A stretch of DNA of 64,000 nt, from contig CATQHT010000003.1 in NCBI GenBank assembly GCA_958296045.1, positions 507,246 through 571,245 of the forward strand, given 5' to 3'. Under the pieces are notes generated by a model, which saw only the letters and a list, made by a program, of their open reading frames with translations, did not search any database and was not told the origin of the DNA. Numbering within the stretch: position 1 is the first letter of the stretch; every line of letters begins with the position of its first letter. This DNA is from Rhodothermales bacterium (lineage in GTDB: Bacteria > Bacteroidota > Rhodothermia > Rhodothermales > Bin80). Below are positions 1 to 64,000 of the stretch, in pieces. Both the position numbers and the translations under genes were made by a program.

Positions 1-487
1 CCGAATCCGCGCGGCAGCGCAAGGCATCGTTGGCGCCATGCTTACGCTCCTTATGACCCTTTGCTACCACCACTTGGTTGATCTCGTCGAGCGCCTCCTT
101 CGTCAGCAGGGACACATTGTCGACCAGTGTTTGCACAGAAAACCGCTTCTTACTGACGTCGCTAATCATGAGCATCTGACGCAGCGCCCTATGGTGGTTG
201 GCCAGATCCTCCAGACGATCATAGTCACAGTTGAGTGCGTACTTCACTACACCTAACACAAAGATCTGCCAGAAATCCATGCCAGGGCGACCCTTCGTCC
301 GATCTACGTCGGGAAGAATCCTGCGCGAAAGGACCTCCAGCACCTGTTCGCGCACATCCTTATCCATATACAGGGACTGCAGGCCGCGCAACACCGCGGG
401 GGTATCGTCCCTTGACTTGGGGTTCAGCTCAATCTGCTCAATCGGCGTGACCCCCAGATCCGACTGGGACTTAATGACCGCTCTCAT
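1..487 (-). CDS. ISNCY-type transposase, N-terminal part (runs off the window)
   Basis: An open frame starts at an ATG at 487 and stays open to the left edge (162 codons). The protein begins MRAVIKSQSDLGVTPIEQIE and contains LNPKSRDDTPAVLRGLQ, GRPGMDFWQIFVLGVV and YDRLEDLANHHRALRQML. These blocks are what I know from the N-terminus of ISNCY-group transposases of roughly 450 residues. The family cuts and pastes its own element; the catalytic part would lie to the left, outside the window. No stop or frameshift is visible in the part seen, so this copy may be intact. The family call rests on recalled motifs, not a search. Confidence 0.75.
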   Translation of the reverse strand, partial: MRAVIKSQSDLGVTPIEQIELNPKSRDDTPAVLRGLQSLYMDKDVREQVLEVLSRRILPDVDRTKGRPGMDFWQIFVLGVVKYALNCDYDRLEDLANHHRALRQMLMISDVSKKRFSVQTLVDNVSLLTKEALDEINQVVVAKGHKERKHGANDALRCRADS

Positions 488-1579
488 GTGTATGACTCGG
501 GCGAATGTAGGCGGGTTCAGAGCTCAATATCGTGCTTTACGCTGAGAAAAGCTAAATCTGAGCCAACATTCGCGGATTCAAGCTCTTGGCAGGAATGGGT
601 CCACAATGGGTCCAGAGTGAGTTAGACCGACCATTAGCCCGCAAAAACGCCTATTTCTGGCGTACCTCTCCCCCTGCTGACCCCCATGTAGCCATCTACG
701 CAAGGCAGGCCCTGTTTTTCGGACAAGCACGAGCTAGTGCCACGGGCCCGGTACAGCTTGTTCGGACATCCAGTGCTCCAGGCGCGAGTCTGGCGTCAGG
801 TATATGCGAACGATATATATGCCATCTTCGTCCGGGGCGATAAAAGACGCGTAGCAGGGGTTACACAAGCGCTGGCCCTTTGCGGACTTGATAGAATACC
901 GGTTCACCAAGTAGTGCCGCGTAACATGGCTGACTGGATCCGCTTCGCCGATCAAACTACCCAGGTGCAGCGTACAGCGAATCCCCCGACAAAGTCTGAC
1001 CTGTCCTGGTCTAACACGCTCGAATGCCTTCCCGTAACTTGGCGGGGACGACGCTGCCTCGCGATTCGTGGATCCGACATTCCAGGCGAGAATCCCGAAT
1101 TGTATCGCAGGCTGTTTTTGCCGCAAATTGACAGATACTATTCCTTCCTGGAAGCCACCGACATCCTCTATCTGCAGGCTGCATCCTGGACACCGATGGC
1201 CATCAAGCCGCGCGGAGTCGCAAGGGCCATCACGCTGCAGTCTCTTGTGGGCATGCATGGTCTGATTCGACACTCCCGAAATCCAAAACTGCGGACCTGC
1301 TGCGCCTACACGTGGCAGCAGTCACTGGGCCTCACTGACGGGGAAGCGTACACCGTAGCGGAATCTTCCGCGGATGTTGAGTTAAGGGATCTTAAGGCGA
1401 CGCGTAGGCAGGCGCAGCATGCGAGTGAGGAACGCGCGCGCACTGCGGTGGCGCACTACTATCTGGCGCGAGTCTTCCTGACCGTGTAGACGATACCACG
1501 GCAGGTGACGCTGTCTGCGCTTATATTCGCAGAATGGACCTTTGTAGATTTTCACAACTGAAACCTATCGATACGCATC
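488..1579. other. gene-poor stretch with competing weak ORFs
   Basis: No recognisable gene. Two overlapping frames compete. The plus-strand frame 737-1489 (GTG start, 250 codons) shows no ribosome-binding site and no known motif. The minus-strand frame 734-1273 (179 codons) has two CxxC pairs (RCPGC, LCNPC) and a protein-like tail, APDEDGIYIVRIYLTPDSRL, with a somewhat higher third-position GC over the part I tallied. Either could be a remnant; I favour the minus-strand tail but would not call it. Near 590-620 the phrase GGGTCCA occurs twice 12 bp apart, and a small hairpin with arms CGCC/GGCG sits at about 647-661, which could mark the outer edge of the neighbouring IS. Confidence 0.3.
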
Positions 1580-3055
1580 ATGACCATCAAGCTATGGCCC
1601 GCAGGTATCGTCGTTCTTCTGGCCGCCTTTGGGTGCCGCCCCACCGATGTCCCAGACCTTGAAACTGATGCTGATCGGCCCAACGTGCTGCTGATTATGG
1701 CCGATGACCTGGGCTACGGGGACATCGGCGCCTTCAACCCAGATTCCAAGATCCCGACGCCGTATATGGATCGCCTCGCCGCCGAAGGCATGCGATTCAC
1801 CGACGCGCATTCCGCGTCAGCGGTCTGTACGCCATCGCGCTATGCCCTCCTTACCGGACGCTACGCGTGGAGACATCCTGACCTAACGCGAGGCGTCACC
1901 AACGGCTACAGCCCACTCGTCGCGGATACCACGCGGGTCACGATTGCCTCGGCCCTTTCGGAGCTGGGGTACACCACGGCCGTCATCGGCAAATGGCATC
2001 TCGGACTGGGCCAAACTCAGCCCACAGACTACACGCAGCCCCTGAATCCCGGACCACAGGCATTGGGATTCGGCTATTTCCACGGTATCCCTGCATCGCT
2101 CGACATGCCGCCTTACGTGTGGGTGGAGAACTCTTCGGTCGTTACCCAGCCCACCTCCCACGGCGAAAACCCCGTAGGCTGCTGTACCGGTGCCTTCTGG
2201 CGGCCCGGGCCCATGGCTCCAGATTTTGACCACAGCCAGGTGCTACCCGTGATTGCAGAACGTACGGCACAGTATCTGCGTGATCGGGCACAGGATGGTC
2301 ATCCCTTCTTTCTGTATGTCCCGTTGGCTGCGCCCCATACGCCGTGGCTACCAGCAGAAGAGTTTGCGGGCTCAACTGGAGCCGGTGAATATGGTGATTT
2401 CACCGCGCAGGTGGACGCGTCCGTGGGCTCCATGGTGGCAGCCCTTGACGAGTCTGGGCTGCGAGAAAACACCATCGTTATCGTTACCAGCGATAACGGT
2501 GCGTATTGGTCCCCGCGGGATATCGATTCACTCGGCCATCGCGCCAACCACATGTGGCGCGGCATGAAGGCAGATATCCATGAGGGCGGTCACCGCATTC
2601 CACTCATCATACGTTGGCCCGGACATGCGCCCGCTGGCACCAGCACCGATCAGCTGATGGTCCACACCGACTTGTTTGCCACCCTGGCCGAAGCGGCAGG
2701 AAGACCGCTGGCGGACCAAGAAGCGGAAGATAGCTTTAGCCTCCTGTCAGTGCTGCTGGGCAACACCGCGGCGTCGAAAAGAACAAGCGCCGTGCACCAG
2801 TCCATCCATGGGATGCTCGCACTAAGGCAGGACCACTGGAAGTACATCGCTGGCAAGGGGTCTGGGGGTTTCACTCGGGTCGACACCACCGCAGGTGGTC
2901 CTCCCGGGCAGCTGTATGACTTAGCCGCCGACCCTGTGGAATCTTTCAACCTGTACCGGACACAGCCCGCACAGGCGGCTGCGATGCAGGCGGCGCTAAC
3001 CGCCATCAAAGAGGCAGGGCGAAGTCGACCCTTGACCCCAACCAACGACCGCTGA
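1580..3055 (+). CDS. arylsulfatase-type sulfatase, probable lipoprotein
   Basis: A 491-residue S1-family sulfatase that would hydrolyse sulfate esters, probably on sulfated glycans, outside the cytoplasm. The N-terminus is a signal sequence ending in a Cys at residue 19 (LLAAFGC), an imperfect lipobox. Metal ligands lie in NVLLIMADDLGYGD (D42, D43). The sulfatase signature CTPSRYALLTGR starts at C83, the residue converted to formylglycine by FGE or AtsB. Further family blocks are GKWHLGL, SDNGAYWS and GMKADIHEGGHRIP. Length is normal for the family. It stands alone: no sulfatase-maturing enzyme or second sulfatase is next to it, and IS remnants lie downstream. The exact substrate cannot be told from the sequence. 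Confidence 0.93.
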   Translation: MTIKLWPAGIVVLLAAFGCRPTDVPDLETDADRPNVLLIMADDLGYGDIGAFNPDSKIPTPYMDRLAAEGMRFTDAHSASAVCTPSRYALLTGRYAWRHPDLTRGVTNGYSPLVADTTRVTIASALSELGYTTAVIGKWHLGLGQTQPTDYTQPLNPGPQALGFGYFHGIPASLDMPPYVWVENSSVVTQPTSHGENPVGCCTGAFWRPGPMAPDFDHSQVLPVIAERTAQYLRDRAQDGHPFFLYVPLAAPHTPWLPAEEFAGSTGAGEYGDFTAQVDASVGSMVAALDESGLRENTIVIVTSDNGAYWSPRDIDSLGHRANHMWRGMKADIHEGGHRIPLIIRWPGHAPAGTSTDQLMVHTDLFATLAEAAGRPLADQEAEDSFSLLSVLLGNTAASKRTSAVHQSIHGMLALRQDHWKYIAGKGSGGFTRVDTTAGGPPGQLYDLAADPVESFNLYRTQPAQAAAMQAALTAIKEAGRSRPLTPTNDR

Positions 3056-3448
3056 TAGGGCCTTTTTGCCCAGATTGTGCGGCATAGGGAATCATTGTTA
3101 CGGTTGCGAAGATTCTAAGGGCCGCGTCAGCAAGTGGCCGCAAGCATTGATACCTGCCGAATTGCCCGCCAATGAGAACTTAGCGCTGTCGCCCCGAACC
3201 AGGAGCCCTGACCGCGCGCACGGTGGCCTTCGACGTTGATGGTTGGCCGCCACGGTGTGCACAGCAAGCGGAGAGGCGGCAAGCACAACGTATACTACAA
3301 GCGCACCATCTTGCTGCCACCGATCGCCAGTTGTGCAAAGACGGGAGACATGTTAGGGGTTGACTTGCGGCAAGGCCCGCAGGGAGAAGCGCGTGGCTGT
3401 TACGGCTTTACTCGGCGTATTTCGCTGTGCCTCCACAACTATGTGGCC
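3056..3448. other. intergenic region between sulfatase and IS256 relic
   Basis: No convincing gene. Just after the sulfatase stop is a small GGGC/GCCC hairpin with a CTTTTT loop (about 3058-3072), a weak terminator candidate. The overlapping ORFs here have no recognisable motifs and vary by frame. The right part probably contains the outer end of the IS256-family element that follows, but I could not pair a terminal inverted repeat. Confidence 0.5.
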
Positions 3449-4804
3449 TCACAAAGGGATTATTCGGATGGATGCTGTTTTTTCAATAGCGGCGCGCTTG
3501 GTGACAAATTGGAGGGCGATGGCTTTGGCGACGTCATGTGGTTCAAAAAGTGAAGGGGGTGGGCCATTATTATTGAAACGTGGCTGGGGGGAGAAGGGGA
3601 TTTTGGGGTTTGGCAGTCGGGTTCTGGCCTTCATAAGCGCCTTTCGGAGCTTGGGCAGGTGTTGCTGATTGGGGATGGTTTTCAGTTTGGGTTCTGCATA
3701 CATGAGCGCCAGCGCCATCCAGCGGTGGACCTGTGCCGAGTTTTTCCAACTGCAAACATTGCGCGTCAATCTGCCGAGGGTACTATTGAGATTCTCAATA
3801 CAGTTGGAGGTGCGCAGGCTTTGGCCGAGCTCTTTGGCTATTGCGAGCCTTTGGATCGTGAGCGTGTCCTCCATGCCTTCCTCCAGATTCTTCATGGCCT
3901 TGAGTTGGTTGGAGGCTTCCAGGTCGTCCTTGATCGATAGGAGCTCCGCCTTCGCGTCTCTGTAGTCTGGAATTTGATAGGCTTTCTGCAGGCGCGCCCG
4001 ATATACGAGCTTATCTTCTTTGCTCATGTAGGCCACGACGTTTTCCCGCTTGTGCCAACAGCAGCGCTGCACCTGCACGAAGCCGCCGAAGACCTCTTTG
4101 ATAGCGGCGTGGAGCCCTTTGGCGCCGTCGGCGACGCAGAGCAGGCCCTGATGTATTTGCAGACCCCGGTCGAGCAGGTCTTCTAAGAGCCCCTTGGTGG
4201 CCTCTTAGCTCTCGGACCCCACTTCGACGCACCCAAGAACGACCTCCTTACCTTCAGAGGTCAGCCCCATGGCGATGAGCACCTGGTGCTTGCGAAAGTA
4301 CTTGCCATCGATGAACAGACCTACCAGATCGTAGTCGTTCAGCGGGCGTTCATAGAATTCCTTCACTACCTTCACGGCGCTGCGCCAGAAGATGCGACCC
4401 ACCGATGATTGGCTCAGCTCGAACGCATCGGTGTACTCGTCCGCGATGGCCTCGTAGTTGCGTTGACCAATGCCGAAGAGCAAGGTGCGCAGGACACGCT
4501 CGCACTTTACCTTCACGTCGCGTACCCGGGGCACCCTGATCGGCACACGGCGCTCACTAATGCGGACCGTACCAGGGTTGGTGCCATGCCGGTAGTAAGG
4601 CCTCTGGCTGGCAGCCTTTCTTCTGTGGCGTTTGCCGCAAAGCGACTCGACCTCCGCAGCTATGACGGCCATGATCATTTTCAGATGCAGACTCGACCAG
4701 TTGACCACGCGAGCGATGAGGTCAGCCAAGCTCATCTTCGAAAAGGCTTCCTGGAGCACAGTTATTCGCCTGTCAGCCGTGATTGTGATCGTAAATGCGC
4801 TCAT
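3449..4804 (-). pseudogene. IS256-family transposase with one in-frame TAA
   Basis: One continuous frame runs from the ATG at 4804 to 3449, broken only by TAA at 4205-4207. After the stop the frame continues as EATKGLLEDLLDRGLQIHQG, 42 codons before the next Met-equivalent start. The three DDE carboxylates of the IS256/Mutator family are all present: GLFIDGKYF, CVADGAKGL and NCIENLNSTLGR. The stop lies between the first and second Asp, so neither half alone could be active. No frameshift is seen, which suggests a recent nonsense mutation (GAA or CAA to TAA). The C-terminal tail after the catalytic Glu is rather long. It sits head to tail with a second IS256-like relic. Confidence 0.85.
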
Positions 4805-4895
4805 TTTCTCGTAAAGTGGGGTTGATTTAAGCCGGTAAGCTGCTCACGCAGCGCGGACTCAGCGCGGCGGATCAGGTGGTCGATTAACCGTGGAA

Positions 4896-5858
4896 TCACT
4901 GGTCGATTTGCCGTGGAACGAGTGGTTTTTTTTCGTGGAATATGCAGCGCCCACAGAGTCGCTGCGCCAGACGCGTAATCACGCGCGTCGTCGTTAAGCT
5001 GCGCCCCAATGCCACATAGGCCCCAGCACGGTGCAAGGTGAGCGTCTCTTCCAGCCCCCTGGCCAACGCGCGGCCAGCCGACTCATTGATGCGGTGCACC
5101 CGTTGTTGCAGGCGCTACACGGCCCCAAGAGCATCACCATATTCCAGCGCGCCCCATGCATGATGCAGCGCACGGCCCACCTTCAGACGATACTCCTGCG
5201 GCAGATAGCTCAGTACCCGCGCACGCTTCTCAGCAAGGCAGCGCTACACAACGATGCGGTCACCCGAGTGGGCCACCAACGCCCGCCTGAGCCCCACGGC
5301 GCCCGGTATTACGTACAACAGGCTCTCGCTCATGCGCAACCCGCGGCGCACAAGCTGCTCCAGCATTCCCTCTAATGCCTCCGTATGCTGCAACGAGCAG
5401 GCTGCCAGGCTCAATATCCGCTTGTACCCGGCTTCGGTGACGCCCACAACGAAGGTGTATTGCACCGCCTGGACGTATGCGGCACTCATCCAGAGAGCCA
5501 CGAAGTTCTCGTCAGTAAACGAGCGTGTGCAAAACTCCTCATAAGCACCATCCGCACGGTCTGCTTCAAGCCGATAATGCGATAAGAGCGGGTCTCCAGC
5601 TTTCTCTTGATGCTCGGAATCGTTACCGCATGTCGAACACAATGGTGCAACCGACTTACCATCTGTGTTTCCCTGCGTCTCTGAACCCGCATCGTCAGCT
5701 GCCACCAGAGATTGCAATGGAGGATCGGGCCACTCGCGACCCAGAAGCTCAATTATCACGTTGCATTGCTTCAAGAGATACAACCGCCAGTCGTCGACGC
5801 AGGTCAAAGCATCACCAGATACGGCAGGTATTACAGCATTTCGTTCTTCTAATGGCAT
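4896..5858 (-). pseudogene. IS256-like transposase relic without its catalytic triad
   Basis: A single frame, interrupted only by TAG at 5244-5246 and TAG at 5115-5117, encodes an IS256/Mutator-like fold. Recognisable blocks are EEFCTRSFTDENFVALWM, GVTEAGYKRILSL, QLVRRGL, KRARVLSYLPQEYRLKVGRA and GLEETLTLHRAGA. At the three places where active relatives carry Asp, Asp and Glu (DGVYF, VGDGA, NCIES) this protein reads SAAYV, VIPGA and RVITR, so the whole triad is gone. Both TAGs fall where CAG (Gln) would fit. It is either an old dead copy or a non-catalytic transposase paralogue later hit by nonsense mutations. Family alignment is by eye. Confidence 0.6.
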
Positions 5859-6572
5859 CGATAAAGTGCGTTGTGGTTAGGGAGCTCAGGTGCTTGCCCC
5901 CCTGAGCGTGCTACCTTTCCACCAATAATGGCTCACCCCCGGGAGTTTCGGGCCAGTCTTGCTTAGGGATACTGAAATCCCGTCCGAGGTTGAGTAGGGT
6001 ACGGGGATTGTCCTTCGACGCGTACGGATTGAAGGAGCGCGAATGAGGTTCGCACCTGGCCGTTTTTGCGGCGGTATTTAGAGGCTCGTACGAAGATGGC
6101 GCTGCGCGTCTGGTCCGGGGTGGTGTTACGGCGCCGTTCGCGGCGAATTCCCAAGGCCCTATGAATTTCACTACCACGCGATCGGCGGCAATATCGACGC
6201 AAAACGGCGCTGAAATCGGCCCGCTAGGAGGAAAATGGGGACGAACGAGGCCCCGCCGTCAGCCCGAGTGACAAAGATGGGCTGAATCTCATGGTTCCCA
6301 TGCAGCCGTATCCTTGCCCCGAACATACGCGGAACGGCCCCCTGAACGCCTACGAAATCGACTAGGGTCCCCTTCTTCCTCCTCCCGAGCCGCAATTCTA
6401 ATTGTCGCTGGACACCCTGAGCGCGCCGAAAACCCCCGAAATCGCCCTCTCGCGCCGCAAATTGAGCCTCCATCAACGAGTCATACACCTGTCCCCCAGC
6501 CATCCTCCCCCGACGGCCGCCTACCCCCTCCCGCCGGTAAATAAGCTGGGTTAAATGCTCTCTACGGGACGG
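5859..6572. other. degenerate region, no confident gene
   Basis: Two short minus-strand frames, 5911-6177 and 6171-6503, overlap end to start but show no motif I recognise. The first ends in PETPGGEPLLVER, a proline-rich phrase of the sort seen at broken transposase ends. Base composition shifts along the stretch and there is no good ribosome-binding site. I treat it as mobile-element debris, with low certainty. Confidence 0.4.
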
Positions 6573-6806
6573 TTACGGTCTGGAATTCGCACGCTTCTTC
6601 CAGAATAAGTGGGTGAACAAGACGGGCAGAGCGAACATTGCCACTATCAATGCGATGATCCACCATTGATCATCTGGATATCGGAAAGCTGTATAGATCG
6701 GCGGAACGATGGCTACGAGGCAGATTACCGCAACCGTTTTGGTGGAAGGCACCCTGAATGGTGATATTACTTCTGGCGGATCAAACCAGTGTTTAAGCTT
6801 TTTCAT
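6573..6806 (-). CDS. small two-helix membrane protein
   Basis: A 77-residue protein starting MKKLKHWFDPPEVISPF. Two hydrophobic spans follow, TVAVICLVAIVPPIYTAF and WWIIALIVAMFALPVLF, and a basic end HLFWKKRANSRP. I chose the ATG at 6806 because a GAGGAG ribosome-binding site lies just ahead; a longer upstream frame is less likely. The start overlaps the stop of the lipoprotein gene 6803-7621 by ATGA, so the two are translationally coupled. I do not recognise a family. The layout of a lipoprotein gene followed by a tiny membrane protein suggests that the two products act together at the envelope. Confidence 0.6.
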   Translation of the reverse strand: MKKLKHWFDPPEVISPFRVPSTKTVAVICLVAIVPPIYTAFRYPDDQWWIIALIVAMFALPVLFTHLFWKKRANSRP

Positions 6807-7621
6807 AGTGATCTCCTCGATTTGAGAAGCGATTGTACACCAGCAGGAGGATCGCCTTCTTCGTCTGTGCACTTGGCTGAACATGTTCTGTTATCAAGCA
6901 TTGCTTGATTTAGATTAGCATATAGCATCATGGCGTTACCTGTAAGGCACACAAGCGAAAGTGCAAACCCAAGCGGAACAACGAGTGTCATCGCAACACA
7001 TCCCGCCCCTACTGCTGCGTACTGTTCGTATGCGTGCTGCTTATCATTTCTTCGCGTCTGATCGCAAGCGTCTTCGCATGGGCCTATTGCTTGTCCATTT
7101 AGCGCATCTTGTATCAGTTCTTCGAACCCGTCAGATCCTAAACGGCTTATAAGCGCTGCGTACTCTCCGAAAATCTCCATGGCCGCCTCACGTAGCGCCG
7201 CGTCTTCTGGGCACCCAGCCACATAGTCCACTCGCAGCGTCTGATAATCATCCCGCAACACATTCATAGCAGCATAGTCCAAACGAGTCCAATCCGTAGT
7301 GTCTAGATCGGCGACGTGGTCTAGGATGTTACTGCGATTGATGCCGTCTCCTAACTGTCCAAGAAGATGGTCAAGCCGGGCATTGAGCGGACCTATATCG
7401 GAAGGGCTAATCGGAGGCGTAAGGCAGCGAGTATTTGCGCTGGCGGAGTCGATCAGTTCGTCCATCTGTATGATGCCATTTACTAGGCCTACCGTCTCTC
7501 CCATCCCTGGATTAACTTCTTGAAGGTCAAAACCGGTGCGTTTGTTGTCTACGGCAAGGTTATCGCACCCGGCATAAAGGCCCACCATAAGCAGGCCTAC
7601 AGAAGTGAGCATGATTGTCAT
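6803..7621 (-). CDS. Cys-rich lipoprotein of unknown function
   Basis: About 272 residues if started at MTIMLTSVGLLMVGLYAGC, which gives a good signal peptide with lipobox LYAGC; the frame is open further upstream but that part is not signal-like. The middle is mostly acidic and helical. Near the C-terminus is a hydrophobic segment with two Cys (VGAGCVAMTLVVPLGFALSL) flanked by CEDACDQ and CSAKCTDEEGD, so a disulfide-bonded hairpin is plausible. The last codons overlap the start of the small membrane protein at 6806. No known domain recognised. It lies between IS relics, so it may be cargo or a surviving native island. Confidence 0.6.
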   Translation of the reverse strand: MTIMLTSVGLLMVGLYAGCDNLAVDNKRTGFDLQEVNPGMGETVGLVNGIIQMDELIDSASANTRCLTPPISPSDIGPLNARLDHLLGQLGDGINRSNILDHVADLDTTDWTRLDYAAMNVLRDDYQTLRVDYVAGCPEDAALREAAMEIFGEYAALISRLGSDGFEELIQDALNGQAIGPCEDACDQTRRNDKQHAYEQYAAVGAGCVAMTLVVPLGFALSLVCLTGNAMMLYANLNQAMLDNRTCSAKCTDEEGDPPAGVQSLLKSRRSL

Positions 7622-8069
7622 GTGGCACAGGGGATAAGTAGTAGGACTATAAGTCCCACTGGCTAATCTCGCGAATTCTTCGCTAGACGTCGGCAACCGG
7701 GGCACTTTCGGTATGCCAGCGCACAAATGTATAACTGACGTTAGACAGCATGGGTTCCGCATACCTGCACAGTATCCGTCCGAAACTCCGGTAATTGGAG
7801 CGGATTTGGGCTGACTGGTGGCGCGCCGAGAATTATTTTGAGCCGTTGTACTTGGCTTCAGGCCGGGGAATGCAAGGTGATGCGGACGCTTGAGCGGCGC
7901 ACCTTGCTGGGTTTACTGGGCTAGGAGTCTGCGCCGCAGAAACGCTAAGGGGGCGACGGTAGACGGCTTGCGCCTACGTGCATCGGCCTGCTTGGCGCTG
8001 TGATGTCCGTTATTGTTTAATTTTGAAATTTGGAGATGTACGCTACTGCTCGCTATCGTTGCTTTACCG
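7622..8069. other. region upstream of the IS1182 transposase
   Basis: No gene recognised. It must contain the promoter of the lipoprotein gene (near 7622-7700) and the left end of the IS1182 element, whose transposase starts at 8070. I could not fix the left inverted repeat because the matching right end has been separated by later insertions. Confidence 0.4.
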
Positions 8070-9536
8070 ATGGGAACGGCGTTTCACGATTACCTGCCGA
8101 ATGTTCCGCGCATGCTTCCTGGATAGCTCCGGGACTGGCTGCTGGAGGATCACTTGGTTTACTATGTGTCTGATTTCGTGGATCGGCTGGACTTGAATGC
8201 ATTTTACGCTCCCTACGAGGGTGATGGTCGCCGTAATCAGCCGTACCATCCGGCGATGATGTGGAAGGTGCTAATTTATGCGTACATGGTCGGGGAGTTT
8301 TCGTCCCGCAAGATTGCCGCCCGTTTGGAGACCGATGTGGCGTTTCGGGTATTAGCAGCAGGCAAACGTCCGAATCACCGGACGATCTGTGCGTTTCGTC
8401 AGGGCCACCTGCAGGATTATCGGAAGTTGTTCGTTGAGCTTGTATTGGTTGCTCGCGCGGCGGGGTTGATAAAGCTGAATATGGTTTCGATAGACGGCAC
8501 GAAGGTGGAAGCCAACGCGAGTAAGCGCAGGGCGATGAGTTACGATCGCATGGTCAAGGAGTCGGCGCGCCTTCAGGGGGAGATAAATGGATTACTGGCG
8601 CGTTCGAAGCATACCGAAGCAGAGGAGGATGCACGCTTCGGGAAGGAGGGTGGCGACGTTGCATTGCCGCCAGCCGTGGCTACTCATAACGGTCGACAGA
8701 AGATCTGGAATGAAGCGGAACAGCAGCTTGAGGCGCTCTGGCGCGAGCACAATGTTGCTTAGGCCAAGGCGATGGAGTCTGCCCAGAAGCAGTCGGGCAA
8801 TCATTCTGCGGATGCGTCTAGTCCGTCGGATTTGCGATCCGGTGCGCCAGCCAAACGTCCGTTGGATCGTTCTGCCCCTACAATTGAGGCCGACGCGGCC
8901 ACAGGTGACACGTCGGGGGCCCTCGCGGGCAAAGAACTCCAAAATGTTGGCGATCAGACATCAGATCCGGCCCTGGAAGCAGCCGGTGAATGCAGTGATG
9001 CTTTCTCCGCCTCCGAGAATGAGGACCGCCCGAAGGATCCGAAGTCCGATCCACCGCCGGAGGTCAACGTTCCAGAAGGCAGCACCGTGGACGCGGAGAT
9101 AGCCCGGCGGCAGAAAAAGCTCAAGACCATTGAGGAGGGGAAGGCGGCGTTGGAAATCAGGCAGCGCGCGGCGGACGAGGCGAAGGGGCGCAAGCCCGGT
9201 TAGGAGTGTAATCCACGGGGTGGCCCGGCCTATAAGCGCCCCTTCGGGGTGCCGAAAGACCAGGCACAATGCAACTTCACCGACCCCGAGAGCCGCATCA
9301 TGAAAACGAGCCAACATGGCTTCCAACAAGCATACAACGCGCTGACGGTCGTGGAGTCTGAGCTTCAGCTGATCGTGGAGACGTGCGTGACGAATGAAGC
9401 CGTGGATCAGAAGCAATTGTTACCGATGGCGTCGGCGGTAAAGGAGACCTATAGTCAGCAGCCCGATAAGGTGTTGGCAGACGCGGGCTATTGCAGCGAG
9501 GCCAATCTGGCGTATTTGAACGAACAGGATCTGGAC
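8070..9536 (+). pseudogene. IS1182-family transposase, N-terminal part, with three in-frame TAG codons
   Basis: The frame starts at ATG 8070 (MGTAFHDYLPNVPRMLPG) and runs without a frameshift to about 9536, broken only by TAG at 8124-8126, 8760-8762 and 9201-9203. Typical IS1182 blocks are LRDWLLEDHLVYYVSDFVD, YHPAMMWKVLIYAYMVGEFS, SSRKIAARLETDVAFR, MVSIDGTKVEANASK, FTDPESRIMK and VLADAGYCSEANLAYLNEQD. The frame then changes abruptly into an unrelated transposase, and the missing C-terminal piece reappears at 11205-11497. Each TAG sits where a Gln would be acceptable. The element cannot make a full transposase as it stands. Confidence 0.85.
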
Positions 9537-11099
9537 TGGATCTGCGTGCAGCGTACGAAGACCCCGCCGGTACCCAAAGACGCACTCGATCAAGTCTTCA
9601 AAACCGCCAGCGATTTCGGCGTGCCTGCCTGGGAACTCCCAGACGAAGGGGGAGAACGGCGCGTGTATCTGCACAGTGAAGCCCGACAAGCGGTCAGCGA
9701 CCAGATTGTCGGAGCAAAACGTGCGAAATTCGAGGAGGCCATCGCGCACCTGAACGCGGGACTTGCGCTGCCCAGACGTCTGAAGAACTTCGATAAGGTG
9801 CAGATCCGGGTGGGCCGACTCATAGAAAAGTACAAGCAGGTTGCCTACCAGTATGATGTTAAAGTGACCAGGAAGGCCAGCAGCACGCACGCCGAAGAGA
9901 TTCGCCTCAAACAGAGGCCTGCCTACGAGGCATGTACGGAGGCCCTCGGCGGGTGCGCCAGGCCAACTGGTGCCAGCACAGGGAGTGAAAGTCTCCCGAT
10001 GTGAAGGACTAACCATCCACGCATCTCCTCGAGCCGTACGTTGGTACCCGCGAGGGTGCCAGCGAAGCGTCGGTAAAGGTGCGGGTGGGCAGGGCTAATG
10101 AGCACCGAAAATGTCATCGTCCGGGATGCCGAGGCTTTATGCTTGGTCGAAGGCCACACCTTCTTCGCCGTTAATGGTGAGGCGAAGGAGGGTCCCGCGG
10201 TGTCTAAAAACCCAGGCACGCACGTACATACTGCATCGGGACCTGGGAGGTCTCTCCATTACCCATCCCTTCGGGGAGGGTCGCCAAAGCGTAGGCTAAA
10301 TGCTGATCGGAGGATGTACGGTGGAGAGAAGTCAGATATGACCATAGTAGCTACGAAGCCAGCGAACAACGCGTGGATAACCACGGGGCGGAGGCGGAGG
10401 CGCTAAGGGTCGCACCCAAGGGGAAAGCGGCAAGCCGGATTCATGCTGGACTCTGGGTCGGATTTTGTGAATCTGTCCAATGGCTGTGGACTCAGAGCCA
10501 CAGTCGGGGCGCAGATGTACCGCTTACGGCTGGAGGTGGGTATCCCCACTTCCTAACGTCATGCGCGACAGCGCGACCTGCGGGAAGAGCCGTGTGGGTT
10601 ATCACGCACGCACGGTAATGTGCGGGGCCCCAGGGGAAACCCTGGGGCTACCACGATGTATGTACTGCGCACCAACCACGCGGAATGGTCGGTCAAGAAA
10701 ATCGCACAGACCTATTGGCAGCTAGGAGAGATCGAACGCACGTTGGGCACCATGAAATCGGATCTTGGATTACGTCCGATCTACCACAGTCGGGACCTTC
10801 GCATAGAAGCCCACCTCTTCCTGTCCATTCTCGCCTTTCACGCAGCGCATCTGATACGCAGCCTATTGAGAACCGGCGACATCCGCAGCAGCTGGGGCAC
10901 ACTCAAGGTCAAGCTCAACCAGATGCATCATGTAACAACCGTGCTCCCACAAAACGCAACCCATTGCACCCTGCTCAAGAAAGACCAGAACCTTAAGCCT
11001 TTCCACCGTAAAGTCTTCCGCGTGGTGGGGCTCAAAACCGGCACGTACACCCGCAGAATGAAACCAAGACGCCCCGCTAAAGGACACGCGAACATGTAA
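9537..11099 (+). pseudogene. IS1634-like transposase fragment, split by a group II intron
   Basis: From about 9537 the frame changes to C-terminal sequence of an IS1634-type transposase: GGERRVYLHSEARQAVSDQ, LRRLKNF-like DKVQIRVGRLIEKYKQVAY, then after the intron YVLRTNHAEWS, YWQLGEIERTLGTMKSDLG, LGLRPIYHSRDLRIEAHLF and LSILAFHAAHLIRSLLRTG, ending at TAA 11097-11099. The N-terminal half, with the first catalytic Asp, is absent, so this is an invading or recombined fragment inside the IS1182 gene. Exon 1 ends at 9952 (…EALGG) and exon 2 starts at 10658; removing 9953-10657 joins them in frame as ALGG-YVLRTN, the expected family sequence. The left breakpoint is approximate. Confidence 0.75.
9953..10657 (+). 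mobile_element. ORF-less group II intron, copy A
   Basis: A 705-nt group II intron with no reverse-transcriptase gene. It begins GTGCGCC, matching the GUGYG 5' consensus. Near the 3' end a 34-nt domain V-like hairpin (10586-10619) carries the AGC triad within AGAGCCGTG. Domain VI follows, with arms CCCCAGGG and CCCTGGGG around a GAAA loop, an unpaired A, and the 3' end CTACCACGAT. Excision restores the frame of the host IS1634-like transposase. A close relative lies on the opposite strand at 30758-31463. The short size leaves room only for domains I-III, V and VI, so it would need a maturase in trans. Some domain V and VI pairs are lost here compared with copy B, suggesting copy A is older or decaying. 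Confidence 0.85.
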
Positions 11100-11128
11100 C
11101 ACACACCAGCAAAATCCGCCCTTCTGAT

Positions 11129-11149
11129 CATCCCTGTATGTCAGGGATG
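11129..11149. repeat. perfect 8-bp hairpin behind the IS1634-like fragment
   Basis: CATCCCTG and CAGGGATG form a perfect stem with a 5-nt loop, 30 bp beyond the IS1634-like stop codon. There is no T-run, so it is not a standard terminator; it may belong to the element end. Confidence 0.4.
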
Positions 11150-11204
11150 TGTTACCTCACGTAAACAATCCACTACATTGGTAAACTTGGGTTAGCGTCG
11201 TGTG

Positions 11205-11497
11205 GTGTGGGCGGATACATAGCATTGGGGCGTGAGGGACGCAAGGCCTTGTCTGCTAACCCAAAGACTCGTTCACTGACGGCCCAGATGCAGGCTAAGC
11301 TGGCTACCCCTAACGGGAGGGCGATTTACGTGCAGCGCAAGTGGCTCTCGGAGGCCCCCAACGGGCGGATCAAGTACGTTCTCGGCTTTCGCCGATTCAG
11401 CGTCCGCGGCCAGACGAAGGTCAGCGGCGAATGGAACTTGATCTGCCTTTGCCTCAATCTGAGGCGTTTATATTCGATGAATCTAGTACGTACATGA
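11205..11497 (+). pseudogene. IS1182-family transposase, detached C-terminal part
   Basis: This frame reads GYIALGREGRKALSANPKT, LTAQMQAKLATPNGRAIY, VQRKWLSEAPNGRIKYVLG, FRRFSVRGQTKVSGEWNLI and CLCLNLRRLYSM, the usual C-terminal third of an IS1182 transposase, including the end of its DDE domain. It joins logically to …LAYLNEQDLD at 9536 to give LDGYIALGRE, so 9537 to about 11212 is an insertion. It ends at TGA 11495-11497. The IS21 element begins 17 bp later, separating it from whatever remains of the right IS1182 end. Confidence 0.8.
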
Positions 11498-11720
11498 GTA
11501 ATATAGGATATGGTTGCATATTCCGATGGAAGTGCGCCACCGATTCCGGAGCATGCGCGCCACCGATTCCGGAGCAAGTGCGCCACGTACATGCACATGT
11601 GTGCATGGTAGTTGTTGGGGCTGTTGGAGCTGGTTTGATCGGGGGTATAATGTCGTGTAGAAGGTCCCCTTTTCATCGTTATTCTGGGTCTTTGTTTAAT
11701 CAGACAAGAGGCCCAGAGCC

Positions 11721-13301
11721 ATGGCAACCCATCGTATTCCCATGAAGAGAGTTAGGCGCATTTTGGTGCTTTACTTTGAGCGATCCTACTCTGAGCGCCG
11801 CATCGCTCAGCATGTAGGAGTTGGTCGTCGTACGGTATCTCGCACGCTTTCGCGGTTGAAGCTGTCGGGATTGACCTGGGCGCAGTGCAAGGAGTTGAGC
11901 GATATCGATCTGGAGAACAAGCTTCACGGCTCGTCTGCGCCGCAGCGCGCCACGGATCGTCCATTACCGGACTGGGACAAGGTTCACCGGCAGCGGCTGA
12001 AGTTCTCGTATTTGACGCTGCGAATGCTATGGCTCGAGTACAAGGAGGAGCATCCGAATGGCGTGGAGTACAGTCAGTTCTGCAAGCGATATGGTGACTG
12101 GCGCAGGAGCGATCCGAGCGTGGACATGCGCCTGGAGCATCGTGCGGGCGACAAGCTTTTCATAGACTACTCGGGCAAGCGGCCGTCGCTTATTGACCCG
12201 TCAACGGGCAAGGCGCGCGAGGTGGAGCTGTTCGTAGCAGCGCTGGGCGCTTCGCATTACGTCTATGCGGAGGCCACGCTGACGCAGAAGCAGAAGGACG
12301 TGTGTATGTCGCTTCGCCGCTGCCTGGAGGCGTTAGGGGGCGTTCCCCGCATGGTGGTGCCCGACAACATGAAGACGGCCGTAGCCCGCGTGAACCGGGG
12401 CGACGTACCGAAGATCAACGCCAAATTTCAGGAGCTGGCCGATCATTACGACTGTGCTGTGGTGCCTGCTCGTCCACGACATCCACAGGACAAAGCTATC
12501 GCCGAGAAGTCGATTCAGCTTGTTCAGAGGCAGATCTTAGCACGGCTTCGGCATGAGCGCTTTCTGAGTCTTGCCGATCTTAACACCGCCATACAACGCT
12601 TGTTGGTGGACCTCAATGTCCGGCCCTTCCAGAAGAAGAAGGGCAGCCGTCAGAGCTGGTTTGAAGAGGTGGACAAGCCGGCCCTGCGTCCGTTACCGCC
12701 AACGCCCTATCGTTATTCGGAATGGACTAGCAAGCGGAAGGTGCAGACCAATTATCATGTGGCGATCCAAAACGCCTACTACAGCGTGCCCTATAAGTAC
12801 GCTGGACGCACGGTGTACGCGCTGGTGGGCGAGAATACGGTACAGATCTTCCTTGATAAGGAGGATGATATGGCTATTGCCTCGCATCCCCGCTCCCCCT
12901 GGAAAGGGGATTACGTGACGATAGAGGACCACATGGCCTCTCAGCACCGCGCGTACAGCTCTTGGACACCGGAGCGATTCATACGCTGGGCCGCCACATT
13001 CGGGCCCAACACGCAGACGCTTATTGAAGCGAACTTCGGCCGTTTCCGCATCCCCGAGCAGTGCTACGTGCGTTGCAGAAGCCTGCTGAACCTAGCTAAG
13101 AAGCATGGCGCACCAGTCATGGAGCAGGCCGCTGAGGAGGCGCTCGAGCGCGGAAGGCTCAGCTATCCCGCGGTCAAAGAAATCATTAACCAGATTGTTC
13201 GCAAACGCGGCACCAAGCAGCACCGCACCGTGGATCACGACAACATTCGCGGCGCCACCTATTACGGCTCCGCATCAACCCAAGGAGGAGACCCATGTTA
13301 A
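11721..13301 (+). CDS. istA: IS21-family transposase IstA
   Basis: A 526-residue DDE transposase. The N-terminus holds a helix-turn-helix (SERRIAQHVGVGRRTVSRTL) that reads the terminal repeats. The integrase core carries Asp in DKLFIDYSGKRP, Asp in MVVPDNMKTAV and Glu in HPQDKAIAEKSIQLVQRQ. Length and motif order are normal for IstA. Its stop codon TAA overlaps the ATG of istB (ATGTTAA), the usual coupling in this family. IstA catalyses cut and copy of the element; IstB assists target choice. No damage is visible. I start at the ATG at 11721; an in-frame Met a few codons on is possible. Confidence 0.95.
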   Translation: MATHRIPMKRVRRILVLYFERSYSERRIAQHVGVGRRTVSRTLSRLKLSGLTWAQCKELSDIDLENKLHGSSAPQRATDRPLPDWDKVHRQRLKFSYLTLRMLWLEYKEEHPNGVEYSQFCKRYGDWRRSDPSVDMRLEHRAGDKLFIDYSGKRPSLIDPSTGKAREVELFVAALGASHYVYAEATLTQKQKDVCMSLRRCLEALGGVPRMVVPDNMKTAVARVNRGDVPKINAKFQELADHYDCAVVPARPRHPQDKAIAEKSIQLVQRQILARLRHERFLSLADLNTAIQRLLVDLNVRPFQKKKGSRQSWFEEVDKPALRPLPPTPYRYSEWTSKRKVQTNYHVAIQNAYYSVPYKYAGRTVYALVGENTVQIFLDKEDDMAIASHPRSPWKGDYVTIEDHMASQHRAYSSWTPERFIRWAATFGPNTQTLIEANFGRFRIPEQCYVRCRSLLNLAKKHGAPVMEQAAEEALERGRLSYPAVKEIINQIVRKRGTKQHRTVDHDNIRGATYYGSASTQGGDPC

Positions 13302-14053
13302 TCCATCCCATCGTAGCTAAGCTTGAACACATGCGCCTGGTGGGCATGGCCAGCGCTTTGCGAGATCAGCTCGTGACCCCAGATATGGCCGAGTTCGGCT
13401 TTGAGGAACGCCTGGGACTGATGGTCGATGCAGAGATGGCACGGCGCGAATCACGTCGCTTGAATCTGAGACTCGGGCGCGCTAAGCTAAAGTGTCAAGC
13501 AAGTATGGCCAACGTAGACTACGGAAAGGGGCGTGGCCTCAGCAAACGACTCATGCTGCATCTGGCCAGCTGTCAGTGGATTCAGCGGCATGAACATGTC
13601 ATCATTACCGGCGCGACAGGCACGGGCAAGACCTACTTGGCCTGTGCGCTGGCTCATAAGGCATGCCTGGAAAACTACCGGGCACAATACCACCGCCTTT
13701 CGCGACTCTTACAGGATATGCACCTCGGGCGCGCCGATGATACCGATCGGAAACTCCTGCGTAAGATGTCAAAGATCGATGTATTGATCACCGACGACTG
13801 GGGTACCAGCGAAGTGAACGTCACGCAGCAACGCTACCTCTTGGAGCTGTTCGACGACCGATACCAGAGTCGGTCCACCATCGCGACCAGCCAAGTCCCC
13901 GTGGAACAATGGCACGACACCATGGAAGATCCTACCTTGGCCGATGCCATCCTGGACCGACTGGTTCACAATGCACACCACATCTCACTCAAGGGTGAAT
14001 CCATGCGCAAAACACACGCCCTGCGGAGCATCAAACCTTACGACCAGGCATGA
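13295..14053 (+). CDS. istB: IS21-family helper ATPase IstB
   Basis: A 252-residue AAA+ ATPase of the IstB/DnaC type. Walker A is GATGTGKTYLACAL and Walker B is DVLITDDWG. The N-terminal part (LEHMRLVGMASALRDQ, FEERLGLMVDAEM) is the usual helical IstB domain. IstB forms oligomers on DNA and delivers the IstA transpososome to the target. The gene starts within the last codons of istA (ATGTTAA overlap), so translation is coupled, and an AGGAGG-like ribosome-binding site (CAAGGAGGAGAC) lies just ahead. No defects. Confidence 0.95.
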   Translation: MLIHPIVAKLEHMRLVGMASALRDQLVTPDMAEFGFEERLGLMVDAEMARRESRRLNLRLGRAKLKCQASMANVDYGKGRGLSKRLMLHLASCQWIQRHEHVIITGATGTGKTYLACALAHKACLENYRAQYHRLSRLLQDMHLGRADDTDRKLLRKMSKIDVLITDDWGTSEVNVTQQRYLLELFDDRYQSRSTIATSQVPVEQWHDTMEDPTLADAILDRLVHNAHHISLKGESMRKTHALRSIKPYDQA

Positions 14054-14155
14054 CACATACACATGTGTGCAAAGGCCGATTTCGTGCCCCTGACGCAAGA
14101 CGTAGGGTGGCGCGCTTGAAGCCGGAATTGGTGGCGCAGTGGATCGGAATAGGCA

Positions 14156-14948
14156 TATGGTAGCTATATTCTACTACAACCAACAGAAATGTCGACGACA
14201 ATTAGGCCCGTTCGTTGCCATTACCGTGCCATACCATCCAGCAACGGAAATGCTCGACATGTAATGTTTTCTGCAGCGAAGACTCCTAGATCCTCCCCGC
14301 TATGACTTGAATCAATGCGTGTGCTGCCGCCTACGCAGTTGGCAGCATCCATGCCCTGCACCAAAAGCTGGGGCATAGATCAAGGCAACAGACGCATTCA
14401 AAGCCATCTGGACAGACGCATTCAAAGCCATCTGGACGGCAGCACGACAAACCCGCAGCCAATGTAAAACGACGCGAGGCGTCGTGCACCCCTGCGCCTT
14501 GCAGCCTGGGCGCAGGAAATGCCCTCAGCTTCCCGCCAGCGTAGCGCCGACGCCACGGTAACTCCAGGGGTGCCGGAGCTGGACGCAACGGGCCCGACAC
14601 AACAATCGGATACGTTTTCTTCAGCAGCTCGTTATGACTATGGGTCGCTTCGCTACGCAACCATACGCGTGCGGGCCCGCCTACTTCAGTCCGCCATAGC
14701 GCTGACCACAACTCCGGCCCGTGCAGCACCAACCCTCCGTAGTAGCAAATGCCGTAGGGATTGGATAACCATACCGTGAAGTTACTTCTGCCACCAGAGA
14801 CGGCTGTGCGCAAAGAACCTGAGCCAGACTTAACAAAGGCACATCGCCGATGTCCAATCCGACATTGACGCTGAAGTCTGGCTAAGCGTCGAATGGCGCA
14901 GCCGAAGATTGAAACTGCTTCCCCAGGCGCGTCGCCCCCGCATGCAGC
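14156..14948. other. region between IS21 and bshC, no confident gene
   Basis: It begins with the right TATGGT duplication. A minus-strand frame, 14331-14813, reads LSNPYGICYYGGLVLHGPEL and ends in a Cys-rich part produced by a tandem 24-bp repeat (14391-14414 and 14415-14438, each containing CATTCAAAGCCATCTGGAC). I recognise no domain, and the frame depends on that repeat. It may be the remains of a secreted protein or of the displaced IS1182 right flank. Confidence 0.4.
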
Positions 14949-16553
14949 TCACAGCGCAAGAAGCTGGTGAGATGCGGTATCCAAGGAAATACGCTCGTAA
15001 ACTGCATCCACTACTTCTGGCCCAAAACGACACGCCAGATAGACCGCTCCCAACACACGCTCCTGCAACTTGCCACCTGGAAATAATGCCTGGCGCGCAC
15101 GCGACAGACGCGCGCGGAGCACATCATGCTTGCGCTTCTCGGCCTTAACTACGCGGCGTCGCAGCTTGTGCAAATCTTTCGTCCAGGACGCCCGCGTCGC
15201 GTTGCACGTCCGGCCCAACGTCGGATCCACCGCCTCAACCACAGGCAGCAACGCCGTCGCCAGCGCAGATAGCCCACCCTCTGCACGCGCAAACGCAGCA
15301 TCTACCCCGCTGCTATGCATCAGCAAGCGCTCCAGAATTCCCTCAAGGCTCTCCTGCAGATCCGTCATGCCAAGGTCAGTGCGATCGAGAATCCGGCCCA
15401 CGCGCGGCTCAACAACCGTCAGGCTTGCCCTCGGGTAAATCACCGGCATCGTTACCTTTGCCCACTCATACACGGGCCGCAACTGCGCAAAGTAAGACAC
15501 CTCCCCCGGCCCCGCCACATACGCCACCGTGGGGAATAAGGTATCCTGCAATACCGGCCGTAGCACCACGTTGGGGGTAAAGCGGCTGGGATCCTCCTGG
15601 AGTCGGGCTACCCACACGGCAGCGGACGCACGCTTCGCACCACGCCAAATGCCAAAGCCGTTTCCGTCAGGCTCTACCAAGGTGCGTCCGCGCACATCCT
15701 GGTAAAACAGCGTGGTCGCGCGCGGGCGCACCTGCGCAGGATAGCGCTGACGCACACTGTCAGTAGCAGCTGTTAGCGCTGCATGCAATTCAGCATGCCC
15801 CAACAGTGCACGCTCAAAGAGCGGCGCCGCCAGACGCTTGACAGCCAGGGCCTCAGGATCTACAAACACCATAGAACGCCCACCCAGCAGCGCCACCATC
15901 GTGCGAGCAAATGCATCAACGAACCGGACGCCCGGCCGATACCCACCGAAGTAGTCTTCCAGCATCCGGTCCCTGAATCCGGTGTTCGGCAGCGAAGACC
16001 GCAGCGCCTCCCTTATCCGGTCAATGTCGGGCTCAAACGCGAGCGCTCCCACGCTGCCTGCATTAACATGGCCGACATCGACATGGCCACGATATTGCAG
16101 ACTCTGCAACGCCGCATGCCCGGGCACATGCAGCTGAGACACCTCAGGCAGATCATGGTCGCCACCTTCAAGCCAAAACACCGGCACCACAGGCCGCTGC
16201 AACGTTTCGGAGAGATGCCGAGCAAGCTTAACAGCCGTCAGCGCCTTGTACAACGAATACAGCGGACCCCCGAAAATCCCGAGCTGCTGTCCGGTGACGA
16301 CCGCGAGCGCGCCCCGGGCCTCAAGGGCGCGTACCAAGGGACCCACCGGATTGGACCACCGGTCATTCTGGCGCAACAGGGCGCGCGCCAACGGCTCGGC
16401 AATCGGAGGCCCCGCCTGGTGCGCTACCTGGCGGATGTGACCTGCACTGCGCCAGTCACCTCCAAAGAACGAAGCAAGCGTGTCGGGTCCCTGGCAGTAG
16501 TCCGTAAACAGCTGGCCAAAGCCGCGCAGGCGCGCGAATGGAACCTCGGTCAA
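14949..16553 (-). CDS. bshC: bacillithiol biosynthesis cysteine-adding enzyme BshC
   Basis: A 534-residue BshC, the ligase that joins Cys to glucosaminyl-malate in the last step of bacillithiol synthesis, in the cytoplasm. Diagnostic blocks are VVTGQQLGIFGGPLYSLYKA (about residues 85-105), PVFWLEGGDHDLPEV, LFPTVAYVAGPGEVSYFAQL and VYPRASL-like MPVIYPRASLTVVEP, with the usual C-terminal coiled coil (LHKLRRRVVKAEKRKHD). Length is normal. Bacillithiol is common in Firmicutes, Bacteroidota and Rhodothermota. It is the last gene of a minus-strand run behind the DUF151 nuclease gene (gap 45 bp). No bshA or bshB is visible in the window. Confidence 0.93.
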   Translation of the reverse strand: MTEVPFARLRGFGQLFTDYCQGPDTLASFFGGDWRSAGHIRQVAHQAGPPIAEPLARALLRQNDRWSNPVGPLVRALEARGALAVVTGQQLGIFGGPLYSLYKALTAVKLARHLSETLQRPVVPVFWLEGGDHDLPEVSQLHVPGHAALQSLQYRGHVDVGHVNAGSVGALAFEPDIDRIREALRSSLPNTGFRDRMLEDYFGGYRPGVRFVDAFARTMVALLGGRSMVFVDPEALAVKRLAAPLFERALLGHAELHAALTAATDSVRQRYPAQVRPRATTLFYQDVRGRTLVEPDGNGFGIWRGAKRASAAVWVARLQEDPSRFTPNVVLRPVLQDTLFPTVAYVAGPGEVSYFAQLRPVYEWAKVTMPVIYPRASLTVVEPRVGRILDRTDLGMTDLQESLEGILERLLMHSSGVDAAFARAEGGLSALATALLPVVEAVDPTLGRTCNATRASWTKDLHKLRRRVVKAEKRKHDVLRARLSRARQALFPGGKLQERVLGAVYLACRFGPEVVDAVYERISLDTASHQLLAL

Positions 16554-16598
16554 GGAACTCAGCGTCTGACTTTCTTACCAAGCGTGAATCCGTACACG

Positions 16599-17255
16599 TC
16601 AGGGCCGCTGCTTTTCCTTGAGCGCGGCCAACATGTCACGCCATCGAGCCGCCTCTTCATATTCCTCGCTCTCCACGGCACGCTTGAGATGAGATTCCAT
16701 TATGGCAGCCGCCTCGCTGCGCCAGCGGGCCCTCTCATCATAGTCCTCGCTCTTAGCGGCACGCTCGAGAAGCAGCTCCAACCGATGTGCCTCATCCGTT
16801 GCAACCTCCTCCTCTTCATACTCCTCCAAAACCTGGTCCTGCTCATCCTGGATCGGGATGCCAGCCTCATTGAGCACGGATGGCGCCACATATACGGCGA
16901 CATTGAGCCGCACAGCTAGCGCTACCGCATCGCTGGGCCGGGCGTCCACCGCGCCCTCCTCGCCATTCCAAGAATATCGGATCTTGGCAAAAAAGGTCCT
17001 CTTGCGCAGCTCATCAATGATGACATCCTTCACACTCATGCCAGCCGCCGCCATGATGTCTGGAATCAGGTCGTGCGTCATAGGACGTGCAGGCGGGTCA
17101 TGCTCCAACCCCAACGTGATGGCCCGCGCCTCCTGCGCTCCGATGATGATCGGCAACCGCCTGTTGCCACCCATCTCCTCAAGAACCAGCGCGAATGCAC
17201 CAGGGGAAGTCGGGCTCTGAGTTAGCGCGATGATGTCAACCTGTATCAGGTTCAT
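16599..17255 (-). CDS. DUF151 bifunctional nuclease-type protein with UVR tail
   Basis: A 218-residue protein. Residues 1 to about 140 form the DUF151 (bifunctional nuclease) domain, with IIGAQEARAITLGLE, RPMTHDLI, VDARPSDAVALAVRLNVAVY. The C-terminus has two UVR-like helical hairpins, SEDYDERARWRSEAA and SEEYEEAARWRDMLAALKE, a motif that mediates UvrB-UvrC contact. This domain pair is typical of Bacteroidota and Rhodothermota. The cellular role is unsettled; nuclease activity is known from a few relatives. It lies between hisC and bshC on the same strand, with short gaps, so it is probably cotranscribed. Confidence 0.88.
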   Translation of the reverse strand: MNLIQVDIIALTQSPTSPGAFALVLEEMGGNRRLPIIIGAQEARAITLGLEHDPPARPMTHDLIPDIMAAAGMSVKDVIIDELRKRTFFAKIRYSWNGEEGAVDARPSDAVALAVRLNVAVYVAPSVLNEAGIPIQDEQDQVLEEYEEEEVATDEAHRLELLLERAAKSEDYDERARWRSEAAAIMESHLKRAVESEEYEEAARWRDMLAALKEKQRP

Positions 17256-17282
17256 ACGGATTGCCTCGCGGCTCGAATGCGC

Positions 17283-18364
17283 TTAACGCAGCATTCGTTT
17301 TAACGCCTCGACAAAGCAATGGTTTTCCCGAGCCGTACCCGTACTCACTCGAATGTACCCCGGAAGCTCCCGGTAGCCGCGCATGCTTCGAACCAGCACG
17401 CCCTCCCGCACCAACGCCTGCATAAGCTCGTCGGCATCCATATGGGTGTGGATCAACACGAAATTCGTCTGCGATGGGGATACCTCAACACCCTGCACCT
17501 CGCGCAATGCCCCGGTGAGCCATGCCGTACCCCGCTTGAGGTAATCTACATGTGCCTTGCAAAGCGCCGGCCGCTCCAATAGCGCCAACGCCGTCAGCTC
17601 AGCAAACCGATCCACCATGAATGGCACCCGCGCCTTTCTGACCTCGCGCATCACAGACGCATGCTCGCCAGATAACCCAGGCGCAGCCCCGCCAGTCCCC
17701 ATGCCTTCGAAAAGGTGCGCAGCACCAACAGGTTCGGATAATCTGGAAGCATCACACATGCACTCTCCTCAGAACTGAATTCACCATACGCCTCATCTAT
17801 AAGTACAAATCCTGGCGCCGCGGCAAGCATAGAGCGAAGCTCGTCGCCGCGCATAGCCAGACCCGTTGGGCTGTTGGGCGTTGTTACCACAATAAGCACA
17901 GCAGCGTGCCCTGATGCCGCCACTGAAATAGCCTGGCTGTCAAAGCTCAAATCACTCCGGGGCGGCGGCGCCACCACACTAGCCTCAAAAAGCTCGGCGA
18001 GCCGCATATGAAACGAAAACATCGGGCGCGGCAAGACGACCGAAACCCCGGGCTGGACAACCACCTGCATCACCGTCGCCATCAGCTCATTAGAGTCGTT
18101 GCCAACCAGAATGCCCTCCTCCTCCCACCCCAGATGCCGCGCAAGCGCACACTGCAATGCGACCGGCTCAACCAACGGATACCGGTTGAAAGGCTCCTCC
18201 AAAAACCGACTCAGCAACTCCTGCTTCAGATCCCGAGGCAGGTCGAAAGGGCTCTCGTTCTGATTCAACTTGACCGCTGCCCGCGAAGGCCCGCCTACAC
18301 GGTACGCCTGGCCAGCCCGCACAGCCGGCCGAATCAATGAAAGTACCTTAGATACTTCCATCAC
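17283..18364 (-). pseudogene. hisC: histidinol-phosphate aminotransferase, frameshifted
   Basis: HisC transfers an amino group from Glu to imidazole acetol phosphate, using PLP. The first frame (18364 to 17651) carries AAVKLNQNESPFDLP, VVTTPNSPTGLAMRG and the PLP-lysine block RTFSKAWGLAGLRLGY. The second (from about 17663 to 17283) continues with VMREVRKARVPFMVDRFAEL and the Arg block LPGYIRVSTGTARENHCFV. They differ by one base near 17660-17668, where …GYLAS must join HASVMREV. One nucleotide is missing; otherwise both halves are well conserved, so the lesion is recent or a sequencing indel. The start overlaps the ancestral hisD stop (TGATG). Confidence 0.85.
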
Positions 18365-19624
18365 TCAAACCTAGCCTCGACAGCGCGTGCATGCTCCTGC
18401 AGCGACTCGCTGCGCGCGCCGCGCTATGTCGGGCCCAGCCACCAAGAGACGGTCGCGCGAATACGCGATCACGCTCTGGCGACGCACAAAGTCCTCGACA
18501 CCCAGCGCGGACGCATATCGTGCCGTACCTCCCGTAGATAGCACATGATTGGGTCCAGCATAGTAATCCCCCACCGGCTCCGGTGACCAAGGCCCAACAA
18601 ATACCGCTCCACCATGGCGAACCCGTTCTAACACCGACCAGGGATGCTCAACCATGAGCTCGAGAGGCTCCGGCGCCAACGCATTCACGGTGTCTAGAGC
18701 CGCGTCCAAGTCTACCGTCACAATGATGGCACCACAGTTACGCAAGGCCGCCTCCACAATAGCACGGCGGGGACTGCATGGCACCAGGCGCTCCACATGG
18801 CACCGAACCGCTTCCGCAGTCGCACGACATGGAGTCACCAAGATGGCACGCGAACGTACATCATGCTCCGCCTGGACCAACAGGTTATGAGCCACCCACA
18901 GCGGGATGGCCAAGGCATCGGCCAAGATCACCACTGCACTTGGACCCGCCAACGAACCAATATCCACATCGCCGTATACCAGCCGCTTGGCGGTCGTCAC
19001 CCAAGCACTACCGGGGCCTACAACCTTGTCCACCTTCGGAATGGCCTCCGTGCCATACGCAAGCGCCGCTATCGCCTGCGCACCACCCGCCGCATAAACG
19101 TTGGTAAGGCCGAGCACTCGAGCCGCCGCCAAGATGCCGCCATGCGGCAACCCGCTAGGACCAGATGGCGGCGAAACCAAATGAATCTCTCCAACCTTAG
19201 CCACCTGGGCCGGCTAAGCCGTCATTAGCACGCTGGAAGGATACGCCGCGGTGCCTCCTGGCACATACAGGCCCACCCTTTCCATAGGCAGGATGCGCTG
19301 CCCCAACGTTTCGCCGTCTCCGTCATCCATATACCACGCGGCCTGGCGCTGGTGGCGATGAAAGCGCCGGATGTTGTCGGCCGCGCGCTCCAAGGTCGTC
19401 AGCCAAGAGGAGGAAGCCTGGGCATGAGCTTCATCGAGCGCTAAGTCGGGAACGCGTATTGCAGCGAGCTGCACTCCATCGTAGCACCGGGCAAAGTCCT
19501 TAAGGGCCGCATCACCCTCCTACCGCACCCGCGCGATGACACGCCTTTCGCGATCCTCTAGGTCGCGGTCTGCGGCCACCTGGGAAGGCACCCTCCACGC
19601 AGACCGCTCGAATAGCGGAATCAT
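18361..19624 (-). pseudogene. hisD: histidinol dehydrogenase with two amber codons and a frameshift
   Basis: HisD makes the last two NAD-dependent oxidations to histidine. The frame starts at ATG 19624 (MIPLFERSAWRVPSQ). It is broken by TAG at 19520-19522 (…ARVR-stop-EGDAALKDFA) and TAG at 19214-19216 (SSVLMTA-stop-PAQVAKV), then continues through PGGTAAYPSS, YAAGGAQAIAALAYGTE, VVGPGSAWVTTAKRLVYGDV and HVLSTGGTARYASALGV. A frameshift in a GC run (18409-18425) hides the ancestral end SLQEHARAVEARFE, whose TGA overlaps the hisC start. Total length matches the family (about 421 codons). Three lesions make decay more likely than error. Confidence 0.85.
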
Positions 19625-19641
19625 CAATGGCGAAAAACGCC

Positions 19642-20025
19642 CTAACGATCCCTGTCTGGCGAACTGAGAAAATTCAGGTCGGGCAAGCCATGGAACTCGA
19701 AGTCAGGAAGGAACTCCTCCCTGACATGCTGAATCGTCTCGCTCAGCCCGCGAATAAACTTGGCAAAATCTTCCTTGTACAGAAATATCTTGTGCTTCTC
19801 GTACCGGTTGTCGTCCACACGCTTGCTTTCGGTCACGACGATAAAGAAGTCGGTTCCCGACCGGGTCGGCTTTACATCAAAAAAGTAGGTCCGACGTCCA
19901 GCAGGCACGCGCTTGGAAAAGACCTCGTCGCGGTAGTGCGCAGACCCGCCGCCTCTGCGCCGTTTCCCGCCATGTGGCTCCCTGTCGTGCCGTGATAAAC
20001 CAGTACGGGGGGCAGAATCATTCAT
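19642..20025 (-). CDS. DUF3276 / PUR-fold protein
   Basis: A 127-residue protein with a basic, Gly-rich start (HGGKRRRGGGSAHYRDEVFS) and a PUR-type nucleic-acid-binding fold: RRTYFFDVKPTRSGTDFFIV, TESKRVDDNRYEKHKIFLY and KEDFAKFIRGLSETI. DUF3276 is widespread in Bacteroidota and related phyla and distantly resembles eukaryotic Pur-alpha; a DNA- or RNA-binding role is likely but unproven. The stop is TAG at 19642-19644, 17 bp before the hisD start. If that TAG were read through, only six more residues would follow before TGA. It is probably cotranscribed with the purine phosphorylase gene upstream. Confidence 0.85.
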   Translation of the reverse strand: MNDSAPRTGLSRHDREPHGGKRRRGGGSAHYRDEVFSKRVPAGRRTYFFDVKPTRSGTDFFIVVTESKRVDDNRYEKHKIFLYKEDFAKFIRGLSETIQHVREEFLPDFEFHGLPDLNFLSSPDRDR

Positions 20026-20077
20026 GAGTTCGGCAGCAGTTTTCGACTGTAGACCTGCAAAATGAGAAATGCGACGC

Positions 20078-20893
20078 TCAATTGCAAATCACTGGGCCCG
20101 CGCCCTCGCTTTGTCCAGGCGCATGGCGCACAATCGCTGGCAGCAGCATCTTCAGGGGCCCACTCATAGCCTTACCGGCCGTTAACACATCCTGATGCGC
20201 CAGCACACCTTGGGTTAGCCCCGCCGCGGGATTGGTGATGACCGCCAGACCCAGCACCGCCATCTGTAGCCGCCTCGCCTCTAGCACCTCTGGCACGGTC
20301 GACATGCTGACAGCATGGGCTCCAAAACGCATCGCGTATCGAATCTCCGCTGGCGTCTCGTAGCAAGGACCAGGCATCCACAGCATCGTGCCCTGCCGCA
20401 CATTGATTCCTAGGCGGAGTGCCGCCTCCCTGGTACGCTGCGCCCACGGCCGGTCATACGGCGCGGCAGCGCCCACCCTCCCAGGCGACAGACCCGGCCC
20501 CACGCGCATATGGTCGCCGATAAGCATGATGGTGCCCGCTGGCATGCCTATGCCTCCCGCACTGCTGGTAATGACGGCGCTCGTGGCACCCATACGTTGC
20601 GCCATACGCAGCGGAAAGGTGATCCGCCTAGCTGAATGTCCTTCGTACAAGTGGGCCCGACCCTGCATCACGGTGACGCGCCGAACGCCTATCCTGCCCG
20701 CAATGATGCGACCCTGATGTCCGGGAACAGACGGTACCGGATAACCGGCAATCTCGCGGCTGAAATACTCGACCCTATCCTGCACCAGCTCCGCAAGCGC
20801 CCCCAGCCCCGACCCCAGAACGATCGCTACGCTCGGCTGGGAGCAGACATCATGAAACTGACTCACAGCAGTGCCAATAGCCAGCAACGTCAC
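20078..20893 (-). CDS. purine nucleoside phosphorylase
   Basis: A 271-residue PNP of the trimeric PunA/DeoD-2 type, which cleaves purine nucleosides with phosphate to base and ribose 1-phosphate. Motifs: phosphate-binding IVLGSGLGALAE at residue 25 onward, GYPVPSVPGHQGRIIAGRI, VMQGRAHLYEGHS, MLWMPGPCYETPAEIR, GAHAVSMSTVPEVLEAR and ITNPAAGL. Length is normal. The usual LSHEEV near the C-terminus reads LAHQDVL here. It starts 24 bp behind the isomerase gene on the same strand. Together they suggest linked nucleoside and sugar salvage. Confidence 0.9.
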   Translation of the reverse strand: MTLLAIGTAVSQFHDVCSQPSVAIVLGSGLGALAELVQDRVEYFSREIAGYPVPSVPGHQGRIIAGRIGVRRVTVMQGRAHLYEGHSARRITFPLRMAQRMGATSAVITSSAGGIGMPAGTIMLIGDHMRVGPGLSPGRVGAAAPYDRPWAQRTREAALRLGINVRQGTMLWMPGPCYETPAEIRYAMRFGAHAVSMSTVPEVLEARRLQMAVLGLAVITNPAAGLTQGVLAHQDVLTAGKAMSGPLKMLLPAIVRHAPGQSEGAGPVICN

Positions 20894-20916
20894 GGACTAG
20901 GGTGCGGATCGCGAGC

Positions 20917-21801
20917 CTATAGGAGGGGCAGAAGCGTTTCGGCCGACCGGCGCACATGCATCTCAAAGAAGTCAGCGCTGAAGACGCTGCTACCGTGGTC
21001 ATGTAGAAACTTGCGCTCTGACTCGGAAATGCCTTCGGGGTTCGGATCCACGCTGCCAGGCCACCGATTGGCTGGCGTCCGGTCCAATGGTGGACAAAAC
21101 TCTACAGAAAGGGCCCCATCGTAACCCACCTCGCGGAGCGTGCCGACGATAGCAGGCCAATCAAGGCTGCCCATACCACAGGCCATCCGGTTGTTGTCAG
21201 CCACATGAAAGTTGACCAGGCGGCTGCTGCACGTGCGAATAGCCGCCAACGGGTCGTCTTCCTCTACATTCATGTGAAAGATGTCCAGGCATACGCCACA
21301 CTCTGGACCTACGGCTTCAGCCAGGGCCATAGCCTGAGCCCCCCGATTGATGAAATACGTCTCAAACCTGTTGATGGGCTCCACACCGATCTTGACTCCG
21401 CATCGCAACCCATAGTCGTAGCACTCCTTCAGCGCCTGTACACACCACACCCATTCCTTGTCTGGTGTAGAGTCTGGCACAAGCTTACCGACAGTGCCGG
21501 GTACCACGCTGATCACCTCGCCGCCCAGCTCCGCCACCATCGTGATGCAGTCTTTAACATATTGCACACTGCAAACCCGCTGCTCTTCGTCTTTGGCAAG
21601 CAGGTTCCGTTCGTCGAGCATGAGCGTGACACTACCCCAACAGCGGACCCCGTGCGCGTCCAATAGCGTGCGGACAGCTCCGGTGTCGTAGCGCCCGGGC
21701 TCTCCCTGAATCTCCAAGCTCAGGTAGCCATACCTAGCCAGCCGCGCAACGGTAACCTCGATGGGCTCCGCCTTCATCCAGTTGTGTATCGCAAGATGCA
21801 T
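20917..21801 (-). CDS. sugar phosphate isomerase/epimerase, TIM barrel
   Basis: A 294-residue protein of the xylose-isomerase-like TIM-barrel family (AP endonuclease 2 superfamily), whose members epimerise or isomerise sugars and inositols. Metal-site residues are recognisable: Glu in IGVEPINRFETYF, Asp-His in CGVCLDIFHMNVEEDD, and Glu in YDGALSVEFCPPLD. It directly follows the ABC permease gene (gap 18 bp) and is the last gene of the transporter group. It probably converts the sugar or polyol brought in by that transporter. The exact substrate is unknown. The stop codon is TAG. Confidence 0.85.
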   Translation of the reverse strand: MHLAIHNWMKAEPIEVTVARLARYGYLSLEIQGEPGRYDTGAVRTLLDAHGVRCWGSVTLMLDERNLLAKDEEQRVCSVQYVKDCITMVAELGGEVISVVPGTVGKLVPDSTPDKEWVWCVQALKECYDYGLRCGVKIGVEPINRFETYFINRGAQAMALAEAVGPECGVCLDIFHMNVEEDDPLAAIRTCSSRLVNFHVADNNRMACGMGSLDWPAIVGTLREVGYDGALSVEFCPPLDRTPANRWPGSVDPNPEGISESERKFLHDHGSSVFSADFFEMHVRRSAETLLPLL

Positions 21802-21819
21802 AGCCTGCTCTCTTCAATG

Positions 21820-22791
21820 TTATGCGGCGCTGCGCGCAGCCCGCGCGGCCGCCAAGCGGCGGACTATCTCGTCAGCCGCCACACCGCACAGGATTACCGC
21901 GCCAATAATAGCAAATTCCAGCTGCGTAGGTATGCCGAGGATGTTTATCGCGTTGTACAAGAGGCGCAATACCGCCGCACCGATCACCACTCCAGCTATA
22001 GACCCTTCGCCACCACGCAGACTGCAGCCGCCCAACACCGCGGCAGCGATAGCATAAAGCTCATAAAAGCCTCCTTGCGCTGCCGGTTGCACAGAGTTGA
22101 CGTCAAGCGCAAACAGCAACCCGCCCAGCGCCGCCGTCAGCGCAGCAATGACGTATGCTACCACAACCATGCGGCGGGTGTTGATGCCGCTGTAGCGCGC
22201 TGCCTCCTCGTTGTGGCCCAGAGCCTTTATGTAGCGTCCCCACACGGTCCGATTCAGCAACAACGCACTCAACACCGCTAGCACGAGCATTATCAGAAAA
22301 GGGATGGGAATCCCAAAGGACGCCGTTACGCTTATCCTGCCGATCGCCAATTGCCGGAGCCCATCAAAGCCCATCCCGAAGCCCTGCGTCTGGTCACCGG
22401 TGATCCAACGCGCCAAGCCGCGATAGATCAGCAGCCCGCATAGCGTCACAACGAAGGGCTGAAGCCTGAGCCTGGTTACCAGCGCGCCGTGCAACAGACC
22501 GATCGCCAGCGCTGCGCCGAGCGCCGCCGTCAACACCACCGGAACGCTCCACCCTTGGTCAGCCAGGAGCAGGGGCACCATCACGCCTATCAGCCCTACC
22601 ACGCTGCCGGTAGATAGGTCAATTCCGCCAGCAATAATCACAAAGGCCGCCCCAATGCTAATAATGCCGAAGAGGCCGGTCCAGCGCAGCGTGTTCTGCA
22701 GGTTGTAGCCGGTCAAGAAGTTCGGCTCCAGCACCGCCGTCAAAACAAAAACGGCGACCAGCACGCCACTGATGCCAGCGATCTTTCTCAT
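21820..22791 (-). CDS. ribose/xylose-type ABC transporter permease
   Basis: A 323-residue inner-membrane permease of the BPD_transp_2 family (RbsC/XylH/YtfT type) with eight to ten hydrophobic spans. Conserved blocks are IISIGAAFVIIAGGIDLSTGS, LNRTVWGRYIKALGHNEEAA, SGINTRRMVVVAYVIAALTA and GYELYA-like FYELYAIAAAVLGGCSLRGGE. The start ATG overlaps the stop of the ATPase gene (ATGA), so stoichiometry is coupled. Together with the double ATPase and the binding protein it forms a complete importer for a monosaccharide or polyol. Confidence 0.92.
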   Translation of the reverse strand: MRKIAGISGVLVAVFVLTAVLEPNFLTGYNLQNTLRWTGLFGIISIGAAFVIIAGGIDLSTGSVVGLIGVMVPLLLADQGWSVPVVLTAALGAALAIGLLHGALVTRLRLQPFVVTLCGLLIYRGLARWITGDQTQGFGMGFDGLRQLAIGRISVTASFGIPIPFLIMLVLAVLSALLLNRTVWGRYIKALGHNEEAARYSGINTRRMVVVAYVIAALTAALGGLLFALDVNSVQPAAQGGFYELYAIAAAVLGGCSLRGGEGSIAGVVIGAAVLRLLYNAINILGIPTQLEFAIIGAVILCGVAADEIVRRLAAARAARSAA

Positions 22792-24296
22792 GCCATCACC
22801 GGATGCAACCCTGCCGCTAATCGCATGATGCGCCTCTCGGTGATTTCGCTGCCCGTTAGACTTCCGGCTATATGCCCCTCGTGCATCACAACGACCCGAT
22901 CGGCCACCTGCAGAACCTCTTCCATCTCGCTACTGGCAAATGCTATGGCCATCCCTGCTCTGGCCAACTCACGCATCACCCCGTAAATCTCCTGCTTTGC
23001 ACCCACATCGATGCCGCGCGTCGGCTCATCCATCAGCAGCACCTTCGGACGTAACAGCAGCCACTTTCCCAGCACCACCTTCTGCTGATTGCCGCCTGAC
23101 AGCAGACGCACCATGCTGCTCCGCCGAGCCTTATCGATACCTAAGCGCGCACAGAGCTCTAAGCAGCGTGCCCGCTCCCAGCTGCGCGCTACCGACACCG
23201 CCCGATGGCGCAAGGCAAACGCAGCTAACGTCATGTTGTGCTGCACGGACATCTGGAGCACCAGCCCCTGGCCCGCGCGATCCTCGGGAACCAACGCCAG
23301 ACCTGCGGCCATCGCAGCGGTTGGGTCGCCAAACATGACCTGCTGCCCGTTCACTAGGATCCGCCCAGCAGCCCGCGCGTCCAGACCAAAAAGCGCATTG
23401 AGCAGCGCGGTTCGACCAGCACCGACGAGGCCCGCCAAACCCACAACTTCGCTGCGATGCAGAGACAGCGTGACCTCCTGCTCCGGCCACGTTGAGGTAG
23501 CCACACCCGATGCTTCCAACACCGGCTCCGTTGGCTGCTGCGTAACGGCCGGCCGACGCCACCGCTTGAGCTCGCGCCCAACCATGGAACGTACCATAAC
23601 GTTGCGGCAGATGTCTTTGCCTTCCAGCTCCGCAACGTTGCGCCCATCCATCAGCACACAGACGCGATCCGCCAGCATCTCCACCTCACGCAGCCGATGC
23701 GACACGTACAGGATGGCCACGCCAGAGCGCTTAAGTTCGTCGATAACGTCAAAAAGGCGCTGCGCTTCCTCTTCGGACAGACTGGATGTCGGCTCATCCA
23801 TAATGATGAGGCGCGCGTCGGACGCTAGGCTACGCGCAATCTCCAGAAGCTGGCGCTGCCCCATGGGTAAGGCGGCCACCGGGGTCTCAGGCGACAGCTG
23901 CAACCCGACTCGGGCCATAATCCGTTTGGCGCGCTCCGCCAATGCGTGCTGCCGAATCCAACCCGCCCGGCGCGGCTCACGACCCAGAAAGATGTTGGCA
24001 CCCGCACTCAGGTTGGGCAACAGGCTGAGCTCCTGGTGTATCAGCACGATGCCAAGCCTCGCGGCTTGGCACGCAGAGCTGAACGTGACGGGCACCCCTT
24101 CCCAGTGCAGATGTCCGCCGTCCATGGACAGGACACCAGCCAGCACCTTCATCAGCGTGCTCTTGCCCGCGCCGTTTTCTCCGATAACCCCGAGTACCTG
24201 ACCGGCATACACCGTCAGACTGACCTGCCGCAGCGCCACCACCCCCGGAAAGCGTTTGGTGACCCGCTCCGCAACCAGGAGTGGCTGCTCGGTCAT
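22788..24296 (-). CDS. sugar ABC transporter ATPase, two ABC domains (RbsA/MglA type)
   Basis: A 502-residue protein with two fused ABC cassettes. The first has Walker A GENGAGKSTLMKVLAG (about residue 37), signature LPMGQRQLLEIARS and Walker B LIIMDEPTSSLS. The second has the degenerate Walker A GLVGAGRTALLNALFG, signature LSGGNQQKVVLGKWLL and Walker B VLLMDEPTRGIDVGAKQEIY. This asymmetry is normal for RbsA/MglA, where only the first site is fully active. It powers import through the permease at 21820. The ATG directly follows the TAG of the binding-protein gene, with no gap. Confidence 0.95.
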   Translation of the reverse strand: MTEQPLLVAERVTKRFPGVVALRQVSLTVYAGQVLGVIGENGAGKSTLMKVLAGVLSMDGGHLHWEGVPVTFSSACQAARLGIVLIHQELSLLPNLSAGANIFLGREPRRAGWIRQHALAERAKRIMARVGLQLSPETPVAALPMGQRQLLEIARSLASDARLIIMDEPTSSLSEEEAQRLFDVIDELKRSGVAILYVSHRLREVEMLADRVCVLMDGRNVAELEGKDICRNVMVRSMVGRELKRWRRPAVTQQPTEPVLEASGVATSTWPEQEVTLSLHRSEVVGLAGLVGAGRTALLNALFGLDARAAGRILVNGQQVMFGDPTAAMAAGLALVPEDRAGQGLVLQMSVQHNMTLAAFALRHRAVSVARSWERARCLELCARLGIDKARRSSMVRLLSGGNQQKVVLGKWLLLRPKVLLMDEPTRGIDVGAKQEIYGVMRELARAGMAIAFASSEMEEVLQVADRVVVMHEGHIAGSLTGSEITERRIMRLAAGLHPVMA

Positions 24297-25343
24297 CTAC
24301 TCTCCGACGAGCTCATTGAGCTCCGCGCGGAAGGCCTCGACGTTGTCGCGCGTGATTGAGCGGGCCGGGATATCGATAAAACGACTTTCGGGGATCACTG
24401 AACGGTCTCCACGGACCAGCGCCGCGAGCACCCGCACCGACTCGTAGCCGTACCGGTACGGGTTCTGCACCACGGTGCCAGCCACATCCCCGTCTTCGAT
24501 AGCCTGCAGCACAACCTCATCCTCATCAAAACCCACGATTGCGATCTGATCCAGTTTGCCAGCTTCGCGCACGGCCTCCAAAATCTGGACCGGATTGTAG
24601 ACAAACAACCCAATCATACCATCCACGTCTGGGTAGCGCACCAACGCATCTTCCGCCTGGGCTTTGGCACGCGCGAAGTCGAACTGATCGACGCGTGTGT
24701 CGAGCACCGTAAAGCGCTGGCCCTCAATGGTCGCATCCACCGGGTCGCGGCGCGTATTGTCCATGCTCCGATCCATCAGCTCATCGATGACGCCCTGGCG
24801 ACGCAGGTCGGCATTGAGCTGGCCCACGCGCCCGACAAAGAGAATCACGCTGCCGCCATCCGACATGGCAGCCTTCACCAAGCGGCCACACATGCGGCCT
24901 GCCTCGTAGTTGTCCATGCCGATATACACCTGCCGTTCGCTGTCTGGCGCGTCAGAGTCGTGCGTAATCAGGTGCGTGCTGCGCGCTATCTCATTCAAAA
25001 AACCCAGCTGGTTGGTCGGGTCCAGCGGCGTGATAGCGATGCCATCGGCTCCGCGCGCCAAGAGGTCTTGCGCCATGCGCCGCTGATCCGCCGCGGTGCC
25101 ATCCGGCGGCATCAGCACCTCCACCTCAACGTCGTACTCCTTGGCCGCATCCTCGGCACCCTTAGCCGCGATCACCCAGAATGAGGCGATACCATTGGTG
25201 ATGAAGCCTACCAGTGGCTTCTTATCAAGGCTGTCGGCTGGCGCACACGCGCCGCCGCCTAAGAGCGGGCCCAACGCCAAAAGGCACACCAGGGCCACCA
25301 GACCTGGCCGCACTGGCCATAGTGAGTTCATATCGCGCAGCAA
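24297..25343 (-). CDS. sugar-binding lipoprotein of the ABC importer
   Basis: A 348-residue periplasmic-binding protein of the ribose type (Peripla_BP_4). The signal peptide ends in lipobox LGGGAC, so it is anchored as a lipoprotein. The mature part begins KKPLVGFITNGIASFWVIAA. Hinge and sugar-site blocks include LARGADGIAITPLDPTNQL, HDSDAPDSERQVYIGMDNYE, GMIGLFVYNPVQI and IVGFDEDEVVLQAI. It delivers the sugar to the permease. Its TAG stop abuts the ATPase ATG. The gene follows the SDR dehydrogenase gene by a few bases. The ligand cannot be told. Confidence 0.92.
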   Translation of the reverse strand: MLRDMNSLWPVRPGLVALVCLLALGPLLGGGACAPADSLDKKPLVGFITNGIASFWVIAAKGAEDAAKEYDVEVEVLMPPDGTAADQRRMAQDLLARGADGIAITPLDPTNQLGFLNEIARSTHLITHDSDAPDSERQVYIGMDNYEAGRMCGRLVKAAMSDGGSVILFVGRVGQLNADLRRQGVIDELMDRSMDNTRRDPVDATIEGQRFTVLDTRVDQFDFARAKAQAEDALVRYPDVDGMIGLFVYNPVQILEAVREAGKLDQIAIVGFDEDEVVLQAIEDGDVAGTVVQNPYRYGYESVRVLAALVRGDRSVIPESRFIDIPARSITRDNVEAFRAELNELVGE

Positions 25344-25349
25344 GCTGTA

Positions 25350-26108
25350 TCAAATGCCAAAGGTACGGCCGCCATTAATGGTCAGAAACTGCCCGGTAAG
25401 GAATGACGCCTGCTCACTCGCATAAAACACGGCGGCGCCACCGATGTCGTCCGGTACCCCCCAACGCCCAGCCGGGATAGTCTTGAGATATGCGTCCTTT
25501 ACAGGCTGTGGGTCCGAAGCGTGCCGCTCGGTCGGAATCCAGCCTGGAGAAATCATGTTGACCGTAATCCCGTACGGCGCAAGCTCCGTCGCCAGACTGC
25601 GAGAGAATCCCACCTGGCCGCCCTTGGCCGCAGCATAAGCCGTGAATGGCGCCACGCCCATCGAGTACACCTCGGAAATGATGTTGATGATGCGTCCCCA
25701 GCGGCGACGTTTCATGCCTGGTACGCATGCGCGGCACAACAGGTACGGGCTCCTGACAAAATAGTCGAGCATCTCCTGGTAGAATTCCCACGAGTACTCT
25801 TCCAGCGGCCGTTTCGGCTGCGCTGGCGTGGCGTTGGGAATCAGGATATCTACAGGACCCAGCGTCTCGGTCACCTGCTGCACCATGGCGGTCACATGCT
25901 GCTCGTTGGTGACATCCGCGCGTACCAGGATGCCGGTCCCGCCAGCGGATTCTAGCTCCGCATACGCCGCACGCGCGCGCACCTCGTTGTTGGAGAAGTT
26001 CATAGCAACACGCGCGCCAGCGCGCGCCAGCGCAAATGCCATGGCCTTGCCCAAACCGGTAGTGCTCCCGGTGACTAATGCAACACGATTCAACAGAGAA
26101 CAACTCAC
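25350..26108 (-). CDS. short-chain dehydrogenase/reductase
   Basis: A 252-residue classical SDR. The cofactor loop TGSTTGLG lies at residues 13-20, NAT near 92 stands for the NAG motif, the catalytic pair is Y158 and K162 (YAAAK), with S145 as the usual Ser, and SPGW is the typical PG turn. Such enzymes oxidise or reduce sugars, polyols or acyl carriers with NAD(P). It sits between the DUF1501 gene and the sugar transporter genes on the same strand, so oxidation of the imported sugar or polyol, or of a product of the PSD1/DUF1501 system, is likely. The substrate is unknown. Confidence 0.9.
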   Translation of the reverse strand: MSCSLLNRVALVTGSTTGLGKAMAFALARAGARVAMNFSNNEVRARAAYAELESAGGTGILVRADVTNEQHVTAMVQQVTETLGPVDILIPNATPAQPKRPLEEYSWEFYQEMLDYFVRSPYLLCRACVPGMKRRRWGRIINIISEVYSMGVAPFTAYAAAKGGQVGFSRSLATELAPYGITVNMISPGWIPTERHASDPQPVKDAYLKTIPAGRWGVPDDIGGAAVFYASEQASFLTGQFLTINGGRTFGI

Positions 26109-26141
26109 ACGGACAGAGATAAAGAAAGGCTCAACAGTGAC

Positions 26142-27581
26142 TCAGGTAAGGATAGCATCAATCACGCGGCCACCGACATCGGTCAGGCGAATGTCGCGCC
26201 CGCTAAAGCGGTACGTCAGACGTTCGTGCTCCATCCCCAACAAGTGCAGCATCGTGGCGTGCAGGTCATGGATAGTAGTAACATTTTCCACTGCGCGGTA
26301 CCCGTACTCATCGGTGGCGCCGTACGTGGTGCCGCCACGAATGCCTGCGCCAGCCAGCCAGATGCTGAACGCCGACGGGTTGTGGTCCCGACCGTCGGTA
26401 CCCTGCGCAAAGGGGGTGCGGCCAAACTCCCCAGCCCACACCACCAGCGTATCCTCAAACATGCCGCGTGCCTTGAGGTCCTGCAGCAACCCGGCTATCG
26501 GCTGGTCTACAGCATGCGCGTTGCGCGTGTGGCCGTCAATAAGGCGGCTGTGCTGATCCCAGCGATCGGCTTGGACGCGCGGACAGGTGAGCTCCACAAA
26601 GCGCACGCCCCGCTCCACCAAACGTCGCGCCAACAGGCATTGCGCGCCGTAGCCGCGGGTATATGTGTCGTCTGAATCCATGCCATACAGCCTCCGCGTA
26701 GCTGCAGACTCGGTGGCCAGATTTGTTAGCTCCGGCACCGACGTTTGCATACGAGACGCCAGCTCATAGTTGGCGATCGCGCTCTCGATCTGGCCTGCCT
26801 GACCCAGACGCCCAAGGAGCGTTTCATCTGTCTGGTTGATAAGATTGAGCTTGCGCTGCTGCAGCTCCGTAGTCGGCTCCAGCGGATCAATGTTGGCCAA
26901 CGGCACATCGCCCGCGCGAAAGATCGAACCCTGGTACGACGCTGGCAAAAAGCCGCTGTTGAAGTTGTCCAGGCCTCCGGGCGGGATAAGGCCACCATCA
27001 AGCACCACATAGCCGGGTAAGTCCTGATTATCGCTGCCCAATCCGTAGGTGATCCATGACCCCATCGACGGACGACCCTGCAAGCCATGCCCCGTATGCA
27101 GAAAGTAGTTGGCATTGGTATGCTCTGGAAAGTCCGCCACCATGGAGCGGATTACCGCCAGGTCGTCCGCGCAGCTTCCGATGTGCGGAAACAAATCACT
27201 GACCTCCATGCCGCATTCCCCGTAGCGCCGAAAATCCCACGGACTCTTGAGGATCTTACCGATGCTGTTAAACTGCGTAGCGTCGACCGCAAACTTCAGG
27301 TGAGGATCTTCGCCATGCTCTCTAGCTAAGCGCGGCTTGGGATCAAAGCTGTCCACCTGCGACACGCCGCCGTCCATATACAAGAAGATGACGCTGCGGG
27401 CTTTGGGTACCCGATGCGGAGCACGAGGATGAAGCGGTGCGGGCGGATCGGCGCGAAGGCGGCGCCCGAACGGCGCGCTGCCCAACAGGCCCATAAGGGC
27501 CACGCCGCCGAACCCGTTGCGGCAGAGCGCAAGCATCTCGCGACGGGTCATGCGGCATCGGAGGCGATGAGGACTGGACAT
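26142..27581 (-). CDS. DUF1501 protein, probable Tat-exported
   Basis: About 479 residues from the ATG at 27581, chosen because it overlaps the TGA of the PSD1 gene (TGATG). The N-terminus has a twin-arginine-like signal (TRREMLALCRNGFGGVALMG). DUF1501 belongs to the alkaline-phosphatase/sulfatase fold; visible blocks are IFLYMDGGVSQVDSFDPKP, GYVVLDGG, FVELTCPRVQADRWDQHSRL, VVWAGEFGRTPFAQG and GRDHNPSAFSIWLAG. DUF1501 genes nearly always accompany a PSCyt/PSD1 gene, as here, and are known mainly from Planctomycetes and Verrucomicrobia. The activity is unproven; a role in polymer breakdown at the cell surface is assumed. Confidence 0.9.
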   Translation of the reverse strand: MSSPHRLRCRMTRREMLALCRNGFGGVALMGLLGSAPFGRRLRADPPAPLHPRAPHRVPKARSVIFLYMDGGVSQVDSFDPKPRLAREHGEDPHLKFAVDATQFNSIGKILKSPWDFRRYGECGMEVSDLFPHIGSCADDLAVIRSMVADFPEHTNANYFLHTGHGLQGRPSMGSWITYGLGSDNQDLPGYVVLDGGLIPPGGLDNFNSGFLPASYQGSIFRAGDVPLANIDPLEPTTELQQRKLNLINQTDETLLGRLGQAGQIESAIANYELASRMQTSVPELTNLATESAATRRLYGMDSDDTYTRGYGAQCLLARRLVERGVRFVELTCPRVQADRWDQHSRLIDGHTRNAHAVDQPIAGLLQDLKARGMFEDTLVVWAGEFGRTPFAQGTDGRDHNPSAFSIWLAGAGIRGGTTYGATDEYGYRAVENVTTIHDLHATMLHLLGMEHERLTYRFSGRDIRLTDVGGRVIDAILT

Positions 27582-30580
27582 CAAATCAGGTAAATAAACT
27601 CCTTGAGGTTGAAAACCGCGTGGCAGTATGCCGCCCACAACGAGGGGGCGCGCAAGATTTCTCCTGCGGGTATTCCAGATTCCCTTGCCGAGGATTTCAA
27701 ATAGTTACGCCCGTGCTCCACCTCTTCGTGGGTCGGTGCACGCGACATGGCCCGCAAAAAGATGTGCTCGATGCGCGCCTCTATTGTTGGGTGCGGCATT
27801 TCGACCAACGCTTGGCCCCACGCTTCCGCCTCACCTGCCACAAACGGATCGTTGAGCAGAGTAAGGGACTGCGCAGGCACGTTGCTGCTGTTTCTGTTGC
27901 CAAACGTGGAAAATGGGATCGGCTTGTCAAATGCCAGCATCATGGGCGCTAGAAAGTTGCGCCGCACGGCAATGTACACGCTTCGCCTTGCCTCGCCGTC
28001 CAACGGCCCAGAGGCCTGCGGACGCCCGCGCCCTTTCATAAACTCGGTCAGGTGCACGGGCACCGGCTCGCCGTACATGGTCCGATTCAGACGCTGCGAC
28101 ACCGCCAGGATGCCGTCACGGATAGCTTCGGCTTCGAGCCGTCGTATCGGATAATGGCTCAGCAGCAGGTTCTGCGGATCCACATCGGCCACCCCATCGG
28201 GCATGCGTGTGACGCGCCGAAACGTGCGCGACAGCACCATCTCTTTGAGCAGCCGCTTGACGGACCAGCCTTGCTCCACAAAGCGCAGCGCCAGATAGTC
28301 CAACAGCTCTGGATGCGTAGGGAGCGCCCCTTGTGCGCCGAAGTTGTCAACTGTAGCCACTATGCCGCGCCCGAAGGTGTGATGCCACAGTCGGTTCACC
28401 ATCACGCGCGCAGTTAGCGGATTGTCTGCGCTGGCCATCGCACGCGCTAGGTCCAGCCTTCCGCTGGCGGATTCAGTAAAGGGCAGCAGGTGCGGATCCA
28501 GCGTGGTAAAGAAGCGGTGCGGCACCGGCGTTTCCTCCTCCATCTTGGCGTTACCGCGGAAAAACACGCCACTCCTCACGGTGTCGCCGTCGGTCATACC
28601 TATGTAAAAGGGTGGTTCTCCCAGCCGTATTTGATTCAGCGCTGCTGCGCCGCGCGCAAGCCGCGGCAGCCTGCCCTGCCTTAAGGCGTCATTAATGGCA
28701 CGGACCTCTACTGGGCCTGCCGATCCTCTTTGCCACCGCGTTACCGCGTCTGCAAGCGGAGCCGCTTCCCCTGTCGGCGAAATGGCCAAGGTCGGACGCT
28801 GGCCGTCGTAAGCCACCACCGCCGCCACCTCGAAATAGGACGAGTCTGCCAGACGAAACGCGTGCTGCTCGGTGACGTACTGCTGCTTGTCGTAGGTACC
28901 AGCCAAGAGCTCCACGTAAGCTTTGGTACCCTTCCACATGGCTACGTCGAACACGTACGTCGTGAGCTCTGAAGTGGAGATTTCGCGGTCCAGCCCCCCA
29001 TGGATAGGTGCTCGTATAAGCTGAAAGCTGTTGAGCACAATCCGTATTACGGCTTTGCGCCCGGCGGCCATCACCATGATTGAGTCGTGGTCAATAGTGA
29101 AGCCAGGCGAGCGCAACGCTCCTGGGACGCCAGGCAGACGCGCCCTGGAGGACACCACGCCAGCCGCAATACGGTCTACACGCTCGCCGTCGTATACGGG
29201 CGCAAATGCATGCGGGCCACCCTCAAAGGCAGGCCCTTCGGCATACCATCCGTCATAGGAGCCCATACGAAAGTCCCCCAGCATGAGCGCCTCACCGGTG
29301 GAGTCCGCCCAGTGCCACGCCACCGACGGGCGGGGTGTGGTCGTAGCAGAAGCCACCACCACCGGAGTCCTGGTGGCGACGCGGCGCCACTGGTCGCCAA
29401 GTTGCTGCCGTAGAGACAGGAACTCTTCCGCCACGGAATCGGCGCGTACCCGATATCTGGCGGTCAAGAGCGGCCGCGGAGTGAATCTTGCGCTTTCCAC
29501 GATGCCGTAGAGCGAGTAGTAGTCGGTCGTGGGGATCGGGTCAAATTTGTGGTCATGGCAGCGTGCGCAAGCCACTGTCAACCCCTGAAACGTCTTCGTG
29601 GTGACATCAATAATGTTGTCTATGCGCTCGGCTTCGTCAATCCGAGTATCCACAGGGCTGTGTTTGCCCTCGCCAAACGTAAAGTAGGCGGTTGCCACAG
29701 GTGACTCGTCATAGCCCAACTCCGCATGCGTGCGGCGGCTGGGGAGGAGGTCACCTGCCAGATGTTCCTTAAGAAAGCGGTCGTACGGCACGTCCGCATT
29801 AAAAGCCCGGATGAGGTAGTCGCGATACCGCCAGGCGCCCTGCACCGTAAAATCAAATTCATGGCCCTTCGATTCTGCGTAGCGGACCAAGTCCATCCAG
29901 TGGCGGGCCCATCGTTCTCCAAAATGGGGTGACGCCAACAGCGTGTCCACTATACGCTCGTAAGTGGCTGGTCCCGGGTCTTCGAGAAAGGTCTGCACAA
30001 GCTCCGGCTCTGGCGGAAGCCCTGTCAGCACGTACGAAGCCCGACGCAGGAGCGCTTCAGGGGCTGCTTCGGGGGCTGGCGAGAGTCCTGCCCGCGCCAG
30101 ACGATCCTCAACGAAGTAGTCAATAGCACCAGCGCCCTCGGGCACTTCTGGCATCGTCGGCGCAATGAACGCCCAGTGCTCTTTGTACGGTGCTCCCTGT
30201 CGCACCCACCGCCGCAGAAGCGCCACTTCGCGTGGCGTGAGCACCTTGTTGGTCGTCGCCGGCGGCATGCGCTGGTCGACGACTTTGGCTGAGATGCGCT
30301 GGATGAGGAGGCTTCGGCGCGGATTTCCCGGCACTATCGCACGCGCCCCGCCCTTGCGCCGCGCGGTAGCATACGAACGGTCGTCCAGCCGCAGGTCCGC
30401 TTCCCGGGTGCTCACATCCGGCCCGTGGCACACGAAGCACGAGTTGGAAAGGATGGGCCGAATGTGGAAGTTGAAATCCACGACCTCCGGCAGGTCTTCT
30501 GCTCCAGGCGCTGTGCCACAACCGGCAAGCACGCTCACCGTTACCGCGCAACACAGGAGCAGACGCACCTTGCAAGCCAT
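27581..30580 (-). CDS. PSCyt1-PSCyt2-PSD1 cytochrome-type lipoprotein
   Basis: A 999-residue exported lipoprotein (signal ending VLAGC). Order: PSCyt1 domain with the haem motif CFVCHGPD near residue 48, a DUF1549 domain (ALLRRASYVLTGLPPEPE, FGERWARHWMDLVRYAESKG, with a second haem motif CARCH near 345), a middle insert of about 250 residues with no motif I recognise, then DUF1553/PSD1 (NPLTARVMVNRLWHHTFGRG, ALPTHPELLDYLALRFVEQG, SLTLLNDPFV). The family is abundant in Planctomycetes with sulfatases and glycan degradation. It is the first gene of the minus-strand run that includes DUF1501, SDR and the sugar importer; the promoter should lie at 30581-30757. Confidence 0.92.
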   Translation of the reverse strand: MACKVRLLLCCAVTVSVLAGCGTAPGAEDLPEVVDFNFHIRPILSNSCFVCHGPDVSTREADLRLDDRSYATARRKGGARAIVPGNPRRSLLIQRISAKVVDQRMPPATTNKVLTPREVALLRRWVRQGAPYKEHWAFIAPTMPEVPEGAGAIDYFVEDRLARAGLSPAPEAAPEALLRRASYVLTGLPPEPELVQTFLEDPGPATYERIVDTLLASPHFGERWARHWMDLVRYAESKGHEFDFTVQGAWRYRDYLIRAFNADVPYDRFLKEHLAGDLLPSRRTHAELGYDESPVATAYFTFGEGKHSPVDTRIDEAERIDNIIDVTTKTFQGLTVACARCHDHKFDPIPTTDYYSLYGIVESARFTPRPLLTARYRVRADSVAEEFLSLRQQLGDQWRRVATRTPVVVASATTTPRPSVAWHWADSTGEALMLGDFRMGSYDGWYAEGPAFEGGPHAFAPVYDGERVDRIAAGVVSSRARLPGVPGALRSPGFTIDHDSIMVMAAGRKAVIRIVLNSFQLIRAPIHGGLDREISTSELTTYVFDVAMWKGTKAYVELLAGTYDKQQYVTEQHAFRLADSSYFEVAAVVAYDGQRPTLAISPTGEAAPLADAVTRWQRGSAGPVEVRAINDALRQGRLPRLARGAAALNQIRLGEPPFYIGMTDGDTVRSGVFFRGNAKMEEETPVPHRFFTTLDPHLLPFTESASGRLDLARAMASADNPLTARVMVNRLWHHTFGRGIVATVDNFGAQGALPTHPELLDYLALRFVEQGWSVKRLLKEMVLSRTFRRVTRMPDGVADVDPQNLLLSHYPIRRLEAEAIRDGILAVSQRLNRTMYGEPVPVHLTEFMKGRGRPQASGPLDGEARRSVYIAVRRNFLAPMMLAFDKPIPFSTFGNRNSSNVPAQSLTLLNDPFVAGEAEAWGQALVEMPHPTIEARIEHIFLRAMSRAPTHEEVEHGRNYLKSSARESGIPAGEILRAPSLWAAYCHAVFNLKEFIYLI

Positions 30581-30757
30581 GGCAGCAACAGTCAGGAATC
30601 AATGCGGGCCATGTGAAAAATAGCAAAATTAGCGGTCGCCGTTTTGGCGGAGCCCCCCGCCCCGTCAAAGCCTCTTGCTACGGATGGACTGTGATGTCTC
30701 CCGGCGCGCGTACCGCCTACCGCGACGGCAGACTGCTAATTGGCCCCCAGGGTGCTC

Positions 30758-31463
30758 ATCGCGGTAGCCCCAGGGTTTCCCCTGGGGCCCCGCACAGATC
30801 CGTGCGTGCGCGTTAACGCACACGGCTCTTCCCGCAGGTCGCGCTCCCGCGCATGACGTTAGGAAGTGGGGAAACCCCACCTCCAGCCGTAAGCGGTACA
30901 CCTGCGCCCCGACTGTGGCACTGAGTCCACAGCTCTTGGACAGATCCACGTAATCCGGCCCAGAGTCCGGCATGAATCCAGCTTCCCGCTTTGCCCTTGG
31001 GTGCGACCCTTGGCTCCACCGGCTCCGCCCCGTGGTCATCCACGCGTTGTTCGCTGGCTTCATAGCTACTATGGTCGCATCTGACTTCTCTCCACCGTAC
31101 ATCCTCCGATCGGCATTTAGCCTACGCTTTGGCGACCCTCCCCGAAGGGATGGGTAGTGGAGAGACCTCCCAGGTCCCGATGCAGTACGTACGTGCGTGC
31201 CTGGGTTCTTGGACACCGCGGGACCCTCCTCCGCCTCACCATTAACGGCAAAGAAGGTGTTGCCTTCGACCACGAAGAAACCCTCGGCGTCCCGGACGAT
31301 GATATTTTCGGTGCTCATTAGCCCTGCCCACCCGCACCTCTACCGACGCTTCGCCTGCACCCTCGCGGGTACCGACGCACGGCTCGAGGAGATGCGTGGA
31401 TGGTTAGTCCTTCACATCGGGAGACTTTCACTCCCTGTACTGGCACCAGTTAGCCTGGCGCAC
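30758..31463 (-). mobile_element. ORF-less group II intron, copy B
   Basis: A 706-nt group II intron on the minus strand, close in sequence to the one at 9953-10657. The 5' end is GTGCGCC (31463 inward). A 34-nt domain V (30796-30829) has the AGC triad in AGAGCCGTG pairing with CACGGATCT. Domain VI is well formed: a basal GCGG/CCGC stem, CCCCAGGG/CCCTGGGG around GAAA, and an unpaired A eight bases before the end CTACCGCGAT. No reverse transcriptase is encoded; a 217-codon frame crossing it looks accidental. It is inserted two codons behind the plsY stop, so it does not interrupt a gene. Pairing is intact, so it may still splice with a maturase from elsewhere. Confidence 0.88.
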
Positions 31464-31468
31464 CCACG

Positions 31469-32155
31469 TCACAGCTCTCCCCGTCCCCGCAGGCCGCGGG
31501 CAGGCCGAAAGTTGTGCACCCTGTTTTCGGTACCGTTGAGGAGGCGCGCTATGTTTGAGCGATGTGCGATGATGATCCCCGCCAAGAGCAATACGCCGAA
31601 GAGCAATAGGCTGCGATCCAACCCTTCGATGCCGAAGATAAATCTCCGGACCGCCACCACCGCCGGAAACACCGCTGCCGCCGTCATAGAGGCCAGCGAC
31701 ACATACCGGGAGCTCACCAGCACCACTACAAAGGCGCCCAGGACGATCCACATGGTGATAGGGGTCAGCGCAAAAAGAACCCCTGCTGCAGTATTTACGC
31801 CCTTCCCTCCTTCAAAGCGTGCCCAGACAGGCCACATATGCCCTGCTATAGCTGCAATGCCTGCCGTCAGGCGCACCACGGATTCCACCTGCCAGAACTC
31901 AAATCCACTGGGCAGACCATCATTTAGCCGTATGGTGGCGATGACGGCGGCAGCGAACAGCCCTTTTCCGACATCTATTATGGATGCCAGCGCACCCGCC
32001 TTCCATCCCAAGACGCGAAAGGCATTTGTAGCGCCAGCGTTGCCACTGCCATGCTCCCGGACATCGACACCATACAATGCCTTACCAATCCATACGCTGC
32101 CAGGGATAGAGCCTGCCAGGTAGCTCAGGATTAGTATCAGGCTGATCGATAGCAT
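31469..32155 (-). CDS. plsY: acyl-phosphate:glycerol-3-phosphate acyltransferase PlsY
   Basis: A 228-residue integral membrane protein that acylates glycerol 3-phosphate in the first step of phospholipid synthesis. The three PlsY motifs are present: YLAGSIPGSVWIGK (substrate loop), GSGNAGATNAFRVLG and GHMWPVWARFEGGKGVNTAA. Five hydrophobic spans are seen. The C-terminus RPARGLRGRGEL is longer than in E. coli but plausible for this lineage. The stop TGA lies a few bases ahead of group II intron copy B, so the product is untouched. It is the last gene of the operon that starts at the cysteine desulfurase; it begins 6 bp behind purM. Confidence 0.93.
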   Translation of the reverse strand: MLSISLILILSYLAGSIPGSVWIGKALYGVDVREHGSGNAGATNAFRVLGWKAGALASIIDVGKGLFAAAVIATIRLNDGLPSGFEFWQVESVVRLTAGIAAIAGHMWPVWARFEGGKGVNTAAGVLFALTPITMWIVLGAFVVVLVSSRYVSLASMTAAAVFPAVVAVRRFIFGIEGLDRSLLLFGVLLLAGIIIAHRSNIARLLNGTENRVHNFRPARGLRGRGEL

Positions 32156-32161
32156 AGGATC

Positions 32162-33178
32162 TCAGGATGTGGAATGTCTGTGCACGCTTCCTATCGTTAC
32201 GGGGCGCTCGCCACACTGGGACAAAAGCGCCTGTGCACGGTTCAGGTTTCGGGGCGGCACCAGCGCTACTAGGCCGATACCCAAGTTGAAGGTGTTTCGC
32301 ATGTCTTCTTCTGGCACCTCCGCGGCACGCTGGATGAAGTCGAATACGGAAGGACGCGTCCATGCTTCGTAGCGCACCGACAGGTCGAGGGGTGACGACA
32401 CTACGCGCCGCGTGTTGCCTTCAATGCCGCCTCCGGTTACGTGTGCAAATGCGTGCACCAACCCTGCCTCACACAGCGCCCTGATGGGAACAAGATACGA
32501 CCGGTGCACCTGAAGCAATTCCTCTCCGACGGTTCGGCCTTTGAGCAACGGAGGCTTGTCGTCTATGCTATAGGCGCGTGCACCTTTGAAGCTTGCATAG
32601 CGTGCCAGCGTGTATCCGTTGGTGTGCAGCCCAGACGATGGGAGTCCTATCAGCACATCGCCCTCTGCGACTCGGCTTCCGTCCAGGATGTCGTCATGCT
32701 CCACGATGCCCACCACCGTGCCTGCGAGGTCGTACTCGCCAGGCGCATAGAGGTCGGGCATTTCTGCGGTTTCGCCGCCGATCAGCGGCATGCCGTGTGC
32801 CTTGCATCCGCGGGCCACCCCGGAGATCACCGATTCAAAGACGCCAGGATCCAGCGTTCCCGCAGCGAAATAGTCCAAGAAGAACAGCGGCGTGGCGCCG
32901 CACACAGCGATGTCGTTGACACAGTGGTTTACCAGGTCCTCCCCGATGGTGTGGTGGCGTTTGGCGCGCACGGCCACTTTGACTTTGGTGCCCACCCCGT
33001 CTACGGATGAGACCAATATCGGCCGCCGAAAGCCTTGGGGCACTTCAAAGAAGCCACCGAAGGCGCCGATGCGACCAACCATTCCACCAGTCTGCGTTGC
33101 CGCGATGTGGGGAGCAATACGGCTCATGGCCGCCTCGGCGGATTCCAGGTTGACACCGGCTTCGCGGTACGTAGCCAT
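32162..33178 (-). CDS. purM: phosphoribosylformylglycinamidine cyclo-ligase
   Basis: A 338-residue PurM (AIR synthetase), the fifth step of purine synthesis, which closes the imidazole ring with ATP. Blocks: YREAGVNLESAEAAMSRI, VSSVDGVGTKVKVAVRAKRH, GEDLVNHCVNDIAVCGATPL, FLDYFAAGTLDPGVFESV, LIGGETAEMPDLYAPGEYDL, LIGLPSSGLHTNGYTLAR and FAHVTGGGIEGNTRRVV. Length and motifs are normal. It starts 14 bp behind the squalene-synthase-like gene and ends 6 bp before plsY, so it sits inside the operon. Confidence 0.96.
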   Translation of the reverse strand: MATYREAGVNLESAEAAMSRIAPHIAATQTGGMVGRIGAFGGFFEVPQGFRRPILVSSVDGVGTKVKVAVRAKRHHTIGEDLVNHCVNDIAVCGATPLFFLDYFAAGTLDPGVFESVISGVARGCKAHGMPLIGGETAEMPDLYAPGEYDLAGTVVGIVEHDDILDGSRVAEGDVLIGLPSSGLHTNGYTLARYASFKGARAYSIDDKPPLLKGRTVGEELLQVHRSYLVPIRALCEAGLVHAFAHVTGGGIEGNTRRVVSSPLDLSVRYEAWTRPSVFDFIQRAAEVPEEDMRNTFNLGIGLVALVPPRNLNRAQALLSQCGERPVTIGSVHRHSTS

Positions 33179-33192
33179 TCCTTTGCCTAAGG

Positions 33193-33969
33193 TTATCTGA
33201 AGCTGGTTTTTCCTGTAAAAAGCTGCCAGCGCATCTGCAGCCGCCGGACGCTAGAAAGTTCCACCGGCTTGGTCCAGACGTCAAATCGCTTTTTCTCCAC
33301 CGCCGACAGCAGGTAGAGCCCCTCCATCCAGTGCTTTCTGAACTGGCGCCTAGGCCATCCTGACAGGTCGTGTCCTAGGCGCTGGCTGGCGCCGTAGGCG
33401 TCACGTATGCGCACGGCCTGTTTCCAGAGCAGGCGGCGCATATTGTTGTCCATCGTGCCTTGGCGCAACTGCGCTCTGGTGACCTTAAACTGGACAAGCT
33501 CGGCGAGGGGGATAAACAGCCTGCCCTCGGCAATATCGTGTGGCAGCCTGCATAGCTGTTTTGTTAGGAATACCGCCTTGGCAAACTCTACCGTGCCCTG
33601 CATTCGGAAACGTCCTTTTTGGCCAGCCAGTTGCGCCAATAGCCGGGCGTGCGCACCGCATCGCAGCCGCACAAAGTCCAGCAGCTGCGCTGCTGATTCA
33701 AACTGTACAGGTGGCACCAGATGCCGGGCTCCCTCCACCACCTGCGCTAGGAGGGCGCGGTCTAGGCCATACTTCTCACAGGCATCGTATGCGTTCTGCA
33801 CGGTGGCTGGCGGCATGGTGTCGGTCTGCATGCCGTCGATACATTGCCGCGTGGTTCTATCAAAAGGAAACCCTGATTCGGGTCTGCTGAGCGCATGATA
33901 GAAATCCCATAGCGCCTGGGCCGCATCGCGCTTGGCCGATGGCCATTGTGTTGGGTGAAAAGGCGTCAT
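33193..33969 (-). CDS. squalene/phytoene synthase-family protein, possibly degenerate
   Basis: A 258-residue all-helical protein resembling trans-isoprenyl diphosphate head-to-head synthases (HpnC/HpnD/CrtB group). Blocks LVPPVQFESAAQLLDFVRLR, AKAVFLTKQLCRLPHDIAEG and GRLFIPLAELVQFKVTRAQL match the second half of the family fold. The first Asp-rich motif (DxxxD) that binds the diphosphate is not visible, and only one Asp of the second motif remains (LPHDIAEGR). It may be non-catalytic or act as a partner subunit, as some HpnC-like proteins do. It sits between thrC (gap 10 bp) and purM. The function is therefore uncertain. Confidence 0.65.
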   Translation of the reverse strand: MTPFHPTQWPSAKRDAAQALWDFYHALSRPESGFPFDRTTRQCIDGMQTDTMPPATVQNAYDACEKYGLDRALLAQVVEGARHLVPPVQFESAAQLLDFVRLRCGAHARLLAQLAGQKGRFRMQGTVEFAKAVFLTKQLCRLPHDIAEGRLFIPLAELVQFKVTRAQLRQGTMDNNMRRLLWKQAVRIRDAYGASQRLGHDLSGWPRRQFRKHWMEGLYLLSAVEKKRFDVWTKPVELSSVRRLQMRWQLFTGKTSFR

Positions 33970-33979
33970 GCGAGACCCG

Positions 33980-35248
33980 TTATTGCCAGTTTCGTAGGGC
34001 CTCGATCAGCGCCCCGCGGCTTGCCTTTAGGGATCTTACCTGTTTCGGGCATTCTGAGAGTCCGGCCAGTCCTGGTGGTATGTCCGGCTCGCGCCCGAGC
34101 GCCCAGCGGACTGTAGCCGGAAATTTGGCCGGATGGGCCGTTGCCAGGACGAGCGCTGGCTGCGCCCGACCCGTCGCCCGCCGGTGGCGGCGCACTGCTT
34201 CCAGCGCTACGGCCGTGTGAGGATCCGCAACGTATCCCGTCTCCTCGTGGACGCGACGCATGCTTCTTAGCGTGGCCTCGTCCGAGACTGAGTATCCTGT
34301 GACATGATCGCGCAAGTCCGGTACCAGTACACGCAGACGCTCAAAGTTGCTCGGAGACCCAACATCCATGGCATTGGAAAGCGTCCGCACTGAGGGCCCA
34401 AATGCCGCGTCGCCTTTTTCAAGGTACCGAATGAATGCAGCATTGGCATTATGTGCGGCCAGGAATCTACCCACCGGCAGTCCTGCGAGCGTAGCCAGCA
34501 CGCCACCGGTGAGATTGCCCAGATTGCCACAGGGCACGCTGAAAATCGCATCTTCCGCTTTGCTCCTGCTGACGGCCCAGTAGTAATACAGCATCTGGGG
34601 CAGCAGCCTCCCCACGCTGATGGAGTTGGCCGCGGAAAGCGTCAGCTCTTCGGGTGCAGCAAGAACTCCCTTCACCATTGCCTGACAGTCGTCGAAGGTC
34701 CCGCGCACCGCAAAGGCCCGAACGCCGGGACGCCTAAGCGTCAGTTGTTGGGCCTGCGTCGGGCTTACTTGGCCATCGGGAAACAGTAACGCAACTCGGA
34801 GCCCCTCGAGCCCCGCGAAGCCGTCCGCTACGGCGCTGCCGGTGTCGCCAGAGGTGGCGACCACAATCGTGAGTGGTGCATGACGAGCGAGTTGGGTCAT
34901 CAGCCGCGCCATGGTTCGCGCGCCAAAGTCCTTGAAGGAATGCGTGGGGCCATGGAACAGCTCCACCACCGTGACACCCTGCCACCCGGGCAGGTGCACC
35001 AGAGGTACAGGAAAGTTGAGCGCTGCACGCAGGAGCGGCGCTATATGCCGCTCGGGTACCATTCCATTGAGAAACGGTCGCAGAATTAGGACCGCAAGGT
35101 CTGCAAACCGCTCCTGCTTTCGCCAGGCCACCTTAGCTGGCGGAATACGATTGGGCAAGTAAAGCCCGCCATCGGAAGCCAAGCCGCGGAGCAGTGCAGA
35201 TTCAAGCGAGACTCCGCGTTCGCCACGCGTGCTGAAGTAGCGAATCAT
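33980..35248 (-). CDS. thrC: threonine synthase
   Basis: A 422-residue PLP enzyme that turns O-phosphohomoserine into threonine. N-terminal block MIRYFSTRGERGVSLESALL is typical of the bacterial ThrC type. The PLP lysine is K106 in LFHGPTHSFKDFGARTMARL; the phosphate-binding loop is ATSGDTGSAVADGF, and VPCGNLGNLTGGV follows. Its ATG overlaps the thrB stop, so the two are coupled. No thrA (aspartokinase-homoserine dehydrogenase) is in the window. The length is normal and no damage is seen. Confidence 0.95.
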   Translation of the reverse strand: MIRYFSTRGERGVSLESALLRGLASDGGLYLPNRIPPAKVAWRKQERFADLAVLILRPFLNGMVPERHIAPLLRAALNFPVPLVHLPGWQGVTVVELFHGPTHSFKDFGARTMARLMTQLARHAPLTIVVATSGDTGSAVADGFAGLEGLRVALLFPDGQVSPTQAQQLTLRRPGVRAFAVRGTFDDCQAMVKGVLAAPEELTLSAANSISVGRLLPQMLYYYWAVSRSKAEDAIFSVPCGNLGNLTGGVLATLAGLPVGRFLAAHNANAAFIRYLEKGDAAFGPSVRTLSNAMDVGSPSNFERLRVLVPDLRDHVTGYSVSDEATLRSMRRVHEETGYVADPHTAVALEAVRRHRRATGRAQPALVLATAHPAKFPATVRWALGREPDIPPGLAGLSECPKQVRSLKASRGALIEALRNWQ

Positions 35249-36219
35249 GCGACCCGTACGCCGTAAGAGTCAGGTTCAGTTACGACACCAGAGGACTGGA
35301 CACCCGCTAGGGTCGCCGCGCTTGACATCGCCGTCAGAACACGTTGTGCCGCGATGAAATCTTTGCACAGTGACACCATGGCTGGACCGCTGCCGCTAAT
35401 AACGCACGCCCAGGCACCGGTCGCCACAGCACTCGTGCGCACCGCATCGTAGCAGCACAGGCGCTTACTCCGCACCGGCTCCACCAGCCGGTCTCGCATC
35501 ATATACTTTCCTACCGACTCATAGTCGCCTGCAGACAGCGCGTGCAGCATGAATGCCAAGTCGCTGGCGTTCTCAACTGCGGCGCGAAGCGGCACATGTT
35601 CCGGCAGCATCGTGCGCGCTTCCGATGTTTTGATGGTGAGCTGCGGCAGTAGCAGTGCCAGGTATAGCGGACGTGGGAGCTGCACTAGACGATAGTCTGC
35701 CGGATCTGTTGGCGAGGTCATAACCATGCCTCCCAAGAGGGCCGGTAGTGCATTGTCCCCGTGGCGGGCGCCGCCAGAGGCTACGGATTCACCTGCCAGT
35801 ACAGCCTCCACTAAGTCCTCTTTGCTAAGCGGGAACCCCAGCACCGCGTTGGTAGCCCAAGCGCCAGCCGCGGCGCTGGCCGCCGACCCGCCGATGCCAG
35901 AGCCCACAGGGATCCCCTTTTCGATGGACAGGTGTATACCTCTGTCGGCGTCCACGGCCTCCAGCACGCACTGGGCCGCATGTCCCGCAGTGTTCAGGTG
36001 CGAATCACAGGGCAGCGGCATATCGCACTCTACTGTGACGCCCGCTATACTAGTGGGGATCGCAGTGACACGATCGCCAAGTTCGCCGATGCAAAGCCCG
36101 AGCGAATCAAAGCCTGGTCCCAGGTTGGACAGCGATGCGGGACCCCATGCCGTGACCGCATGAACTGGCACAGCGACCGATGCTTGCCGTGCCTCGCTTA
36201 CTCTATCAGCTGCTATCAT
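35245..36219 (-). CDS. thrB: homoserine kinase
   Basis: A GHMP-family kinase of about 324 residues that phosphorylates homoserine. I start at ATG 36219 (MIAADRVSEARQASVAVPVH), which overlaps the DUF2064 stop by ATGA; a longer frame exists upstream but runs into that gene. Blocks: AWGPASLSNLGPGFDSLGLC, the ATP loop GIPVGSGIGGSAASAAAGA, and CVISGSGPAMVSLCKD near the C-terminus. The stop overlaps the thrC start. Order thrB-thrC is the usual threonine pair. Confidence 0.94.
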   Translation of the reverse strand: MIAADRVSEARQASVAVPVHAVTAWGPASLSNLGPGFDSLGLCIGELGDRVTAIPTSIAGVTVECDMPLPCDSHLNTAGHAAQCVLEAVDADRGIHLSIEKGIPVGSGIGGSAASAAAGAWATNAVLGFPLSKEDLVEAVLAGESVASGGARHGDNALPALLGGMVMTSPTDPADYRLVQLPRPLYLALLLPQLTIKTSEARTMLPEHVPLRAAVENASDLAFMLHALSAGDYESVGKYMMRDRLVEPVRSKRLCCYDAVRTSAVATGAWACVISGSGPAMVSLCKDFIAAQRVLTAMSSAATLAGVQSSGVVTEPDSYGVRVA

Positions 36220-36893
36220 GCACTCTTCGTGCTTGGTAGGGATGCCAAGTGGTGCTGGTCCAAACTGCTGAGTACCCGCCGGGTATGCCTGCAAGCCTTC
36301 GTTTGCACAAGATCTCTACGCAGTCTGTCCAGGTCGCCGACCGTATCGACATCGTACCAGGGCGGAAGAACGCGCACCCGTTGCCAGCCGTTTGCAAGAC
36401 GAGCGTGGGTCTCTTCAAAGACCCGTTCATGGCTGAAGGTACCATCAAACGCTCCAGGTGCGTAAGGATGCAATCCGACTAGGTAGAAACCACCGTCCGC
36501 CGTAGGACCGATCACGGCGCTACCGGTCCTTTCAGTGTGGTCGAATGCGCGTGCGATCCACGTTGACGGTAACGTGGGGTGATCTGTGCCAATAACGACG
36601 ATTTGTCGTGCCCCGGCCACCCTTGCATCCTGGCACGCGTTACAGAGGCGAGTACCCAGAGATCCTGTGCTCTGAGGCCGGAGTGTCGTTCCGACCAGCA
36701 TCTTCTGATCCACATCCCACGAACCTGCAAGATAGAGTCGCACGGCCACCCCGATGGTTGCATACTGTGCGAGTGCATCGAGCAGCATGGCTTCGGCAAG
36801 CTCTGCTGCAGCCTCACTGGTCAGCGGCGGCACGAGGCGCGTCTTCACAAAGCCGGGCCTTGGCGCCTTTGCTAACACGACAAGGCACTTCAT
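36216..36893 (-). CDS. DUF2064 / TIGR04282-type glycosyltransferase-like protein
   Basis: A 225-residue protein of the TIGR04282 group with a GT-A-like fold. Blocks: CLVVLAKAPRPGFVKTRLVP at the start (nucleotide-binding loop), IVVIGTDHPTLPSTWIARAF, GSAVIGPTADGGFYLVGLH and LPPWYDVDTVGDLDRLRRDL. The family is often annotated as arsenosugar or cofactor-type transferase, but its acceptor is generally unknown. Both ends overlap neighbours by ATGA (cysteine desulfurase upstream, thrB downstream), so it is firmly within the operon. Confidence 0.85.
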   Translation of the reverse strand: MKCLVVLAKAPRPGFVKTRLVPPLTSEAAAELAEAMLLDALAQYATIGVAVRLYLAGSWDVDQKMLVGTTLRPQSTGSLGTRLCNACQDARVAGARQIVVIGTDHPTLPSTWIARAFDHTERTGSAVIGPTADGGFYLVGLHPYAPGAFDGTFSHERVFEETHARLANGWQRVRVLPPWYDVDTVGDLDRLRRDLVQTKACRHTRRVLSSLDQHHLASLPSTKSA

Positions 36894-38053
36894 GCGGCGC
36901 GGCGCCTGCGCATGCGGTCGACGATTCTCACCAAGCGGTCTGCCGCCTCCTCCACGTCCGTGGCACTGGTGCTCCTACCTAGGGAGACTCGGACCGATGC
37001 TGAGGCGGTATCGTCGTCGAGTCCGATGGCTCGCAGCACATGGCTCACGCGTACTGCGCCGCTTGCGCATGCGGCGCCGGCGGACACCATCACACCTGCC
37101 ATATCCAGATTGAGCAGCAGCATTTCACCGTCTATCTGGCGTCCACGCCACGGTCTGAGGGAGAAGTGCAGGATGTGCGGCGCTGCAGGTCCGTCCACGG
37201 GCGTGTTGAAAACGAGGGTCTCTCCAAGCGCCTCCTTCAGACGTTGCTCGAAGCTACGGCGCAGCTGCAGCAGGCGTGCTGCTTCGCGAGTTTGCCTCGC
37301 TGCAGCAAGGTCAAGCGCAGTTGCCATGCCCACGATGGCGGCCACATTCTCCGTGCCGCCACGGCGTCGTCGCTCCTGAGACCCGCCCACGATGAGGGGC
37401 CGAAAGTCCAGCCCAGCCCGTACATACAGCACCCCTACGCCCTTGGGTCCATTGAGCTTGTGCCCAGACAGCGTCATCAGGTCTGCGCCTAGGCTTTTGG
37501 CATTGACCTCCATCACTGTAGCGGCCTGCACCGCATCCACATGCAGCGGGACACCAGCACGCTGGCAGGCGATGCTGAATTCCCTGATGGGAGCAACGGT
37601 ACCCAACTCATTGTTGATCAGCGACATCGACACCAACCCGATGCGCGAGGAGAGCGCATTTTCAATTTGCTTCGTCCTCACACTGCCATCAGGATCCGGC
37701 TGCAGCACTGCGACCGGCGCGCCAGTCGTGCGCAGGGCTTGCGCTACTTTAAGAACTGAAGCGTGCTCGGAGGCCGATGTCACTAGCCCCTTTGGGGTGT
37801 GGCAGAGCACACCGCGGATCGCAGCGTTGTTGCTTTCAGTGCCCCCGCTGGTGAAGACGATTTCGGACGGATGGGCGCCGAGGTGGGCCGCCACTCGCTC
37901 CCGGCTTTTCTCCACGGCTACGCGGGCGCGGCGTCCAGCGGCGTGGGGGCTTGACGCATTGCCACAGTGGGTCGTGAGAAATGGGATCATGGCATCCAAT
38001 ACCCGTCGGTCGAGCGGCGTTGATGCGGCATGATCCAAGTAGATGGGCACCAT
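36890..38053 (-). CDS. cysteine desulfurase, IscS/NifS type
   Basis: A 387-residue class V PLP enzyme that removes sulfur from cysteine for Fe-S clusters, thiamine or tRNA thiolation. PLP lysine is K199 in LSGHKLNGPKGVGVLY; the catalytic cysteine is C329 in SAGAACASGAVRVSHVL. N-terminal YLDHAASTPLD, TSGGTESNNAAIRG and SEHASVLKVA are typical. First gene of the minus-strand operon; the region to murA (38054-38220) must hold its promoter. No iscU or suf genes are adjacent, so the sulfur acceptor is not indicated by context. Confidence 0.94.
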   Translation of the reverse strand: MVPIYLDHAASTPLDRRVLDAMIPFLTTHCGNASSPHAAGRRARVAVEKSRERVAAHLGAHPSEIVFTSGGTESNNAAIRGVLCHTPKGLVTSASEHASVLKVAQALRTTGAPVAVLQPDPDGSVRTKQIENALSSRIGLVSMSLINNELGTVAPIREFSIACQRAGVPLHVDAVQAATVMEVNAKSLGADLMTLSGHKLNGPKGVGVLYVRAGLDFRPLIVGGSQERRRRGGTENVAAIVGMATALDLAAARQTREAARLLQLRRSFEQRLKEALGETLVFNTPVDGPAAPHILHFSLRPWRGRQIDGEMLLLNLDMAGVMVSAGAACASGAVRVSHVLRAIGLDDDTASASVRVSLGRSTSATDVEEAADRLVRIVDRMRRRRAA

Positions 38054-38220
38054 GCCCCTTGTACCAACGAGCGTTTACGACGTGCCCGTCTGTGACCTCA
38101 TCGGCTTGGTTCGGCTTGGCGATTGCCATGAATTGGCAGCACGGGTGTTTTTTTCTAGGTTCTGCCCACCAGTGCCCGTTTGCAGGTTATCTTTTGCGCA
38201 CCAATGTGTAAACCGATAAT
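38054..38220. promoter_or_regulatory. divergent promoter region for the desulfurase operon and murA
   Basis: 167 bp between two divergent starts. It must hold both promoters. A T-rich tract (GTGTTTTTTTCTAGG at about 38145-38159) and GGTTATCTTTTG near 38186-38197 lie ahead of murA; the second loosely resembles the TAnnTTTG -7 box of Bacteroidota promoters. This is suggestive only. Confidence 0.3.
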
Positions 38221-39519
38221 ATGGACAAACTTGTCATCCAGGGCGGCCATTCGCTTGCGGGGACGCTGCCGATTAGCGGCTCCAAGAATACCGCGCTGCC
38301 TCTTATGGCGGCGAGCCTGTTGGCCGGGGGGGCCACGACGCTTGATAGGGTCCCACGTTTGCGCGATATCACGACGTTATCGCATGTCCTGCGCATCACC
38401 GGGGCCGAAGTAGCCCTTGAGGGGCATCGGATGCGCATAGATGCAGCTCGGATAGGATTTCCAGAGGCACCCTATGCGCTGGTCAAACGGATGCGTGCGT
38501 CATTCTATATGCTGGGAGCGTTACTCGGACGCTGCGGCCGTGCGCGGGTGTCGCTGCCCGGGGGCTGTGCCTGGGGACCTCGACCAGTGAATTTGCACCT
38601 GGAGGGTATTGCAGCACTGGGGGCATCGATCGATTTAGAAGAAGGATACGTGATCGCCAGTGCTCCGCGCCACGGACTACCGGGGGGATCCATTCGGCTT
38701 GAGCCATCGAGTGTGGGCGCAACGATCAACATCCTCTTAGCTGCATCGACAGCCAGGGGCACATCACGAATCGAGAACGCTGCAGTAGAACCAGATGTGG
38801 TTGTATTCTGTAAGATGTTGCGCGCTATGGGTGCCCGCCTGCGCGGCATTGGGACACGCACGTTAGAGGTCGAAGGTGTACAAGACCTGCGTGCCGTTGC
38901 TTACAGCAATTGTCCAGACCGTATCGAGTTGGGTACGTTCATGATTGCCGCCGCGATTGCGGGGCGCCCGGGGGCGAGTGTTCGACTTATAAACGTGCAA
39001 CCAGACCATCTGGGCCAGGACTTTCTGGCCGCATTCCGCCAGACTGGCGCGGGCTGCAGGATTCGTGCGAATGAGTTGGAGGTTACGGCGCCAGACGCGC
39101 TGCATCCAGTCTCCGTAACTACAGGCATCTACCCGGGGTTTCCGACTGATCTGCAGGCCCAGTGGACGGTATTGCTCGCCTGTTGTCAGGGTACGAGCAT
39201 GGTCCGCGACGCGGTTTACGGGGACCGCTTTAATCACATCCCAGAGCTGGCCCGTTTGGGAGTACAGGCCCGTGTGCAGGGCGACACCGTCACCATTGAC
39301 GGCGGCACGCCGCTCAGTGGTGCACAGGTGATGAGTACAGATCTACGGGCTAGTGTATCGCTAGTGCTGGCTGGCATGGTCGCTCGTGGTACTACGCATG
39401 TGGGTCGCATCTACCATCTGGACCGCGGCTACGAGCAGTTGGAGAAAAAGCTAAACGCCTGCGGAATAGATATCCAACGGGTACGGTACGATGAGCACGC
39501 TGTCCCCGCATTCAGGTAG
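38221..39519 (+). CDS. murA: UDP-N-acetylglucosamine 1-carboxyvinyltransferase
   Basis: A 432-residue MurA, the first committed step of peptidoglycan synthesis, adding enolpyruvate to UDP-GlcNAc. The conserved Lys is K22 in LPISGSKNTALPLMAASLLA and the catalytic Cys is C116 in VSLPGGCAWGPRPVNLHL, so fosfomycin sensitivity is expected. ALVKRMRASFYMLGALLGR and GIYPGFPTDLQAQWTVLLA are also typical. The stop is a tandem TAG TAG. The oldest CRISPR repeat begins 15 bp later, so the array and murA converge and murA read-through would be antisense to crRNA precursor. Confidence 0.96.
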   Translation: MDKLVIQGGHSLAGTLPISGSKNTALPLMAASLLAGGATTLDRVPRLRDITTLSHVLRITGAEVALEGHRMRIDAARIGFPEAPYALVKRMRASFYMLGALLGRCGRARVSLPGGCAWGPRPVNLHLEGIAALGASIDLEEGYVIASAPRHGLPGGSIRLEPSSVGATINILLAASTARGTSRIENAAVEPDVVVFCKMLRAMGARLRGIGTRTLEVEGVQDLRAVAYSNCPDRIELGTFMIAAAIAGRPGASVRLINVQPDHLGQDFLAAFRQTGAGCRIRANELEVTAPDALHPVSVTTGIYPGFPTDLQAQWTVLLACCQGTSMVRDAVYGDRFNHIPELARLGVQARVQGDTVTIDGGTPLSGAQVMSTDLRASVSLVLAGMVARGTTHVGRIYHLDRGYEQLEKKLNACGIDIQRVRYDEHAVPAFR

Positions 39520-39533
39520 TAGTACGCCTAATG

Positions 39534-42500
39534 TATCCATCCTCGCGCTTGCGGGGTAAGCGTTTGGACATGTGCTCCACTTGATCCATCTTGTGGTCCA
39601 TCCTCGCGCCTGCGGGGTAAGCCCAGCTATGTCCATGAACTTCTGCCATCCCGTTGGTCCATCCCCGCGCCTGCGGGGTAAGAAGCATTGAGATCGGGGT
39701 CGGGCTGGTCATTTGCACGGGTCCATCCCCGCGCCTGCGGAGTAAGCGGATGCTGCGAACGCGCTGCGACGAACCAAGGAGGTCCATCCGCGCGCCTCGG
39801 GGCAAGCCTGCTGGCGCTCCGCATACCGCGCCATGCGCAAGGTCCATTCCGCGCGCCTGCGGGGTAAGCGCAGGCAACATCGTCACGCGTGGCGCCAACG
39901 TGGGTCCATCCGCGCGCCTGCGGGGTAAGCCATTGAGCCACGAAGCCGGTAGTCCAGGACATGGGTCCATCCCCGCGCCTGCGGGGTAAGCTTGGACTTG
40001 TAGACCTTGCGCATGCCGATCTGCGGTCCATCCCCGCGCCTGCGGGGTAAGCCGGACTGCGTCAAGGTCTATCGTAGCCTTGCCAGGTCCATCCCCGCGC
40101 CTGCGGGGTAAGCAATCTCCGCCGGGTTTTCACGCATGGATGTAGAGGTCCATCCCCGCGCCTGCGGGGTAAGCAATCCGCCACCAGGGACGGTGTGCTT
40201 GTGCGAAGGTCCATCCCCGCGCCTGCGGGGTAAGCGTCGAGCGTCACCCCTCATGTCGAGAGGTAGCAGGTCCATCCCCGCGCCTGCGGGGTAAGCGGTA
40301 TTTCCTTGGCGCCATTCATGCCGAGCATGGGTCCATCCCCGCGCCTGCGGGGTAAGCTCTGACTACTCGGAGCTCATTACCGCTGAGCAAGGTCCATCCC
40401 CGCGCCTGCGGGGTAAGCTAAAGCTCGTAGGTTCCTGCGAAGTTGATGTTGGGTCCATCCCCGCGCCTGCGGGGTAAGCTTGGACTTGTAGACCTTGCGC
40501 ATGCCGATCTGCGGTCCATCCCCGCGCCTGCGGGGTAAGCTCGTCACCGAGAAAAGCCATCTCCTCGATGTGGGGTCCATCCCCGCGCCTGCGGGGTAAG
40601 CTTGGACTTGTAGACCTTGCGCATGCCGATCTGCGGTCCATCCCCGCGCCTGCGGGGTAAGCTCGTCACCGAGAAAAGCCATCTCCTCGATGTGGGGTCC
40701 ATCCCCGCGCCTGCGGGGTAAGCGATCTACGACTACCCGATGGATGTCCGGGTGAAGGTCCATCCCCGCGCCTGCGGGGTAAGCATGACTACGACGGTCC
40801 CCTTTTGGAAGGCGAAGGGTCCATCCCCGCGCCTGCGGGGTAAGCCTCATCGGGAGCCTCACCGTCCAGCGCCATAAAGGTCCATCCCCGCGCCTGCGGG
40901 GTAAGCTTTTAGCATGCCGGTGTTCCAGGTTTTGGTGGGGGTCCATCCCCGCGCCTGCGGGGTAAGCATAGACGCCATCAAGGGCACGCCGGCGCACCTG
41001 GGTCCATCCCCGCGCCTGCGGGGTAAGCCACTCCCGCGGTGTCAGCTTGCGGGGGTAGGCAGGTCCATCCCCGCGCCTGCGGGGTAAGCACGCAGAGCTG
41101 AATCAGAGCATAGGGCAGCACCGGTCCATCCCCGCGCCTGCGGGGTAAGCTCCAGCACGGATGCCCCGTCCGCTCGTGCCTGGGGTCGATCCCCGCGCCT
41201 GCGGGGTAAGCCGTTGCGTAAGGTGCAACTTTCGTATCTTGCTGGGTCCATCCGCGCGCCTGCGGGGTAAGCTCCATGTGCCGAGTGATGAAGACGCCGG
41301 ACGAAGGTCCATCCCCGCGCCTGCGGGGTAAGCACGCTGGCGGAGTTTCGGGTGACGTTTCTGGAGGGTCCATCCCCGCGATTGCGGGGTAAGCGGCAGC
41401 GGCAAAAGCCGTGTCTAGGAGCTGGCCGGTCCATCCCCGCGCCTGCGGGGTAAGCGATCTACGACTACCCGATGGATGTCCGGGTGAAGGTCCATCCCCG
41501 CGCCTGCGGGGTAAGCATGACTACGACGGTCCCCTTTTGGAAGGCGAAGGGTCCATCCCCGCGCCTGCGGGGTAAGCAAACCGTCCGGGCTGGCTTGACC
41601 GCTGCCTGAAGGTCCATCCGCGCGCCTGCGGGGTAAGCTTGACGACGTGATCCACCAGGTCGCGGACCGCGGGTCCATCCCCGCGCCTGCGGGGTAAGCA
41701 CGCAGAGCTGAATCAGAGCATAGGGCAGCACCGGTCCATCCCCGCGCCTGCGGGGTAAGCACCAGCACGGATGCCCCGTCCGCTCGTGCCTGGGGTCCAT
41801 CCCCGCGCCTGCGGGGTAAGCCGTTGCGGACCGGCATACCAGCTGTTAACGCGAGGTCCATCCCCGCGCCTGCGGGGTAAGCTCGATAGTGCCGAAGACA
41901 CGGCCGAGAACAGAGGGTCCATCCCCGCGCCTGCGGGGTAAGCGCAGCGCTGAACACGGACATGGAGTTTGAGCTCGGTCCATCCCCGCGCCTGCGGGGT
42001 AGGCCGTCCAGCGCGCACTAGTGCCTCGTGCAGTGACGGTCCATCCCCGCGCCTGCGGGGTAAGCTGCACCCTGCTACCCCTCGTGGTGCTGGCGCTCGG
42101 TCCATCCCCGCGCCTGCGGGGTAAGCGTGTGCGTCACGGCGCCGAGGCGGCGGTAGTAGGGTCCATCCCCGCGCCTGCGGGGTAAGCACGACGGCGGCCG
42201 CAGGTGAGATGAACGTCCAGGGTCCATCCCCGCGCCTGCGGGGTAAGCGGCAGCAGGCGGCCGGCACCGTTGCGATGCGCAGGTCCATCCCCGCGCCTGC
42301 GGGGTAAGCGGCTCGCTTTGGGAGCGAGCGGGTCAGTGACAGGGTCCATCCCCGCGCCTGCGGGGTAAGCTCTAACGGCAATCGGTACATCTCCGACAAG
42401 GCGGGTCCATCCCCGCGCCTGCGGGGTAAGCATCCAGGTGGAGTCCATCGGCGGCGACAGGACGGGTCCATCCCCGCGCCTGCGGGGTAAGCGTTTTGAA

Positions 42501-44871
42501 GCGACCAGCGTCGCTAGGTGGCGTCGGTCCATCCCCGCGCCTGCGGGGTAAGCGCCCGCTTCAGGTTGCGGACACATCTATGCGCCGGTCCATCCCCGCG
42601 CCTGCGGGGTAAGCGTCGGGGTTCATAGTGGTGGATGCCATCCCGTGGGTCCATCCCCGCGCCTGCGGGGTAAGCACTCCTCCGCGTGGTGCACCAGTGG
42701 ACCGCTGAGGTCCATCCCCGCGCCTGCGGGGTAAGCGCTATGACGATCTGTCTCAGGGTCTGAAGCTGCGGTCCATCCCCGCGCCTGCGGGGTAAGCTGC
42801 GTCGCTAGCTCGGTGACGGCCTGGCCGATGGGTCCATCCCCGCGCCTGCGGGGTAAGCCCTGATAACGGGTGAATCGTCCTTGAATAGCCAGGTCCATCC
42901 CCGCGCCTGCGGGGTAAGCGTCCAGATCTACCGGCGGCGCCTCAAGAAGGAGGGTCCATCCCCGCGCCTGCGGGGTAAGCAAGTCGGCGCCGACAGCACG
43001 GGCCACCCAGCGCGGTCCATCCCCGCGCCTGCGGGGTAAGCCTTGAGGGTTGCCTGCTGAAAGAGTGCCATCACGGTCCATCCCCGCGCCTGCGGGGTAA
43101 GCCCTTGGAGTCAGTCTGTTTGGACATGGAGATGGGGTCCATCCCCGCGCCTGCGGGGTAAGCTTGTTGCCCTCACGCATCTCCCGCAACAGAATGGGTC
43201 CATCCCCGCGCCTGCGGGGTAAGCCAGCCGCCTCTGTGCGTCAGGAGGCCTGGCACAGGTCCATCCCCGCGCCTGCGGGGTAAGCTATCTCGGCCAGACC
43301 GAGCACTGCCGCCGTCGAGGTCCATCCCCGCGCCTGCGGGGTAAGCCATGGCATTCCAGAGTGGGATGCCCTGCAGCCGGGTCCATCCCCGCGCCTGCGG
43401 GGTAAGCCACGCTAGTCCATCCCGAGAGCGCATCGACAAGGGTCCATCCCCGCGCCTGCGGGGTAAGCCTGCCGTGCTCGCGACCATCGAGCTCGTCGCG
43501 CGGTCCATCCCCGCGCCTGCGGGGTAAGCATCGGGACGCTGATTGCGCAGACGAGCGAGGTGGGTCCATCCCCGCGCCTGCGGGGTAAGCGTGCCGCCGG
43601 TCACGGTGGTCAACAATGACATGGGTCCATCCCCGCGCCTGCGGGGTAAGCATCAACGACGCGGTGTCCATAGGTCTTCGCCCCGGTCCATCCCCGCGCC
43701 TGCGGGGTAAGCGGCCAAGCTGCACGGGTGGCTCGTCTACCACACGGTCCATCCCCGCGCCTGCGGGGTAAGCCATACCACGTCAGCCCTCGTGTGCTAG
43801 CTCAGCGGTCCATCCCCGCGCCTGCGGGGTAAGCTGGTCTTTGAATAGCGCGACGCAGCACCACCACGGTCCATCCCCGCGCCTGCGGGGTAAGCCAAAG
43901 CTCAGCAGCTGGAAGCTGTTGGCTACGGGGTCCATCCCCGCGCCTGCGGGGTAAGCGCCGTGTCGCCATCCTGCAGAAACTCGGTGTAGGGTCCATCCCC
44001 GCGCCTGCGGGGTAAGCTTTGGGATCACGGGGTAACGCTACAATGGACCAGGTCCATCCCCGCGCCTGCGGGGTAAGCGGCCGGCCGTAGCGATCCGAGT
44101 AAATGTCGTCGGGTCCATCCCCGCGCCTGCGGGGTAAGCTGGAGCAGCAGCTGGGTGCGGCGCGCCCGTAACGGTCCATCCCCGCGCCTGCGGGGTAAGC
44201 GGAGCGGGGATCGAACGCAAACAGCTGGGAACAGGTCCATCCCCGCGCCTGCGGGGTAAGCGCTTGGTTCGTCTCGTTTGTCTAGGCAATGAACGGTCCA
44301 TCCCCGCGCCTGCGGGGTAAGCCTGCGTCCGGTCCGTCGTCGCCGTGTCGACGGGGGTCCATCCCCGCGCCTGCGGGGTAAGCGCTCGATAATTGCTGCA
44401 CTGAACTCACCCCACAGGTCCATCCCCGCGCCTGCGGGGTAAGCCTGGCCTTGGTCGTTACCCGCCTCCACGACCGCGGTCCATCCCCGCGCCTGCGGGG
44501 TAAGCGCCGACTACCGGCGGCTGCTGAAAGCACGTGCCGGTCCATCCCCGCGCCTGCGGGGTAAGCGTGCCGGTGGCGGACGACGACAGCGAGCTGGTGG
44601 GTCCATCCCCGCGCCTGCGGGGTAAGCTCGTTTTGTTGAGATCCAGCAATGTCTTGTTGGGGTCCATCCCCGCGCCTGCGGGGTAAGCGCGTTAACGTTC
44701 GAGAGTGTAGTCCGTACAGATGGTCCATCCCCGCGCCTGCGGGGTAAGCGGCAACGAAATGGGCTGCGTACATCTGGTCGTAGGTCCATCCCCGCGCCTG
44801 CGGGGTAAGCGGTGAAGCGCCACGTGTCGCCCTTCATCCGGTCGGTCCATCCCCGCGCCTGCGGGGTAAGC
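39534..44871 (-). CRISPR. type I-E CRISPR array, 88 repeats
   Basis: I count 88 repeats of 28 nt at a 61-nt period, so 87 spacers of about 33 nt. In the minus (crRNA) orientation the repeat starts GCTTACCCC and ends GGGGATGGACC around the hairpin CCCCGCAGGCGCGGGG, closely matching the E. coli I-E repeat. The leader is at the right, next to cas2; the left end is the oldest. Repeats starting at 39534, 39595, 39656, 39720, 39781, 39841 and 39904 are degenerate (one has 3 extra bases), and scattered variants occur up to about 41977. The 47 repeats from 42038 to 44844 look identical. Several spacers are duplicated in blocks (see findings). Short frames that cross it are artefacts of the repeat. 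Confidence 0.98.
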
Positions 44872-44938
44872 ACATACGAAGGCGAATATATGGCTATTAC
44901 ATGAACATCTCAACAAACCTCACAGAGAATGCGAGATG
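44872..44938 (-). promoter_or_regulatory. CRISPR leader
   Basis: 67 bp of AT-richer sequence between the newest repeat and the cas2 stop. In I-E systems the leader lies here and carries the promoter of the array and the site where Cas1-Cas2 and IHF act. I do not find a good IHF site. Instead a perfect 8-bp inverted repeat, AACATCTC (44904-44911) and GAGATGTT (44933-44940), spans it and reaches the cas2 stop codon; it could be the integrase recognition site or a cas terminator. Confidence 0.7.
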
Positions 44939-45235
44939 TTAGAGCCCACGTCGAACTATAAATACACCGTCGGAATTCACAAGGTTCCGAGGCGTGTCTC
45001 CAAGCACAAGTACTCCTTGGCGCTCAACGGCATTCGGCTGAGCCCAAGTGACCAAAATAGAGCCCTGCTGGAATTCGACCCACCACTTCTCGAGTACGCC
45101 GCAAACCCTCTCCCGCACCGAAGTTGTCATATCCGGCGAAGTATAAACCCCAGGTGCTATCTCAAGCATACAGGAGGCCAAGAATCCCCGGAAACGTGAC
45201 GGCACGTCACGCGTCACCACTACGCACATCGGCAT
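44939..45235 (-). CDS. cas2: CRISPR-associated endoribonuclease-fold protein Cas2e
   Basis: A 98-residue Cas2 of the I-E/CasF type, the structural half of the Cas1-Cas2 integrase that captures spacers. I start at the Met giving MPMCVVVTRDVPSRFRGFLA because family members start with the first beta-strand there; the frame opens slightly upstream. Other blocks: CMLEIAPGVYTSPDMTTSVR and GSILVTWAQPNAVERQGVLV. It overlaps the cas1 end by about 29 nt, so the two are coupled. The last gene of the cas operon, it abuts the leader. Confidence 0.93.
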   Translation of the reverse strand: MPMCVVVTRDVPSRFRGFLASCMLEIAPGVYTSPDMTTSVRERVCGVLEKWWVEFQQGSILVTWAQPNAVERQGVLVLGDTPRNLVNSDGVFIVRRGL

Positions 45236-46091
45236 AAAACAACTCCTTAATACGGTCAATCATCGTTGCAATCAAACGCCGAGTCCTGAATTCTTTCCCT
45301 GCCAAGCGCCGCACACACCGCTCTAAAGGCACATTCGGATGACGCTCGTGAATTCGGACAGCCCTAAATGCCACGGGCACCGTGATCTCCGCACGATATA
45401 AGTCTGCAACATCCAACACAAATGCGATGCTGGAGTGCTCGTGGATAAAGCCAAGCTGCGGCAGGGCGCCAACACTGGCAACCGCAATTGAAGCCGCCGC
45501 CTCGATCGCCGTGGCACTATGATTTATGGCCTGGTTCGGAAGGTCTGCAGCATTAGGATTCTGGCGATCGTAACGACGACCATGCCACTTTATCCCGCAC
45601 TGCTGAGCAACCGTCTTGTACATGGTGCGCATCCGGGCACCCTCCATCCCTCGAAGTGCATTCAGATCAAGGTTTGGAAACTCCTCGCCAAGCCGCCAAG
45701 CATAGAGCCTTCTCACGCTGGTCAAACGCTTCTCTGTATCCGACCACAGCAGGGCCTGACGCCGAGCGAGGGCCGAATCGCCTGGGCCATGAGGCGGAGC
45801 AGTGTATGCCCGCACACCACCTTCACCGACAGCAACAATGCAGGTGCCGTGCCTCGCGCAGAGCCGAAGAACATCGTGGCTAATAGTCGTGCCAGGCCCC
45901 AGCAATAGCATGGATACCATCTGAAATGGAATGTCGTACCGCCCAGAGTTAAGTTCACCATCACCAGCCGTACGGAAACACAACGTTCCAGCTTCAACCG
46001 TCAGGCGCCCGCGGGACAGCCAGATCAGCCCGTGACGGTCACGATGCGGAATACGGGCACTCTCGAGTCCCAGCCGCCCATGCAACACCAT
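45207..46091 (-). CDS. cas1: CRISPR integrase Cas1e
   Basis: A Cas1 of about 294 residues, the metal-dependent integrase that joins new spacers to the leader-proximal repeat. Catalytic blocks are visible: Glu in NALRGMEGARMRTMYK, His and Asp in LGFIHEHSSIAFVLDVADLY, matching E141/H208/D221 of E. coli Cas1. The N-terminal RIPHRDRHGLIWLSRGRLTV is typical of I-E. I prefer the ATG at 46091 (MVLHGRLGLES) to a TTG four codons earlier. It lies between cas6e and cas2 with a short gap and an overlap. Confidence 0.95.
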   Translation of the reverse strand: MVLHGRLGLESARIPHRDRHGLIWLSRGRLTVEAGTLCFRTAGDGELNSGRYDIPFQMVSMLLLGPGTTISHDVLRLCARHGTCIVAVGEGGVRAYTAPPHGPGDSALARRQALLWSDTEKRLTSVRRLYAWRLGEEFPNLDLNALRGMEGARMRTMYKTVAQQCGIKWHGRRYDRQNPNAADLPNQAINHSATAIEAAASIAVASVGALPQLGFIHEHSSIAFVLDVADLYRAEITVPVAFRAVRIHERHPNVPLERCVRRLAGKEFRTRRLIATMIDRIKELFYADVRSGDA

Positions 46092-46111
46092 AACAAGAAA
46101 CAATAAGAAGT

Positions 46112-46975
46112 CTACGCCGGCCTGAGGCGCAGCATGCCAAAACCAAAGCCACAGTGGCGGCCAATTCCCCTCAAGAGCAGCTCGGAAAACCGCCTAGGGC
46201 CAGTGATCTCAATCAACCCCGAAAAGTGCACATCGGGCCGGGTCAGCCACTTAGCAGCAGGTCTCCCACCAGGGGCTCGCGGCGGCCTGCGCAGCAGCCG
46301 GGTGGAACGGAATGACTCCACCCGCACGGATCGTGGAAGCAAATGCACCGCCTGGCGGTGAGACATACCCTTAAATCTATACTGAAGCCACTCCACATAC
46401 GCCTGATCTCTGGATGGCACCGGGTCGCCCCTGTCGCGTGCTCGCACAGCCGCACACTGGTAGGCGTCAACTTCGCCTCCTTTTCTAACGGTCACGGCAT
46501 CGAGATTCGGACCAGCCGACGTGGTCAGCGGACGTGCTAATCTCCGTACTGGACAAGCCCGTAAATCAAATCGCATACGCAGATCTGACGGCCACTCCAA
46601 TGGCAATGGCTTGGATCGCGCACCATCCCAATTCACCAGATCATGGGATTCGTCGAAGCTCAACTGTGCCAAGGCCTTAAGCCTGCCCAGAGACACTCGG
46701 CTATAACCTAAGAGGTACCCCTCTCCTGGCCGCAGAGAATAGCTATAACCTGAACGGCTCCGGCTGCCTTGGCCAAATGCCAAGTAATAGAAGGGCCGAG
46801 GGGCCTGTTCGCCGAACATGGCAGCAAGAACAGCATGAAGTGCATATCCCTCGTCTGCCACGCGCGGTCGCCCGCGCCCATCCCCCGGTGGACTCCGCAG
46901 GAATCTGCGATCCAGTGCCCACTTCGTAAATGCCCGTTGCCGAAGGGGCAGCTGTATAAGGTGTAATTCAGGCAT
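46112..46975 (-). CDS. cas6e: crRNA-processing endoribonuclease Cas6e
   Basis: A 287-residue Cas6e (CasE/Cse3) that cuts the precursor crRNA within each repeat. The catalytic pair corresponds to Y44 and H47 in DEGYALHAVLAAMFGE, spaced as Y23/H26 of the E. coli enzyme. The Gly-rich RNA-binding loop near the end is GIGRHCGFGFGMLRLRP, and VHFSGLIEITGPRRF is typical. The start overlaps the cas5e end by 8 nt. The stop is TAG. Somewhat longer than the E. coli protein (199), through a middle insert. Confidence 0.93.
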   Translation of the reverse strand: MPELHLIQLPLRQRAFTKWALDRRFLRSPPGDGRGRPRVADEGYALHAVLAAMFGEQAPRPFYYLAFGQGSRSRSGYSYSLRPGEGYLLGYSRVSLGRLKALAQLSFDESHDLVNWDGARSKPLPLEWPSDLRMRFDLRACPVRRLARPLTTSAGPNLDAVTVRKGGEVDAYQCAAVRARDRGDPVPSRDQAYVEWLQYRFKGMSHRQAVHLLPRSVRVESFRSTRLLRRPPRAPGGRPAAKWLTRPDVHFSGLIEITGPRRFSELLLRGIGRHCGFGFGMLRLRPA

Positions 46976-47753
46976 CGCTCACTTCTGGTGACGTTCCTTG
47001 AACCGCCAGCCGTGCTCGGGCAACCGCGCGTTCTCCACCATGAACCTGATGCCTCCAGTCACGCTGGTCAGTGACCCTATGCACCCGAATTCCATGTGAA
47101 ACGTCCACGTCCCTCTCACTGGAAATCGGCCATTCTGCTGGCAGTGGCTCTGTCTTATCATTGCCACCAATGGCAGCCCACAATGTGGGGAATTCCTGAG
47201 GAATCGCCATCAACGCTTCCCTCATATCCCCCGCGTACTGTAAAATGCCAACAACCATTCGTGTAGAAGGTAGGCAGGGCTTACGGCCAATGTACAACGG
47301 ACGGTGTGGCGTCGTAAGAGCATCCGCAAGAACGTCGAGCGTAGGCTTCGTGTCGGCAGGCCTAAGCGAGATTGCGGCAACCACCGTGGCATCCGCGCGG
47401 TATCTCCGCAGGCGAATGTGTGTGCCAAAGCGGGCAGACGGTCCACCGGTACGATGCTCAGTCCGGCCCCATGTGGTCCAACCCGGAGAACGAAGATGAG
47501 GCAAACCTAAGTCAACCGTTTGAAAGTCCTCAAGCTCCTCACCCTCAGACACCAACAGACTTGCTATCTGCAACCTACCCTGCAGCGACTGAATCAGGTT
47601 AAAATCGCCAAAACGGTAGCCCAAGGCATTCGCGAATAAACCGGTCACCTGGCTTAAGGTCGGAAATCGCCCGGTGGGCCCATACTGGTCCACCTGCGGG
47701 GTTCCGAAGCTCATAAGAGGAGACTGCAGATGTATGATGAGTGCATTGCGCAT
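46968..47753 (-). CDS. cas5e: Cascade subunit Cas5e
   Basis: About 261 residues. Cas5e (CasD) caps the 5' handle of the crRNA in Cascade. I start at the ATG at 47753 (MRNALIIHLQSPLMSFG), one base after the cas7e stop, because LQSPLMSFG is the family's first strand; an upstream start would run into cas7e. Blocks: GPTGRFPTLSQVTGLFANAL, GWTTWGRTEHRTGG and RPLYIGRKPCLPS. The stop overlaps cas6e. Confidence 0.93.
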   Translation of the reverse strand: MRNALIIHLQSPLMSFGTPQVDQYGPTGRFPTLSQVTGLFANALGYRFGDFNLIQSLQGRLQIASLLVSEGEELEDFQTVDLGLPHLRSPGWTTWGRTEHRTGGPSARFGTHIRLRRYRADATVVAAISLRPADTKPTLDVLADALTTPHRPLYIGRKPCLPSTRMVVGILQYAGDMREALMAIPQEFPTLWAAIGGNDKTEPLPAEWPISSERDVDVSHGIRVHRVTDQRDWRHQVHGGERAVARARLAVQGTSPEVSDA

Positions 47754-47754
47754 C

Positions 47755-48963
47755 CTACACTGAGTCCACTGTAACCTGAGACACTGCGTCACCCGCCCAG
47801 TCTGCCAAACTCGAGAGTGTCACTGACTCACCTGCGGATTCGGGAATGGGTTCAATCATGGAGGCGACACGACGCTCCTCAAAGCGGCCATACATCTGGT
47901 CATACCTGGTCAAATAACTCCCAATAGCTGCCACGGCTTCCGCCTGGACAGAAACCTTTCGCACCGGCTTCATAAAGGCATTGGCCAGGGTACGTGGCTG
48001 GTGGCTGCCGATTTCTGCAAGCACGAACTCGGCACAGGCATATGGTGCCGTCGCCCCGAGTTTTGCACCTGGCGACACGGTTGCGATCAAGCGTATCAAG
48101 CGACGTACGACCTCAGCGCTAAGTTCCGCATCATTTGAGACGTTGCTGACCAGCTTACGTAGATCCACCACCACATACCCGTAGAATAAGCCGCTCGTCA
48201 ATTCGCTGGTGTTGATGTGGCCTGATCCCAGCTCTCCCCTTTCTGCCAGAATGTCGTCCAATGCCGAAAAGTAGTCCGGTTCTGCGTCTTCAGCATGAAC
48301 AGTGAAACTGTGGGCAACATGCACGGCGGCATCGCAGCGCGCCAGAATATCTGACGTGACCATACGCCCAAACAGGCATGCGTCGAGTCCAGCGTTTGCA
48401 ACCTGCGCCAAGTTGCTGCGTGTCGCCTTCTCCTTGAATTCCTTAGCTACAGCTTTCTTGATGTCGCCTTCACCATCTTTTACCAACCTAGCAGCTAAGC
48501 CTACAATAAAGTCCACCTCTGGCCGCCCAAGTACGATAATCTGATCCGTACTCAGTTCCTTCACGAAAGCCTCACGCGATATGGACTCTTCGCGCTTCTT
48601 ACCCTTGCGCGCCGTCCGAGCTTTCACACTCTCGCCGAGGATACGCGCACGGATTGGGTTGAGCACGGTCAATATCGCCTCGTCTGACAGGCGATGCTCC
48701 TCGCGAAGGCGGTCAGCAATGGTCTCGCTAAATATCCGCCTGGATCTTATCGAGCTCCCCTTGCCGAGGTCACTGAGCGACCACTCCCCCGTCGCCCGCC
48801 GCCAGTGCCGTTTGAGGCACTGAGAAGATACACGGATGCGACTGTGCCCACCGAATGGCAAACGCTTCGCGCGCCCAACGTCATCTCTGTTTAAGAGAGT
48901 CGCCGAATACCCTGTGAGAGTATGCAACTGCAAGAAATTATGAGCCATCTTGTTTGAGGTCAT
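47755..48963 (-). CDS. cas7e: Cascade backbone subunit Cas7e
   Basis: A 402-residue Cas7e (CasC/Cse4), six copies of which coat the crRNA spacer. Blocks: NFLQLHTLTGYSATLLNRDD, KRLPFGGHSRIRVSSQCLKR, DACLFGRMVTSDILARCDAA, HSFTVHAEDAEPDYFSALDD and GHINTSELTSGLFYGYVVVD. The family usually has about 360 residues; this one carries a somewhat longer middle (ESVKARTARKGKKREESISR). The stop TAG is followed one base later by the cas5e start. The real start may be the Met at residue 6. Confidence 0.95.
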   Translation of the reverse strand: MTSNKMAHNFLQLHTLTGYSATLLNRDDVGRAKRLPFGGHSRIRVSSQCLKRHWRRATGEWSLSDLGKGSSIRSRRIFSETIADRLREEHRLSDEAILTVLNPIRARILGESVKARTARKGKKREESISREAFVKELSTDQIIVLGRPEVDFIVGLAARLVKDGEGDIKKAVAKEFKEKATRSNLAQVANAGLDACLFGRMVTSDILARCDAAVHVAHSFTVHAEDAEPDYFSALDDILAERGELGSGHINTSELTSGLFYGYVVVDLRKLVSNVSNDAELSAEVVRRLIRLIATVSPGAKLGATAPYACAEFVLAEIGSHQPRTLANAFMKPVRKVSVQAEAVAAIGSYLTRYDQMYGRFEERRVASMIEPIPESAGESVTLSSLADWAGDAVSQVTVDSV

Positions 48964-48987
48964 GTTACGTGTTAAAGTGTATCCGCT

Positions 48988-49560
48988 TCAGGATCTCTGG
49001 GCTTCGGCACTGAAGAAGTCACGTGAAAGCTGATGGATGCTGGACTTCCTATACACTCCCGGCAAACGAGTGCTACCTAGCACAAGCGACGCTGGATACC
49101 TCCAGTCAGCTCGGAGCACCCCCTTGCCCGCCAACCACGCAGCTGCAACCCTGAGTTCGCGCCTCAGCGACGATCCCTCGGCACGCACCAGCCGCACAAA
49201 GCGCGCCTCGGAATATCCCGATTCGCCAAGTGCCTTCCCGAATCGTACCTCAAATGAATGAGGATTTGGCGTCATCTCAACCATCGCGCGAATCACGGTC
49301 GCCCATGCCATATCCACGTCGGAGCTTGGATACCCATTCGGAGCTCTCCAGCTTTGAGGAATCACGCTGTCGTTGAGATATAGCCTCCAGAAGGCCGGAG
49401 GCAGCTGGTCATCAGCAATGCGACGCAATTCCGCGAGCATGCCAGTTCCGATTCGGCTGGCGCTCATCCGTTTCGACAACCCCGCCAGCACATGACCCAG
49501 CGTGGCCTCCGCTACAGGGGCCTCAGACAAAATGGATACGGATTGTACAGATTCAGTCAT
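48988..49560 (-). CDS. cse2: Cascade small subunit Cse2 (Cas11e)
   Basis: A helical protein of about 190 residues. Two copies of Cse2 hold the target strand and crRNA in Cascade. I start at ATG 49560 (MTESVQSVSILSEAPVAEAT), which overlaps the cse1 stop by ATGA. Blocks matching the family: PPAFWRLYLNDSVIPQSWRA, VIRAMVEMTPNPHSFEVRFG, GKALGESGYSEARFVRLVRA and DFFSAEAQRS near the end. The cas7e gene follows after 24 bp. Slightly larger than E. coli CasB (160). Confidence 0.9.
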   Translation of the reverse strand: MTESVQSVSILSEAPVAEATLGHVLAGLSKRMSASRIGTGMLAELRRIADDQLPPAFWRLYLNDSVIPQSWRAPNGYPSSDVDMAWATVIRAMVEMTPNPHSFEVRFGKALGESGYSEARFVRLVRAEGSSLRRELRVAAAWLAGKGVLRADWRYPASLVLGSTRLPGVYRKSSIHQLSRDFFSAEAQRS

Positions 49561-51116
49561 TCGGCAGATGGGTTGGGAATTGCTGCGGCAAATGCTTCCG
49601 GCACGCACTTTCGGAGTCCACCGAACAGCACTGCCTGCGCCTTCGCGCGCGCCTTTTCACGACGAGCACTAGGCGGGGAATACCGGTCCCATGCGCGTGT
49701 CGCATACTTGATCGCCTCATCTTTCAGAAACCGCTGCCACTGTTCGTCCACAACGTCGAAACCTCGTTGCGGAGCAGTGAACAGGAGATCAAAAAAACTT
49801 CCGTCGATAGCGCGGTCGAAACTCGCAACCACAGGCCGCGCTTCAGCCCCCTTCCAGTTAGGGTGTTCGGGACCATGGAGGTAAACCAAGATCGCCTGCC
49901 GCAGCACCTTGCGAGCTAGTGATGCCTTACCCACCATTTCCTCAGAAAGCTTTGCAAGCGAGGTGTAACCCTCGTCTGCGTCATCTCCGAAGCGAATCCT
50001 TTTGGAATGCGCCAGCGGAACGATGCGCTCTTGCAGCCCTTGTGTCTTTCCTTGCTCACGCGCGAGCACAAGCAGATGAATTTCAGTATCGGACTCTCCT
50101 TCGTCCTCAATCGCCGCGAGAGCAAGCGGTCTGTCGATAGCCTTGTCGAACAAGATGCGGTGCACCAACCGGTAGTCAAATCCCCTTCCACTCACAGTCA
50201 GCGCCTTGACCCCCTTCTTGTCATGAATAACCGGGACCCAAGGATCCCCGAGATGTCCCTTAAGATCCTTTGCATTGATGCGTGCTCGCTTCGACCCAGT
50301 ACCCAATGCGCTGATATCTCCATCTGGACCTATAACCAAGCGCAGCCGTCGGCAAACTTCGATGAAGTAGGGATCGAGCGTATCGACTTCGATTTGGGCA
50401 TCTGTGTCCCAGCTTCGTAGCCATGTGAGAGCCAACCCGCCCGTGGCGCGGTACATGTCATCACTGACACGATTGAGCACTCGCCTGCGCTGAATCACCA
50501 GCATGCGGATTGCGCGCATCACACGCAGGCCCCATCGCCCACTCGGGCGGCGATCTACGAGCACCCGACTTGAAGTGCCCCCATTCATGCGGGCAATACC
50601 ATAGTTGTTTCTGCCGGAATACCCATGGCTGGTCTGTGCTGCCACGAGTGCAAACAACCAAGCGTGCACTGCGCTAGCAGCAACCGGTCCACTCTTACGG
50701 TCATGATTTTTTGATGTGACTAAAATGTCAAGCTCGCTTGGCGACACCGCTTGTGTCTTGTACTCGCCGACGCGCGCAGTAGGCATCTGCATGAAGGCGG
50801 GCTTGGAGGCGTCAGCCACCACCAGGCTCCACGCGGTATCGCTACACCCAGGCGTTAATGCGGACAGCAAAGAATGCCACTCTGAAGGAGATTTTGGCGT
50901 TTCTCCGCTCTGGGCACGATGCGCCGCGATAGCGCCGAGTTGCGCTAGAAACTGGTACCACGCTTGTGACTGGTGGCGGGCAAGGCCAGGAAAAGACTCA
51001 ATCTCGTCCAAGGCAAGGTAGCTGTATAGCCGGGGCAGCGTCACAGTGTCCAGAACCAGCCCTCCCCGGCCACCAAGTGATACTGGAATTGTTCGATCCG
51101 TCAGAAGGTCGAGCAT
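49557..51116 (-). CDS. cas8e: Cascade large subunit Cas8e (Cse1)
   Basis: A 519-residue Cse1/CasA, which recognises the PAM and recruits Cas3. N-terminal MLDLLTDRTIPVSLGGRGGL, then LYSYLALDEIESFPGLARHQ and WYQFLAQLGAIAAH are typical of this family (E. coli CasA 502). RNNYGIARMNGGTSSRVLVD matches the conserved NYG region near the L1 loop that reads the PAM. First gene of the minus-strand cas operon; its promoter must lie in 51117-51428, opposite that of cas3. Confidence 0.93.
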   Translation of the reverse strand: MLDLLTDRTIPVSLGGRGGLVLDTVTLPRLYSYLALDEIESFPGLARHQSQAWYQFLAQLGAIAAHRAQSGETPKSPSEWHSLLSALTPGCSDTAWSLVVADASKPAFMQMPTARVGEYKTQAVSPSELDILVTSKNHDRKSGPVAASAVHAWLFALVAAQTSHGYSGRNNYGIARMNGGTSSRVLVDRRPSGRWGLRVMRAIRMLVIQRRRVLNRVSDDMYRATGGLALTWLRSWDTDAQIEVDTLDPYFIEVCRRLRLVIGPDGDISALGTGSKRARINAKDLKGHLGDPWVPVIHDKKGVKALTVSGRGFDYRLVHRILFDKAIDRPLALAAIEDEGESDTEIHLLVLAREQGKTQGLQERIVPLAHSKRIRFGDDADEGYTSLAKLSEEMVGKASLARKVLRQAILVYLHGPEHPNWKGAEARPVVASFDRAIDGSFFDLLFTAPQRGFDVVDEQWQRFLKDEAIKYATRAWDRYSPPSARREKARAKAQAVLFGGLRKCVPEAFAAAIPNPSAE

Positions 51117-51428
51117 CTCGTGGAGATCATTGGATCAGTAACCGGAGCAGCTACAATTGTCAAAATAGCACCAGTACCGCGGACGGTGGTAGAATTTCCA
51201 GCGAATTGTACTATTCTGATTGGCTACTGCTATACTTTGGAACGCCATTGTGGCTTAGGATAACTGGTCAACTGCCGCGGCACATTACCTTTGGAGGACC
51301 AGCGGCGATCGCCCGACACAGATTCTGACATGAGCGTCCTCCGCACCGATACTTGAGTGAGGCGAATAGCCCGCCGTTTGATGCACTCTGCATATGCCGA
51401 TACACGCACTCCTATACATCGTGAGACT
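51117..51428. promoter_or_regulatory. divergent control region between cas8e and cas3
   Basis: About 310 bp between divergent cas8e and cas3, the obvious place for control of both Cascade and Cas3. The central part (about 51140-51245) is clearly AT-richer than its surroundings. I do not see a strong operator palindrome. A GTG-initiated frame could extend cas3 upstream to 51357, but that stretch does not look like Cas3. Confidence 0.45.
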
Positions 51429-54029
51429 ATGAAGCAGACGATCGACACCGCGCAGCGTCCACGGGCTTGGGCTAAGTCTAAGGATGGCAAACCATCACTT
51501 AGCCTCGTGGATCACTCCATCGATGTGGCCTCTATAGCAGAAGTGCTCTTGCAGGTCCCTACAATTTTTTCCCGGCTCAAGGTGCTTGCAGGTCAAGAGT
51601 TGAATAATTGCCATAGCGCTCGCCTGGCCTTCTTGATCGGACTTCATGATGCCGGCAAAGCTTGCCACGGCTTCCAGGCGCGGCTGATAGGGTCAAAGCC
51701 TGATTGCGGTCACATCGGACCCATCTGGCCGATCGTGAGTGGGAAGGTGATGCCGAAGGTACAACGCAGGGTCGCCGCAGGTGTGCGTCGAGCTCTAGGA
51801 CATTCAGCGTGGCGAACTTGGGTGGCAGATCACCGACCACTATGGGACGCCATACTAGCACACCACGGCAGTCTGCCTGGAATCTTATCGGCACGAGTGG
51901 ATGCGCAACAATGGCTCCCCAAGAACAGCTACGACCCCATAGCCGAAATCGCCTCCGTGACTGCGGCCATGAGAGCCATGTTCCCGGACAGCTACAGTGG
52001 GGACCCCGATGCCAGCCTTCCACACTCCCCCCGCTTCCTGCACGCATTTGCTGGTCTGGTCACACTCGCTGACTGGCTTGGCTCTGATGAGAGTGAGTTT
52101 CCAGCGCCAGGGAACAACACACCGACCGGCCATGCTCGAATTTCGTGGGCCCGCAGGCAAGCCGCAGACCTGGTCCGTCGTAGGTGGCTTGACCCCACAA
52201 GAGGGAGGCTTGCAGCCCAATCAGTCGACGTGAGTTTTGGGCAACTGTTTCCTCAATGGAAAGAACCGCGCCCGTCCCAGGAAGCAATGCTATCCATGGA
52301 TCTGCCGAATCCAGGGCAGATCACCATCCTCGAAGCTGAAACTGGCTCAGGTAAGACTGAAGCTGCCCTAATCCTATTCTTGCGCCTGTTTCAGGCTGGG
52401 GTGGTCGACGGTCTCTACTTTGCACTTCCGACACGCGCTGCCGCAGTCCAGATCCACCGCAGGCTACAAGAGCAGCTTAAGGTATGGCTCGGCGACGCAT
52501 CGCCCCCAGTTGGGTTGGCCGTCCCCGGCTACATCCGCGTTGATACGGATAAAGGCCAACGTATGCCTGCATCATTTGACGTGCAGTGGCCCGACGAAGC
52601 CGATAAAGACCGCGGCTGGGCGGTCGAACAGGCGAATCGGTACCTGGCTGGAGCAGTAATGGTGGGTACGGTGGATCAGGTTCTTATGGGTGGGCTACGA
52701 GTACGCCATGCGTCATTAAGGTCTGGTCTGATGCTGCGCCTGCTGTTGTGTATCGACGAGGTCCATGCCTCAGACACGTACATGATTACGCTGATGCGAA
52801 ACGTGCTTGACCAACACATGAGTGCCAGCGGAGTCGCGCTGCTGATGTCCGCCACGCTGGGATCCCAGGCACGCGCACGCTTGCTGACAAAAGGGCGCGT
52901 AGAAAAACGAGAATTACCTACCCGTGCCGATGCAGCGTCTATTGGCTATCCAGCTGTCAGCCGCACCGGCAAACCCATGCTTCTGTTGCGGACTGGTGAG
53001 TTGGACAAGCGGGTCAACATCGACCTTGTGGGTCTGGAGCTGGAGTCCCTCTGGACTCGGATAAAGGCAGCAACCGTTGCAGGGGCCGCGGTACTGTTTA
53101 TTCGCAACACGGTCGACGGCGCGCGAACAGCGGTGAAATGCCTAGAAGACATAGGAGTCCGTGTATTCACGTGCAAAGGTGTGGCCGCTCCCCATCACGG
53201 GCGATTCGCGCCGTCTGACAGGGTTTTGCTTGACGAAGCCTTGATAAGCGCATTCAATAGCAGTTGTAATGACGGATTCGTAGCCGTCACCACTCAGACA
53301 GCGGAACAATCACTGGACATTTGTGCAGACTGGCTTATCACAGATCTCAGTCCCGGAGACGTGCTGCTACAGCGAATTGGCCGCCTACACCGCCACGATC
53401 GCTCCCGACCTGCCGGATTTGACAAACCTGTTGTTACGATCCTGAGCCCGACACCGGGGGAATTGGCGCAGCGCTTGGATCCTGACTACGGAACACCTCG
53501 CGGACAGAGCCTATTGGGGCTTGGGCGTGTGTACCAGAACATCTTGGGCGCCTTAGCAGCGCACACCTGGTTACAGGGGCGGCAACAGTTCACCATCCCG
53601 AGAGACAATCGTGCACTTGTGGAGGCATCCACGCACTCTAGTTCTCTGCAGGAATTGGCCATTGACCTTGGCGGGGTTTGGCCGATCCATCTGGCTGCAG
53701 TGACAGGCAGCAGGTTAGCCGAAGGCCAAGCTGCAAAGACGGTTGCCATACGCTGGGAGGAGCCACTTGCTGAGAATCAGCCAATTCCTGACATCGCCGC
53801 CATAACACGGCTTGGCCTTAATGATCATCGCGTGAAACTGTCAAAACCCCTGGATGGCCCCTTCGGGAGCCAGGTACGGTCCTTTGTGATACCCGGCTGG
53901 ATGGCGCCAGCCAACATGGCGGACCTGGCTGACAATGCGCCGGGCATAGTGCGCGCAGACGGCCATACACTGAAGTTTCGGCTTGGGAACAAAGAGTTCA
54001 CCTATGACCGCTTCGGGCTGAAGGCATGA
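51429..54029 (+). CDS. cas3: CRISPR-associated helicase-nuclease Cas3 (HD-helicase)
   Basis: 866 residues from the ATG at 51429 (MKQTIDTAQRPRAWAKSKDG). The HD nuclease has H29, H73-D74 (LIGLHDAGKACHGFQARL), the HH at 145-146 (LAHHGSLPG) and D215 (TLADWLGSD). The SF2 helicase has Walker A LEAETGSGKTEAALIL (about 301), DEVH at 443-446, LLMSATLG and motif VI LLQRIGRLHRHDRSRP. It degrades DNA marked by Cascade. It is divergent from the Cascade operon, and convergent with the cytochrome gene 31 bp downstream. All catalytic residues are present, so interference should be possible. Confidence 0.96.
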   Translation: MKQTIDTAQRPRAWAKSKDGKPSLSLVDHSIDVASIAEVLLQVPTIFSRLKVLAGQELNNCHSARLAFLIGLHDAGKACHGFQARLIGSKPDCGHIGPIWPIVSGKVMPKVQRRVAAGVRRALGHSAWRTWVADHRPLWDAILAHHGSLPGILSARVDAQQWLPKNSYDPIAEIASVTAAMRAMFPDSYSGDPDASLPHSPRFLHAFAGLVTLADWLGSDESEFPAPGNNTPTGHARISWARRQAADLVRRRWLDPTRGRLAAQSVDVSFGQLFPQWKEPRPSQEAMLSMDLPNPGQITILEAETGSGKTEAALILFLRLFQAGVVDGLYFALPTRAAAVQIHRRLQEQLKVWLGDASPPVGLAVPGYIRVDTDKGQRMPASFDVQWPDEADKDRGWAVEQANRYLAGAVMVGTVDQVLMGGLRVRHASLRSGLMLRLLLCIDEVHASDTYMITLMRNVLDQHMSASGVALLMSATLGSQARARLLTKGRVEKRELPTRADAASIGYPAVSRTGKPMLLLRTGELDKRVNIDLVGLELESLWTRIKAATVAGAAVLFIRNTVDGARTAVKCLEDIGVRVFTCKGVAAPHHGRFAPSDRVLLDEALISAFNSSCNDGFVAVTTQTAEQSLDICADWLITDLSPGDVLLQRIGRLHRHDRSRPAGFDKPVVTILSPTPGELAQRLDPDYGTPRGQSLLGLGRVYQNILGALAAHTWLQGRQQFTIPRDNRALVEASTHSSSLQELAIDLGGVWPIHLAAVTGSRLAEGQAAKTVAIRWEEPLAENQPIPDIAAITRLGLNDHRVKLSKPLDGPFGSQVRSFVIPGWMAPANMADLADNAPGIVRADGHTLKFRLGNKEFTYDRFGLKA

Positions 54030-54059
54030 CACTGCTGCCCGCGGACACCCACCAGAGCA

Positions 54060-56729
54060 CTATTGCGAAGGCCAAAGCCTGTGCACATGGATAGGCTGCG
54101 CTTCGCTATTGGCCGCTGAGTGGCGCTGCTTGTATGGCCCGGTGACCGCGAGCGCAGTCTCGTCGTCCTTATGGTATTCATAACGAGCACGGGTCACCTC
54201 CAGCTCATCCTCACGCCCCAGCGCTGCAAGGGCAAGCATACGGTTGTATAGGGCACCCACATCCTCTGGGTCAATCTCCAGAACCCGATCCAACCATGTC
54301 AAGGCATCCTCGTAGCGGCCCGCCAGGTAATGTACACGCCCAATGTTGAGCAATAGCACCCGATCGCGCGGATACTCTCTGAAAACGTGGGCCCACTCGG
54401 CAAGCGCCTCGTCGTACATACCATTGGCTTTGTGCACCTCGCCCAGAAAATATGCGACCTTTAAGTACTCTGGACGGCGCCGCTCTGCTTCCTCCAGCGC
54501 CCGAGCTGCTGCGCCCAGATTGCCCTCAGCCAGATGTACGCGTGCCTCATTAATCGGGCCTTCTGGACTCTGCGGCGCAAGGCGGGTAACGGTTGCGAAT
54601 GCGCCTAGCGCGCCTCGCGTGTCTTGCTCTAGAAAAAGGCCAATGCCGTAGTCGTTCCATCGCTCCCATAACGGGCGGCCTGACCGTACCGCGTCATGCG
54701 CTGGCGCCGAACGCTGCGCCTTAGCCATCACTGTGATAGGAATCGACGGAGCTCGCTCCGAACCCAAAACCCACCGGCGCATGTCCACCTCCGGGCGCAG
54801 CAACGAATCCGGCTGACCCAAAGGAACGTGGCCCCGAAACACCCAGTTGTTGAAATACCATTTAAACTTCCGATGCATAAGCCGCGCTGTGAGTGCCGCC
54901 ACCGGCCGACCCTCGGGGACCACAAATCGATAGTGCACCGTGTGCGCCGTGCCCGGAGCAATAGCATTCATGTAGACCGTCGCAATCCAGTCCTGCGCGT
55001 TGCGCCGCTCGATTTCCCGGCTGGCTCTGTCCACCTGCACGGCCCCCCAGAAATGCGCGGTGCTATCCACGCGCCCTGCAGAGTCAAGCCCCCCACTAAC
55101 AAGCACCGCGTTACCCGCCGGATCTGCTGCCACAAGCTCCATCCACATCTCATTGGAGTCGTTAGTGCCGCCAGGTAACAGATGTCCTACACCGATATTG
55201 CGGACAACAACGGAGACCTCCACGAGCTGGCTGGGCTGTAACAAGGGAAGGCGGGCGTCAGCCTCGTAACTGATCCCATCCACCCGGACCCGGAAGATGT
55301 CCACCACCGCCGAAGCCGCCAGCACCTCCTGAGCAGCGTGCAGTTGGGCCTGATCGCCATCCAAGAACGGAAGTGCGGTGTTAGCGGCCGCAAAGCGGTG
55401 ACTGCGAATCATGCCGCCACGGTTGCCCTGGTCCGTCGATGGTACTGGCGGCATATGGCAATCAACGCAGGTCTTGGGCTCATCCGGCAAGTAAAATGAG
55501 CGCACCGTACTTCCCGCTGTACCGCTGGACTGCCACGCATCATACTCGTTCTGGCCGCGCTTCCAGCGATACAGGTTCACGTTCGGCGGGAGCCCTACCT
55601 TGTGACAGCTGCCGCAGAACTCACTGGTACGATGGACAGGCTTGAGCATAGCTTCACGGTGCGGCTCCGGCTTGGCCCGCACCAGGGTGTTGTGTACCCA
55701 TTGGGGTCCGCCTTTGGAGGCACGGGCAAATGGAAACTCATCCGGCGCCGCGATCACGTATCGGCCATTACCCTTTACGTCGCGAAGCGACTCGATGGCA
55801 TGGCAGGAAAGGCAGGTGATGCCAGCCTGCGCGGTCGGGTGGTCGAAGTCCAGCTCCATGCCATCCGCCATACGGCCGGAATACAGGAATGCCGGATCGT
55901 GACAGGACGCACACCAGCGGGAACGCTCGTTGCCGCCACGCTCAAGCAGCGCTTCCACGCTCTTCTTATACCACGGATTGTTGAATGATGAAAGCCGGTG
56001 CGCGGACGACTGCCACTGCTCTACGATGTCGGGATGGCAACCGGACTGCCCACAGGAGGCGGACCGCATCAAATCGTCGTCCGCAAGGTACGTGCTATGG
56101 GCCAGCACGGCTTCTGCGCCGCTAAGAAGGTTGCGGCCATCGGCAACAAGCTCCTGCTCCTGGGCACGGCTGCCCCAAAGAATAGCAGTTAACGCAACGC
56201 TAACGCTCAGACCAGCCACGAGCGTTACCGTCATGGGGTGCCGCCACGCACGAGCGTAGCCGGACCGGAAACTCTGGCCCCATTCCAGGAATCGATAGCG
56301 GACCCCCTTCTTCATCGACACGTGCAGTCCGAATGCCACTATCGCACTGGCCGCGCTGATCACATGCGCCGCCAATAGCGCACCCGCCGCCGTGCTTGCG
56401 CCAGCAAACACCAGCCCAAACCCGGTGGATAGCACCGTGATGAGGGACAGCGCCGTGAAGATGCCAGCGCCGGTCGCCCTCCAGTTGAGCCGAATAGGCA
56501 TCTTGGTCAGGTGCAGCGCCAGAAAGACGACCACAGGTACTACGAGCAGCGTGCCTAGCACTATATGCAACAGCACATTGCTCATGTACAAAAGCGCCGT
56601 GGACCGCTGAAAGAGATAGAGCAACAGGCTGTTGACGAGAAGCACCACATAGCCGCCCATCAAGACAGCTACCAGCTTTCGCTGCCGTTTCGGAAGCCTT
56701 ACGTAACGCTTGCGAAGTCGCCGTGCCAT
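54060..56729 (-). CDS. membrane-bound pentahaem cytochrome c with TPR tail
   Basis: 889 residues. The first 190 contain about five membrane helices (roughly 20-40, 50-72, 86-108, 113-137, 166-185). A periplasmic cytochrome c554-like domain follows with haem motifs at 226-232 (C-x4-CH, CGQSGCH), 273 (CASCH), 306 (CLSCH), 372 (CGSCH) and 421 (CVDCH). A beta-rich region (about 475-690) and TPR repeats (RRPEYLKVAYFLGEVHKANG, DRVLLLNIGRVHYLAGRYED) end the protein. It probably moves electrons at the membrane outer face. It follows the FAD oxidoreductase by 40 bp, its likely electron donor. The substrate is unknown. The C-x4-CH site is unusual. Confidence 0.85.
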   Translation of the reverse strand: MARRLRKRYVRLPKRQRKLVAVLMGGYVVLLVNSLLLYLFQRSTALLYMSNVLLHIVLGTLLVVPVVVFLALHLTKMPIRLNWRATGAGIFTALSLITVLSTGFGLVFAGASTAAGALLAAHVISAASAIVAFGLHVSMKKGVRYRFLEWGQSFRSGYARAWRHPMTVTLVAGLSVSVALTAILWGSRAQEQELVADGRNLLSGAEAVLAHSTYLADDDLMRSASCGQSGCHPDIVEQWQSSAHRLSSFNNPWYKKSVEALLERGGNERSRWCASCHDPAFLYSGRMADGMELDFDHPTAQAGITCLSCHAIESLRDVKGNGRYVIAAPDEFPFARASKGGPQWVHNTLVRAKPEPHREAMLKPVHRTSEFCGSCHKVGLPPNVNLYRWKRGQNEYDAWQSSGTAGSTVRSFYLPDEPKTCVDCHMPPVPSTDQGNRGGMIRSHRFAAANTALPFLDGDQAQLHAAQEVLAASAVVDIFRVRVDGISYEADARLPLLQPSQLVEVSVVVRNIGVGHLLPGGTNDSNEMWMELVAADPAGNAVLVSGGLDSAGRVDSTAHFWGAVQVDRASREIERRNAQDWIATVYMNAIAPGTAHTVHYRFVVPEGRPVAALTARLMHRKFKWYFNNWVFRGHVPLGQPDSLLRPEVDMRRWVLGSERAPSIPITVMAKAQRSAPAHDAVRSGRPLWERWNDYGIGLFLEQDTRGALGAFATVTRLAPQSPEGPINEARVHLAEGNLGAAARALEEAERRRPEYLKVAYFLGEVHKANGMYDEALAEWAHVFREYPRDRVLLLNIGRVHYLAGRYEDALTWLDRVLEIDPEDVGALYNRMLALAALGREDELEVTRARYEYHKDDETALAVTGPYKQRHSAANSEAQPIHVHRLWPSQ

Positions 56730-56769
56730 AGTAGCGCAGGCAGTTGAAGGTCTTGCCGCACAGGGCGGC

Positions 56770-58398
56770 TCAGTCTTGGGAATCAGGCCAGCGCAACGGC
56801 ACCCCGCGCCGGGTTAGCCACCGCTGGTATTCGGCAAGATGCTCTGGCGAATCATGTACCGCATGGGTTGTAGCCAGACGCGAGTGCAGGCAGAATGCGG
56901 CAAGCACGCCCGCGCTTTCGCCAATGTTCCATTCTACAGGATGCAGCCGATAACATCCATTGGTGATGTGGGTGGTGCCGATATTCTTGCAGGCCGCAAC
57001 AAGGTTCCGTACCCGCTGCGGGAGCAAGGCGCCAAGAGGAATCTCAAACGGCAATGAATCCACATCGATATAGTTGTCGCCTCCTGTAGATGGGTGCAGA
57101 TCAATACGGTAATACCCGATGCCGGCAGTATCCTCGAACCTCTCCGCTTCCAGACTACCGCGGGCCTCTTTGCCGACATGATGTTCGAGCACCGTAGTTC
57201 TGGCGCGGATGCGACGTGACTCCCGCACGTAAGGCGCGATAGCCAGCCCGTCCGTAGTTCCCAGCACCTCACCACAGAGGCGAAGGCCGGGCCACCCCAC
57301 CCCTCCGTCCTCACGAGGCACAGATGTCTGCAGCCAGTACAGCAGCGACAGGCTCAGCTGCCTGGCGCCTTCTCGGTGCGCCGCGCTCTCTAACGGGTTG
57401 CCTTCGAGATAATCGTTTTGAGGCCAGTTGACCAACGAAATGTCTCCAACGAAACGCCCCGGCGCGAACCGGTCCTGGCTGATCAGCCGGCGGTATGTCC
57501 ACAGGTTGAAATGGCGCGTCTGAGCCCCAGGTCTCGGATCGAAGCTCGCCTCACGCGGTGCCAGCGTGATGGGATGCGAGTAGGTCAGACTGAGCAGCCT
57601 GCCAGCCCATGGGGGAGACAGTGCAGGTTCATACGCTACCCAGTAGTCGTAGTCGGCAGGTCGATCTATAGTGTGATCCTGACCCTCATGGTACTGCAGC
57701 GCAAAGCACCAGGTCGCGGCCTGGATGTTGCCTGGCGAAGCATTGCCCGAAGCATGCAGCTCGCCGGTATCGGGTTCTGCGCCCGTGACATGCTCCACGC
57801 CTGCAAGCGGCAACAGTGCCCCGTTCTCTGTGGCATCGAGAAAGAACGGCGCGTGAATATCCACATCGCCTTCCCGGGTACGTACGCGAATGGATAGCAC
57901 CCTGTCTCCTTGCGTCTCTGCACCGACAGCTTCAGAATAGAGCAAGAGCTGGATGCGCCCCTGCCTCACATGGGGCTCGAAGAGCGACTGTAGCACATCG
58001 TGTGCCGTGGATGGCTCCGCGCACAGGCGTGACACTAGGCATGCCCCGGGGTTAAGGTGCTCGGCAACCGCGGCCGGATCCGTCAGGACTGCGCGGTAGC
58101 GGGCACGCCACCGGCGCCGGAGCTCCTGGTAGCTGCGCGTAGCCCCATAGGTCTCCACCCACGGGTTCTCATCTGGCGGCACACCCTGCGCGGTCAGCTG
58201 ACCCCCGAGCCACCCCGTGGACGCAGTCATGATGACCGATTGTCCCAGGTCCGCCAACGCCAGCGCCGCAGCGCAGCCCCCCAGTCCGCCGCCGATTATA
58301 GCCACATCTGCTGTCAGCTCCCTTGGGCGGTGTACCCCCGCCGCGAGCCTGCCCAGTGCCCCCAAAGAGGCATACTCCAGAAAACGGCGCCGCCTCAT
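56770..58398 (-). CDS. FAD-dependent oxidoreductase, probable Tat substrate
   Basis: 542 residues, PF12831-type (FAD_oxidored). It starts with a twin-arginine-like leader (MRRRRFLEYASLGALGRLAA), then the FAD-binding GxGxxG in DVAIIGGGLGGCAAALALAD. GWLGGQLTAQGVPPDEN and RNLVAACKNIGTTHITNGCY are conserved in this family, whose members often act on plant or algal polysaccharide derivatives or are encoded with such genes. The ATG overlaps the LRR-gene stop by 4 nt and the cytochrome gene lies 40 bp downstream, so LRR-FAD-cytochrome looks like one operon. The substrate cannot be told. Confidence 0.88.
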   Translation of the reverse strand: MRRRRFLEYASLGALGRLAAGVHRPRELTADVAIIGGGLGGCAAALALADLGQSVIMTASTGWLGGQLTAQGVPPDENPWVETYGATRSYQELRRRWRARYRAVLTDPAAVAEHLNPGACLVSRLCAEPSTAHDVLQSLFEPHVRQGRIQLLLYSEAVGAETQGDRVLSIRVRTREGDVDIHAPFFLDATENGALLPLAGVEHVTGAEPDTGELHASGNASPGNIQAATWCFALQYHEGQDHTIDRPADYDYWVAYEPALSPPWAGRLLSLTYSHPITLAPREASFDPRPGAQTRHFNLWTYRRLISQDRFAPGRFVGDISLVNWPQNDYLEGNPLESAAHREGARQLSLSLLYWLQTSVPREDGGVGWPGLRLCGEVLGTTDGLAIAPYVRESRRIRARTTVLEHHVGKEARGSLEAERFEDTAGIGYYRIDLHPSTGGDNYIDVDSLPFEIPLGALLPQRVRNLVAACKNIGTTHITNGCYRLHPVEWNIGESAGVLAAFCLHSRLATTHAVHDSPEHLAEYQRWLTRRGVPLRWPDSQD

Positions 58399-60509
58399 CG
58401 GACCCGCACTACCATTTGGACTGCCTGCATGCCGTCCGCCGTCGCACGTACCACGTAGGGGCCGGGGGCGTTTCCAGCCCCTTCTATCGTGAGAAGGTGG
58501 CTACCCGCATGTAGTTGCTGATCCATCAGCATCGCCACCCTGCGACCGGCCAGGTCGTAGACCAAGGCGAGGACGTGTGCTGGCACGGGCAGCACCAGTT
58601 CCAGTGCCGTACGCTCACGAAAAGGATTCGGATAGCCCGGGCGCAGAGCAAAGGTTCGTTGGGGCACTCCTTCCAGCAAGGCCGCCGGGTTATCGGTTGA
58701 GTGCCGTTTGCGGCTCGTAAGCGTAAGGTCAGGCAAGAGCGTGTTCGTGATGGTACAATGGTAGCTGGCCTCAGGGCCGGTGCTGGACACGCGCAGCGTA
58801 TCACTGACGGCGCCAGCAATTGCTACATCGTCCTGGTACCACTGGTAAACACTCTCTGTGCCCCCCGTGCTGACGAAGAAGACGATATCCGTGCCCTCGT
58901 GCAACAGGCCTGTGGCCACCGTGTCTTGCGGTGCATACCGAAATCCCCCAGGAGCCACGGTTACATTCGGCTCCAGGTCATGAAACGTAAGCCGGTTGTA
59001 CGACACATCGAGCGTGTCCAGCTGCGACAGCGCACCTAACGGGGGCAATCCGCTCAGGCGGTTGCCAGCCAGATCCAGCAGAGTCAGCTGCCGGGACTGC
59101 GTGACCGAAACGGGCACTGCGCCCTCGAGCCTATTGTGCTCAAGGCGAAGGACTTGGATGGGCGTCGGACGATCAAACAATGCCTCCAATGTTCCACTAA
59201 ACTTATTGCCCGCTACATTGAGCTCGCGAAGCTGCGGCATAAAGCCGAAGCCCGACCCTAAACCTCCGGCGAAGCCGTTACCTTGGAGCTGCACCGATCG
59301 CAGGCGCGTCATGCTATATACGGGCGTTATCTCTCCCTCTAGTTGGTTGCTGGACAAGTCGAGTGATTCCATCCGGCCCAGGTTGCTAAGCGCCTCTGGC
59401 AACATTCCGGTTAAGTCATTGCCAGCAAGGTGGAGTATCTTCAGCGCCGTGGCCCACCCCAGTGTGCCCGGCAGCGGACCCGACAGGTGATTGTGGGACA
59501 AATCCAGTATTCGCAGCTCCCGAATGGCGCCCACTTCGTCAGGAATCGGACCCGTCAGATTGTTGCGCGCCAGCTCCACAGTGGTCAGCTTGGGCCGCGT
59601 AGCGAGTTGTGGTGGGATTGAGCCGATTAGCTGATTGCCACTTAAAAGGAGCTTCACCAAGTTGGGCGTCAACGCCACCGCTACCGGAATCGATCCGGTA
59701 TGCTGATTGCCAGCCAGCGACAGGTTTTGCAGGGCCGGAAGCGAACCCAGCTCCGCGGGTATCGGCCCGTCCAGGCCGTTGTGACCCGCATAGAGTGAGA
59801 TGACGCGCACTAGGCCAGACAGAGCAGCGGGCAATGGTCCGGTCAGGTTGTTCGCATCCAGAAACAGCTCTGTAAGCTGCGTCAGGTTGCCCAAGGCCGC
59901 AGGTACAGGCCCATCCAGCACGTTAAAGTCAAGCCACAGCCGATCCAGCACCGGCAGCGTGCCCAATGAGTCAGGGATGCCACCAGAAAGATCGTTGTCA
60001 AACAGTAGCAGATCCCTTAATCGCTTGAGCTGACTTAGTTCTGGAGGCACGATCCCCGTGAGCGCATTACCCCACAGGCTCAGGACCTGGAGCGAACCCG
60101 CCATTCCCAGCGCAGGAGGCAAAGAACCGGCAATAAAGTTGTCTGCCAAGTACAGAGTGCGCAAAGAGTCGAGCGCTCCTAGAGAATCTGGAAGCGTGCC
60201 AGCCAGTCCATTGGACTGTAGGTCCAGCCCTACGACGCGCCCTGCGGGGTCCAGTGCAACCCCATACCAGCTTTGAACCGGATCACTAAGCCACCCTGTA
60301 CTCTGATGCCATCCTGCGCCCTGCGTAGCATCGTATAGGTCAGCCAGAATAAGCGAGTCCAAAGTGCTCGCGGCCACTGTTGCTCCCGTGGGCATAGTCT
60401 TGGCCATCGCACGGCGAACACCTCGACGCTCTTCGAGCAGCGTCTGTAGGTCCTGTGCCTGCGCCGGGATGGTAAGAAGCGCCACTAGGCTTGCCGCCGC
60501 CAGTCTCAT
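58395..60509 (-). CDS. secreted leucine-rich-repeat protein with sorting-type C-terminus
   Basis: 704 residues. A signal peptide (MRLAAASLVALLTIPAQAQ) is followed by a plant-type LRR array: units such as LQSNGLAGTLPDSLGALDSL, LWGNALTGIVPPELSQLKRL and LDANNLTGPLPAALSGLVRV repeat about 18 times between residues 100 and 510. An Ig-like segment follows, then a C-terminal PNPF module (LRPGYPNPFRERTALELVLP, ALVYDLAGRRVAML), the Por/T9SS sorting style of Bacteroidota and Rhodothermota. It should be a surface adhesion or ligand-binding protein. First gene of the LRR-FAD-cytochrome set. Confidence 0.92.
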   Translation of the reverse strand: MRLAAASLVALLTIPAQAQDLQTLLEERRGVRRAMAKTMPTGATVAASTLDSLILADLYDATQGAGWHQSTGWLSDPVQSWYGVALDPAGRVVGLDLQSNGLAGTLPDSLGALDSLRTLYLADNFIAGSLPPALGMAGSLQVLSLWGNALTGIVPPELSQLKRLRDLLLFDNDLSGGIPDSLGTLPVLDRLWLDFNVLDGPVPAALGNLTQLTELFLDANNLTGPLPAALSGLVRVISLYAGHNGLDGPIPAELGSLPALQNLSLAGNQHTGSIPVAVALTPNLVKLLLSGNQLIGSIPPQLATRPKLTTVELARNNLTGPIPDEVGAIRELRILDLSHNHLSGPLPGTLGWATALKILHLAGNDLTGMLPEALSNLGRMESLDLSSNQLEGEITPVYSMTRLRSVQLQGNGFAGGLGSGFGFMPQLRELNVAGNKFSGTLEALFDRPTPIQVLRLEHNRLEGAVPVSVTQSRQLTLLDLAGNRLSGLPPLGALSQLDTLDVSYNRLTFHDLEPNVTVAPGGFRYAPQDTVATGLLHEGTDIVFFVSTGGTESVYQWYQDDVAIAGAVSDTLRVSSTGPEASYHCTITNTLLPDLTLTSRKRHSTDNPAALLEGVPQRTFALRPGYPNPFRERTALELVLPVPAHVLALVYDLAGRRVAMLMDQQLHAGSHLLTIEGAGNAPGPYVVRATADGMQAVQMVVRVR

Positions 60510-61249
60510 GCGTGCGAATGGTGGCTATGATGTGGGTTTTTGCCGTGTCCCCTACTCCTCACTTGCAGACGCTACGGCGCATAGTTCACCGCGCGCAACA
60601 CGCCGGTGGCAGGGTCTTGAAGGCGCAGCCCGCCACATCCTGCGAGTCTAGCGGCACATCCATGCCCGCAAGCGTGCGAGAGGGTTCGCCCATGCCGCAA
60701 GCGGAACTGGCGCGGCAAACTCCTTGTCAGCCTCAGCGCCATCGAGGAACAGGACAAACACTTGGACCCGTAAGAGCAATGAATGATCATTCGGGGCGAA
60801 GTGTAATGGTGGCGTCCTGCAGCTCGGACGCTGTTTCGTCGCAGCCAGCCAAACTCCTGCCGTGCCAGGAACAATGCCTACAGTTTTGGATCTTTGGACA
60901 GCTGCCGCGACCCGACTAGGAATACATTTGCCAATAACGCGTTGTGCAGGGGCTCGCGTCCAGAGCCTGGCTTGAAGCCAATGGCTCACCTAGTGCCCCG
61001 CCTTGCGGGGGCGGCGCCATCCGCAGAGAACACTGCAACACCGTGCGCTCGACATATACCCGCCACATGTGCGGAACGCGCTGTACCTCTGCATGCCATG
61101 GACCGGGCAGCCGGCATGGCATCTGATTTATGATCGCAACCGGTAACCGAACCACATGCGAGTTGGCGGGCAGAAAGCTCCTACAGAGGCGCACCAATGT
61201 TGCGAACTGTTGCCTGACACATAGGGCGCGGCATGCTATTTTGGCCCAT
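60510..61249. other. intergenic region between LRR and glycosyltransferase genes
   Basis: No gene I can support; the minus-strand frame 60648-60989 has no motif and its phrases change with frame. It holds divergent promoters for the LRR operon and the glycosyltransferase. A strong hairpin CCCCGC-CTT-GCGGGG lies at 60996-61010. It resembles the CRISPR repeat stem only because both are GC-rich palindromes. Confidence 0.45.
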
Positions 61250-63403
61250 ATGACTACTCCGCCCACTTCGCGTCCTGCGCCGTTGGACGTCACAGTCATC
61301 ATCGTTAACTACAATGTACGTGCCTTTCTGAAGCAGGCACTGCGCAGCGTCGAGCGAAGCCTTGAGAATTTGCGCGCAGAAATCGTTGTCGTAGACAACC
61401 ACAGCCTGGATGGCTCGTGCACCATGGTGCGGCGGGAGTTTCCTGGGGTGCACCTAATCGTAAACACCGAAAATGTTGGATTTGCTAAGGCCAACAACCA
61501 GGCTATTGTACGCGCGCGGGGAAGGTGTCTTCTGATACTCAACCCAGACACCATCGTGCAAAAAGAGACGATTGCCACGATGGTTGCGTTTCTGGATGCC
61601 CATCCTTCGGCAGGTGCCGTTGGATGCCAGATCCTTAATCCCGACGGATCCTTCGCCCTGGAGAGCCGCCGCGCATTTCCGTCGGCTTCCGTCGCGTTTT
61701 ATCGGATGACGGGCCTGAGCCATCTGTTTCCGCGGAGCCGCATCTTCGGGCGATACAACCTAGGCTACTTGCCTCAGGATGAGGTAGCCGAGGTCGATGC
61801 ACTCAGCGGCAGTTGCATGATGGTGCGGCGCGCCGCGATAGCGCATTCGGCTGCCGCATTTGCGGCGCTGACTCCGGCCGAACGTCTGGCGGTCGATGCC
61901 ACGACACGTCCGCATCAGTTGGCCGCCCATGGGGGCGCGGGGATATTTGATGAAGGGTTCTTTATGTACGGTGAAGACCTGGACTGGTGCTACAGGCTGC
62001 AGCAGGCGGGATGGAAAATCTTCTATACGCCAGATACCTCCATTATCCACTACAAGGGGGAGAGCACCAAAAAGAATCGACTGCGTTACGTCCGCCTGTT
62101 CTATGGTGCGATGATCCGGTTTGCTAAAAAGCACCTGAGTCGTCGATATCCGCCACTTTTCTTGTGGCTGCTGCGTATCGCTGTCGTCGTTCGCGGGAGC
62201 CTTACCGCGCTGGGCCAGGCTTGCGGCCACCGCGCTACGCATGAGGGCGCCCTCGTGTTAGCCATCATGTTGGCATTAGGAACGGCGCGTTTCCTGCAGC
62301 CGGGTGTCGAATTGCCAGCCCTCTTTTTCTGGGTGATAGCGCCGGCTTTTGCCGTGATCACCACCAGCTCCATCGGTATTCTGGGAGGCTATCAGGGAAG
62401 AGGGCGGCGCTTGGCCAGTGTGGCCGCGGGCGTTGCGCTGTCGGTCCTACTGCTGAGTGCGGCCTCCTTTTTTATCAAGACCATCGCTTTCTCCCGGGCC
62501 GTGGTGCTGGCCAGCCTGCCCGTGTGCTTAGCAGCACTGACGGCGTACAGGCTAGCTCGAACCACGAGGCGTAAAGCACCCCGCCGCACCCTTCTTGTGG
62601 GAAGCGCCAGCGAAGCCATACGACTTCAGCGCGCCCAATCCGGCGAAAATGGAAATCCGTTTACCGTGCTGGGATTCGTGCCGGTGGCCTCGAGTGCGAC
62701 AGACGGAGCTGAAGCGAAAATGGACGAGGACATTCCGCGCTTTGAGCCCCTGGAGTCGCTGCGGGAGCTGGTGCAGGTCCACGATATTGAGGTGGTAGTT
62801 TTTGCTTCGGCGAGCCTTTCCAACAAGTCTATCTTCACGCTTGTGCGGCGTCTGGCCAGGCTGCCGGTGGAGACCTGGATTCTGGCTCAGCATCATGCGC
62901 ACGCGATAGGCAAGTCCACTGTAGACCTTCTGCACGGGGCGACCCTGGTGGAAGCCCAGGAAGCACTCGGGTACATGCGCAGCCGTGGTGCACACCGCAT
63001 CTTTGACGCTGCTATGGCCGTGTTGGGTGCGGCTTTGCATCCTCTGGTGTGGCTGGCCGCCCGCTTGGGTCCGGTGCGCCCGTTCTGGGAGGGGTTCAGC
63101 AAGCGCACGCGCCGCTGGCCTGAGGTACTGGTGGGCCGTGCCGCTGTCGTTGGGTATCATACGGACGAGGTCTTCGATCCTCCCGGCGAGTGGCCGCTTA
63201 AGCCGGGAATCTTTGCGGTGACCGAGTCGCTCGGGACGCGCGCTGCTCAGCAAGATTCTGGAGTGGAGCAGGTCTATTGGTCTTATGTTCGGCGCCAGTC
63301 TGCGGCAGTGGACTGGCTGATCGTGCTACGGGCCGTCCGCGCACTCTGGCAACAGACGGGTACCGGCGGAAAGCATGACGCGCGGCGCAATGCCTCTTTA
63401 TGA
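61250..63403 (+). CDS. GT2 glycosyltransferase fused to degenerate sugar-phosphate transferase
   Basis: 717 residues from ATG 61250 (MTTPPTSRPAPLDVTVIIVN); the frame opens 40 codons earlier without family sequence. Residues 13 to about 310 are a GT2 (rhamnosyltransferase-like) domain with VIIVNYNVRAFLKQAL, VVDNHSLDGS, NVGFAKANNQAI, LILNPDTIV and GEDLDWCYRLQQAGWKIFYT. Then come four or so membrane spans, a CoA_binding_3-like Rossmann segment (RRTLLVGSASEAIRLQRAQS, IEVVVFASASLSNKS) and a tail (RIFDAAMAVLGAALHPLVWL, YWSYVRRQSAAVDWLIVLRA) resembling a WcaJ/WbaP sugar transferase that has lost its central catalytic core. It probably acts in lipid-linked glycan assembly. Confidence 0.8.
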   Translation: MTTPPTSRPAPLDVTVIIVNYNVRAFLKQALRSVERSLENLRAEIVVVDNHSLDGSCTMVRREFPGVHLIVNTENVGFAKANNQAIVRARGRCLLILNPDTIVQKETIATMVAFLDAHPSAGAVGCQILNPDGSFALESRRAFPSASVAFYRMTGLSHLFPRSRIFGRYNLGYLPQDEVAEVDALSGSCMMVRRAAIAHSAAAFAALTPAERLAVDATTRPHQLAAHGGAGIFDEGFFMYGEDLDWCYRLQQAGWKIFYTPDTSIIHYKGESTKKNRLRYVRLFYGAMIRFAKKHLSRRYPPLFLWLLRIAVVVRGSLTALGQACGHRATHEGALVLAIMLALGTARFLQPGVELPALFFWVIAPAFAVITTSSIGILGGYQGRGRRLASVAAGVALSVLLLSAASFFIKTIAFSRAVVLASLPVCLAALTAYRLARTTRRKAPRRTLLVGSASEAIRLQRAQSGENGNPFTVLGFVPVASSATDGAEAKMDEDIPRFEPLESLRELVQVHDIEVVVFASASLSNKSIFTLVRRLARLPVETWILAQHHAHAIGKSTVDLLHGATLVEAQEALGYMRSRGAHRIFDAAMAVLGAALHPLVWLAARLGPVRPFWEGFSKRTRRWPEVLVGRAAVVGYHTDEVFDPPGEWPLKPGIFAVTESLGTRAAQQDSGVEQVYWSYVRRQSAAVDWLIVLRAVRALWQQTGTGGKHDARRNASL

Positions 63404-63844
63404 CCTGGCGCTCAGCGCGCGGTCGAAAGGGTGGCCTCAATAAAGGCCATGGCAGCTCCAATGATCCGAGCATGAATTGGGCAGAGAGACGCTACTCTTC
63501 AATCGCCGCCGCTGGGCTCTAGATGCATTGCAGTGCACAAGAAGCAACTTACAGGTTGTGAGACAAGAAACCGCGACAGCTTCCGGGTCGCCAGGCGGAA
63601 ATCACTGTTGGCATTCCATGGCAATTCGTTGACTTTTCTCAGCTGGGCGATTTGCGGACCCGAGAGCGAGCATGCATTCCGGCGGATAGTCTCCACCGAT
63701 TCCGATGAAATGATTCCAGTGACTCCGACGCACAGCTTCCGTTTTGGAGCCGTTGGGGATGGATACCTGGGTTTTGGGATCTGGGTGCGGGTGCGCATGG
63801 TGCCGGCTGAAACCTAGGCCGCCGGCGCCTGTAGATTCGCTTCG
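63404..63844. other. region between glycosyltransferase and accA, no confident gene
   Basis: A short hairpin (GGCCT-CAATAA-AGGCC, about 63434-63449) follows the glycosyltransferase stop and may be a weak terminator, though no T-run follows. A plus-strand frame 63533-63817 (94 codons) and a minus-strand frame 63499-63798 overlap; neither has a motif. The plus frame ends in TAG in phase with accA, 27 bp before its ATG, which I consider accidental. Confidence 0.4.
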
Positions 63845-64000
63845 ATGCCCAAAGCCCGGCACAAATATCTTCTTGACTTCGAGCGGCCGTTGGCAGAGCT
63901 GGAAGAGAAGCTCGAAGAGATGCGCAGGTTGGGTTCTGGTGCGGAGGATCTGGCTGACCAGGTGGCGGACCTTGCCGCGCGCGTAGAGGAGCTTCGCGGG
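63845..64000 (+). CDS. accA: acetyl-CoA carboxylase carboxyltransferase subunit alpha, 5' part
   Basis: The last 52 codons of the window start MPKARHKYLLDFERPLAELE and continue EEKLEEMRRLGSGAEDLADQ, matching the AccA N-terminus (LLDFEKPLxELExKIxEL), a helical cap before the carboxyltransferase fold. AccA pairs with AccD to make malonyl-CoA for fatty acid synthesis. The gene continues past the right edge; catalytic parts are not visible. Confidence 0.85.
   Translation, partial: MPKARHKYLLDFERPLAELEEKLEEMRRLGSGAEDLADQVADLAARVEELRG

Follow-up and report, generated by a model that had tools for sequence, protein, structure and literature searches.

Spacer duplication in described and related arrays

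Repeat-mediated duplication and deletion in CRISPR arrays has been reviewed (PMC8047081): blocks recur, they lie mid-array, the trailer end stays stable, and misalignment during replication is a likely cause. Short repeats favour RecA-independent slippage; for CRISPR arrays direct evidence is lacking (PMC8047081). Using SpacerPlacer, duplication candidates were found to comprise 3.3% of 24,090 spacers, with simple duplications (86%) far ahead of rearrangements (5%) and reacquisitions (1%; PMC11472070). The phenomenon is already well known, and the example described here, from a type I-E array within a 64,000-nucleotide window (the whole stretch of DNA that was analyzed) of a Rhodothermales bacterium, is ordinary. 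It shares with the published spacer-block duplications (PMC11472070) blocks of conserved order, edges that mostly fit junctions at repeats, a mid-array position, and a spared trailer end, and differs in a somewhat high load of extra copies (7/87 spacers) and in one edge that shares 7 bases past the repeat.

A comparison set of 35 type I-E-like arrays, taken from loci around related cas1 genes, was used to explore how common such copies are among relatives. Duplicated spacers occurred in 17 of these arrays and extra copies accounted for 47 of 1,875 spacers (2.5%), compared to 8% in the array studied here, 13.5% in L042, and 11% in L046, placing the array at the high end of the set, not outside it. 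L042 repeats a block of five spacers 8 units further on, with unique spacers separating the two, and L046 has nine extra copies and a variant repeat that was duplicated together with its spacers; each genome is listed as a single contig. Relative to the type I-E arrays of L042, L046, L056, and L074, the repeat type and the kinds of duplicated block, some of them spaced, are the same, whereas the spacers and offsets differ and no spacer is held in common with the relatives compared. The Chloroflexota type I-E array L074:5078-13858, from a fragmented metagenome assembly, has eight extra copies, with the shared spacers scattered widely along it and not all in the same order, a greater degree of shuffling than in the present array.

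The type I-E array and its surroundings

The array adjoins a complete type I-E CRISPR-Cas system, with all eight cas genes matching PADLOC I-E profiles:

39534..44871, predicted minus strand, type I-E CRISPR array (88 repeats of 28 nt, 87 spacers)
within 44939..54029, minus strand, cas2e, cas1e, cas6e, cas5e, cas7e, cas11e, and cas8e (PADLOC profiles)
51357-54029, plus strand, cas3 (PADLOC profile)

The consensus of the 88 repeats is GGTCCATCCCCGCGCCTGCGGGGTAAGC, the repeat period is 61 bp, and the spacers are 33 nt long in 86 of 87 cases, with a single spacer of 36 nt. The 28-nt repeat and 61-bp period agree with what defines a type I-E array (a palindromic repeat of 28–29 nt, spacers of 32–33 nt, and an adjoining cas2). 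Only the array itself matched the repeat in its own genome, and the repeat was absent, allowing ≤3 mismatches, from all 58 other relatives searched. Five repeats, those of units 5, 6, 7, 29, and 35 (39781-41638), share a variant with G in place of C at position 10, and their spacing does not fit the offsets of the duplicated spacers.

The stop codon of cas2 lies 67 bp from the last repeat, with a short AT-rich leader on the cas2 side beside the 44871 end, while degenerate repeats occupy the trailer end (39534-39930). Based on this arrangement, the high-coordinate end is probably where new spacers are added, and the crRNA sense strand is predicted to be the minus strand. The duplications would therefore sit in the older part of the array, in agreement with the earlier note, which had placed them in the old half. 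In the short leader (44872-44938), which separates cas2 from the first repeat, the minus strand carries an inverted repeat, AACATCTC ... GAGATGTT, the first arm of which begins at the end of cas2. At the trailer end (39519-39534), the array starts ~14 bp past the stop codon of a murA-like gene, which reads, judged by its translation alone, as a UDP-N-acetylglucosamine 1-carboxyvinyltransferase.

Duplicated blocks and the origin of the copies

Duplicates were defined by an all-against-all comparison of spacers, with units numbered from the trailer (old) end. Six spacers recur, leaving 80 of 87 distinct and seven extra copies, all within units 8–37: A (units 8, 16, and 18), T (17 and 19), G (20 and 32), M (21 and 33), C (26 and 36), and D (27 and 37). 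The copies are arranged as follows:

39992..40024, spacer A, copy 1 (unit 8; all-against-all comparison)
40452..40723, tandem duplication of the two-unit block A-T with its bounding repeats (spacers at 40480 and 40541, then 40602 and 40663; 0 mismatches)
40724..40817, spacers G (40724) and M (40785), copy 1 (units 20-21; spacer comparison)
41456..41549, spacers G and M, copy 2 (units 32-33; offset 732 bp or 12 units, 0 mismatches)
41090..41183, spacers C (41090) and D (41151), copy 1 (units 26-27; spacer comparison)
41700..41793, spacers C and D', copy 2 (units 36-37; offset 610 bp or 10 units)

Every coordinate in the earlier note was reproduced by this comparison, which yielded no further duplicates. 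The three copies of A (39992, 40480, and 40602) are identical, and the claimed tandem two-unit block was recovered with 40541 equal to 40663 at an offset of 122 bp. The pair at 40724 and 40785 returns unchanged at 41456 and 41517, and the pair at 41090 and 41151 returns at 41700 and 41761 with the single changed base that had been reported. The two copies of C are identical, and the change lies in the first base of D' (41761), which is A for the T of D (41151). Beyond these there were no near-matches, the next best pair of spacers having 13 mismatches, and shuffled spacers gave a minimum of 12–14 mismatches over 30 positions; a chance origin of the spacer matches is excluded.

The copies keep the register of the array, every offset (122, 488, 610, and 732 bp) being a whole number of 61-bp units, and the copied units are whole repeat-spacer-repeat blocks of ~150 bp (three repeats and two spacers). 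The order A-T-G-M-C-D is constant wherever these spacers occur, and the repeats between and around the copies match the consensus, save for one change in the repeat after D. The interval from M to C holds four spacers in copy 1 and two in copy 2, all different. None of units 1–7, with the degenerate trailer repeats and their spacers, takes part in the duplication. The clustering of copies in the old half is not, on its own, strong evidence, with only three to four independent events. The proposal that recombination between repeats had both copied and shuffled old spacers was supported as to block copying through the repeats, by the whole blocks, the multiples of 61 bp, and the preserved order, with replication slippage serving as well as recombination; 'shuffling' was not supported, with all copies following one linear order.

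Spacers that recur in register and in the same order, with 0–1 mismatch, very probably reflect ordinary events in a type I-E array, where the 28-bp repeats misaligned, blocks of repeats and spacers were copied as a result, and some blocks were later deleted. Identical repeats could misalign through either replication slippage or RecA-dependent unequal recombination, with which the copies are equally compatible. At minimum, the history would comprise a tandem duplication of the two units A-T, a further duplication that put A 8 units away, and a larger one spanning G M ... C D, after which each copy would have lost different spacers. Alternatively, G-M and C-D may have been copied in separate two-unit events, and the array alone fits both. 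Because the copies made by one tandem duplication lie side by side, the spaced pairs require deletions, which would have removed some copies and left the co-ordered pairs apart. This need for deletions counts against duplication through the repeats, as do the 7 extra shared bases beside D and D', which lie outside the repeat.

The same pattern might come from the assembly step, if it had fused the arrays of two strains living together or joined up repeats belonging to one array. The assembly has 4 contigs and a completeness of 96.7%, and both stretches of G M ... C D resemble haplotypes of one region, with different intervening spacers and one base change. However, the identical blocks extend over only ~150 bp, and long reads, which a 4.78-Mb genome in four contigs suggests were used, would cover such blocks in full. 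Further, the duplication pattern is also present in single-contig relatives, making ordinary biology the likelier source, and an artefact is considered very unlikely. Unequal recombination with the diverged array of a sister strain, joining two haplotypes of one ancestral array, would likewise leave shared anchors enclosing different spacers in each copy and a D and D' that differ by one base. Such an exchange would need the same deletions as duplication within the lineage, plus the exchange of DNA, and recombination between arrays is described as rare where PMC11472070 cites Kupczok et al.; this origin is judged highly improbable.

With cas1 and cas2 both present, the same spacers could in principle have been taken up several times, in independent events, from phages that kept returning, and this could apply to spacer A at 39992, which recurs without a neighbour. 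This explanation was rejected because ordered pairs recur, and with reacquisitions amounting to only ~1% of duplication candidates (PMC11472070) it is extremely unlikely to account for the copies. Misalignment between repeats within the lineage, followed by deletion, is the preferred reading.

The edge beside D and D' and the targets of the array

The block edges in the array fit a junction within the repeat, with 0–2 further shared bases, except for the edge beside D and D':

41822..41854, spacer adjoining D' (first 7 bases, CGTTGCG, common with spacer 41212-41244 adjoining D)

On the plus strand this spacer ends in GACCGGCATACCAGCTGTTAACGCGA, and the two spacers diverge after the 7 leading bases. 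They form the only non-duplicate pair in the array with ≥7 leading bases in common, situated exactly at a duplication edge, and the longest shared stretch at 75 duplication edges of other arrays was 5 bases. The chance of a 7-base match is estimated at ~1 in 1,000 (about 4^-7 per edge, for some ten edges), for a match noticed after the fact. As a weak lead, the junction may have run into the spacer, or a longer tract of homology may have favoured exchange at this site. It is doubtful that the D/D' boundary ran 7 bases into the neighbouring unit to create a chimeric spacer of normal length (41822-41854), and a literature search returned no chimeric or hybrid spacers in CRISPR arrays. If such a spacer were real, rearrangement of arrays would make new guide sequences besides copying old ones.

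No protospacer was found for the whole array among phages, and plasmids gave only GC-rich matches, mostly with 60–80% identity. These plasmid matches were discarded as protospacers, resembling other CRISPR repeats or GC-rich DNA of low specificity. Exact cores of the six duplicated spacers had no match in viral contigs, and three of the duplicated spacers, searched with ≤3 mismatches in 244 genomes of the class, matched only their own array. The effect of the extra copies would probably be limited to a higher crRNA dosage against targets already covered. In line with earlier descriptions for other arrays, spacer order in this array does not strictly record time, and old spacers can gain copies with no new infection; the seven duplicate copies should be collapsed before spacer order or counts are taken from this array.
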